In this document: positions 1-38,829 of the stretch, piece after piece | Layout: each line of letters starts with the position of its first letter | Numbering within the stretch: the stretch's first letter is position 1 | The notes under the pieces: model-generated | Databases searched by the model: none | The model's input: only the letters and a program-made list of their open reading frames with translations | What the model was told of the DNA's origin: nothing | Position numbers and translations under genes: made by a program | Source: Chloroflexota bacterium | Lineage (GTDB): Bacteria; Chloroflexota; Dehalococcoidia; JACPQK01 | Direction: 5' to 3' | Assembly: GCA_016190505.1 (NCBI GenBank) | Contig: JACPQM010000028.1 | Span: forward strand, 1 to 38,829 | DNA: 38,829 bases

Positions 1-48
1 GTCCAGCTTCAAACGGCCCACCTATTGGGTGGATGAATGGTTTTGGGG

Positions 49-151
49 CGTCGTTGCGAGGAGTCCTTCCCAAAAGGAAGGACGACGAAGCAATCCACAG
101 ACGGTGCCAGCGGTCCCGACGGGTCGGGACTTCGCTACGCTCGCAATGACG
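49..151. repeat. MITE/REP-like palindromic intergenic repeat
   Basis: The ends are imperfect inverted repeats: CGTCGTTGCGAG at the left and CTCGCAATGACG at the right. Two perfect hairpins lie inside, one at 63-83 (8-bp stem, CAAAA loop) and one at 113-130 (8-bp stem, GG loop). There is no coding potential. Elements with TTGCGAGG...CTCGCAATGAC ends are common dispersed intergenic repeats in several bacterial phyla (recalled, not searched). It probably marks the boundary of the transcription unit to its right. Confidence 0.6.
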
Positions 152-196
152 GAACGTGATTCCTAATCCACGGATTATGGGCCTCACGTACGGGTG

Positions 197-224
197 TTGG
201 CAATGGCACAAGCGGTGCTAGAAT
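197..224 (+). promoter_or_regulatory. Putative sigma-70 promoter of the sugar-oxidation operon
   Basis: TTGGCA (197-202) and TAGAAT (219-224) are separated by 16 bp. They lie about 145 bp upstream of the first gene of a five-gene plus-strand operon. The match is good but was found by eye only. Confidence 0.45.
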
Positions 225-240
225 AGGGGCAGCCGACGCA

Positions 241-370
241 GTTGAGAGGCGCTAGTCATCCGCCGGACCTGCCGAAGAGGCTGAGTCTCGCCTTTAGCGA
301 CTGGCGCGCTTTCTTGGTTCCCGGCATCCCCACCGCCTGGATTAAACATTCGAACGAAAGGAGGCTGTCT
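241..370 (+). promoter_or_regulatory. Possible structured 5' leader
   Basis: About 130 nt separate the predicted promoter from the chosen start codon. A 9-bp helix can form between 249-257 (GCGCTAGTC) and 299-307 (GACTGGCGC, one G-U pair), enclosing smaller hairpins. The frame upstream of 371 is open, but the strong ribosome-binding site just before 371 favours a leader. No known riboswitch class was recognised. Apart from this helix, the repeat and the promoter, the first 370 bases hold nothing recognisable. Confidence 0.25.
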
Positions 371-1237
371 ATGGCCGCCGCTAATGAAATGACATCCGGC
401 GAGTTTCCTGAAGCCGTGATGCCCTCTTGCGAAACCAGGGAGGTGCTGGTGGGGCAAAAGGCCTTGGTCACTGGGGCCAGCTCCGGCATTGGCAGGGCTG
501 TCGCGCTCGCTTTGGCACGGGCCGGGGCGGATGTGGTCATCAACTACTCTTCCAGCCCAGAAGCCGCTGAAGAGGTCGCCGCCGAGATCAGAGGCTTGGG
601 CCGCAGGGTCCTTGCGCATCAGGCGGATGTGAGCCAGGAAGACCAGGTCCACGCCATGTTCCAGAGAATGTTCACAGAGTTCGGAACGATAGACATCCTG
701 GTCAATAATGCCGGGCTGCAAAAGGACGCCCCGTTCGACGAGATGACCCTGGCGGACTGGCAGCTCGTTCTGAACGTGAACCTCACGGGACAGTTCCTTT
801 GCGCCCGCGAAGCTGTCCGAGAATTCAAACGTCGCGGCGTCGTCCGGGAAGTCTCCTGCGCGGCGGGCAAGATCATTTCCATGAGCTCTGTCCACGAGGT
901 CATCCCGTGGGCAGGACATGTCAACTATGCAGCCTCCAAGGGCGGAGTCATGATGATGACCAAAAGTATCGCTCAAGAGGTGGCGCCCTACCGGATAAGG
1001 GTGAACAGCATCGCGCCGGGGGCCATCAGAACGCCGATCAACAAGGATGCCTGGAGCACGCCGGAGGCCCTAAAGGAGCTGTACAAACTGATTCCCTACA
1101 GGAGGATCGGCGAGCCCGATGAAATCGGGAGAGCGGCTGTATGGTTGGCATCGGATGCTTCCGATTATGTCAATGGCATCACTCTTTTCGTAGATGGGGG
1201 GATGACCCTGTACCCCGGATTCGAAACCGGAGGTTGA
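371..1237 (+). CDS. SDR-family NAD(P)-dependent oxidoreductase (glucose 1-dehydrogenase-like)
   Basis: A 288-residue classical short-chain dehydrogenase. The Rossmann dinucleotide motif TGASSGIG is at residues 34-41. An NNAG motif follows mid-protein, the catalytic YxxxK is Tyr186/Lys190, and the C-terminus has the family-typical LFVDGGM. Glucose 1-dehydrogenases and related sugar or polyol dehydrogenases are the closest family by pattern, but substrate cannot be fixed from sequence. The N-terminus is about 25 residues longer than usual. The ATG at 371 was chosen because AAAGGAGG lies just upstream; an in-frame extension to 242 has no such site. It is the first gene of an operon with an MFS transporter, a cyclase-type hydrolase and an FAD oxidoreductase, which suggests oxidation of a sugar or sugar acid. 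Confidence 0.9.
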   Translation: MAAANEMTSGEFPEAVMPSCETREVLVGQKALVTGASSGIGRAVALALARAGADVVINYSSSPEAAEEVAAEIRGLGRRVLAHQADVSQEDQVHAMFQRMFTEFGTIDILVNNAGLQKDAPFDEMTLADWQLVLNVNLTGQFLCAREAVREFKRRGVVREVSCAAGKIISMSSVHEVIPWAGHVNYAASKGGVMMMTKSIAQEVAPYRIRVNSIAPGAIRTPINKDAWSTPEALKELYKLIPYRRIGEPDEIGRAAVWLASDASDYVNGITLFVDGGMTLYPGFETGG

Positions 1238-1241
1238 CAGG

Positions 1242-2429
1242 TTGGCTGTGCGCAACAAGACCGTGGTGGCAGTCTACCTGGGCGGCTTGTTGCAGGGAAT
1301 ATCGCTGATCTTGTTCCCGGCGGCCGGTCCGTTACTTACCGATCCAGCGCTGCACAATCTGAGTAGCGCTCGGTTCGGCGCCTTGTTCACGCCGCTGATC
1401 ATCGGCGCTATTGCCGCTTCGTCGCTGGCGGCACGGTTGGCCTTGCGCTTCGGCATGAAGCGGGTCCTGCTGGCAGGACTGGGGTGTGACCTGCTGGCCA
1501 TGCTCTTATTCGCAGCCAGCCATCTGCTCATAGGCCCCGGGAACGCCACATTCCTCGCGCTGCTGGGAGCGACTGGGGCAGTCGGCTTGGGTTTTGGCTT
1601 TACCATAACTGCGCTCAACGCTTATGCGTTCGAGCTGTTTCCGGCCCGGGAGGATGCCGCGGTGATGGGCTTGCATGTGCTTACCGGTTTGGGGCAGGTA
1701 GGCGCGCCTCAGGCGCTGGGACTGTTCACTGGATTGGGCTTCTGGTGGGGCGCCCCGATGGCCATCGGGGCCGGACTGGTGTTGATGATCACCTTCCAGC
1801 TTGGCCTCCCTTTACTCCTCCGATCTGAAGGTGTAGCCGTTGGCAAAGCGCGCGCTTCACCCCGCTTGCCGGGGCGTGTCTGGCTATTTGCCGCGGTGGT
1901 CTTCCTTTATGGCGTGTGTGAAGCAACCTTCGGAAACTGGAGCCCTATTTACCTGGAGAACGATGCCGGACTGTCCATGACAGATTCAGCCCGAGCCCTA
2001 TCGCTCTTCTGGGCTGCCGTGACCGCCGGCCGTGTCCTGTTTGCCACGGTCGCCATGCGCGTAAATACCAGGTTGCTGTACGTCGTGTCCCCCTTGGTTG
2101 TCGGCGCTGCCCTCATGGCATTGCCCTCGGTTCAGGGTGCTGCGCCGAGTATGGCGGCGCTGGCAGCCGGAGGACTGGGGCTGTCGTTCTTCTTCCCATA
2201 TTCCATCAGCCTGGCATCTTCAGAGAACCCGCGTCTTGCCCCAGCAATTTCCGGCGCTTTAGTGGCAGCCATAATGCTGGGTACGGGCGTGAGCTCTAAT
2301 GTTGTCGGTCTCATAAGAGACTCCCTGGGCTTGCCGCTGATTCTCAGACTTTCCAGTATCTACGCAGCAGCTATGGCCATGATCGCCGCATACCTCATCG
2401 CTAGACCCAGACCGAAGGAGCGGGCATGA
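1242..2429 (+). CDS. MFS transporter
   Basis: A 395-residue protein with about 12 hydrophobic segments and the MFS loop 2-3 signature as RFGMKR near residue 70. It probably moves a small organic substrate or sugar derivative across the cytoplasmic membrane; the substrate is unknown. The TTG at 1242 is supported by GGAGG overlapping the previous stop codon, and a GTG at 1248 is a possible alternative. The gene begins 4 bp after the dehydrogenase, and its stop overlaps the next start as ATGA. This argues for translational coupling and shared function with the surrounding oxidoreductases. Confidence 0.85.
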   Translation: MAVRNKTVVAVYLGGLLQGISLILFPAAGPLLTDPALHNLSSARFGALFTPLIIGAIAASSLAARLALRFGMKRVLLAGLGCDLLAMLLFAASHLLIGPGNATFLALLGATGAVGLGFGFTITALNAYAFELFPAREDAAVMGLHVLTGLGQVGAPQALGLFTGLGFWWGAPMAIGAGLVLMITFQLGLPLLLRSEGVAVGKARASPRLPGRVWLFAAVVFLYGVCEATFGNWSPIYLENDAGLSMTDSARALSLFWAAVTAGRVLFATVAMRVNTRLLYVVSPLVVGAALMALPSVQGAAPSMAALAAGGLGLSFFFPYSISLASSENPRLAPAISGALVAAIMLGTGVSSNVVGLIRDSLGLPLILRLSSIYAAAMAMIAAYLIARPRPKERA

Positions 2430-3328
2430 GCAAACCATGGTGGCCGTCCCGGTACGGCCAGGCAGACCAGAAAGGGACCCTGAACGAGATCACACCCGAG
2501 AAGCTGGTGCAGGCGGCCCAGTTGGTCAAGCTGGGGAAAACATACGACCTGGGCCACGTCCTCGATGAGCATGTGCCCGCCTTTCCCGGGCGCAGCTTTC
2601 ACCAACGCCTGTTGACAGCAGCACACCAGGTTAACAGGCGGAGACCGGATGCGGGCACGGAGGGCTGGGGTGAGAACAATGTCAACTGGATTATTGACGA
2701 GCTATCGGGCACCTCCCAGCTCGGCACGCACCTGGACGGCTTGAACCACCTCCAGATCGGCGATCGCACCTACAATGGCTACAGGCTGGCCGACATCGTC
2801 GAGGAGTATGGCACCAACAAGCTTGGGATTGATGAAGTCCCTCAGATCGCCACCAGAGGGGTGCTGGTGGACGTGGCCACCCTGAAAGGCGTCAGGCGCC
2901 TGGACGCAGGCCGTGTGATCACTGTGGCGGATGTTGAATCCGCGCTGGACAGACAAGCGATGCGGGTCGCCCGCGGGGACGCCCTGCTGCTCCATACCGG
3001 CTGGGGCGACCTGTGGATGCAGGACAACGAGGCTTACCTCTCCGGAGAGCCGGGGCCGGGCATGGAGGTGGCATTGTGGCTGGTGGAGCAAGGGGTCGCC
3101 CTGACGGGCTGCGATACCTGGAGCTATGGCCCGGTCCCCCCGGAGGACCCGGCGGCGCGGTTCGCCGTGCCGCAAACGCTGAATGTGCGGCACGGGATGT
3201 TCATCGCGGAGAACCTGGTAACGTCAGAGCTGGCGCGGGACGGGGTCTACGAGTTCATGTTTGTGCTGACTCATGCCAGATTGCGCGGCGCCACGGGCGC
3301 ATGGGTCGCTCCCGTAGCCATCGTCTAG
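2426..3328 (+). CDS. Cyclase-family protein (kynurenine formamidase-like metal hydrolase)
   Basis: A 300-residue member of the cyclase family (PF04199 type). The signature is LGTHLDGLNH, with His102, Asp104 and His108 as likely divalent-metal ligands, followed by a GDALLLHTGWG segment typical of the family. Members hydrolyse amide or lactone-like bonds (kynurenine formamidase, isatin hydrolase). The operon has sugar-type dehydrogenases, so lactone or carbonyl chemistry on an oxidised sugar is possible, but this is inference. The start ATG overlaps the MFS stop (ATGA). No signal peptide is seen, so it is probably cytosolic. Confidence 0.85.
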   Translation: MSKPWWPSRYGQADQKGTLNEITPEKLVQAAQLVKLGKTYDLGHVLDEHVPAFPGRSFHQRLLTAAHQVNRRRPDAGTEGWGENNVNWIIDELSGTSQLGTHLDGLNHLQIGDRTYNGYRLADIVEEYGTNKLGIDEVPQIATRGVLVDVATLKGVRRLDAGRVITVADVESALDRQAMRVARGDALLLHTGWGDLWMQDNEAYLSGEPGPGMEVALWLVEQGVALTGCDTWSYGPVPPEDPAARFAVPQTLNVRHGMFIAENLVTSELARDGVYEFMFVLTHARLRGATGAWVAPVAIV

Positions 3329-3377
3329 CCGGCCCGGCCACCGCGGGCGCAGTTCAGGAATCGAAGAGGAGGGCACC

Positions 3378-4922
3378 GTGTCCACAGAGGACCATTTCGA
3401 CATAATCATAATCGGGACCGGCGCGGGCGGTGGCACGCTGGCCCACAGGCTTGCCGCCAGCGGCAAGCGAATTCTGGTGTTGGAACGGGGGAGGTTCTTG
3501 CCGCGCGAGAAGGCCAACTGGGACACAGTGCAGGTGTTCCAGAAAGACCGCTACCATACCGATGAAATCTGGTCCGGCAATGGCAACACCCAGTTGCGGC
3601 CAGGGATCGGGTACTGGGTCGGCGGCAACACAAAGGTGTATGGCGCCGCCCTGTTCCGGCTGCGCGAAGGCGACTTTGAAACAGTTGTTCACCGGGGAGG
3701 GATCTCTCCAGAATGGCCCTTGAAGTACCGGGACTTTGCCCCCTACTATACACAGGCCGAGCGGCTTTACAACGTCCACGGGAAGCGCTCCCTAGACCCC
3801 ACGGAACCGGAGATGGCGGAGGAATACCCCTTCCCTGCCGTGAGTCACGAGGCCCGCATTCAAGAAATCCACGACGACCTGCGGCGGAAGGACTTGCATC
3901 CTTTCTTTATGCCCCTGGGTATCAAGCTCAATGAAGCGGACCGCCCCAACAGCGCCTGCATTCGCTGCGACACCTGTGACGGGTTTCCCTGCCTCGTCCA
4001 CGCCAAGGCGGATGCCGACGTCAACTGCGTTCGCCCCGCATCGGCTGCTTCCAATGTAACATTGATGACGGAAGCGAAGGTGTCCCGGCTCCACACCAGC
4101 CCTTCGGGCCACGAAGTTACGGGGGTGGAAGTCCAGGCCGGCGGCCTCAGCTATGTCTTCTCGGCGGACGTGGTGGTTGTCTCTTGCGGCGCCATCAACT
4201 CAGCGGCATTGCTGCTCAGATCGGCAAATGAACGCCATCCCGACGGACTGGCCAACAGCTCGGGCCAGGTGGGCCGGAACTTCATGAAGCACCAGAACGG
4301 AGCCCTGGTGTCAGTAGCGAGGAAGCCGAACCCCTCCGTTTTCCAGAAGACCCTGGCGATCAACGATTTCTACTGGGGAGACAAGGACTTCCAGTACCCC
4401 ATGGGCCACGTGCAACTGATGGGCAAGGTAAACAAGGACATGCTGGCCATGGATGCGCCCGCCTTTGCCCCCGGCATGGCCCTGGCCCAGATGTCCAAGC
4501 ACTCTGTTGATTGGTGGCTGACCGCCGAAGACCTGCCCGACCCGGAAAACCGTGTTGAGGTAGTCAATGACCGGATTACCCTGCGCTACAGGGACAACAA
4601 CGTGGAGGCCTACGACCGCCTGGTCAAGCACTGGACCGAGGTGTTGAAATCCATCGGCTGCGGCGAGCGCATCGTTCCCTGCTCTTTTTACTTTAGAAAG
4701 AAGATCCCCTTGCAGGGCGTTGCCCATCAGGTGGGCACGTGCCGGTTCGGCGAGGACCCTCAGACCACTGTGCTCGATATCAACTGCAAGGCCCACGACT
4801 TGGACAACCTCTATGTCGTTGACGGGAGCTTCTTCCCCTCCAGCGGGGCCGTCAACCCGGCGCTGACCATCATGGCTAACGCATTGCGGGTGGGAGACCA
4901 CCTGGTTGACCGGTTGGGATGA
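3378..4922 (+). CDS. GMC-family FAD-dependent oxidoreductase with Cys-rich insert
   Basis: A 514-residue GMC oxidoreductase. The N-terminal FAD-binding motif is IIIGTGAGGG, followed by an LERG segment. The C-terminal substrate domain has a GVAHQVGTCRFG block carrying the catalytic-type His and a final VDGSFFPSSGAVNPALTI block. A Cys cluster C194-x2-C197-x2-C200-x4-C205 lies where some GMC sugar dehydrogenases carry an Fe-S cluster, so electrons may go to a carrier rather than oxygen (inference). The start is GTG at 3378 with GAGGAGGG upstream. It is fourth in the operon after the dehydrogenase, MFS and cyclase genes. An alcohol or sugar hydroxyl is the likely substrate class. Confidence 0.88.
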   Translation: MSTEDHFDIIIIGTGAGGGTLAHRLAASGKRILVLERGRFLPREKANWDTVQVFQKDRYHTDEIWSGNGNTQLRPGIGYWVGGNTKVYGAALFRLREGDFETVVHRGGISPEWPLKYRDFAPYYTQAERLYNVHGKRSLDPTEPEMAEEYPFPAVSHEARIQEIHDDLRRKDLHPFFMPLGIKLNEADRPNSACIRCDTCDGFPCLVHAKADADVNCVRPASAASNVTLMTEAKVSRLHTSPSGHEVTGVEVQAGGLSYVFSADVVVVSCGAINSAALLLRSANERHPDGLANSSGQVGRNFMKHQNGALVSVARKPNPSVFQKTLAINDFYWGDKDFQYPMGHVQLMGKVNKDMLAMDAPAFAPGMALAQMSKHSVDWWLTAEDLPDPENRVEVVNDRITLRYRDNNVEAYDRLVKHWTEVLKSIGCGERIVPCSFYFRKKIPLQGVAHQVGTCRFGEDPQTTVLDINCKAHDLDNLYVVDGSFFPSSGAVNPALTIMANALRVGDHLVDRLG

Positions 4923-4941
4923 AAGGAATTGTGGGGGAACC

Positions 4942-6762
4942 ATGTCCAGAAATCCCGGCTACAAGCCTATTCGGGACTACGGCCTTATCGGCAACTGCCG
5001 TTCGGCCGCGCTGGTAGGGACCGACGGATCCATTGACTGGTGCTGCTTCCCACGGTTTGACTCGCCCAGCATCTTTGCGGCTATCCTGGACCAGGAGAAG
5101 GGCGGGTATTTCTACCTGGCGCCCCAGGCCGTCCACACCTCCACCCAGCGTTACATAGACGCTACTAATGTATTGGAGACCACCTTCACTACCGGTACTG
5201 GCTCGTCCATTCTTACCGATGCCATGCCGCTGTACGATTCCAGGGGCGGCGAGGCTGCGGAGCTACACCAGATCATCCGGGTGGTCCGCTGCCTGGAAGG
5301 CGCCATGGACTTCGAGGTATGCTGTCAACCACGGCCCAACTACGCCCGGAGCGGGACCACGTTGGAGGTCCGTGGCCAGGCGTTGCTCTGGCGAGAAGGC
5401 GCTACTGAGATTAGCCTGGTTTCGCCGGCGTCCCTGAGAAGCGGCGACGGCCAGGCCTGTGGGTTGCTCCATGTTGAGGCCGGGGAGGAGGCGGCCTTTG
5501 TGCTCTCCTATCGGGACCCCACAACCAGGGAGCCTCAGGATACTCTGACCCCCAGCCAGAGGGTCCGAGCCACTGAGACGTTCTGGCGCCAGCGGTCGGC
5601 CGAGCTGAACTACCAGGGGCCGTGGCGAGAGGCCGTTCTGCGATCGTATCTGGCGCTTCACCTCTTGTCTTACCTGCCCACGGGCGGTATTGTGGCCGCG
5701 CCCACAACCTCGTTACCGGAGGAGTTGGGCGGGGTCCGCAACTGGGACTACCGCTACACATGGCTTCGCGACGCCGCCTTCACCATCGAGGCTCTGCTGT
5801 CGCTGGGCCACGAAGACGATGCCCACTCGTTCTTCGCGTGGCTGGCCAGGATTTGTGACCAGGTGTGCTACGGCCCCCGGGAGGATTTCCAAATCATGTA
5901 CCGGGTGGATGGAGAGATGCACCTGGAAGAGGAGGTGCTTGTTCACCTTGAAGGGTACCAGGGATCGCGGCCGGTGCGCATCGGCAACGGGGCCTACAAT
6001 CAGACCCAACTGGATATCTATGGAGAGCTTCTGACTGCCGCCCATCACATGGCTCTGGGTGGAACGGCCCTCACCGACGGCCAGTGGGGTGTCATGCGCA
6101 CTCTGGCCAATCTGGCAGCCAGCCGGTGGAAACTGGCGGGCCAGGGCATCTGGGAGGTGCGGGGCGGCCCTTACCATTTCGTCTACCCCAAAGTTATGTG
6201 CTGGTCGGCCCTTACCACGGCCGCTACCCTGGCCGAGGACCTGGGCCGGTCCGTCCCCGAGAGCGAGGGCTGGAGGCGCACCGCGGAAACCATAAGGGCC
6301 AGCGTGCTCGATCGGGGTTGGAGCCCGAGCAAAGGCGCTTTCAAACAACACTACGACACCGAAGCCATGGATGCCTCGAACCTGCTCATCCCGCTGACGG
6401 GGTTTCTTCCCTTCGACGACCCCCGCGTGGTCTCGACTGTGGACCGCATTCGGCGCGAGTTGGGGCACGGGCCGTTCTTGCGCCGCTATCTCACGGAAGA
6501 GACCAGTGACGGTCTCGCTGGCTCGGAGGGCGCCTTCACCCTATGCAGCTTCTGGCTGGTCCGGGTGTTGGCCCGCATGGGCAGGGCGGACGAGGCGCGC
6601 CAACTCTTTGAGGAGCTTCTAAACTACTCTAACCACGTGGGCCTGTTCTCCGAGATGGTGGACCCCACGACTGGCCAGTTCCTGGGCAACTTCCCCCAGG
6701 CTTTCACCCACATCGGCCTCATCCTGGCGGCCCGGGAGCTCGGGATGGACCCCACCCCGTAG
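4942..6762 (+). CDS. Glycoside hydrolase family 15 protein (glucoamylase/trehalase-like)
   Basis: A 606-residue GH15 enzyme. The N-terminal beta-rich domain opens with PIRDYGLIGNCRSAALVGTDG, typical of the bacterial GH15 trehalase/glucoamylase group. The (alpha/alpha)6 catalytic domain carries NWDYRYTWLRDAAF (from residue 267). Glu362 in QLDIYGE is the candidate general acid and Glu571 in GLFSEMVDP the candidate general base. The expected product is glucose from trehalose or alpha-glucans. The start at 4942 was chosen for its GGGGGA site; an in-frame ATG at 4906 lies inside the preceding gene. No signal peptide, so cytosolic. It lies about 20 bp after the GMC gene and is probably in the same operon. 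Confidence 0.9.
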   Translation: MSRNPGYKPIRDYGLIGNCRSAALVGTDGSIDWCCFPRFDSPSIFAAILDQEKGGYFYLAPQAVHTSTQRYIDATNVLETTFTTGTGSSILTDAMPLYDSRGGEAAELHQIIRVVRCLEGAMDFEVCCQPRPNYARSGTTLEVRGQALLWREGATEISLVSPASLRSGDGQACGLLHVEAGEEAAFVLSYRDPTTREPQDTLTPSQRVRATETFWRQRSAELNYQGPWREAVLRSYLALHLLSYLPTGGIVAAPTTSLPEELGGVRNWDYRYTWLRDAAFTIEALLSLGHEDDAHSFFAWLARICDQVCYGPREDFQIMYRVDGEMHLEEEVLVHLEGYQGSRPVRIGNGAYNQTQLDIYGELLTAAHHMALGGTALTDGQWGVMRTLANLAASRWKLAGQGIWEVRGGPYHFVYPKVMCWSALTTAATLAEDLGRSVPESEGWRRTAETIRASVLDRGWSPSKGAFKQHYDTEAMDASNLLIPLTGFLPFDDPRVVSTVDRIRRELGHGPFLRRYLTEETSDGLAGSEGAFTLCSFWLVRVLARMGRADEARQLFEELLNYSNHVGLFSEMVDPTTGQFLGNFPQAFTHIGLILAARELGMDPTP

Positions 6763-6763
6763 A

Positions 6764-6823
6764 GCGAAGCATCGGGCCATTGTCTGGGACTGGTGCCACG
6801 CCCTGCCACGCCCGATGCTTCGC
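6764..6823. terminator. Long hairpin between convergent GH15 genes (GCGAAGC...CGCCCCTAC repeat)
   Basis: A perfect 13-bp inverted repeat pairs GCGAAGCATCGGG (6764-6776) with its complement (6811-6823). It begins one base after the stop of the plus-strand GH15 gene and ends 32 bp from the stop of the minus-strand one. No T-run follows. It is continued by CCCTAC and belongs to the same palindromic repeat family seen at 22.3, 23.4 and 25.4 kb. It may serve as a bidirectional terminator. Confidence 0.5.
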
Positions 6824-6855
6824 CCCTACTTGTCGGGTCACGTGCCTCGGCATAG

Positions 6856-9255
6856 CTAGGGTGCCACGTGCACGGCATAGTCGCGGCCTTCCCATTGCCC
6901 CGAGCCTGTCCACAAGAAGGTGAACTGGACCGGCGCCCGTTGATCGGCAACAATGGGGATGTCCACGAAATCAATGCCGAGGGCCGTGCTCGCTGACGGC
7001 GTATCTTCGATAGTCCGCCACTCGTCGTGGGTCCAGCGAAGACGGAACCGGGCAGGCGCCTGGATTCTCAGTGTCATGCCCCTGGCTACCGAGTGGCACT
7101 GACGGTTGGGTTTCCAGACCTCCAGGAGTTTGCACTGTCTGTCGCTCACGCAGTACCGGGCAACCACCTCAGGGATGATGTCGAAGACCTGACCATCGGA
7201 AGCCGAACGCAACAAGCGGATATACTCGGCGTGTGCCCACATTAGAGGCATCGCCGAACCTGTGGGCTTCCCCAGATACATGTGTGACGCCGGCCTATCC
7301 GGTTCGTCCCATATCTGCTCCGGGAGCAGACCGGCGGAGGAAGCAAAGCACTCCATCGCTCGGATATAGGGTTGGGGGTCCGCCCCTTTGGCCAACTCGT
7401 AGTGCCCGCGTTCCCCAGTCAGCAAGGGCCAGGCGCGTCCCTTCCCCCAGCCGGCGTACGGCCCGCCGTCATCCTTCTGGCCATAACCGTCATGATTGTA
7501 GCGGCGCCAGCACGGGCCAGCGGGCGTGTCCACCCGCAGCACCGAGTCCACGACCCGCAACGAGTCTTCAATAACGGGGTCACCCGCTTTGCGTATCCCA
7601 TATCTGACGAGCTCTAGAAAGCCCGCGTCCACCACCTCACTGGCTGGGAACTGCCACTGCGTCCCCGGCGGGCGATTGGCTAAAGCCAGAAGGCCGTTGT
7701 TGGGGTCTTCTTCAGGCCGGTAGTCTTTGACGTCCACGGGAAGGATGCGGATGTAGTGCCGTGAAATGCCGGGGACGAGGGTCCCCTGGGTGGTGACCGT
7801 CCACCTCTCCAGGTGGCACTCCAGGAAATCGGCGTATTCTTCCAGGAAGCGCGCCGTACGTTCATCTCCCCGCTCTCGAGCATATGAAGCGGCGCATATC
7901 AGCGCCGCGATATTGGATGCCAAAGTAGACGGTGAATAGCCGCTGGCCTCCTCCCACCGCTCCTGCTGCGTGGCTGGACCATTGCGGATTAGGTAGCTGG
8001 CAGCCCTGAGGACCATGGGACAGGCATCAAACATCTTGCTCAAGCCCGCCCTGCGCAGTCGCCAAGCCAGCAATATCGGGAACGCGACTTCGTCAAGCTG
8101 CACGCCCTGCCAGTATGGGGTGCCATCAATCCAGAAATTCTGTGGGAAGCCGCCATCCGGCCGCTGGCTGGTGGCCAGGTAGATCAGAGCCTTCAGCCCG
8201 GTGGCGGTGTTACCCGCTGCCAGTAGCCCAGAGGCGCTGTTGACCATGTCCCGAGTCCAGACCAGATGGTAGCCCCCCATGTCCTCATCACCTCTCGCCT
8301 CTCCCCAGGGAATGGACATAGAGGCAATCAAAGCGCCAGGGTATGACTTGTCCTCGTGCGCCAGCAACAGGCTACAGCTACCGTGGTACAAATCGCCCTC
8401 GTCTCCGCTGACCGTCTCGAGGGGGAGCAGTCCGCGGCAGGACCGGGCCCATTGGGCACCGTACCGCTGGCTATGCTCCTTGAAGGGGAGTCCCAGAGAC
8501 TGAAACAACGTGGTGACGGCACTATGAAGGCTCTCGCCCAGCGCTAGACCCAGGGTAAACTCGCGGCTAACAGTCAGGTCCAGCTCGCCGGTGAGGGCCA
8601 CGTTGCCTTCCAGGGCCTGGTCGAACTCCCAGTCCATGTTCAGATTCCCCGCCAGATCGGTCCAGCCATCGCTGCGGCCCACGTAGCCGCACGATAGCCG
8701 GCTGAATGGGCACGTGGCCGCTAGGGCCAGCCAGGTGCCTTTGCGCTCCGCTACCAGCAGCTCTCGTCCGGCGACCTCCGCCACGTAAGCGTTGTTTCCC
8801 CATCCGCCAACGGCAATGTGAGGGGCGCACAACACGTACAACCGCACTTTTTTCAGAAAGCGCTCTTCACCTTCAAGCTGAACGTGTTGGAGTACACATG
8901 GGAGATGAGGGTCGGTAATGATCTGTTTAGCTATAGAGTACCGCCCCGCGGGGTCGGACTTGATCACAGTGTAGCCCAACACGTGATGGTTGGGCCGGTT
9001 CACCCGCGTGCGCAGGTCGCGTTTCTCTTCGTGAAAAAAACTCTCCCCATCAGTTATGAGGAATTGCAGGTCCCTCAAATGAGGCCGGTCCACAGTAGGG
9101 TAGTAGACCTCGGTGACCACGCCGTTCCACAGGGTAAACCAGAGCCTGCTTGACGTGCTGTAGGCGGTGCCCACGCCATCTTTGTTGCCCCTGGTCCAGC
9201 GTGGCTCGATGCCCGGTTCTCCAAAGGCGGTCCTTTGGCCTCGAAACTTGCTCAT
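6856..9255 (-). CDS. GH15 glucoamylase / glucodextranase-like enzyme
   Basis: A 799-residue protein. The N-terminal beta-sandwich resembles glucodextranase domain N, with SRLWFTLWNGVVTEVYYPTVD. The GH15 (alpha/alpha)6 domain follows, with GGYHLVWTRDMVNSASGLLAAG and PQNFWIDGTPYWQGVQLDE. Glu389 in QLDEVAFP is the candidate general acid and Glu677 in WAHAEYIRLL the candidate general base. A C-terminal domain of about 120 residues is beta-rich. It should release beta-glucose from alpha-1,4 or alpha-1,6 glucans. The start at 9255 has AAAGGAG upstream; the open frame continues to 9306 without such a site. No signal peptide is evident. It converges on the other GH15 gene. Confidence 0.9.
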   Translation of the reverse strand: MSKFRGQRTAFGEPGIEPRWTRGNKDGVGTAYSTSSRLWFTLWNGVVTEVYYPTVDRPHLRDLQFLITDGESFFHEEKRDLRTRVNRPNHHVLGYTVIKSDPAGRYSIAKQIITDPHLPCVLQHVQLEGEERFLKKVRLYVLCAPHIAVGGWGNNAYVAEVAGRELLVAERKGTWLALAATCPFSRLSCGYVGRSDGWTDLAGNLNMDWEFDQALEGNVALTGELDLTVSREFTLGLALGESLHSAVTTLFQSLGLPFKEHSQRYGAQWARSCRGLLPLETVSGDEGDLYHGSCSLLLAHEDKSYPGALIASMSIPWGEARGDEDMGGYHLVWTRDMVNSASGLLAAGNTATGLKALIYLATSQRPDGGFPQNFWIDGTPYWQGVQLDEVAFPILLAWRLRRAGLSKMFDACPMVLRAASYLIRNGPATQQERWEEASGYSPSTLASNIAALICAASYARERGDERTARFLEEYADFLECHLERWTVTTQGTLVPGISRHYIRILPVDVKDYRPEEDPNNGLLALANRPPGTQWQFPASEVVDAGFLELVRYGIRKAGDPVIEDSLRVVDSVLRVDTPAGPCWRRYNHDGYGQKDDGGPYAGWGKGRAWPLLTGERGHYELAKGADPQPYIRAMECFASSAGLLPEQIWDEPDRPASHMYLGKPTGSAMPLMWAHAEYIRLLRSASDGQVFDIIPEVVARYCVSDRQCKLLEVWKPNRQCHSVARGMTLRIQAPARFRLRWTHDEWRTIEDTPSASTALGIDFVDIPIVADQRAPVQFTFLWTGSGQWEGRDYAVHVAP

Positions 9256-9424
9256 GATGGCTCCTTTTGCCCCGACGTGCATCGCTCGGTGAAACCGACC
9301 GAGCAATCGTGGTGACCTGGGCTCCTGCTATCACGATAATCCTCTCTGCTTCTCCCCCAATGGGACCGCCCCTAAGTGCCTTATTCGGCTGCCTGCGATG
9401 CCGCGAGAAGTGGCCAATCCCGGC
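9256..9424. other. Intergenic region with a hairpin upstream of the GH15 gene
   Basis: A GCTCGGT/ACCGAGC hairpin (9284-9304) sits about 30 bp upstream of the minus-strand GH15 start, within its likely leader. No convincing promoter hexamers could be placed. The 3' end of the ATPase operon also lies here, without an obvious T-tract terminator. Confidence 0.3.
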
Positions 9425-11638
9425 TTAGCCGTGCCTCCGGGACAGCAAGGTCCCACCCAGGGAGTTTAGCAGCACCGTGGTCACACTGGCGGCCATGGCG
9501 ATCATGGCCCAGACCGGGTGCACCAGGCCCGTCATCGCTGCGGGGATGCCTATGCCGTTGAAGGCAAAGGCGAGGGAAACGTTCTGGACCGTCTTGGCGA
9601 AGCTGCTCTTGCCAATGCTGTAGGCATCCACTACGGCGCCGAGCCGGTCTCCCACCAGGACCACGTCTGCCGACTCGATGGCGATGTCAGTGCCCGCGCC
9701 GATGGCAATGCCCACGTCGGCCTGCATCAGGGCAGGCGCATCGTTGATGCCATCGCCCACCATGGCCACCCGGGACCCCTGCTGCTGGAGGCGGCGGACC
9801 TCGTTGGCCTTGTCCTGGGGCAACACTTCGGCCAGAACTACTTCTATGCCCACCTGGGCGGCCACGGCCTGGGCGGTCCGCCAGTTGTCACCGGTGATCA
9901 TCACAGGTTGCAGGCCAGCGGCCTTTATGCCAGCGACGGCCTCTGCGGCGTCGCCTTTCAAGGTGTCGGAGATGGCGATGAGGCCGGCCACCCGGCCTTC
10001 CTCGGCCACGGCCACCACGGTCCGGCCCTGCTGCTCCAAAAGGTCCAGGCGTTCACGGACGGCGCTCAGGTCTACGCCTTCGGCGGCCAGGAAGCTCGGA
10101 TTGCCCACCAGTACCTCGCGGTCCTCCATAGTCGCCCGTACCCCACGTCCCGGGACAGCCTCGAAGTCCCTGGTGGCGGGCAAACTCAGTCCCTCGGCCC
10201 GCTCCATGATGGCCCTGGCCAACGGGTGCTCCGAGACCGCCTCGGCGGCCGCGGCCAACCCAATCACCTGGTCCGGCGAGTAGTTCCCCGACGCAACGAC
10301 CTCGACTACCGTTGGCTCGCCTTTGGTAATGGTCCCGGTCTTGTCCAGCACCACCTTGCGGACATCCTTGAACACCTGGAAGGCCTCGCCGGAGCGCATG
10401 AGGATGCCTTTCTGGGCCGCCATGCCTCCGCCCCGGATCATAGCCAGGGGCGTGGCCATGCCCAGGGCGCAGGGGTACCCCATAACCAGGACGGCGAGAG
10501 TGGCGAAGATGGCCCGCTCGACGTTGGGCTCCCCGGTCACCAGCCAGGCCCCCAGGGTCCAGATGACAAAGGCTGCCGCGGCTGCCACCAGCACTCCCGG
10601 CACGAACCAGTGGAGGACGTGCTCCACCACTTGCATGATGCCTGGTTTGAGGGCCCGTGCCTCCTGGATGGAGCGAGCGACCTGCTGCAAGAAGCTCTCT
10701 TCCCCTACTTTGGTGACGCGGACAAGGAGCGTGCCTGTCTGGTTCACTGCGCCGCCGATAACCTCGTCGCCGGGACCTTTCTCCACCGGGATGGGCTCAC
10801 CAGTCACCAGGCTCTGGTTCACCCCGGACAGGCCATCCTCCACCACTCCATCCACTGGGATGCCCTCGCCTGGCCGGACCCGCACCAGATCGCCTGGGCG
10901 CACCTCCTCGACAGAGACTTCTTGCTCAACGCCATTCCTGAGTACCCGCGCAGTTTCGGGCTGGAGCGCCATCAGCTTTCTGATGGCCTGGGAGCTCCTG
11001 GTGCGGACCAGCAAGGAAACGTAGCCGGAAAGGACGTGGTACGCGGTGACGAAGACGGCGGCGCCCATGAAGTCGGCCATGGGCCAGGGTTGCTTGAAGA
11101 ACCCGATGAGCCCGCCCGCCAGGCCCCCAAAGGCGGCGAACTCCATGAGTACGTGCTGGTTCAGGATGCCCCGGCCTAGCGACGCCCATGCCATCTTGAG
11201 GATAGGCCACCCCACGCCGAAAATCACGCTCAGGGTGAGGCCCAGCATCGCCCATTTGAACCAGGGCTGCATCTGGCCGAGCCAGACGGCGCTCATGAGG
11301 GCTAGCGAAGTGACGGTAAACCCGGCGGCTACGAAGAGCCGGTTGCGGTGCTCGTGGAGTTCGGCGTCTTCTTCTTCAAAGGAGCGCAGCTTCCTGGGAT
11401 CTCGCACCGCGTAGCCCAGGCTCCGTAGGGTCTCCTGAAGCTGGGCAGCGCTCACTCTGCCCGGGTCATACTGTACCAGCGCTTCCTCATGGGATAGGCT
11501 GACGCCCACGTCCAGGACGCCGTCCATGCGTGAGTAGGCCTTCCGTATGCTATCCACGCAGAAGGAGCACTGCATCCCGCCAATCTTAATCTGGCACTTT
11601 GCCGGCCCCACTTGGCCCCGCTCCGCCACCTCGTGCAT
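9425..11638 (-). CDS. Heavy-metal translocating P1B-type ATPase with YPC motif
   Basis: A 737-residue P1B ATPase. An N-terminal HMA domain carries GMQCSFC (Cys24/Cys27), followed by transmembrane helices, an actuator domain with the VTGEPIPV loop, phosphorylation motif [10 protein letters not shown], an SEHPLA ATP-binding motif and the [10 protein letters not shown] hinge. The intramembrane metal motif is YPCALG (Tyr388-Pro389-Cys390) instead of the CPC of copper pumps, so specificity may differ. The transmembrane segment before it reads [13 protein letters not shown], also unlike standard CopA. It is the last gene of the merR-merA operon, so export of Hg(II), Cu(I) or another soft metal is plausible. 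ATG at 11638 is preferred to an in-frame GTG at 11644 because of SD spacing. Confidence 0.9.
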
Positions 11639-11670
11639 CGCCACTTCCTTCCCCTCAGACTAGAGTCCAG

Positions 11671-11892
11671 TTACGCAGTGCGATATCCGGCAAGCTCCAG
11701 TTTCTGCCTCACCTCGACGGCAGGGGTCCTCTCGATGTCCAGGGTAATAGTGACCTTCTGGGTCTTATGGTCCGCCTTGACCTTGACCACTCCCGGAAGT
11801 CTCTTCGCGATAGTCTCAACGCGGCTTTCGCAGCCGGCGCAGTGCATTGCCCTATCCTGAACCATCAGTTCCACTTGCTCTATCTTGGCCAT
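11671..11892 (-). CDS. Heavy-metal-associated (HMA) domain protein, metallochaperone
   Basis: A 73-residue stand-alone HMA fold. The metal motif is MHCAGC (Cys18/Cys21), with the usual beta-alpha-beta-beta-alpha-beta pattern ending in AGYRTA. No signal peptide, so it is cytosolic. It is like CopZ, or like the detached N-terminal domain that many mercuric reductases carry; the MerA here lacks that domain. It probably hands metal to the adjacent ATPase or to MerA. The start has GAGGAGCG upstream. It sits between the CPICNK membrane protein and the ATPase. Confidence 0.88.
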   Translation of the reverse strand: MAKIEQVELMVQDRAMHCAGCESRVETIAKRLPGVVKVKADHKTQKVTITLDIERTPAVEVRQKLELAGYRTA

Positions 11893-11927
11893 CTCGTTCG
11901 CTCCTCTTCCTGGATTTCATGGCCCCT

Positions 11928-12470
11928 CTAACCCTTGGCCCTGGCTTCCACGGGGGCCGGGACGACACAGCAGCTCCGGGTCATGGCCGACAGCCGCAGG
12001 TGCAGGGACCAGAGGAGCAGCGCTATCGAGGCAATCCCGAGATAGAGCTGCACCGGGGCAAAGTAGGTAAGCGCCCCACTGACGCCCAGCACCGACACCA
12101 CAAGCTTGTTGCAGATGGGGCAACCCGTAGCAAAATAGGAAAGCAGGCCTCCTGAAGCGCCCCTACCCTCACCTCCCTTGGCACGGCGCACCGCGAAACT
12201 GCCACCGACCAGCCCCATCAGGAGCGCCGTGGTTGTCCAGATGACATAGTCCTGTATCCGGACCGCAGTCTGCCGGGCAAAGAACGGATTGTCAATCATC
12301 CCCGTTGGTATGCCGACAAGGACAAGAGCAAGTACGGCGGCAATGGCAGCCACAACCCATCCCCGAAGGCCAAAAAGCCCGAGGCCAGCCCGCCATTGCG
12401 TCGCCAGGAAGGACAGCCTGTTCTTCCACCGCGCGGGAACGTAGGTCGCGGCTGTCGTGGCTCCGTTCAT
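11928..12470 (-). CDS. Membrane protein with CPICNK motif, putative metal transport component
   Basis: A 180-residue protein with about four hydrophobic helices. A paired-Cys motif GCPICNKLVVSVLGVSGAL opens the third helix, and a CC pair lies near the C-terminus. I do not recognise a named family, but membrane proteins with two Cys in a helix (MerT, MerF, MerC) carry Hg(II) inward from MerP to MerA. Its place next to merA and a MerP-like gene makes a mercury transporter role likely by context only. The start ATG shares one base with the preceding stop (TGATG), with GGAGGGGG upstream, so it is coupled to translation of the UGA-containing gene. That coupling would require readthrough of the UGA. 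Confidence 0.75.
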   Translation of the reverse strand: MNGATTAATYVPARWKNRLSFLATQWRAGLGLFGLRGWVVAAIAAVLALVLVGIPTGMIDNPFFARQTAVRIQDYVIWTTTALLMGLVGGSFAVRRAKGGEGRGASGGLLSYFATGCPICNKLVVSVLGVSGALTYFAPVQLYLGIASIALLLWSLHLRLSAMTRSCCVVPAPVEARAKG

Positions 12471-12850
12471 CAATCGCCCCCTCCTTGTATCATTTTGGAC
12501 ACCTTGTCACCGCGCATCTCGATAGCCTGGACTATGGCTTCCGGGTCTGCCTGGGAAGGTTCGTAGATGACGGTTACCAGCGTGATCCTTTGCTCGTCGA
12601 ATGTGACTTCTGTCACCCCAAGTACGCTCCTGGCGCTGGCCTCGACCCGAGGCCAACAACCGGTTCAGAACATGGTGGGGACCTCCAGGACAAACTGAGC
12701 GAGACCTGGACCAGCGCCACTGCTGCGGCGGCCCGCCTCGTCACCGGGGGGGGCAGGCCGTCCACAACCCAGTGACACCGCGATGCTCGCCAGTATGAGC
12801 ACCGCAGCGATCATGGCAGTAGGCGCTTGGCGCCGAAAGCTATTCCACAC
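12470..12850 (-). CDS. Predicted selenoprotein: MerP-like HMA lipoprotein with UGA-encoded Sec (UxxC)
   Basis: Read straight through one in-frame UGA (12665-12667, codon 62), this frame gives 126 residues. An N-terminal RR and hydrophobic segment ends in SLGC (export or lipoprotein signal). A full HMA/MerP fold follows, with metal motif M-F-U-T-G-C aligned to the usual M-T-C-x-x-C, then VTEVTFDEQ and a final EMRGDKVSK. The 65 codons after the UGA are open, fit the HMA fold and run exactly to the next gene (TGATG overlap). A SECIS-like hairpin follows the UGA. The role would be periplasmic Hg(II) binding and delivery to the adjacent membrane protein. GTG at 12850 overlaps the merA stop; an internal ATG at 12814 is possible. 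A conventional reading would leave a 61-residue fragment. Pseudogene is the alternative, but it is less likely. Confidence 0.82.
12634..12658 (-). promoter_or_regulatory. Bacterial SECIS-like hairpin
   Basis: Ten nucleotides after the UGA codon the transcript forms a perfect 7-bp stem, GGCCUCG / CGAGGCC, closed by a 3-nt GGU loop (12645-12647). It extends through U-A, U-G, G-C and U-G pairs to 12634/12658. The first loop G lies 17 nt after the UGA, within the distance known for bacterial SECIS elements. The apical loop starts with GGU, as in the E. coli fdhF element recognised by SelB. The stem lies in codons for conserved HMA positions. Confidence 0.75.
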
Positions 12851-14249
12851 AGCAGCTCATCTGTGACACGTCCCGGGTGAAGGCCTGGGCCACGCGCTTG
12901 ATCCCCTCACTCAGCGTTGGAAACACGAAGATCGTATCAATCACGTCGTCCACCGTCAGTCCGAATTTGACGGCCAAGGTAGCGGCGTGGATAAGGTCGG
13001 CCGCATGGGGAGATACGATGTGCACCCCCAGGACCTTGTTGCTCCGGGGGTGGATCACCATCTTGAACAGGCCGCGGTCTTCATTGACCGCCAGGGCCTT
13101 GGGCACGGCGTCCATGGCGATGGTCCGGCAGGCACAGGCACCGAAGCGTCGCATCTCCTCCTCTTCCGTCAGGCCCACCGAGGCCACCTGCGGATTGGTG
13201 AACACGGCGTGCGGGATGTGGTCATAGTTGAGCGTTCGAACGGGGACGGTGAAAGCGTTCTCCGCCGCCAGAGCGCCCTCCTTGGCGGCCACCGTCTCCA
13301 GGGCCATCTTACCGATGCAGTCTCCGGCAGCATAGACGATGGGGTTGGCTGTCCGGTAGAACTGGTCCACCTGGACAAAGCCACGATCGTTCACTATCAC
13401 CCCGGCCTTGTCCAGGCCCAGGTTCTCTGTATTGGCGCGGATGCCGTTGGCCAGAAGCAGCCTGTCGGCCACCAGCTCCCGGTCACCACCCTCTCCTTGA
13501 ACGTTGACCACGGTCTTGCCGGCCCGCAGAGACACCTGGCTGATTGTCACCTCCGTCAAGAACGCGATGCCCTCTTCTTCCAGGCAACGCACTATCTCTT
13601 CTGCTATCTCCGGCTCATGCCTGCGCAAGACTCTGTGACCCTTGGCCACCACCACGGTGACCCGAGTCCCGAAATGAGCGAACATCTGGGCGAACTCCAG
13701 GCCCTCGGGTCCGGCCCCGACTATCGCCAAGGACTCGGGAAGCTCAGTGAGATGCATGGCGGTCACATTGCTCAGCCAGGGCACCTGGTCCATCCCCGGC
13801 ACTGGCAGGGGCCTGGTCGAGGCGCCCGTGGCGATGAGCACCCTTTCCCCCTCGTAGACCTGGCCATTGGCCTCTACCTGGGCTGGCCCGACGAAGCGGG
13901 CCCGCGCTTCCAGGAAGTCCACCCCGTCCAGGCCGTTGAGGACGTTAGCGTAGTTGCTCTGGCGTGCCCGGGTAACCAACTCCTCCTTGTCCCGAATGGC
14001 GCGGCCAAACTCGAAGGCATCCGGACTCACGGGGCCAAGTGCCTGGAAGCGGGGATGCTGGGGGTAGTACAGATCGTCTCCCAGGGCCAGCAAATGCTTG
14101 CTGGGCATGCACCCCACGTTGACGCAGGTGCCCCCGAGGGGCAGACCCGCGTTGATCATCAGGGCCGTCTTGCCCAGGTCAGCAGCCTTGGTGGCCGCGG
14201 CGAAAGCTGCCGCCCCGCCGCCAACGATAATGAGGTCGTACTTTCGCAT
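12840..14249 (-). CDS. merA: Mercuric reductase
   Basis: A 469-residue pyridine nucleotide-disulfide oxidoreductase reducing Hg(II) to Hg(0) with NADPH. FAD-binding [14 protein letters not shown] opens the protein, the redox disulfide [13 protein letters not shown] has Cys42 and Cys47, and an [13 protein letters not shown] motif starts the NAD(P) domain. The C-terminal Cys pair (Cys466, Cys467) of true MerA is present as MSCCVE. The N-terminal HMA domain found in many MerA proteins is absent and may be replaced by the free HMA protein downstream. The start at 14249 has TAGGAGGGC upstream; the frame is open to 14444 without homology. It follows merR by 10 bp and overlaps the MerP-like gene. 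Confidence 0.93.
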
Positions 14250-14259
14250 CGTTGCCCTC

Positions 14260-14739
14260 CTACTCGGACTTCGGACCATACTTGCCGTGGGTCTTGGCGC
14301 CGCCGCGCACCCAGGCCAGCACCCCGGCGCCAATGCCGGGACCGCTGGCCTCGATGATACCGCAGATACGCCCCCCGGTTGGTCCGCAGTCCGCAAGGTC
14401 TCCCGCCCGGTCCCGAAGCCGGCATAGCTCCTCGCGGAACTCACGGAGATCCTGGAGAAGGGCGTCTACCTGCCCCAGTTTTGTCTCCAGCAGCACGCGT
14501 ACATGCGTGCAGGTTGGCTCTCTCCTGTCGTGGAGGCGCAGGATACTCTTGATCTCTTCCAGAGACAGGCCGAGGCGTTTAGCCTTGCGGATGAACTCCA
14601 GGCGCTCTACGTCGGCCCGGTCGTAGACCCGGTACCCGGAGTCGGTGCGGCCGGGGTCCGGTAGCAGACTCTCCCCTTCGTAGTACCTGATGGTCTTGGG
14701 CGTGAACCCGGTCGCCCGGGCTAGCTCCCCGATCTTCAA
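14260..14739 (-). CDS. MerR-family metal-responsive regulator
   Basis: A 159-residue MerR protein. The N-terminal winged helix reads [20 protein letters not shown], a dimerisation helix follows, and candidate metal ligands are Cys77, Cys118 and Cys126 (also His79, Cys106). In MerR and ZntR three Cys from these regions bind Hg(II) or Zn(II). TTG at 14739 is preferred: it has GGAGGGGAG upstream and gives the family-standard N-terminus, whereas the frame continues open to 14955 with no homology and across a promoter. It heads the operon with merA, so mercury is the likeliest inducer, with repression and activation through the 20-bp-spacer promoter just upstream. Confidence 0.88.
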
Positions 14740-14772
14740 CTTGTGCTCCCCTCCGTGTGGCACTTTGATAGA

Positions 14773-14804
14773 ATTATATACCTTCCAGTTGGATGTAATG
14801 TCAA
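14773..14804 (-). promoter_or_regulatory. MerR-type promoter/operator with 20-bp spacer
   Basis: On the minus strand TTGACA (14799-14804) and TATAAT (14773-14778) are both consensus but separated by 20 bp, not 17. This is the hallmark of promoters that MerR proteins untwist. The spacer contains an imperfect dyad, ATCCA-ACT-GGAAGG. The predicted start site lies about 25 nt upstream of the merR TTG codon, so merR is autoregulated with the downstream genes. Confidence 0.8.
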
Positions 14805-14960
14805 GCCCCGGGCCTGACTTCGCGCCCCACAGTGCGGCACAGTAGAAGCCGTCCATCTGCTTACCGTAGTCATTAGGCTGCTCTTGGGAAGCCGCGTCGT
14901 TGCCATGCGAACTGGCCGGGAACCTTATGTATCCATCCAGGTGGTCCAGGGTCAACTCTT

Positions 14961-15482
14961 TCAGTTTGGCTCTCCTAAGAGGGACTGGATCTCTTCCTTC
15001 AGCCTCTCATAGGATGTGGAAACCTCGTCCCGGTAGGCGATCCGGCCTTGTTGGTCTACTATAATGGTGGAATCCAGTGCCTTTATCTCATAGGCCAAGG
15101 CCCAGCGGTTTCCTTCGTCCAGGGCCCAGTAATGCTCCCCACCCTGGACGAAATCCTTGAACTGGCGGAGGTGCTGTCCCGTTTCACGGGTATCCACGTC
15201 CAGGACAAGCACCTCCACCCCTCTACCTCGATATTCCCGAAAGATGCGGGCCAGGGCCTTGGCCTCAGGGATACAGCTAGGACACCATGCCGCCATAGCG
15301 TACATGATGACCACCTTGCCCCTATACTCAGACAGAGTAAAGTCTGAACCGTCCAGGGTCGTCACCGTGAAGTCCGGGGCGGGTTGGCCTTCGGGGGAAC
15401 AACTGGCCATCAACAGGATCACCCCGAGCACTATGGCCCGCCACTTGCCTCTCAGGGGAGTCTTGACTCTTATCTCTTGCAT
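14961..15482 (-). CDS. TlpA/ResA-like thiol-disulfide oxidoreductase lipoprotein
   Basis: A 173-residue thioredoxin-fold protein. The signal peptide ends in a lipobox, LMASC (Cys28). It continues with PDFTVTTLDGSDFTLSEYRGK of the AhpC/TSA-Redoxin class and an active site WCPSC (Cys67/Cys70). It should act on the outer face of the membrane, reducing disulfides or keeping metal-binding thiols reduced. It follows the HMA and CPC membrane genes on the same strand. The merR promoter lies 200 bp downstream, within the region that separates it from the mer operon proper. Confidence 0.85.
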   Translation of the reverse strand: MQEIRVKTPLRGKWRAIVLGVILLMASCSPEGQPAPDFTVTTLDGSDFTLSEYRGKVVIMYAMAAWCPSCIPEAKALARIFREYRGRGVEVLVLDVDTRETGQHLRQFKDFVQGGEHYWALDEGNRWALAYEIKALDSTIIVDQQGRIAYRDEVSTSYERLKEEIQSLLGEPN

Positions 15483-15521
15483 AGCTTCGCCGGATCGCAG
15501 AGGCTGCCGTCCTGACGCTGC

Positions 15522-15776
15522 CTAGCGCTTCGCGTTCCCGTAACTGCGCTTCCGACGAGGCTCCTCTTTGCTCAGCAACAGGAACCCCAAGAGCAGGGCA
15601 CCTAGAAAGTACAGCCCGCCCAAAGCGTAGACCCACCCTATGTGGCCGGCCAGGAAGGCCCCGGCGGTGGAGCCACCCAACAGCCCAGCCGCCAGGGGCA
15701 AGGTGATGGGGAAGTGACAGGGGCAGGCTATGAAGCCCGTTACCCCAAGAAACCAGCCACCAAGGTTGATAGCCAC
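15522..15776 (-). CDS. Small membrane protein with CPCH motif, MerE-like mercury transporter candidate
   Basis: An 84-residue protein with two hydrophobic helices. Motif ACPCHFPITLPLAAGLLGG sits in the first helix, closely resembling the ACPCHLP motif of MerE-type broad mercury transporters. A basic tail, PRRKRSYGNAKR, is likely cytoplasmic. The start is GTG at 15776 with AGGCGG upstream, 7 bp after the HMA gene. Function in mercury (including methylmercury) uptake is inferred from the motif and the neighbours. Confidence 0.7.
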   Translation of the reverse strand: MAINLGGWFLGVTGFIACPCHFPITLPLAAGLLGGSTAGAFLAGHIGWVYALGGLYFLGALLLGFLLLSKEEPRRKRSYGNAKR

Positions 15777-15783
15777 AAGCCGC

Positions 15784-16008
15784 CTAGTCCGCCGGGCTGG
15801 CCGAGTAATGCGCTCCGAAAACCCTGTTGCCCAGGATGTCCTCCTCGCTGGTCACCTCCGGGTCAATGACCACTACCCCGCTGCCTGCGTTCCAATCTAT
15901 GGAGACCCGGGCTACGCCACCCTCCTTCTTCAGCAAGCGGGAGATGGTATCGGCGCATCCCTGGCAGGTCATACCTGTGATGTTTAGCCTTACGGTCTTC
16001 TCAGCCAC
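15784..16008 (-). CDS. HMA-domain metal-binding protein
   Basis: A 74-residue protein with metal motif GMTCQGC (Cys15/Cys18) and an HMA-type fold ending in NRVFGAHYS. No signal peptide is seen from the chosen start. GTG at 16008 was taken because AAGGAGG lies just upstream; the frame is open to 16059 but without a site. It is probably a cytosolic chaperone or MerP-like partner of the CPCH membrane protein encoded 7 bp downstream. Confidence 0.82.
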   Translation of the reverse strand: MAEKTVRLNITGMTCQGCADTISRLLKKEGGVARVSIDWNAGSGVVVIDPEVTSEEDILGNRVFGAHYSASPAD

Positions 16009-16056
16009 GTTTTCCTCCTTGTCTACTCGATGCAGCGGCTCATGTTTGTGACGTCT

Positions 16057-16076
16057 CACTTGCAGGCCTGCAAGTG
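16057..16076. terminator. Perfect 20-nt palindrome between the Met-rich and HMA genes
   Basis: CACTTGCAGG is followed directly by its reverse complement, giving a 10-bp perfect palindrome. It lies between the Met-rich gene stop (16088) and the HMA start (16008). No T-run follows, so it could be a weak terminator, a processing site or an operator. Confidence 0.4.
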
Positions 16077-16087
16077 CCCTCCGCCTA

Positions 16088-16975
16088 TCACTTCCAGAAC
16101 TCCCACCAGCGCGCCCTGCGCGGAGCCTCGCGGCGGCCCCCGCCAGCGCCCACCGGCTCGCGCATCCCGGCCATGGCGGGCATGGGCATCATCTTCATGG
16201 CCTCTTCCATGACCTGCCGCTGGTACGGCGGGAGTTCGGGGATGATAGACTGGACCAGTTGCATCTCCGCCATCGTCTGTTGCGGGTAGGTCGTCCTCAT
16301 AATGTCCATGTGGGTCATCATCAGGGTCTTACGCTGGACCTCGGGTAGCTCCGTCAGCAGCTCTGTGCGGGTCTTGATGAGCTTGCGCTGGCTAGCCTCG
16401 TCCACCTTGAGTACGGCGCTGATCATCATGCCCATGGCCTTCCGGCGCTCGCCTTCGGGCATCTCGACGAACATCTTCAGCCGCTCCGACATCATGGTCT
16501 TGCGCTGGGTCTCCGGCATCTGGGCCAGGGCCTTCACCATGTCGTCCATGCCCATGGCCGGCGCCGCAGCAGGTCTCACCTCAGCCGGGGTGGGCATGGG
16601 CATCATCTTCATCATCTCCATGACCTGCCGCTGGTGTTCGGGCCTGAGCTCAGGAGTGATGGCCTGGATCGTCTTCATCTCCATCATCGCCTTTTCTGGC
16701 GGCATCTTCTGGAGCAGGCCCATATGGGTCTGCATCAGAGACATGCGGGTCTTGTCTGGGAGCTCGCACAGAAGCTCTGTGCGCGTCTTGACCATCTTCC
16801 GGGCCTCGGCCTCGGGCAGGGTCCCCACTGCCTCCATCATCTCCTGCATCGCTTTGGCCCGGTCCGCGTCCGGCATCTCGGCGAACATCTTCAGCCGCTC
16901 GGACATCATGGTCCTGCGCTGCCCCTCCGGCATGCCCGCCAGGGCTTTCACCATGTCCTTCATGTCCATTGCCAT
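16088..16975 (-). CDS. Met-rich tandem-repeat protein (MPxxxR..MM repeats)
   Basis: A 295-residue soluble protein without signal peptide or membrane helix. It is built of about 25-residue units of the form M/L-P-E-x-x-R-x-x-M-M with hydrophobic positions between, expected to be short amphipathic helices. Residues about 5-128 and 145-270 are a whole-block duplication, each ending MEMMKMMPMP or MEEAMKMMPMP. More than 15 percent of residues are Met. The tail is basic (RREAPRRARWWEFWK). I know no named family. The same unit occurs in the two membrane proteins encoded at 18.3-19.4 and 19.6-21.2 kb. Met-rich proteins often bind Cu(I) or Ag(I); a metal-binding or sensing role is inferred. The start has AGGAGGT, and a CRP/FNR-like operator lies 50 bp upstream. 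Confidence 0.8.
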   Translation of the reverse strand: MAMDMKDMVKALAGMPEGQRRTMMSERLKMFAEMPDADRAKAMQEMMEAVGTLPEAEARKMVKTRTELLCELPDKTRMSLMQTHMGLLQKMPPEKAMMEMKTIQAITPELRPEHQRQVMEMMKMMPMPTPAEVRPAAAPAMGMDDMVKALAQMPETQRKTMMSERLKMFVEMPEGERRKAMGMMISAVLKVDEASQRKLIKTRTELLTELPEVQRKTLMMTHMDIMRTTYPQQTMAEMQLVQSIIPELPPYQRQVMEEAMKMMPMPAMAGMREPVGAGGGRREAPRRARWWEFWK

Positions 16976-16997
16976 GTTAGTGACCTCCTTTGCTTCA

Positions 16998-17040
16998 ATG
17001 ATGCAACAACCCCTCTAGTCAGTCTGTCCCCTAGGTAACA
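16998..17040 (-). promoter_or_regulatory. Operator TGTCCCCTAGGTAACA and promoter of the Met-rich gene
   Basis: A near-palindrome TGT-CCCC-TA-GGTA-ACA occupies 17025-17040. A TGCATCATTG block (minus strand, starting at 17005) lies 20 bp downstream of it. The same operator and a TGCATTATTG block with 21-bp spacing occur at 21.4 kb. The operator centre sits about where a class II CRP/FNR site (about -41.5) would. Confidence 0.5.
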
Positions 17041-17125
17041 CAGATACCTTCAAAACGCCCCCTCCTTTCTGTGGCTGGCTACATGTCGCACCGGAGCGGG
17101 CTATTCCTGCTCCTCCAGGCGCCAC

Positions 17126-18301
17126 CTATCGGCTCCGCAGGGCCATCGCTGATACCACGCCCACTCCGGTAATGAGGCTTATGGCCAAGAACCCCAGGTA
17201 GGCTGAAGTCGTATCCAAGACATGACCGACAACTACGGGACCCACGGCCATGCCCAGGAACTGGGCGGTCACGAAGATGCCGAAGGCGGCGCCAGCCAGC
17301 TCGGGCCCCACACTTTGCGCCGGTATCGTTGACGCAGTGGGGAAGAAGGCCGCGCACCCAGTGCCCATGAAGGTGATCGCTATCAGCAGCCCCAACGTCG
17401 CTACCGTCAGCGGCAGGAGGGCGACATAGGGCACTACCAGGGAACCCGCCAGGTACACCACAAAACCACCCACCACGAAGGGCTTCCTTCTTCCTAGCCT
17501 GTCCGATACCCTCCCCCACACCGGCCCAAGGGGTATGTCGATAAGCAGGAGTATGGAGGCCAGGAGTGTGGCCAGCCATAAGGCTATGCCGGCGTAGTCT
17601 ACCAGAGTGGTGGGCACCCAGGTTGTGAAGGAGACAATGGCCATATAACCCCAAAAGGCAACCACCGCCACTCGCCAGACCTCTCCGTTGCGGAAGGCGA
17701 GGGTGGATGCAAGCCGAGGGCCGTCCATCATCGGTACCCAGCGGACCTCCTTGGCCAGTAGCTGAAAAACAAATAGTCCGCTGGCCGCGACAGCAACCCC
17801 CGCCACGGTGGCTCCCCGCCAGCCTAGCAGGCTTAGCCCGTTGAAAGCCACTCCCGTTGCTGCGGGGAGTCCGGCGGCGAAGACGCTAAGGGCAAGTCCA
17901 AGCCTTTCCCTTGGAAAACTCAGGGCAACAATCTTCATCGCCGCCACCACCAGGAAGGCGCTTCCGAACCCGGCCAATACCCTTCCCAGCAACAGGACGG
18001 AGAAAGAAGGTGCCGCAGCGCTGATGAGGAGGCCCATCATGACGACAACCAGGGAGGTAGGTGCGACCCGGTGAATACCCAGGCGGTCCGCCACCAGACC
18101 TCCCGGAATGGCGAGGATCACCATCGGTACCAGAAAAAGCGTCATCAGCGTGGAGACCGCTCCTTGGCTGACTTCGAACTCGTCCCTGATAGAGTCGAAG
18201 AGGGGCGGGTACAGTTGGAAGGCCAGCCCGAACACGAAATACAGGTAGAAGACCACGAACAGGGCACGCCGGTCTCTTCCGCTACGCACTAAAGCCAGCA
18301 T
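17126..18301 (-). CDS. MFS transporter (NarK/CynX-like)
   Basis: A 391-residue protein with 12 predicted helices. MFS loop motifs are GGLVADRLG after helix 2 and GRVSDRLGRRKP in the central loop. The overall pattern is that of the oxalate/formate, cyanate or nitrate-nitrite branch, but the substrate cannot be told. It lies between two genes for Met-rich repeat proteins, all on the minus strand. Efflux of a metal complex or a toxic anion would fit. The start at 18301 has GGGAG upstream. Confidence 0.85.
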   Translation of the reverse strand: MLALVRSGRDRRALFVVFYLYFVFGLAFQLYPPLFDSIRDEFEVSQGAVSTLMTLFLVPMVILAIPGGLVADRLGIHRVAPTSLVVVMMGLLISAAAPSFSVLLLGRVLAGFGSAFLVVAAMKIVALSFPRERLGLALSVFAAGLPAATGVAFNGLSLLGWRGATVAGVAVAASGLFVFQLLAKEVRWVPMMDGPRLASTLAFRNGEVWRVAVVAFWGYMAIVSFTTWVPTTLVDYAGIALWLATLLASILLLIDIPLGPVWGRVSDRLGRRKPFVVGGFVVYLAGSLVVPYVALLPLTVATLGLLIAITFMGTGCAAFFPTASTIPAQSVGPELAGAAFGIFVTAQFLGMAVGPVVVGHVLDTTSAYLGFLAISLITGVGVVSAMALRSR

Positions 18302-18342
18302 TATTGGCTCCCTTTCCCAGGCCGCAACCGTTCTGTCCGTAG

Positions 18343-19368
18343 TTAGCTGAGTGCCCCAAGCAGGCTGTGGAGGTGTGCGTCACCGCTCACGAGGTATAGA
18401 GCAATCACAGCAAAAGGGACCGCCATGGCGATATGCGCAATCAAGGGAACCACAGGAAACCAGCGCGGAAAGCGGATGATGGGCATCATCGGTGGCATGG
18501 CGATCATCATCGCCAGCCAGACGAAGACACCCCAGCCGATGGCCATGCCCCAGGAGCCCTGGCCAAAAACCAGCATATAGGTAATGCCGAAAGTGCTACC
18601 GATAACAAAGTGCCAGAGGTACCCCAGAGCAAGGACTACGCCCTTAGACACACGCGCCTCCTCCCAAGTCCTGGGCAGGGCGCGACTGGAGAAAGCCCGG
18701 AAAGTAGCCATAGGTATCTGGGGCATGCCCCGGGGTTGGCCATAGGGTAGGTGCCCGGTGCCGTTTCCCATCTCAGCCATGACCGCGTCCATGGTCATCA
18801 TCAGGGTCCTGCGGTCCCCTTCGGGCAGGCGCGTCAGGATGCCCATCTGGGTCTGGAGCATCGCCTGCCGCCGGTCCTCGGGGAGCCGGCCAAGCCCGGC
18901 CATCATGCCCGCCATCACCGCCTGCCGCCGCGGCGCGGGCATTCGGGCCACGGCTGTTAGGCGTTTCTCCAGGGCAACTTGCCGCTCTTCCTGCGGCATG
19001 GTCGAAGTGGCAGCTACCATCTCGGCCATCATGTTTCGCTGGAACCGGGGCGCCAGCCCCAGCGCTATGGTCCCAAAAATCTGAGGCATGTCGGCGGGGA
19101 AAGCGCCCAACCGCACCCCGGTCAACCGCACGGCGTCCAGAAGCGCTGTTCCCAAAACACCTGCCAATGCCCCCCAGCCTACAAGCTGGGCGACGGGGTC
19201 ACCCACGGCCAGGGCATAGATAAGAGCGCCCACAAGTACACCCAGACCGGGAATCCCCAAGATGACCCACTGCTGTCGGGCTGGAATGCCGAAAATCCGG
19301 TCCAGGGTCAGTGAGCCCACCGGCACACCCAGAGGGATCAAGAGCAAAACCCAAATCACCCAGTTCAT
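18343..19368 (-). CDS. Membrane protein with central Met-rich LPxxxR repeat domain
   Basis: A 341-residue protein of unrecognised family. About three N-terminal membrane helices (1-85) precede a soluble central domain of roughly 80-100 residues with four or more repeats such as LGRLPEDRRQAMLQTQMGIL and LTRLPEGDRRTLMMTMDAVM. About four C-terminal helices follow, with a Met-rich stretch MMIAMPPMMPIIRFP that could line a metal path. The repeat is the same unit as in the soluble 295-residue protein and in the 546-residue membrane protein nearby. The start at 19368 is ATG after a GAAAGG site. It lies between the MFS gene and a zinc-ribbon gene. Confidence 0.75.
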   Translation of the reverse strand: MNWVIWVLLLIPLGVPVGSLTLDRIFGIPARQQWVILGIPGLGVLVGALIYALAVGDPVAQLVGWGALAGVLGTALLDAVRLTGVRLGAFPADMPQIFGTIALGLAPRFQRNMMAEMVAATSTMPQEERQVALEKRLTAVARMPAPRRQAVMAGMMAGLGRLPEDRRQAMLQTQMGILTRLPEGDRRTLMMTMDAVMAEMGNGTGHLPYGQPRGMPQIPMATFRAFSSRALPRTWEEARVSKGVVLALGYLWHFVIGSTFGITYMLVFGQGSWGMAIGWGVFVWLAMMIAMPPMMPIIRFPRWFPVVPLIAHIAMAVPFAVIALYLVSGDAHLHSLLGALS

Positions 19369-19400
19369 ATGCTTTTCCTTTCTTCACCGAAGGGGCCACA

Positions 19401-19586
19401 TCAGCAACAGGGCCCCCAGAGGGTTTCGTCAAACGGTTGCAGGCACTGCGGGCAACGTTGGTTTTCCTCCGCTGAAGGAGGCGTCTCCGACACTCTCAAC
19501 TTACCCTCCTTGGCTGCGGGTGACAGGGGTTCTTTGAGCTGGGCTCCACACAGCCAGCAGTGAGCCTCCAATATTTCCTGCCACAT
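19401..19586 (-). CDS. Small zinc-ribbon-like protein
   Basis: A 61-residue protein with HCWLCG near the N-terminus and RCPQC plus a terminal GPCC, enough for one or two zinc sites. Start, spacing and direction fit the flanking genes; it begins 10 bp after the stop of the 546-residue membrane protein. Family is unknown. It may be a small metal-binding partner of the Met-rich proteins. Its stop is UGA inside a Cys-rich stretch, but reading on gives only a short unrelated tail. Confidence 0.5.
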   Translation of the reverse strand: MWQEILEAHCWLCGAQLKEPLSPAAKEGKLRVSETPPSAEENQRCPQCLQPFDETLWGPCC

Positions 19587-19596
19587 GCCTGCTCCT

Positions 19597-21237
19597 TTAC
19601 ACCAGCATGGAGGCTATCTTCTCCATGATCAAGCGTCGGTTCTCCTCGGGTAGGTTCGACACAGCGCCCATCATGTCGGCCATCCGCATAACCCGGTGCT
19701 CCGGCTTCAGTTTGCCCAGCGCCGCTGCCTGGGCCTCCATCATGACGTTGCGCTGCCCAGGGGGCAGCTCCACCAGACGCGATACCATGCCCTCAGTCAC
19801 CGCAGCCCTGGCGCCAGCATCAGCGGTTGCCAGGGCTGCGTTCATGGTAGTCAGGTAGCTGACACGTCGCTCGGTAGGCATGTCCTGCAGCGCTGCCATC
19901 ATCACGGTCAACAGCCACCTCCGGTGCTCCGGTCTCTGGTTCGGGACGATAACGGCGGCCATCTGGGCCACGATAGCGTGACGCTGGTAGTGCTGAATCC
20001 ACACACGGATTGGGATCAGCATGATCAGACCCCAGGCCACGATGGGAATGCCTACCTCCCAGATCTTGGCTGAGTTGCTCCAGGTCCGCAGGCCATTGAT
20101 ACCCATCTTGGTCGGCATCGGGCTCATGGAGAGGATGGACATGAACCCGTACATCAGACCGACAACACCGATGACCAAGAGCACCTGCTTGATGAAGCTC
20201 TGTACAATGGTCTCCACGATGAAGGGGTCACCTATGGCCTTCTTATAGCCACCTCGCACCAGTATCAGAAAGGCGGCTGCGCCAAGGACAATGCCCAGGG
20301 CGGGCCCAAAGTCGCGATCGCTCGTCAGAATAGGATCCGCAAAGGGCCTTGTCCCCATAAAGGCGTTATGGAACCCGTACCCGATGCTTAGCACCGTGAC
20401 GACCAGCAGGCCTTCTCGTATAATAACGGCTCCCCAGCCGTTCCATTTCACGTCTCGCATCCGCCGCATACGCATCAGCACCTTGGTCATCCCTCGCAGG
20501 GCAATCAGCGGGATGAGGCCCACAACCATGGCGAAGAAGATGGCGTACCAGTCCCACTTGGGGAGAGGCCAGGTGACTCCCATTGCAGGGCTGCCGATGA
20601 TGTACCGCAGGCCCAGTACCAGGGCCAGCGTCCCTGTGGCCAGGACACGCCCATCGCCAAACAAAAGGTCTGGCCGGAAGAACATGCCCATGGGCCTTCC
20701 GATGAACCACCGAAGCCCGGGCAGGATTCCCAGGGCCGTCAGGTCTATCACCAGCCCAAAGAAGATGGCCGACTTGACGCCAAAGGAGAGGCCTTCTGCC
20801 ATCAACCCAAAACCGGCGAAGGGGATGTACGCCATGCTGATGACCCCAATGACAAAACCGATGCTGCGGTAGGAAAAGTAGCTCCGCTTCAGGCGCCTGC
20901 CCACGGGCCACAGCATGATGGTGGTCACCGTGGCCCAGGGCAGAATGGTCCACAGGTAGTCCCGCTGGGAGACCAGGTAGGCCACAATAAGGCCCGCCCA
21001 CAGCAAGATCAGGACCGGCAGAATCTCTCTGGTGAATCCTGCCAGGATGGATAGACGCCTGGGAAGAAGCTGCGTCTCTTCGACCCCGGACTCTGATGGA
21101 ACCTCAACAGGGCCGTTAGTTGCCATTGCCTCACCACCCCGGACCACATGCTTGTCCACCAGGTACACCAGCAGCGCCCCTGCGGATACCAGTAGGGTCA
21201 GCAGTACTGGCGCAAGAGGCCAGGGCCATGGAGCCAT
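19597..21237 (-). CDS. Polytopic membrane protein with C-terminal Met-rich LPxxxR repeat domain
   Basis: A 546-residue protein of unrecognised family. About ten membrane helices span residues 8-425. A soluble tail of about 120 residues carries the shared repeat: MMAALQDMPTERRVSYL, VSRLVELPPGQRNVMM, LGKLKPEHRVMRM and AVSNLPEENRRLIMEKI. The N-terminal region is followed by a 40-residue acidic linker before the next helix. Met-rich spots such as SILSMSPMPTKM lie between helices. The start at 21237 has AGGAGGT. It is the first gene of a minus-strand run and is divergent from a CRP/FNR-type regulator; the operator between them suggests direct control. A transport or sensing role is possible, but function is unknown. 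Confidence 0.78.
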   Translation of the reverse strand: MAPWPWPLAPVLLTLLVSAGALLVYLVDKHVVRGGEAMATNGPVEVPSESGVEETQLLPRRLSILAGFTREILPVLILLWAGLIVAYLVSQRDYLWTILPWATVTTIMLWPVGRRLKRSYFSYRSIGFVIGVISMAYIPFAGFGLMAEGLSFGVKSAIFFGLVIDLTALGILPGLRWFIGRPMGMFFRPDLLFGDGRVLATGTLALVLGLRYIIGSPAMGVTWPLPKWDWYAIFFAMVVGLIPLIALRGMTKVLMRMRRMRDVKWNGWGAVIIREGLLVVTVLSIGYGFHNAFMGTRPFADPILTSDRDFGPALGIVLGAAAFLILVRGGYKKAIGDPFIVETIVQSFIKQVLLVIGVVGLMYGFMSILSMSPMPTKMGINGLRTWSNSAKIWEVGIPIVAWGLIMLIPIRVWIQHYQRHAIVAQMAAVIVPNQRPEHRRWLLTVMMAALQDMPTERRVSYLTTMNAALATADAGARAAVTEGMVSRLVELPPGQRNVMMEAQAAALGKLKPEHRVMRMADMMGAVSNLPEENRRLIMEKIASMLV

Positions 21238-21351
21238 GTCAACTACCTCCTGAGTTGCTGCTTAGCACTACGGGATAGAGGACCGCGTGAGCCTCGCTGG
21301 CGGTCATCCTGCGGACCCACCGGTCCTGTTTCCCACCTAATCCATCGCATC

Positions 21352-21408
21352 TTTTGTTACAATAATGCACCAGGTCCGCAATGGTGGTCTGTCCCCGCGG
21401 TAACAAAA
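21352..21408 (-). promoter_or_regulatory. Divergent regulatory region with operator TGTCCCCGCGGTAACA
   Basis: The operator at 21390-21405 matches that at 17025-17040 in 14 of 16 bases, and both are preceded by TC (GTCTGTCCCC). A minus-strand -10-like CATTAT (21362-21367) places the operator centre about 42 bp upstream of a predicted start, a class II activator position. A perfect 9-nt inverted repeat, TTTTGTTAC (21352-21360) and GTAACAAAA (21400-21408), frames the region and could loop DNA or define a second site. The regulator gene starts 22 bp beyond the operator. Confidence 0.55.
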
Positions 21409-21426
21409 TGAAACGGGAGGCCTGAT

Positions 21427-22155
21427 ATGGAACGGGCTCACAGGGACTTGTGCCGAAAGTCTTCCTCCCAGGCGGTCACCGACAGAGGCCGGCTTCCCAG
21501 AGTAGACCTGGCGGAGGTGTTGCGCGGACTTTCCAGTACGGAGGCTGATGCGGCTCTCAAGTTGACCGAAGACCGGACGTATCCTGGTGGGGCCTACATC
21601 TTCAACTCGGGGGACGAGCAACACGGGCTATATCTGGTGAAAAATGGACTGGTTGAAGAGTTCCGGTTGACCGAGGATGGCAACAAGTTGCCTATAAACC
21701 GGAGTGGCCCAGGCAAATTCCTGGCGGTGGCCTCCGTAGAAGGGCGTTATTGCTGCTTTGCTGAAGCCCTGGAGGAGAGCGTCGTAGGTTTTCTGTCCTT
21801 TCCCAGACTGAAGGAGCTGTGCGAAAAGTTCCCTGGTGCCGCAATGAATCTGATTGGAGTGTTGGTCCGGCGCGTAGGTGAGACCGAGGAGAGGCTGCAA
21901 CTACTGGCTTTGAGCGGACTGCGCTCCCGTGTAGCGGGCACCTTGTTGGGACTGCATTTCACCCAGGGACCGCGCTTGGAGCGAGTAACCCATGAGGCCC
22001 TGGCCAGGTGGGCCGCAAGCAGTCGCCCCAAGGTCAGCGTCGTCTTGGAGGAGTTAGAAAAGGCCGGGCTTATTCGGCTCTCTCGGGGGCAGATCGAGAT
22101 TCTCAATGCCGCTGGTCTCGAGGAATGGGCCAGACAGGCAGCCGCAGCGGAGTGA
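21427..22155 (+). CDS. CRP/FNR-family transcriptional regulator
   Basis: A 242-residue protein. The cyclic-nucleotide-type beta roll covers about residues 35-150 (GGAYIFNSGDEQHGLYLVKNGLVEEF), followed by a dimer helix and a winged helix-turn-helix (HEALARWAASSRPKVSVVLEELEKAGLI). It lacks the N-terminal Cys cluster of FNR. Cys residues in the sensor domain (RYCCF) might sense redox or a metal, but this is a guess. The start at 21427 has GGGAGG. It is divergent from the Met-repeat membrane gene, and a palindromic operator shared by two Met-repeat promoters lies between them, so it is likely their regulator. Confidence 0.88.
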   Translation: MERAHRDLCRKSSSQAVTDRGRLPRVDLAEVLRGLSSTEADAALKLTEDRTYPGGAYIFNSGDEQHGLYLVKNGLVEEFRLTEDGNKLPINRSGPGKFLAVASVEGRYCCFAEALEESVVGFLSFPRLKELCEKFPGAAMNLIGVLVRRVGETEERLQLLALSGLRSRVAGTLLGLHFTQGPRLERVTHEALARWAASSRPKVSVVLEELEKAGLIRLSRGQIEILNAAGLEEWARQAAAAE

Positions 22156-22255
22156 CATTGGCACAACGTTTGTGGTCAGCCGGCACCGGGGTCAAGCCGC
22201 TGGCGGCGGCGTCCTTACGGTCCCGCTGAGGTTCGCCACAAGCCGTGCCTTCAGC

Positions 22256-22307
22256 ACCGCAGGGACGAACGGCCCGTTCGCCCAGGGCGAACAGCCGTTC
22301 GCCCCTA
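22256..22307. repeat. GAACGGCCCGTTCGCCC / CGCCCCTAC palindromic repeat
   Basis: Two adjacent palindromes (GACGAACGG-CCCGTTCGCC and GGCGAACAGCCGTTCGCC) end in CCCTAC and overlap the stop codon of the minus-strand Ig-like gene. They lie between convergent genes. Related units occur at 23422-23462, 25375-25497 and 6764-6830. Confidence 0.6.
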
Positions 22308-23390
22308 CTTGGCGGTCACGGTGGCTGTGGCCGAGCCACCCTGGCTGCCCTTGATAGTGATGCTCTGCGGGTTTATCGGCCAGGTAAACTGGCCCTTGAA
22401 CACGCCAGCACCCTCGTTGGCCAGCGTGCCGATCAGTTCCCTCGTGGCGGTGACAAAGACCGTCAGTGAGGCCCCGCCATCGGAGCTGGTGGCTTCAACG
22501 CGCAGCTCTTGCTTGGCCGAGTCGTATTCAGCGCGCCTGACCTCGATGGTGACTGGCTGAATGCCGGAGTTGCCCACAGTGACGTTCACGAAGCCGGCAG
22601 TGGTCACCTGTCCCGCGGTATCCACGGCTGTAGCGCTCAGGGCATGGTTACCGTCACCCACAGTAGTGGTGTCCCAGGCTATCGAGTAGGGCGCGGTAGA
22701 GTCGGTGCCGACCAGGGTCTGGTCCACGTGGAAGCGGACCTCGGTGACCCCTGCATCATCGGAGGCGTCGGCACTGATAATAACCGTCCCGCTGACTGTG
22801 GCGCCGCTAGCCGGGCTAGTGATCCGCACACTGGGGGGCCGGTCGCAGAACGGCAGTTGGTCGCTAACCGAGACAGGCAGGGCCAGGGTATGCGTGATGC
22901 CGCCGCTCGTGGCCCGCACTGTGATGGTGGCATCGCCCAAGGCCGCGTCGGTAGCGGCCAACAGCTTGAAGGGCGTGGTCACCGCGCCCCGCCGCGGCAC
23001 GTTCAAGGTAGTGGCCGTCTGCGACGACACGCCCGGCGGCAGGTCCACGACCTGGAGCGCCACGGTGCCCTGGAAGTCGTTAAGCGATACCACGCTGAGC
23101 GTGTTCGAGTCGAAGAAACACTCGCCGAACGACGTCAAGAGATAGCGTGGCTCAATGGAGGTGGCGCACCCCGGACAGTCCGCGAGGCCACCCCGGACCA
23201 GGTGACCCACGAAGGACGATCCGAAGTTCGCGCTGAGCGCGAAATCAGGGCTGGCCTTGGCCGCGAGGGCAGGCCTCGCCGGGGAGCCCAGCCCCAGTCC
23301 CAAGGCCAGGAATCCCAGCATGACCAGGAGGGAAAATAGCCTGCGTTTCACCACCCCGGTTGGGCCAGCCAAGCCGAGTATCGTCTTCAT
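22305..23390 (-). CDS. Secreted Ig-like domain protein with C-terminal WPxNP domain
   Basis: A 361-residue protein. The N-terminal signal peptide has a basic start, a helix from about residues 17-38 and ends ...RPALAAKA. A beta-rich region follows with four Cys (DCPGC and two more). A bacterial Ig-like domain comes next (SPASGATVSGTVIISADASDDAGVTEVRF). A C-terminal domain of about 80 residues (VRRAEYDSAKQELRVEATSSD ... FKGQFTWPINP ... ITIKGSQGG) is shared with the neighbouring 23.5-25.2 kb gene. It is probably a surface or exported binding protein; no catalytic motif was found. The start at 23390 was preferred for its GGAGGAGCG site; the frame extends into the repeat at 23468. Confidence 0.75.
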   Translation of the reverse strand: MKTILGLAGPTGVVKRRLFSLLVMLGFLALGLGLGSPARPALAAKASPDFALSANFGSSFVGHLVRGGLADCPGCATSIEPRYLLTSFGECFFDSNTLSVVSLNDFQGTVALQVVDLPPGVSSQTATTLNVPRRGAVTTPFKLLAATDAALGDATITVRATSGGITHTLALPVSVSDQLPFCDRPPSVRITSPASGATVSGTVIISADASDDAGVTEVRFHVDQTLVGTDSTAPYSIAWDTTTVGDGNHALSATAVDTAGQVTTAGFVNVTVGNSGIQPVTIEVRRAEYDSAKQELRVEATSSDGGASLTVFVTATRELIGTLANEGAGVFKGQFTWPINPQSITIKGSQGGSATATVTAK

Positions 23391-23421
23391 GTCTCGCTCC
23401 TCCTTCATAGTCAATCCCTTG

Positions 23422-23462
23422 GCCACCGCAGGGGCGAACGGCCCGTTCGCCCCTGCGGTGGC
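23422..23462. repeat. Perfect 41-nt palindrome between the two Ig-like genes
   Basis: A 20-bp stem with a single central base, beginning GCCACCGCAGGGGCGAACGG, lies between two co-directional genes. The core GGGGCGAACGG matches the repeat at 22.26 kb. It could form a very stable hairpin limiting transcription or degradation. No transposase is nearby. Confidence 0.7.
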
Positions 23463-23472
23463 AGCCATGTCC

Positions 23473-25182
23473 CTACTTTGCTTGCACGGTCACCCCTGTC
23501 ATTGACCACCCCGCGCTGCTCGCGATGGTGATCTTCTGCGGGTTCACCGGCCAGGCAAACTGGCCTTTGAACGTGCTGGTCAGCGTGCCGATGGTCTCGT
23601 TCGTCGAGGTCACGAACACTGTGATTATCTGCGCGAGGGCTCTGGAGTCGTTTACCTCGACCTGCAAGATATTCTTGCCAGTGTCGTACTGGGCGCTCTT
23701 GACCGTGATGGCGCCCCCTGGCGGAGGAGACGGCGGCGCTTCTGCCGTCACTCCCAGGAAGGCCGTTTTTGTCACACCGCCAAAGGTGGCCGAGATGCCG
23801 ATGCTGGTGTCTGTGGCCACGGCCTGCGTGGGGACCGGCGCGAAGGTGCTGGCAGACCCCGCAGGGACTGTAACAGTGGCCGGCGGCGTGGCCACGTCGG
23901 GATTGCTGCTGGACAGGCTCACCACGGTCGCCTCTGCCACCGCTGCGCTCAGGTGCACGTTGACCGCCGAGCTTTCACCGCCCACCACACTCGTGGGGGA
24001 CAAAACGACCTGGCTGAGCGCCGCAGACGGGACCACCGTGAGGGGCGTCGCGCCGAGCCAACCATCGGCGCCGATCTTCCCGCGGACCGACTGCCCCACG
24101 GTTGTCGTGACGGTGGGGGTCGTCACGGCGAAGGAGGCGCTTCTGGCCCCCAACGGGATAGTGATGCTCGCCGGAACGTTCACCACCGCGGGCTCACCCG
24201 GGGAAACACCCTCGACGGAGAGGAACACAGTAAGGTCTTCGGGTGCCGGAGCACTGATTGTCACCCTGGCCCCGTACTGGCCGCCGCCGACCACGGGCGT
24301 CGCCAGCCCGGTGTCCATGGAGACCCCGGGCGGTGGGGCGGGCAGGCGGTCAACGATCCTGATCGTGAACGAGCCCTCGTTCACCAGGGCGCCACTGGTA
24401 GCGCGCACTGCCACAACGTGGTCCCCCAGGGGGGCGTCGTCCGCCGCCAGCAGCATGAAGGGCGTAGACGCGCCAGAGTTGGGAGCGACGGTCACGCTCA
24501 CGCCCGTCTGAGAGGTGACCCCCGGCGGGAGGTTGAGCACTTCCAGGGCGACGGTGCCGGCGAAGTCATTGCGGGAGATGACCGTGACCTGGCTACTGAA
24601 GTAGCCGACGAAGCCGATCTCAGGGTTGAACAGCGTGCGGGGCTCCCAGCCCGGGCCCGGGTCCAGGAGCATTCCGCCGAAACACCTATAGTAGTCTGGG
24701 CAGACAGGGAACCCGCCGCGGACCAGGAAACCCCCATCCAGGCCGCCCTGGCCGATGCTGACCAGGAAGTCAGGCGTCGCAGCGGGCGGCGGAGACGAAA
24801 ACTCGAACCCTGCTGAACCCCCGGAGCTGCTCCGCACGGTGACCCGCCCCGGGTTGACCGGCCATTTGAACTGGCCGTTGGACTTGCCTCCGCCCTTGTT
24901 CGTCAGCGTCCCGATAGTTTCGTTCGTCGCCGTCACGTGGACGGTGAGGGTCGCGCTGGCGTCAGTGCTGGTGGCCTCGATGCGAAGCTCCTGCTTGTCG
25001 GCGTCGTACTGGGCCTTCGTGATACTCACGATGTCGGCCGCCACCGCCAGGCTCGGCAGCGCCATAGCGAGGAGGAATAAAAGCGCTGCCATCAATAGCA
25101 ATATCCTTGTTCGTAGCGTTTCTGGTTGTGCCATTGAAGTTGAAATACTCCTTTGACGCAGAGTGGGCTGGTGCCTCTTCAT
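23473..25182 (-). CDS. Secreted multi-domain Ig-like protein with two WPxNP domains
   Basis: A 569-residue exported protein. A signal peptide (hydrophobic LLLMAALLFLLAMALPSLAVAA) is followed by a WPVNP domain (ITKAQYDADKQELRIEATSTD ... NGQFKWPVNP), then several beta-rich Ig/Calx-like domains with PPGVTSQTG and LSPTSVVGGESSAVNV repeats. A second WPVNP domain closes the protein (ITVKSAQYDTGKNILQVEV ... FKGQFAWPVNP). The neighbour has the third copy. The family is not known to me; an extracellular binding or scaffold role is inferred. ATG at 25182 was chosen for its AAGGAGGAGGAAGG site and signal peptide; the open frame to 25485 covers repeat DNA. Confidence 0.75.
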   Translation of the reverse strand: MKRHQPTLRQRSISTSMAQPETLRTRILLLMAALLFLLAMALPSLAVAADIVSITKAQYDADKQELRIEATSTDASATLTVHVTATNETIGTLTNKGGGKSNGQFKWPVNPGRVTVRSSSGGSAGFEFSSPPPAATPDFLVSIGQGGLDGGFLVRGGFPVCPDYYRCFGGMLLDPGPGWEPRTLFNPEIGFVGYFSSQVTVISRNDFAGTVALEVLNLPPGVTSQTGVSVTVAPNSGASTPFMLLAADDAPLGDHVVAVRATSGALVNEGSFTIRIVDRLPAPPPGVSMDTGLATPVVGGGQYGARVTISAPAPEDLTVFLSVEGVSPGEPAVVNVPASITIPLGARSASFAVTTPTVTTTVGQSVRGKIGADGWLGATPLTVVPSAALSQVVLSPTSVVGGESSAVNVHLSAAVAEATVVSLSSSNPDVATPPATVTVPAGSASTFAPVPTQAVATDTSIGISATFGGVTKTAFLGVTAEAPPSPPPGGAITVKSAQYDTGKNILQVEVNDSRALAQIITVFVTSTNETIGTLTSTFKGQFAWPVNPQKITIASSAGWSMTGVTVQAK

Positions 25183-25374
25183 AATACCTTCCTCCTCCTT
25201 CACACTCGTCCCTTCTCCCACGATACTTCCCATCAAGAGTCTCTTTAAGTCGGCCAGCCGACAAAGCCCTTGCCCCAACAGACGTGGGCCGGAAAGGGGA
25301 CTGGCGCCGCGGTGGCGGGAAAGGTGGCTCAGAGGGTGTGAAGAAATGCAGCCCGCAGGTTTGGCGGACCGCAT

Positions 25375-25497
25375 CGTAGGGGCGCGATTGATCGCGCCCC
25401 GGGGGGGCGGGCGGGCACTCGTTGGATCGCCCGGGCGCAAAAGATTGTGCGCCGTCCGGACCGAAACGCAGAGGGCGCAATGCATTGCGCCCCTACG
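25375..25497. repeat. Palindromic repeat array with CGTAGGGGCGC/GCGCCCCTACG ends
   Basis: The 11-nt ends are perfect inverted repeats (25375-25385 and 25487-25497). Inside lie GGGGCGCGAT-TG-ATCGCGCCCC (25379-25400), an imperfect GGGCGCAA...TTGTGCGCC hairpin (25433-25453) and a 20-nt perfect palindrome around GCAATGCATTGC (25473-25492). It has the shape of a miniature inverted-repeat element. The rest of the gene-free stretch 25183-25527 shows nothing else recognisable. Confidence 0.65.
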
Positions 25498-25527
25498 GGG
25501 CCGGGAACCTGGCTTGCCGGGGCAGCC

Positions 25528-26100
25528 CTATGGGCGAGGCATTTCTTCGTGGTAACGTCGCCAGACCTTCCCGGCGGCGGCCTGGGCCCGGAGCTGCGCC
25601 GCCAGCGCCAGGGCCAGTCCCGACTCGACGATGAGCGCGGCCAGGGCAGTACGATCGAACGTCTCGGCCTGGGCGTGAACGTGGGCGTGCCCGTCCAGTC
25701 CCGCCAGGGGCAGGCCCACGGTATGCGCCACCACCAGCAGAAGCAGGAGGCCAATGGTGGCCCCAAGGCCGGCCACAAGCAGCGGCACCGAGCGGGGCCG
25801 GTCCAGCAGGGCCGGGGCATAGGCCCCCTGCCAGAAGGCCACCGCCAGGAAGAAGAGGCCTTCAAGCGGCTGCTCCGACAGGTGCTCCAGCATGGCCCAG
25901 CCATGGACCTGGGCCGCCACGAAAGAGAGGCCGGCGGCCAGGTAGACGAACGGACGCAGCGAATCCCGCCGTCTGGCAGGGGTCTCCTCGCCGTGGGGCC
26001 TGGCCGGCGCCCGCGCCGTGGCCAAAAGACGGCGGGCGATGCCCCCGGCGGTGTTCCGCCGCCGGGTCTCGTCGCCTAAGGTGTCGGTTCCAGTCGTCAT
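25528..26100 (-). CDS. Four-helix membrane protein with HAHVHA segment
   Basis: A 190-residue protein of unrecognised family with about four membrane helices after a basic N-terminal region of 45 residues. The loop before the last helix contains GLDGHAHVHAQAE, a possible metal-binding patch. It lies downstream of the multicopper oxidase on the same strand and separated from it by a strong hairpin, so a copper-related role is possible by context only. Two ATG codons (26103, 26100) are adjacent; the second is better spaced from GGAGGT. Confidence 0.65.
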   Translation of the reverse strand: MTTGTDTLGDETRRRNTAGGIARRLLATARAPARPHGEETPARRRDSLRPFVYLAAGLSFVAAQVHGWAMLEHLSEQPLEGLFFLAVAFWQGAYAPALLDRPRSVPLLVAGLGATIGLLLLLVVAHTVGLPLAGLDGHAHVHAQAETFDRTALAALIVESGLALALAAQLRAQAAAGKVWRRYHEEMPRP

Positions 26101-26145
26101 CATCCACCTCCGCCATGCCTGAGGGACCCCCCGCTCCGGCGAGGG

Positions 26146-26183
26146 TTCAGGCGCCCCGGCGCTCTGACGCCGGGGCGCCTGAA
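26146..26183 (-). terminator. 16-bp stem hairpin after the multicopper oxidase gene
   Basis: TTCAGGCGCCCCGGCG (26146-26161) pairs perfectly with 26168-26183 around a 6-nt CTCTGA loop. It begins 8 bp beyond the oxidase stop codon on the minus strand. There is no T-run, so it is either a terminator of atypical form or an mRNA stabilising structure before the membrane-protein gene. Confidence 0.6.
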
Positions 26184-26190
26184 GGACCCC

Positions 26191-28224
26191 CTACGGGACG
26201 ATGTCCCACCCGAACATCATCGCGTGGTCCTCGTGCGCCAGGTTGTGGCAGTGGCAGACATACTTGCCCACGAAGGTCCTGAACTGCCGGACGACCACCA
26301 CCGACTCGCCCTCGTCCAGCGCGATCACGTCCTCCTTCGAAACGTCATCCGGGTGGCGCGTGTCAGGGACGGACTTGCCATCCCGCATGACCACGCGGTG
26401 CTCCTCTTCATGGATGTGTATCGGATGGACCCAGCCGCCACCACCGTTCCGGATCTCCCACGCCTCCCAACTGCCTCGCTTCGGGGACGCGTATGACCTG
26501 GTGTGGTCGAAAGGCTCACCATTGATCAGCCACTCGGCCTCCGGGCCGCCACTGCCGCGGCTCAGCTCGAACACCCGCCTGTTGTCCACCAACTCCTTCA
26601 GCTCCTGGGGAGATGGGAAGCTGGGGACAGCGCGCAGCGCGGGGGGGATAAGGCTGTTGTCCGGCGCGTCGTCCCCAATAACGATCTTCATCACCGGCAC
26701 CTTGTAGTCCGGGTCAGCGGAGTCCGGCTTGCGGCCGTCTGTCATCTTCAGGACGTTTACCAGGTAGACCACGTCGCCTTTCCGGGTCGGACTGCCGTCA
26801 ATGTACCTGGTGAAGTCTACGATGGCCTCCCGGCGCTTCGCCGGCCACAGCTCGAAGGAATCGCGGGCGATGGGGGCGGGCATGAGGCCACCGTCGGTGG
26901 CGATCTGGAGGAACTTCATGGACTGCTGCCCGTCGGGCAGCCGGTACTGGCCCTGCAGCTCCTCCCCGCCGTATCCCAGCGACGCCGCCGCCTTCGGGCC
27001 GGCGGTCGAGCTCATGAGCTTGAACTCGTAGATGCGGGAGATGGAGGCGTCCAGGAAGCGCAGGCGGTACTTGCGCCGCTTGACCTCAAGCACCGGGTAG
27101 GCCACCCCATTCACCGTGAAGATGTCGCCTACGAAGCCTTTGTTGATGAGGTGGCGGAAGAAGGTCTTGCCCCACCACTCCGGGTGGGTCTCGCCGCTTC
27201 CGCTATGGAAGTCCTTGTGGGGCGTGACCCCGTCGTCCAGCGCCACGTCGTAGAAGGCGAGCGGGATGTCGTACTCGACATCGAAGGAGCCGTCCGGGTT
27301 GTTCGTCCGCGCCCCGGGCAGGCGGAGCCCTCTGCTCTCGTCCCCCATGTCCATATCCCCGGCAGGGTCATAGAGGGGGTAAAGACCGACCATGCCTTTG
27401 TAGACATTGGCCGAGGTATGGTCCATGAAATGGTCGTGGTACCACAGGAAGGACTGCTTCTGCCGGTCATCGCCTCCAGCCGGGTAGCCCAGATAGAGGT
27501 TATCGGACCACTGCCCGGGGTAGTAGCCCGGGGTCTTGTAGAAGGGATTGCCGTCACTCTCCGCTGCCGTATGGCCGTTGTGCTGGTGGGTGAGGGACCC
27601 CCAATCAGGGCTCCCGAAGTCCTGGCGGTCAAGGTTAAGCGGGTTCTCGTCCAGGTGGTTCTCGAAGCGCACCAGGACCGGCCGGCCGTACTCGGCATTG
27701 ATCATGGGTCCCGGGAACGTGCCGTTGAAGCCGTAGATGGTGCTCGGGGGCAGGTCTCGCTCCGTCCCCGCCTGGAACCGGTTGCGCCGTTCGTCCCACG
27801 AGACTGCCGGCCGGCCGTTGCGGTCTATTGGGAGCACCTTCGATGAGGTGAAGCGATGGGCAGCTACCTGTAGCTTGACCTGGTAAACGATGGGGTCGGG
27901 CAGGCCGAGCTGGCTCGTCCAGATCTGGTGCATCCCTCCGTCGGAGTCCTGCTGGCCGACGCCTGGCCCCGGCGGGCTGCTCCAGGCGCTGAATACCGAA
28001 CGCGGCACGGGGGCCAGCGCCTGCGGTATGGGAAGCGGCTCGTTGAACGGATCGAGTATTAGCGGGCTGGTCGGATACTTTTCAATATAGGCGCTGCCGG
28101 CCGAAGCCCCGGTGGGGTGGAGTGCGGTCTCGATCAGACGCCCCGCCGCAACGGGTAGCAGCAGACCCCCGACACCCACGGCCCCGTATTTCAGGAATTC
28201 GCGTCGCGTTAGTTGTCCTCTCAT
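26191..28224 (-). CDS. Tat-exported multicopper oxidase (CotA/bilirubin oxidase-like)
   Basis: A 677-residue protein. The N-terminus is a Tat signal (RREFLKYGAVGVGGLLL). Copper motifs, in order: HQHNGH (His213/His215), WYHDHFMDHTSANVY, HPIHIH near residue 600 and the C-terminal HCHNLAHEDHAMM carrying the type 1 Cys-His-Met set. It should oxidise phenols, bilirubin-like compounds or metal ions such as Mn(II) or Cu(I) with O2 outside the cytoplasm. Substrate is uncertain. Spacing of the copper motifs is as in CotA-type three-domain oxidases, with larger loops. The start has AGGGAGAG upstream. It is divergent from a MerR-controlled redox operon and close to the exported Ig-like proteins. Confidence 0.92.
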   Translation of the reverse strand: MRGQLTRREFLKYGAVGVGGLLLPVAAGRLIETALHPTGASAGSAYIEKYPTSPLILDPFNEPLPIPQALAPVPRSVFSAWSSPPGPGVGQQDSDGGMHQIWTSQLGLPDPIVYQVKLQVAAHRFTSSKVLPIDRNGRPAVSWDERRNRFQAGTERDLPPSTIYGFNGTFPGPMINAEYGRPVLVRFENHLDENPLNLDRQDFGSPDWGSLTHQHNGHTAAESDGNPFYKTPGYYPGQWSDNLYLGYPAGGDDRQKQSFLWYHDHFMDHTSANVYKGMVGLYPLYDPAGDMDMGDESRGLRLPGARTNNPDGSFDVEYDIPLAFYDVALDDGVTPHKDFHSGSGETHPEWWGKTFFRHLINKGFVGDIFTVNGVAYPVLEVKRRKYRLRFLDASISRIYEFKLMSSTAGPKAAASLGYGGEELQGQYRLPDGQQSMKFLQIATDGGLMPAPIARDSFELWPAKRREAIVDFTRYIDGSPTRKGDVVYLVNVLKMTDGRKPDSADPDYKVPVMKIVIGDDAPDNSLIPPALRAVPSFPSPQELKELVDNRRVFELSRGSGGPEAEWLINGEPFDHTRSYASPKRGSWEAWEIRNGGGGWVHPIHIHEEEHRVVMRDGKSVPDTRHPDDVSKEDVIALDEGESVVVVRQFRTFVGKYVCHCHNLAHEDHAMMFGWDIVP

Positions 28225-28592
28225 TTTGTCTCTCCCTGTTCCTTTATATCTTGCTCCTCATTCATCCTGTTCCTCAGGTCGTTTGCTACCCCAAATGTCC
28301 CTCCCCCTTATCTCCACTGCTACGGTATAGCCTACTACTTAGCAACTCTTCTCTTCAGTAACCTGGGTTACCGTCGTATCCCCAGAATACTTCGTCTCAA
28401 AGAAAGGAACCGTCGGCCAGCCGACAAACCACCGCGCCGGCCAAAGCAACACGGTGCGGGGGTTGCCAGTTACGTCACAGCCCTTACGTAATGGCTTGAC
28501 AATCACCTAACTGGATGATATGCTCCTCCCGGCGCGAGATTGACCGTTTTTTCAGTTGACGGGATGGGGGTCGAGCTATCACCAGCGAGCTA
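28225..28592. other. Divergent intergenic region with two inverted-repeat sites
   Basis: Between the oxidase and the MerR gene lie a palindrome GTAACC-TG-GGTTAC (28358-28371) and an inverted repeat GCCAGTTACGT (28465-28475)...ACGTAATGGC (28486-28495), which abuts the MerR promoter. The half-site GGTAAC resembles the operator half-site GGTAACA at 17.0 and 21.4 kb. The promoter of the oxidase was not resolved. No small gene was seen. Confidence 0.4.
28496..28524 (+). promoter_or_regulatory. Promoter of the MerR-flavodoxin-QueG-like operon
   Basis: TTGACA (28496-28501) and TATGCT (28519-28524) are 17 bp apart. The spacer is an imperfect dyad, ATCACCTAACTGGATGAT. This is a likely MerR-family operator, though the spacing is the ordinary 17 bp rather than 19-20. 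Confidence 0.55.
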
Positions 28593-29003
28593 CTGCAGAT
28601 AGGCGAATTGGCCAAGAGAGCGGGGGTCAGCCTGCGCACAGTGCGCTACTACGAGGAGATAGGCCTGCTGCCGCCCGCGAGCTTGACCTCTGGCGGTATT
28701 CGACTGTATAGCCAGCGAGATGTTACCCGGCTCCGCTTTATCCGGCGGCTCAAGGCCCTGGGCATGAGCATAGAGGAGATAAGGTTGAGTCTGGGCCTGG
28801 AGCCGCCCCAGGGGCGCCGCCCGCGCGTGGAGCGCACTTTGGAGCTGCTGCAGCTCCAGAAGGTGAAGACGGGACAGCAGATGGCCGAGCTGGTCCAGCT
28901 TCAAAGAGAGGTGGAGGAGGCGCTGGCGTACGTGGGCCGTTGCACCACATGTGCTCCGCAGAAGTGTGCTCCGGGTTGCCCCAGCCTGAAGTACCTTCTG
29001 TAA
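28593..29003 (+). CDS. MerR-family regulator with Cys-rich C-terminus
   Basis: About 136 residues. The DNA-binding domain reads IGELAKRAGVSLRTVRYYEEIGLLPP. A coiled helix follows, then a C-terminal cluster C-x2-C-x4-C-x3-C (RCTTCAPQKCAPGCP) that could hold an Fe-S cluster or a metal; SoxR has a comparable but differently spaced cluster. The start is unclear: no ATG, GTG or TTG gives the full domain. CTG at 28593 is used here, ATC at 28578 (GGGGGT upstream) is possible, and TTG at 28608 would cut into the first helix. It heads the operon with flavodoxin and QueG-like genes and probably controls it. Confidence 0.8.
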   Translation: MQIGELAKRAGVSLRTVRYYEEIGLLPPASLTSGGIRLYSQRDVTRLRFIRRLKALGMSIEEIRLSLGLEPPQGRRPRVERTLELLQLQKVKTGQQMAELVQLQREVEEALAYVGRCTTCAPQKCAPGCPSLKYLL

Positions 29004-29037
29004 CATGACCAGCCAAGTTAGTGTCTAAGGAGGCGAG

Positions 29038-29469
29038 ATGTCACAAGTCCTGGTCCTGTACCACTCTTTCACTGGCAAATGCCAGGAGCTGGCCGAGTCC
29101 GCAGCAGAGGGCGCCCAGAGCGCCGGCGCCGAGGCGTCCACGAAGGACATCGCTGAGGCTACCATTGAGGACCTGGCCTCAGCCGATGCCGTCATCATCG
29201 GCACTCCGCAGCCCCTGGGCATCATTGCTGGGGAGACCAAGAAATTCTTCGAGCGCACCTGGCGTGAACGGGAGAAAGCAGGGAAGGGAAAACCCCTGGG
29301 GGTTTTTGTGACTCACGTCAGCGACCCTTCTGGGACTCTGGAGTTCCTGGGCAAGATGGGGGACCGCTACGGGATGACGAAGCACGGCGAGTGGGTGACT
29401 GTGAAAAGGGACGAGGTAGAGGCTGGCAAAGACCTCTGCCGGAAGCTCGGGGCCAGCATCGTGGCTTAG
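29038..29469 (+). CDS. Flavodoxin/NAD(P)H-quinone-oxidoreductase-like flavoprotein
   Basis: A 143-residue flavodoxin fold. The FMN phosphate loop reads VLYHSFTGKCQELA, followed by an IIGTPQPLG segment and a THVSDPSGTLEFLGKM region. It is probably a one- or two-electron carrier feeding the 4Fe-4S protein and/or the reductive dehalogenase homologue encoded downstream. The start at 29038 has AAGGAGG. It lies 34 bp after the MerR gene. Confidence 0.8.
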   Translation: MSQVLVLYHSFTGKCQELAESAAEGAQSAGAEASTKDIAEATIEDLASADAVIIGTPQPLGIIAGETKKFFERTWREREKAGKGKPLGVFVTHVSDPSGTLEFLGKMGDRYGMTKHGEWVTVKRDEVEAGKDLCRKLGASIVA

Positions 29470-29538
29470 CCACTGGCCCACCGCCGGAAGCGGCTGAAGG
29501 TCAAGGAAGCCTCTTCTTGATAGGAAAGGAGACCCCTA

Positions 29539-30450
29539 TTGGCAAGGGTTGAGACCAGAGTCAGCTTTGCGGCCAACCCCGCCCGGTTTCTTGAGGAGGA
29601 GATCAAGGCCTTTGTTCTGGAGAACCCCGACAACTCCCTCAAGGACATTGACGGTAGCCCGATCTTCGAGGAGCCTCTGGTGGGCTTCGCCGATGGAGAC
29701 GACCGCCTATTCTATGACTACAAACAGATCATCGGCGATTTCCACCTGACACCACGCGAGGTGCTGGAGAGGCACCTCAGCAAGAGCCTCGGCGAGGCGG
29801 AGTCGCAGATTGAAGGGATCAGCGTTATCTGCTGGACGCTGCCGTTCGGCAAGGAGACGAGGCTTGCCAACAGCAAGATGACCGAAGGGCCCTCCCGGCA
29901 GTGGAACAACGCCCGCTGGCTGGGCCAGCCCCTGAATGACAGCCTGGCCCGGCACGTGGTCTCCTGCCTGGAGGAACGGGGATATCGGGCGGTGGCCCCC
30001 GATAAGGCTCCTTTCTTCGAGGTGCGTAGCCTCCCCAACGGACGCTGCTCCAACTTCTCTCTCCGGCACGCCGCCTACGCGGCCGGGCTGGGGACCTTCA
30101 GCCTCAGCGACGGCCTGATTACCCCCAAGGGGATAGCCATGTGGTGCAACAGCGTGGTTACCGACCTGGAGCTGCCGCCTACCCCCAGGAGCTACGTCAG
30201 TCATGTGGCCAACTGTCCCTTCCTGGTGGATGGCTCCTGTGGAGCTTGCATCAAACGCTGTCCCGCTGGTGCTATCACCGCTCAGGGCCATGACAAGAAC
30301 AGGTGCCGGGAGGAGCTCTATGTCACTCAAAAACACTGGTTGGAGAAGCCGGGCTATATTAGGGGGACGTATGCCGGCTGCGGCCTGTGCCTGACCAGGG
30401 TGCCTTGCGAGTCAAGAATACCTAAAGTCAAGGCACCCTTGAGACCTTGA
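29539..30450 (+). CDS. QueG-like 4Fe-4S double-cluster protein
   Basis: A 303-residue protein resembling the iron-sulfur half of epoxyqueuosine reductase and reductive dehalogenases. AAYAAGLGTFSLSDGLITPKG matches the conserved block before the clusters. Cluster 1 is CGACIKRCP with an upstream Cys; cluster 2 comes from CGLCLTRVPCESRIP. The C-terminal HEAT-like part of full QueG is missing, so this is probably not the tRNA-modifying enzyme. Together with the downstream RdhA-like gene it may deliver electrons or carry its own reductase activity. TTG start at 29539 with AGGAAAGGAG. Confidence 0.78.
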   Translation: MARVETRVSFAANPARFLEEEIKAFVLENPDNSLKDIDGSPIFEEPLVGFADGDDRLFYDYKQIIGDFHLTPREVLERHLSKSLGEAESQIEGISVICWTLPFGKETRLANSKMTEGPSRQWNNARWLGQPLNDSLARHVVSCLEERGYRAVAPDKAPFFEVRSLPNGRCSNFSLRHAAYAAGLGTFSLSDGLITPKGIAMWCNSVVTDLELPPTPRSYVSHVANCPFLVDGSCGACIKRCPAGAITAQGHDKNRCREELYVTQKHWLEKPGYIRGTYAGCGLCLTRVPCESRIPKVKAPLRP

Positions 30451-30595
30451 TCCGTGGGGCCTGATTCAACGAGCCTACCCATTGGGTGAACTGGAGGGTT
30501 TTGGCGAGAAGGGTGAACTATGAGGCTCTGGTGCGCGATGCCCATATTGTCTGCCAGGCCGAAAACACCCCCGTTCAGTATACCCAACTAACCGA

Positions 30596-30625
30596 TTGAC
30601 GGCTCGAGTCGGCGAGCGGTATATT
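30596..30625 (+). promoter_or_regulatory. Putative rdhA promoter with operator in spacer
   Basis: TTGACG (30596-30601) and TATATT (30620-30625) are 18 bp apart. Inside the spacer is an inverted repeat GCTCG-AGTCGG-CGAGC (30602-30617), suitable for a repressor or an activator that acts between the hexamers. It lies 65 bp upstream of the RdhA-like start. Confidence 0.5.
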
Positions 30626-30690
30626 CTGCTCATCCCGTCGGCACCCGCCACCGGAAGCATCTCCGGACTAGACCAGATGAGGAGGCAGCC

Positions 30691-31839
30691 ATGAGGCCAC
30701 CCAGGGAGGCAGACAGGCCAACCTACGACATTGTGGGCCCCGTCGTGCGCTATGACCAGCGGGACCACCCCAACGCCCGCATTCTTCTGAAGCCGGGCAT
30801 TGCGGAGTACGAGGAATACTACTCCCAACACCCCGAGCTCCGGGAGTGGGACGATGAGAACCGCCGCCTCAGGTCACAGGCCATCAGCTTGCACAGGAAG
30901 AAGGACCCCGTCAACGAGTGGTTTAGCGAGGCGGCCGGCCTAGGCCGCCGGCTGCTGGCCAGCCGGGCTATCGTAGGCGATGGGGCCTCAGCGCCTCTGG
31001 GAAACCCGGTGGACGCGGACCCCGCGGAGATGTCCCGCAAGCTGAAAGCCTTCGGCCGCTACCTGGGAGCCGGACGGGTCCGGATCACCAGGCTGAACCC
31101 CGACTGGGTGTATACCACCTATGCCCACCCATATATCCCGGACGAAGAGTCCGGCGCCCCTGTACGCCTGGACTACAATTACGTCGTCTGCATGGCCATT
31201 CCCCAGGACCAGGACATGATAGCCAACGGCTTTGGCATGGCCATGTCCACGGAGACTCAATGGAAGTATTCCCTGGGCGCCCTCATCTCGGTCACCATGG
31301 CCCACTTCATACGCTCCCTGGGCTGGCCGGCCCGGGCGCTGCCGCCGGGCAACTCGCCCTACCTGGTGGTGCCCACCTTCGTAGATGCCGGCATCGGCGA
31401 GCAGGGCCGCTGTGGCCACGTGGTGACCAAGGAGTTCGGCAACACTTTCCGGCCCGGCGCCGTGGCCACCAATCTGCCCCTGGAGACGGACAGGCCGGTG
31501 GACTTCGGGCTCCAGGACTTCTGCGAGAAGTGCCTGATATGCGCCGAGGCCTGTCCGTCAGGCGCTATCTCCAGTGGCGGAAAGCAGGTGGTCCGGGGAG
31601 TCAGGAGATGGCAATTTGACGCCGACAAGTGCCGCCGGTTCTGGGACAGCATTGGTGGCTCCTGCGGCATTTGTCAGGCGGTCTGCCCGTGGAGCCATCC
31701 CAGCAACTGGTTCCACAACACCGTGCGGGAGCTGGGGGAAAGCTTCCCCTTCCTTCGCCGCCTGCTTATCTACGGGGAGAAGGCCGTCTACGGCAAGTTC
31801 AAGCCCCGGCCGGCACCCTCGTGGATGAAACCCAACTGA
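30691..31839 (+). CDS. rdhA: Reductive dehalogenase homologue (soluble, no Tat signal)
   Basis: A 382-residue RdhA-type protein. The corrinoid domain has SVTMAHFIRSLGWPARALPPGN, AGIGEQGRCG and FRPGAVATNLPLETDRPVDFG, matching RdhA conserved blocks. Cluster 1 ligands are Cys278, Cys281, Cys284 and Cys288 (CEKCLICAEACP), and cluster 2 ligands Cys314, Cys325, Cys328 and Cys332. The C-terminus CPWSHPSNWFHNTVREL is typical. It lacks the Tat signal of respiratory enzymes, is shorter than them, and no rdhB anchor is present, so it is probably cytosolic and catabolic or a related B12-dependent reductase. The start at 30691 has GAGGAGG upstream. Electron partners may be the flavodoxin and QueG-like protein. 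Confidence 0.88.
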   Translation: MRPPREADRPTYDIVGPVVRYDQRDHPNARILLKPGIAEYEEYYSQHPELREWDDENRRLRSQAISLHRKKDPVNEWFSEAAGLGRRLLASRAIVGDGASAPLGNPVDADPAEMSRKLKAFGRYLGAGRVRITRLNPDWVYTTYAHPYIPDEESGAPVRLDYNYVVCMAIPQDQDMIANGFGMAMSTETQWKYSLGALISVTMAHFIRSLGWPARALPPGNSPYLVVPTFVDAGIGEQGRCGHVVTKEFGNTFRPGAVATNLPLETDRPVDFGLQDFCEKCLICAEACPSGAISSGGKQVVRGVRRWQFDADKCRRFWDSIGGSCGICQAVCPWSHPSNWFHNTVRELGESFPFLRRLLIYGEKAVYGKFKPRPAPSWMKPN

Positions 31840-31889
31840 TCCACCACCTCCCATGGGACAGGGCATCCCCAAGAACGGCGATTGACCCT

Positions 31890-31915
31890 GTAGGTGCCAG
31901 CGCATCGGCACTTAC
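31890..31915 (+). terminator. Hairpin after the rdhA-like gene
   Basis: GTAGGTGCC (31890-31898) pairs with GGCACTTAC (31907-31915), one G-U pair, around an 8-nt loop, 50 bp after the stop. There is no T-run, so this is a weak candidate. Confidence 0.35.
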
Positions 31916-31973
31916 AAGCCCTTGAAGGGAACATCCTCCCGTCATTGAAAGCTTCTCGGGGTATCCATCCCCG

Positions 31974-32002
31974 TTGATGTGTCCTGATACAAGTGGTAAC
32001 AT
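31974..32002 (+). promoter_or_regulatory. Possible promoter for the small-protein/protease pair
   Basis: TTGATG (31974-31979) and TAACAT (31997-32002) with 17-bp spacing, about 95 bp before the first start codon. Weak match. Confidence 0.3.
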
Positions 32003-32099
32003 GCTGTAGAATTGGAATGCACCAACAAAGACACTGTTCGGCTCGTGCAGAAAGAGTGCGTGCCGTTTAATACCCATCATGAGCACAGGAGACAGGATC

Positions 32100-32327
32100 G
32101 TGGATGAAGTAATGACTATTGAGGACATCAGGACTAGGTTTGACTCTGAATGGGTGCTGATTGAAGACCCGGAGACTGATGATGAGCTTCAGATTCTGGG
32201 TGGCAAAGTGCTCCATCACAGCAAAGACCGAGACGAAGTCTACCGCAAAGGCGTTGCTCTCCGTCCCCACAGATCTGCTGTGGTCTACACCGGTGAGATT
32301 CCAGACGACACTGCGGTTGTGCTGTGA
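32100..32327 (+). CDS. Small conserved-type hypothetical protein, partner of retropepsin gene
   Basis: A 75-residue soluble protein, MDEVMTIEDIRTRFDSEWVL... with IEDPETDDELQILGGKV and HSKDRDEVYRK. Function is unknown; from memory, similar short proteins sit next to aspartyl-protease genes in many bacteria. GTG at 32100 has AGGAG 8 bp upstream; ATG at 32079 and 32112 are alternatives. Its stop overlaps the next start (GTGA), so the two are coupled. Confidence 0.7.
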   Translation: MDEVMTIEDIRTRFDSEWVLIEDPETDDELQILGGKVLHHSKDRDEVYRKGVALRPHRSAVVYTGEIPDDTAVVL

Positions 32328-32707
32328 ACTACTCGTTCAATGCCCAACGGGGTCTCGTTATCATCCAAACTGAGGTATGGGGTCCGTCCGGGAGCATCGT
32401 GTTGCGTCTTGCGCTCGATACAGGTGCGACCGCGACAATGATCAACGTCGCGCCGCTTACGGCAATCGGATACGATCCGTCTCTGGCCCCAGATCGTGTG
32501 CAAGTCACGACAGGAAGTGGGGTTGAATATGCGCCTCTCCTCCGAGTCACTCGAATCAAGTCCATTGGGCAGGAGCGCCTTGACTTTCCTGTTCTGGCTC
32601 ACACTCTTCCCCCAAGTGCAAGCATAGATGGTCTTCTGGGACTGGATTTTCTGCGACGACAAATGTTGCAGATCGACTTCCGGCAAGGAACCATCATCTT
32701 GAACTAA
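32324..32707 (+). CDS. Retropepsin-like aspartic protease
   Basis: A 127-residue single-domain protein. The catalytic-type motif LALDTGATATMI is at about residues 28-39, and the second conserved block IDGLLGLDFLRR ends the fold, as in retropepsin-like proteins (Asp_protease_2 type). It would work as a homodimer. No signal peptide. It starts at GTG overlapping the preceding stop. Role unknown; a small two-gene unit of this kind recalls toxin-antitoxin or stress pairs, but evidence is lacking. Confidence 0.8.
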   Translation: MNYSFNAQRGLVIIQTEVWGPSGSIVLRLALDTGATATMINVAPLTAIGYDPSLAPDRVQVTTGSGVEYAPLLRVTRIKSIGQERLDFPVLAHTLPPSASIDGLLGLDFLRRQMLQIDFRQGTIILN

Positions 32708-32842
32708 CTCGATCGGCTATACCCGAACATCGCGACCACCGAGGGACTCGCCCGCCCCGCCAGTGAGCGCCAGCATCGTCTCGAACCAAACCGGATAGCG
32801 CTAGACCCCTTAGGCGCTCCCGCCCAGGCGTATTCCCGGTGT

Positions 32843-34732
32843 TCAGCGGCCTCGGGATGCCCGCGACACGAACTCTTTCAAGCCCTGCGGGCTGTCCACG
32901 TCCTTTTCGGTGGCAATCCAATCCCGGTTGGGGGCGAAGCGCTGCTTGAGCTGGCTGGTGAGCCACACCACTCGCTGCCAGCCCCCGTCACCCTGGAGGA
33001 ACTTGGCCGACTCCAGGTAGCGGGTGCCCACTCCCACACAGCCGGGCACCTGTTTGCCGGCAGCGGTATTGGCCAGCGCATCCCAAGTGCGCCCGTCCGG
33101 AGAGGCCCCGGCAAAGCCACGCTGCATCACGCCGATACCGTCCACCTCCGGTATGTGGAAAACCACGCAGCCGAAGCAGCTACAGGAGGTATGGGGGTAG
33201 CTGAAGATGCTGTGGAGGAACACCCGCTCCACCCGGCCACCGCTGCGCCGCCGGGCGGAGTCATTCACACCCTCGTACTCGCCGCGCTGGGGGTCGAGGC
33301 AGGCCCCTTTGGCCACGGCAGTGGCGGGCATGCCCAGGTTCCGCCGGGCATACTGCACGTCGGACGTGTAGGGGGAGAGGAGTGCCCGGGTCTTGATATG
33401 GGTCCACGTCTTGCCGCAAAGCGGCGGCCGCTCCGGCGTGACGGTGCAAGAGTGTTCTACCCCGAAGGAGTGGCAACGGACACAGCCATAGAAATACAGC
33501 TCCGTCTCCTCGCTGGCCGTGGCCAGCGCCTGGCGGCGGCGCTCCCGGAAAGCCGCGGCCGCCTGGGCCATGTCCTGGGTATCCTGAGGGAGGAAGGAAA
33601 GACGCACCCTGATCTGGCCGATGGTGAACTCTGCTTTGAGCCAGCGGTGGAGGAAGAGGGCCAGGTGTCTCGGGTCCAGGGCCAGCCCGGAGCGCAAGGT
33701 TAGGGTGGGACGGCCATCCTTCACCTCCAAGGACACGCCGTCCAGATAGTTCACCACCTGGACGGCCACCTCCTCCAGGTATTCGGTCATGGTTATGTCC
33801 ACGGCAGGGTCGCCGGCGGCAATGGCCAGGCCCAGGTCCGGGCCGGGCTGTCCCACCACATCCACGCCATCCCCAGCCTCTTCATTGGTCACCACGAAGG
33901 AGCTCATGGGGCTGCCTCCCACGACGTCTCCGCCGCTCACCTTCTGGGAGGCGAAGGCAGGGTCCCAGCGCACCGGCAAGTTCAACTGGAAGCCCACAGT
34001 AGCCCTTACCCGGAGGTTGGGGAAGAGCATGGCCTGGGCGACCATTGCCTCGGGGCCATCGGCTGTCCTCACGTTGCCGCTGACTCCCAGCGAAGGCGGT
34101 GCCACCGCAGGCACCCCCAGCGACATGATGCCCAGCACCATAGCCCGCTCCAGCGGAGAAAGCTCGTCCTTGGCAACCAGAATCACACCAGGGCCATGCT
34201 CCTCGAGAAAGTGGCTGGCCTGGTGATGCTCCCCCAGCGGGACCCGCCCGTAGATGTGAGGATAGCGCAGTAGGGCCTGGGCGTAGTAGATAGCCGAGGT
34301 TGGCCGGCTGCCCAGGTAGACGTGGCGGCCGTGGTCCGTTGCAGGCCGGCCGGCTCCAGGCGTTACCACGTATGACTGGAAAGCCGCATCATCCAGGCGG
34401 CGCAGCAGTTCCTCCGTCCGGCTATCCTGCTGGCCCCAGACCAGTGCCCAACCCGTGGACGAGTTGAGGCGGTTAAGCCGGGCGCGCACCTCGCGGTCAC
34501 TGAGGAAATAGTCCGCCCGGTCCGGCTGGGAGGCCTCAACCGCCTCGGCTAAGGCCAACACAGTCTCCAGGTGGTCCGTGATGCGGGCCTCGTCTACGGC
34601 CTGCGCCCGCATGTAGAGGGCATACAGGTCGAACCGGCCGTAGAGGGACTGGTTCACCGCGAATGGGTACTGGCTGGAAGGGAAAGGCGAAGGCGACGAA
34701 ATGGCTGCCAGCAGTTCCTGTACCAAGCCCAT
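32843..34732 (-). CDS. Acetyl-CoA synthase (CODH/ACS beta subunit)-like protein
   Basis: A 629-residue homologue of AcsB/CdhC. The 4Fe-4S ligands of the A-cluster fall at Cys417, Cys420, Cys429 and Cys439, spacings (3, 9, 10) identical to acetyl-CoA synthase, inside CVRCHSFGVEHSCTVTPERPPLC. The distal nickel site is Cys517-Ser518-Cys519 (SCSCFG) where known enzymes have Cys-Gly-Cys. The C-terminal block PGCVGVGTRYLESAKFLQGDGGWQRVVW also matches. The N-terminal 380 residues are divergent. No other CODH/ACS subunit is nearby. A thiolate-nickel enzyme making or breaking acyl-CoA, or a paralogue with another use, is possible. The start has AGGAGG. Confidence 0.85.
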   Translation of the reverse strand: MGLVQELLAAISSPSPFPSSQYPFAVNQSLYGRFDLYALYMRAQAVDEARITDHLETVLALAEAVEASQPDRADYFLSDREVRARLNRLNSSTGWALVWGQQDSRTEELLRRLDDAAFQSYVVTPGAGRPATDHGRHVYLGSRPTSAIYYAQALLRYPHIYGRVPLGEHHQASHFLEEHGPGVILVAKDELSPLERAMVLGIMSLGVPAVAPPSLGVSGNVRTADGPEAMVAQAMLFPNLRVRATVGFQLNLPVRWDPAFASQKVSGGDVVGGSPMSSFVVTNEEAGDGVDVVGQPGPDLGLAIAAGDPAVDITMTEYLEEVAVQVVNYLDGVSLEVKDGRPTLTLRSGLALDPRHLALFLHRWLKAEFTIGQIRVRLSFLPQDTQDMAQAAAAFRERRRQALATASEETELYFYGCVRCHSFGVEHSCTVTPERPPLCGKTWTHIKTRALLSPYTSDVQYARRNLGMPATAVAKGACLDPQRGEYEGVNDSARRRSGGRVERVFLHSIFSYPHTSCSCFGCVVFHIPEVDGIGVMQRGFAGASPDGRTWDALANTAAGKQVPGCVGVGTRYLESAKFLQGDGGWQRVVWLTSQLKQRFAPNRDWIATEKDVDSPQGLKEFVSRASRGR

Positions 34733-34791
34733 GGCGTCCTCCTAGCTCACTGGCAGGCCCAGAGTCCCGCCATACTTAGCTTGTGGGGATG

Positions 34792-34820
34792 ATTCTATCC
34801 GGGCACTCCAGGTGTGTCAA
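34792..34820 (-). promoter_or_regulatory. Sigma-70 promoter of the ACS-like gene
   Basis: TTGACA (34815-34820) and TAGAAT (34792-34797) on the minus strand with 17-bp spacing. The leader to the ATG at 34732 is about 50 nt. A near-perfect match. Confidence 0.7.
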
Positions 34821-34837
34821 GCCGGCCGCAAATTGGC

Positions 34838-35269
34838 TCAGAGCAGCCGGGCCAGAACGGGGTACAACAGCAGGTAGAAGGCCAGGGCGCCCAGGTAGAA
34901 CCCCAGCAGGTAGGCCAGGCTGCTGGTGGACCCCTGGCCGGCCCGCACATGCTGGCGGAAGGGGCAGCCGTTGGCCAGCGTCGAAACAACCCCCAGTCCC
35001 ATCCCGGCGATCACAGCGACCAATGCCGTTCCCCAGGCCAGGTCCCCCAAACTGAGGAACGGTAGGCCCTCGCCCTCACCAACAAGTAGAGACAACACAG
35101 GATAAGCAAGCCAGGCGGTCAACCCGAATGCCACCAGACCCTTGAGCAGAGAAGCGTCCCGCACCAGCAGCCAGTCGCGTATGGCCCCCACGAAACACAT
35201 CCGTGACCGCTGCCCCAGGTAGCCGAGGAGCATGCCTCCGAGCAGGGTGGCCGCTGCCGCCAGGGTCAT
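34838..35269 (-). CDS. yedE: YeeE/YedE-family transporter, second half
   Basis: A 143-residue membrane protein with about four helices. The family signature LANGCPFRQHVRAGQGS contains the Cys that carries sulfur or selenium in YeeE-type transporters; a second, SRMCFVGAIRDW, lies at the N-terminal side. YedE in other genomes clusters with selenium genes and is proposed to import selenium. The start ATG overlaps the previous stop (ATGA), so the two halves are probably translated together and form one transporter. Confidence 0.82.
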   Translation of the reverse strand: MTLAAAATLLGGMLLGYLGQRSRMCFVGAIRDWLLVRDASLLKGLVAFGLTAWLAYPVLSLLVGEGEGLPFLSLGDLAWGTALVAVIAGMGLGVVSTLANGCPFRQHVRAGQGSTSSLAYLLGFYLGALAFYLLLYPVLARLL

Positions 35270-35802
35270 CGCAGTGCCCTCCACTTCATCAGGGTAGTCG
35301 CCACGCCGATCCCTCCGGCCATGGCCCCGAAGGCGGCCAGGCCGAGCGCCTCGCCGTGGGCGGCGCGCAGCAGTAGCCTGATGGAGCAGCCCGCAGCCAG
35401 CAAGGCAAAGTTCATGGCCAGGAAGCCCCACAGGAAGCTGGGAAGGGGCTGTTCGGGCTGGTGCCAACGGAGCTCGCCGTTCCTCAGCGCCGCTATGGCT
35501 GCACCCACCAACACACCCACCACTGTGAGCAGCGGGAAGGTTAGGGAGACCTCCGCCAGCTCTAGAGATGTCCCCGCCAGGCGGTTGGTAACCCAACCTA
35601 GCAGGTCCCGGCCGTGGCAGGCGATGCACACACCATAGGCGCTGGGCGGCCTCACTGTGAACAGCACCTCCAGCGCCACGGCCATCACCCCCAGGGTGAC
35701 GCCGAAGGCGACTGGAGTGACCCTCAGCCCCCACAGGCCGGGGCGGGCGATGCCCTCTGCCCTGCTCGTGCCGCCCTGTCGCGATGCTTCCAAACGTCCC
35801 AC
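35266..35802 (-). CDS. yedE: YeeE/YedE-family transporter, first half
   Basis: A 178-residue membrane protein with about five helices. Conserved segments are YGVCIACHGRDLLG and AGCSIRLLLRAAHGEALG, typical of the first half of YedE. CIACH resembles a haem c motif by chance; Cys residues in YeeE/YedE proteins bind the transported thio- or seleno-species. It lies 15 bp after the DUF3343 gene. GTG start at 35802; upstream SD is weak, so the exact start is uncertain. Confidence 0.8.
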   Translation of the reverse strand: MGRLEASRQGGTSRAEGIARPGLWGLRVTPVAFGVTLGVMAVALEVLFTVRPPSAYGVCIACHGRDLLGWVTNRLAGTSLELAEVSLTFPLLTVVGVLVGAAIAALRNGELRWHQPEQPLPSFLWGFLAMNFALLAAGCSIRLLLRAAHGEALGLAAFGAMAGGIGVATTLMKWRALR

Positions 35803-35817
35803 CTGTCCACCGCGCCC

Positions 35818-36120
35818 TCAGGCACCCACCAGCCAGCGCCGGCGGGGCTTTCCCGCCCCGACAGGTCCGGGCTCCCGGGCTTCTGCGGCGGGCAGGAACC
35901 GATGGCCCGCCTCGACCTGCACCCGGCGGGCGGCCAGCAGCTCCAGGGCCTCGTCAAGCCGGCCATGCTCCAGCCTCAGCGCGGTGCCGCAGTTGGAGCT
36001 GAGCTCCCGGGGTGCCGGGATGAGCTCCACGCGAAAGCCGCCCTCGCGAAGCACCTTCTCTGCCCGCAAGGCGTGGTGCCAGGAGTAGAAGGTGAGCAAC
36101 CCGTCCAGCACTTCCGCCAT
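35818..36120 (-). CDS. DUF3343 putative Se/S carrier protein
   Basis: A 100-residue protein of the DUF3343 group. The signature is FYSWHHALRAEKVLREGG, followed by PAPRELSSNCGTALRLE with the single conserved Cys (about residue 44) thought to carry selenium or sulfur. The family occurs beside YedE, SclA-like desulfurase and selD in selenium-using bacteria and is described as Se/S-carrier-like. It begins 2 bp after the desulfurase stop. The C-terminal 25 residues are Pro/Arg-rich and not conserved in pattern. Confidence 0.85.
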   Translation of the reverse strand: MAEVLDGLLTFYSWHHALRAEKVLREGGFRVELIPAPRELSSNCGTALRLEHGRLDEALELLAARRVQVEAGHRFLPAAEAREPGPVGAGKPRRRWLVGA

Positions 36121-36122
36121 CG

Positions 36123-37298
36123 TCAGCTCCGGTAGGCGCCAGCCCTGGCCAGGGAGGCGAGCCGCCCCAGAGCCTCGGCGGCGTAGGAGATCTCGTCTTC
36201 AGTGTTGAACATGCCCCAGCTAAACCGTACCGCACCATCGGGGAAGGTGCCCATGGTCCGGTGGGCGCTGGGGGCACAATGCAAGCCAATGCGGCTCATG
36301 ATCCCGAACTCGGTGTCCAGCAGGCGTCCCACCTCAGACGGTGGAATGCCCTCCAGGTTGAAAGACGCCATGCCCACCCGCAGACTCGGGTCCCGCGGCC
36401 CATATATGGTGCATCCGGGGACGCAGACGGCCAGTGAGTCGAAGGCGCGCACCAGGGCCGTCTCGTGCTCCCGCACCTTGTCCACCCCGGCCTCCAGAAG
36501 GTAGCTCACCCCGGCCTTCAACCCGGCCAGGCCCGCCACGTTCAAGGTGCCGCTCTCGTAGCGGTCCGGGAGGAACTCTGGCTGAATCTCCTGGTCGGAG
36601 AGGCTGCCCGTACCTCCCAGCACCAGCGGCTGCAACTCCAGTCCTTCCCGCACGTAGAGCCCGCCCGTCCCGGTGGGTCCGAGCAGTCCCTTGTGGCCGG
36701 TGAAGGCAAGGAGGTCAACGCCCATCTGTTCCACGTCAATGGGCACTGCTCCTGCCGTTTGAGCGCCATCCACCAGATAGGGCACTTCCGCCTCGCGGCA
36801 TATGCGGGCGATCTCCGCCACCGGCAACAGCGTGCCCAGAACGTTGGAGGCATGGGCCGTAACCACCAGCCTGGTGTCGGGCCGCATGGTCCGCCGGACC
36901 TCCGCTGGGTCAAGCAGGCCCTCTGGCGAGCAGCGCAACACCGTCAGGGCCACCCCCTGGGTCTCCAGATAGCGCAGGGGCCGCATCACCGCGTTATGCT
37001 CCACGCTCGAGGTGATGACATGGTCGCCGGGGCGGACCAGGCCGAAGATGGCCAGGTTGAGGGACTCGGTGGCGTTCTTGGTGAACACGATCTGGGCAGG
37101 GTCGGCCACGCCTAGCAGGGCAGCCAGGGTCTCCCGAGCCTCCAGCACCAGGCGGCCGGCGGTCACTGCCATCTGGTGCCCCGAGCGCCCGGGATTCCCT
37201 AGCTGCCCGGCGAGGGCCAGGGTCACCTCCATCACCACTCTGGCGGGCTTGGGCCAAGAGGTGGCGGCGTTGTCGAAATAACATAGGCTCCTCGTCAC
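36123..37298 (-). CDS. Cysteine desulfurase family protein (SclA/selenium-associated type)
   Basis: A 391-residue class V aminotransferase fold enzyme (TIGR01977-like). PLP Lys is Lys203 in FTGHKGLLGPTGTGG, with the start motif YFDNAATSWPKP and ESLNLAIFGL. The catalytic-loop Cys is Cys341 (GLHCAPSAH). It should free sulfur from cysteine, or selenium from selenocysteine, as a persulfide/perselenide for the neighbouring DUF3343 carrier. GTG start at 37298 with AGGAGG upstream. The four-gene order desulfurase, DUF3343, YedE, YedE matches the selenium-metabolism neighbourhood known from comparative genomics. Confidence 0.88.
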   Translation of the reverse strand: MTRSLCYFDNAATSWPKPARVVMEVTLALAGQLGNPGRSGHQMAVTAGRLVLEARETLAALLGVADPAQIVFTKNATESLNLAIFGLVRPGDHVITSSVEHNAVMRPLRYLETQGVALTVLRCSPEGLLDPAEVRRTMRPDTRLVVTAHASNVLGTLLPVAEIARICREAEVPYLVDGAQTAGAVPIDVEQMGVDLLAFTGHKGLLGPTGTGGLYVREGLELQPLVLGGTGSLSDQEIQPEFLPDRYESGTLNVAGLAGLKAGVSYLLEAGVDKVREHETALVRAFDSLAVCVPGCTIYGPRDPSLRVGMASFNLEGIPPSEVGRLLDTEFGIMSRIGLHCAPSAHRTMGTFPDGAVRFSWGMFNTEDEISYAAEALGRLASLARAGAYRS

Positions 37299-37313
37299 CG
37301 GTGTCTCCTCCTG

Positions 37314-38270
37314 TCAGTTCCTGGCCAAAATGGCTTCGTCGTTGAGCATGGCGGGCCTGGCTTGGGGCGCTCGCAGCAGGTCGCTGCACTGGCCCAGGCC
37401 CAGGGCGGTGTGTCCCTGGAAGTCCAGCTTCACTGCCTTTACCTCCGGGAACTCGGTAAGGGTAGCGACGATACCGATGAGGATGCGCCTCATCTTCGCC
37501 GGCTCAGCGATGGCAAGCTCGCGGAGCGAGCTCGTGTAGGTGAAGTTGACGTATGCCAGCCCCCGCGCCGCATCGAGCCGGTATTCCACCAGCCTGACGT
37601 CAGAGGGCAAGCCCTGGAGCCCAAGGCCCTCGCCCGGACCCGCCAGATAGAGTTGGAGGGCTCCTCCCGGACCGGATGCCGTTTTCCACTCGGGCACCAG
37701 ATAGGACCCGTACGTGTAGTAAACGGGTTGCAGCCCTGGCAACGCTCCTTCCGGCGCCGCACCGGGAGACACCACCCGCACCGACTTCACTTGCGGGAAC
37801 TCCAGTAGGGTGCGCCGCAGGGCAGTCTGGACCGTGGGCGAGAGCTCCCCTGTCACCTCCACCACGGCGTTGCCGTCCCGCAGCTCAAACCGGGCCAGCC
37901 GCGCCGACGGCGGGAGGGCTGGCGCCAGCCTAGCGCGGTCCGTGGGCCCCCGGAGCAGGTGTTCCACCGCCCCCTGGGGAGTAACCTCCCCGGCGGCTAC
38001 GCGGCGGGCCACCGGCACCAGCAGGCGCCCGTCTTTGCCGGGGAAGTAGAGGGTCACCGTGGGCGTATGGAGCCAGGGGAGCCAGCCGCTCACAGACAGT
38101 GAAGACTGCCCGGCGGCCAGGCGTAGCCCCAGGCCGGTGGCTACGAGCAGGCCAACCAGCAGCAGCCACCTCGCCCCTGCCAGGCGCCTGGGCCCCTGGT
38201 GCGAGAGCCAAGGACTGGTCGGCGCGCCCTGGGTGGGGCGGGCGGCTGCGTATCGCTGGAACAGCGCCAT
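37314..38270 (-). CDS. Tandem GerMN-domain protein
   Basis: A 318-residue protein with an N-terminal membrane anchor (ARWLLLVGLLVATGLGLRLAAG) and two GerMN domains. The first begins VTLYFPGKDGRLLVPVARRV and contains GAVEHLLRGP. The second begins LQLYLAGPGEGLGLQGL and contains VNFTYTSSLREL...TLTEFPEVKAVKL. GerMN occurs in the spore protein GerM and in envelope lipoproteins such as LpqB; here it is likely an extracytoplasmic binding or envelope protein. ATG at 38270 was chosen for its GGGGAAGGG site. It lies 10 bp after the CcdA-like gene. Confidence 0.8.
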   Translation of the reverse strand: MALFQRYAAARPTQGAPTSPWLSHQGPRRLAGARWLLLVGLLVATGLGLRLAAGQSSLSVSGWLPWLHTPTVTLYFPGKDGRLLVPVARRVAAGEVTPQGAVEHLLRGPTDRARLAPALPPSARLARFELRDGNAVVEVTGELSPTVQTALRRTLLEFPQVKSVRVVSPGAAPEGALPGLQPVYYTYGSYLVPEWKTASGPGGALQLYLAGPGEGLGLQGLPSDVRLVEYRLDAARGLAYVNFTYTSSLRELAIAEPAKMRRILIGIVATLTEFPEVKAVKLDFQGHTALGLGQCSDLLRAPQARPAMLNDEAILARN

Positions 38271-38280
38271 GCCCTTCCCC

Positions 38281-38829
38281 TTAGCTGAGTCCCATAAGGC
38301 GGTAAACCAGACCACTGACCAGGTGGAACTGGTTGGAGAGCATAAGTACTCCGAAGAAGGCCATAACCAGGGCTCCGGCCAGGCCCAGGGCGGGCGCCAG
38401 GTGGTAGTAGCGCTGGAGCGCGGGCTGGAAACGGGAGGCGCCGAAGGCCAGCGCCAGGCAAGGCAGACTTATGCCCAGAGAGAAGGCCAGCATGAGCCCG
38501 GCTCCGAAGGCCATGGAGCCCGTGGAGCCGGCGTACAACAGCAATGCGGGCAGCACCGTGGCGCTGAAGCAGGTGAGGCATCCACCGGCAAAGGTGAATC
38601 CCATGACTGCCGAACCCAGCATGCCCGTGCGTTTGTGCTCCCCGAAGACACGCGTCAAGGGCAAGCGACATACCAGCGGCGCCCGAGCATTCCAGGCTAC
38701 CCGCGCCGCCAGTAACAGGATGACAAGACCGGCGGCGATAGACAGGGGCCGCACCCAGCGCGAAAGCAGCCCCAGGCTCTGGAGTGACTGGCCCACGTAT
38801 CCGGCGGCGGCGCCGCCGGCAGTGTACAC
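38281..38829 (-). CDS. CcdA/DsbD-like transmembrane protein (partial, start outside window)
   Basis: The last 182 or so residues of a membrane protein with about five helices; the 5' part lies beyond the window end. GFTFAGGCLTCFSATVLPALLLYAG holds two Cys (CLTC) where CcdA-type proteins have their redox pair that carries electrons across the membrane. It would reduce thiols outside the cytoplasm, fitting the thiol-rich metal proteins elsewhere in the window. It is upstream of and close to the GerMN gene. Confidence 0.75.
   Translation of the reverse strand: MYTAGGAAAGYVGQSLQSLGLLSRWVRPLSIAAGLVILLLAARVAWNARAPLVCRLPLTRVFGEHKRTGMLGSAVMGFTFAGGCLTCFSATVLPALLLYAGSTGSMAFGAGLMLAFSLGISLPCLALAFGASRFQPALQRYYHLAPALGLAGALVMAFFGVLMLSNQFHLVSGLVYRLMGLS

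Follow-up and report, generated by a model that had tools for sequence, protein, structure and literature searches.

The window, by which is meant the whole stretch of DNA analysed here (38,829 nucleotides from one contig of a draft Chloroflexota genome), holds a mercury locus whose features are collected in Table 1. Among them is a short gene, referred to below as the Sec-HMA gene, with a frame of 126 codons plus a TGA stop in which the sole internal stop is the UGA at codon 62. The GTG start overlaps the 3' end of merA by 11 nt, and the stop codon shares bases with the start of the next gene (GGCGATTGATGA). A single UGA in an otherwise intact frame, a frame ending at the start of the next gene, and a mercury reductase as neighbour had all been claimed in the original prediction, and each of these points stood up to renewed analysis, with the gene lying on the minus strand and the MerA match over its cut-off. 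The membrane protein encoded next to the Sec-HMA gene has no Pfam or NCBIfam family match and no MerT match. At 16088-16975 the window also encodes a Met-rich protein of 295 residues that matches DUF3106 and has two halves resembling each other.

Table 1. Features of the mercury locus, with positions in the window.
Feature	Position	Strand	Details
Sec-HMA gene	12470..12850	-	GTG start 12850-12848; TGA stop 12472-12470; 126 codons; UGA at codon 62
In-frame UGA, likely Sec62	12665..12667	-	First-Cys position of HMA CxxC
Cys65 codon, second ligand of UxxC site	12656..12658	-	From sequence
Cys29 codon, lipobox-like	12764..12766	-	From alignment; lipidation predicted by eye
HMA domain, residues 54-111	12518..12691	-	Pfam match, AlphaFold2 model, fold match
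Predicted bSECIS hairpin	12634..12658	-	11 bp; apical loop GGU 12647-12645; 17 nt after UGA; -17.6 kcal/mol
merA, mercury(II) reductase without N-terminal HMA	12840..14249	-	TIGR02053 520.3 bits (cut-off 454.45); C-terminal SCCVE
Membrane protein, CPICNK and CC motifs	11928..12473	-	Homologues at equivalent position in L021 and G439; candidate Hg acceptor
MerR-family regulator, TTG start	14260..14745	-	MerR 90.4 bits, below cut-off 150.85
TlpA/ResA-like thioredoxin-fold protein	14961..15482	-	Possible reductant of UxxC site
Second HMA protein, Cys-type (CAGC)	11671..11892	-	
Heavy-metal P-type ATPase, N-terminal Cys-type HMA (CSFC)	9425..11644	-	
MerE-like small membrane protein	15522..15776	-	PF05052 25.0 bits (cut-off 22.8); NCBIfam 25.6, below cut-off 80
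Third HMA protein, Cys-type (CQGC)	15784..16059	-	

When the UGA is read through, the product consists of a signal-peptide-like N-terminus with Cys29, then a linker, then an HMA domain; the sequence around the UGA is LEVPTMF-U-TGCWPRVEASARSV, and the metal site reads M-F-U-T-G-C. The Pfam HMA model (PF00403) matches residues 54-111 of the read-through protein at 30.4 bits, over its gathering cut-off of 24.8, and the U takes the place of the first Cys in the CxxC of HMA domains. The earlier assignment of an HMA fold is likewise upheld by an AlphaFold2 model made from 15 aligned sequences, in which block-mean pLDDT is 89 to 97 for residues 51-120 and 47 to 58 for residues 1-50. The best PDB matches of this model are HMA domains, chiefly of copper proteins, and the MerP structure 1osd is sixth among them (TM 0.86 by target length).

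Relatives were sought in genome contigs, in 400 genomes of the same phylum, in 393 of the same class, in 396 of the phylum of one distant relative (L021, below), and in the protein database. Each genome sample was a subset of a larger group, and scoring was limited to at most 10 or 11 candidates per genome, so that all counts are lower bounds. The contig scan yielded two relatives, L020 from a Dehalococcoidia MAG and L021 from an Acidobacteria MAG, both with UGA at the same column as the window gene. Among the 400 phylum genomes, 15 gave hits at or below E 1e-8, 16 in all; four carry UGA at the column (G137, G121, G123, and G329, the last as UxxU) and G270 carries Cys. The remaining ten matches outside the window's own genome have CxxC sites, which in nine cases belong to the GMTC or GMSC type. 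The class sample, in which 15 hits at or below E 1e-10 came from 13 genomes, added G433 and G408 with UGA and G439 with Cys, and nine further matches there, all without internal stops, are left out of the locus counts. Two entries were set aside as UGA loci, namely G439, marked '1 TGA' in the search table, where the TGA is the stop codon and the site is Cys, and G139, marked '2 TGA', where the site is CxxC. A single-sequence search of the protein database with the read-through protein left none of 65 candidates at or below E 0.001; a three-row profile found 13 homologues, and all 13 have Cys at the UGA column. Because database entries are ordinary gene calls, full-length UGA forms could not appear there, and what these homologues establish is limited to the sense residue, which in every case is Cys. 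In total, the column is occupied by UGA in nine loci (the window and eight others) and by Cys in fifteen sequences (the 13 database proteins plus the genomic loci G270 and G439), Cys being the residue that the original prediction had looked for in relatives.

The two forms lie close together. Of 72 residues compared along the domain, the Cys protein P0004 and the Sec protein of L020 share 65, and five of the seven differences fall between 5 residues before and 7 after the U. G439 has the gene order of the window (MerR, MerA, HMA, and the CPICN protein, with a further HMA protein and the ATPase beyond) together with Cys at the site; no intact signal peptide could be read in frame at this locus. 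A tree of 25 short rows, from which P0015 was omitted and which leaves 15 of its 22 inner branches open, needs four changes between Sec and Cys labels, at least two of them forced by well-supported branches. The L021 locus and the window show synteny (ArsR, Sec-HMA, MerA, CPICN protein, ATPase). Among the 396 genomes of its phylum the only match was in its own genome (1/396), and since the protein occurs in no other of them, L021 represents either a transfer between phyla or a binning error. Separately, the site of G329 (L041 around 2485, minus strand) contains two UGA codons, U-P-G-U, and is probably a double selenolate.

The original prediction tied the reading of UGA as Sec to the presence of selA, selB, selC (tRNA-Sec) and selD in the genome, and all four are found there: tRNA-Sec at 66.4 bits, also called tRNA-SeC by ARAGORN; selA at 559.6 bits; selB at 344.3 bits summed in its frame; and selD at 376.9 bits, the last three each over the respective cut-off. 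This selD (L018, contig C61) itself carries an in-frame TGA at the active site, followed by a hairpin of -15.5 kcal/mol that satisfies the bSECIS rules, and SelD is therefore a probable selenoprotein as well. At least one of tRNA-Sec, selA, and selB is present in every one of the eight other genomes with a Sec locus. ARAGORN confirmed tRNA-Sec in seven of the eight (the exception is G121), selA was over cut-off in five of six searched (not in G329; G433 and G408 were outside this search), and selB in three of four searched, again not in G329, a genome that is 77% complete. In G439, which has the Cys form, the best selB match reaches 193.7 bits, below the cut-off of 242.25, and the best tRNA-Sec match is a tRNA-Ser. 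In G270 (L038), tRNA-Sec and selB pass their cut-offs but selA gave no match, and the site is Cys; perhaps this genome is losing Sec, or perhaps there is a gap in its assembly.

A hairpin that would serve as a bSECIS element follows the UGA. Under rules taken from the SECIS section of a review (PMC13188914), five of the nine Sec loci qualify (the window, L020, L021, G433, and G123), each with a GGU loop and each 17 nt after the UGA; no hairpin conforming to the rules was found at the other four (G408, G137, G121, and G329), and none of five Cys sites passes. In G123 two stem pairs are altered on both sides with the loop retained. Across the five sequences 96.4% of stem cells pair, as against 25.5 to 47.3% when the stem is slid, and 24 of 500 shuffles do as well as the real alignment. 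Of 5000 synonymous recodings of the window, 95 match the observed sequence in stability and 1603 reach the threshold of -7.5 kcal/mol; with the full 11-bp stem scored, the corresponding counts are 455 and 1236 for L020, and 202 and 760 for L021. Dinucleotide-shuffle z values are -2.09 for the window, -3.51 for L020, and -0.35 for L021, whose fold is thus no better than its shuffles. Since so many recodings reach the threshold and 95 match the observed stability, the hairpin taken on its own is weak support, and in-frame statistical support for it is moderate. Taken as a whole, the hairpin provides good support for Sec decoding, though not proof. At gathering cut-offs, Rfam has no match within the window.

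Several known systems invite comparison. The window protein resembles MerP (TIGR02052; 1osd, 1afi) in its HMA fold, in the position of its metal site, and in its merA neighbour, but differs in having Sec for the first Cys and a lipobox-like Cys, and it reaches 26.1 bits against the MerP equivalog cut-off of 92.55. NF041115, the UxxU metal-binding (seleno)protein, is likewise HMA-type with Sec at the metal site; however, the window protein has UxxC rather than UxxU (G329 being the exception in the family), has 126 residues against the 74 positions of that model, and scores 20.0 bits against a cut-off of 95. A search for an NF041115 member elsewhere in the window's own genome gave five matches, none over cut-off. 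NF045683, the MerT/CopZ fusion-like heavy metal transport selenoprotein, shares Sec, an HMA-like part, and kinship with mercury transport, but is a membrane fusion of 235 positions to which L020 scores 16.8 bits against 375 and the window protein has no match at E up to 1. In a 2008 ocean survey (PMC2398784), a table row 'Mercuric transport protein MerP' stands among the selenoproteins with the numbers 2, 1, and 0; the resemblance, a MerP with Sec, extends as far as this row, which gives no motif. Passages of PMC9312934, PMC13188914, and PMC7435645 list among them a Sec MerT, a UxxC cation ATPase, MerB, and the UxxU family NF041115. HMA and mercury proteins with Sec have thus been catalogued before, and the window protein falls far below the cut-offs of both NF041115 and NF045683. 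Among the matches listed for the open-licence literature, as excerpted there, no paper was recognised as describing this HMA selenoprotein family.

Taken together, the sequence comparisons give strong support to the UGA being read as Sec, and we consider it probable, at roughly 0.7, that 12850-12470 encodes a selenoprotein with Sec62, likely a lipid-anchored, MerP-like HMA protein in which Sec62 and Cys65 would serve as ligands for Hg(II) outside the cell. In this mechanism, the hairpin is predicted to recruit SelB with its Sec-tRNA, and Cys29, predicted by eye to be lipidated, would place the HMA domain on the outer face of the membrane. Cys29 is kept in 14 of 15 aligned proteins, the remaining protein being without an N-terminus. 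By eye, a lipobox-like Cys is present in the window, L020, L021, G433, G408, and G137 and was not seen in G329 or G123; the G121 locus is cut by the contig end. Further, genes for LGT (prolipoprotein diacylglyceryl transferase) lie inside the mer loci of G433 and G408 (L065 1605-2375 and L067 3590-4378), which fits a lipid anchor, since lipoproteins receive their lipid from LGT. Hg(II) has a higher affinity for selenolate than for thiolate. The selenolate-thiolate pair of Sec62 and Cys65 would take Hg(II), as fold, site, and merA together suggest, and hand it to a Cys-bearing membrane protein, after which MerA would reduce it to Hg(0) in the cytoplasm. The membrane partner is of the CPICNK type in the window, L021, and G439, and is replaced by a MerT-like protein (below the Pfam cut-off) at four of the 11 loci with DNA (L020, G433, G408, and G270). 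A relay from the Sec-HMA protein to MerA, with the CPICNK membrane protein in between, is plausible. The TlpA-like protein, plus a DsbD-type protein at some loci, may keep the UxxC site reduced, as the neighbourhood suggests: in G137 and G329 the HMA gene adjoins a DsbD-type membrane gene, with a TlpA-like gene also present in G137, neighbours that fit a reductant acting outside the cell.

The same neighbours also suit a different role, in which the protein is a true selenoprotein whose UxxC site handles copper or performs thiol/selenol redox chemistry instead of capturing Hg(II). Many HMA relatives carry Cu(I), most of the matched solved structures are copper proteins, and the window itself encodes two other HMA proteins besides a heavy-metal ATPase. 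Moreover, G123 and G329 are without a full merA neighbour, the flavoprotein beside the former fitting dihydrolipoyl dehydrogenase better than MerA and the MerA-like piece in the latter having only 76 residues. Against this, merA lies within 1.5 kb at seven of the nine Sec loci and at both Cys loci with DNA. The MerA model is passed by the window, G433, G408, G121, G270, and G439, merA homologues occur in L020 (69% identity) and L021 (64%), and that of G137 is partial, at a contig end. MerP, too, ranks near the top in both the profile and the fold comparisons. A copper or redox function is accordingly unlikely, and the mercury specificity of the preferred reading is suggested by the gene neighbourhood.

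A second alternative takes the UGA as a real stop, with the gene either a pseudogene or a source of two short proteins. The protein database does hold pieces of 44-51 residues that follow the UGA for the window, L020, and L021, that of the window being a 48-residue entry (P0018). However, the UGA occupies one column in nine loci, both flanks are conserved as protein, and Cys stands there elsewhere; a decaying gene would not keep a column-fixed UGA and flanking conservation, which disfavours the pseudogene. Between the window and L020, dN after the UGA is 0.23 and dS 1.27; omitting the first 13 codons changes these to 0.31 and 1.61. Over six pairs dN is below dS in every computable comparison (8/12), dS being not computable in four of the six once the hairpin codons are skipped. 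By these substitution rates the codons after the UGA evolve as protein, and together with the recurrence of UGA at this column in eight other loci this goes beyond chance; downstream of the UGA, where the original prediction had named unrelated residues or frameshifts as contrary signs, the frame is conserved. Translation that ends at the UGA is therefore highly improbable. A sequencing error or a genome-wide reassignment of UGA has practically no chance: although a Cys codon is a single substitution away from TGA and the genome is a draft, represented here by one contig, independent assemblies show the UGA again, relatives have Cys there and not Trp or Gly, and TGA terminates the Sec-HMA, TlpA, and DUF3106 genes, so that UGA is not reassigned everywhere and its use for Trp or Gly was set aside.

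If the selenoprotein reading with Hg(II) capture is true, nature employs selenium to bind mercury, as a ligand within a protein dedicated to detoxification. More broadly, the odds seem about even that Chloroflexota mer loci house a family of lipid-anchored mercury-capture selenoproteins in which Sec is a metal ligand and not a redox catalyst, and in which Sec and Cys have been swapped several times; within such a family G329 would use a double selenolate, UxxU. Each Sec/Cys pair would be a natural test of the benefit of selenium in Hg(II) capture, and with near-identical Sec and Cys versions on the one hand and a Sec-free sister genome of the same gene order (G439) on the other, the advantage of selenium over sulphur becomes measurable. 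Routine annotation breaks the Sec-HMA gene, and the window gene and its relatives are recorded as the short fragments described above. Three other short database fragments of the same family, P0016, P0019, and P0020, lie outside all loci at hand and begin right after the hairpin region, and these may mark further Sec loci as yet unread.
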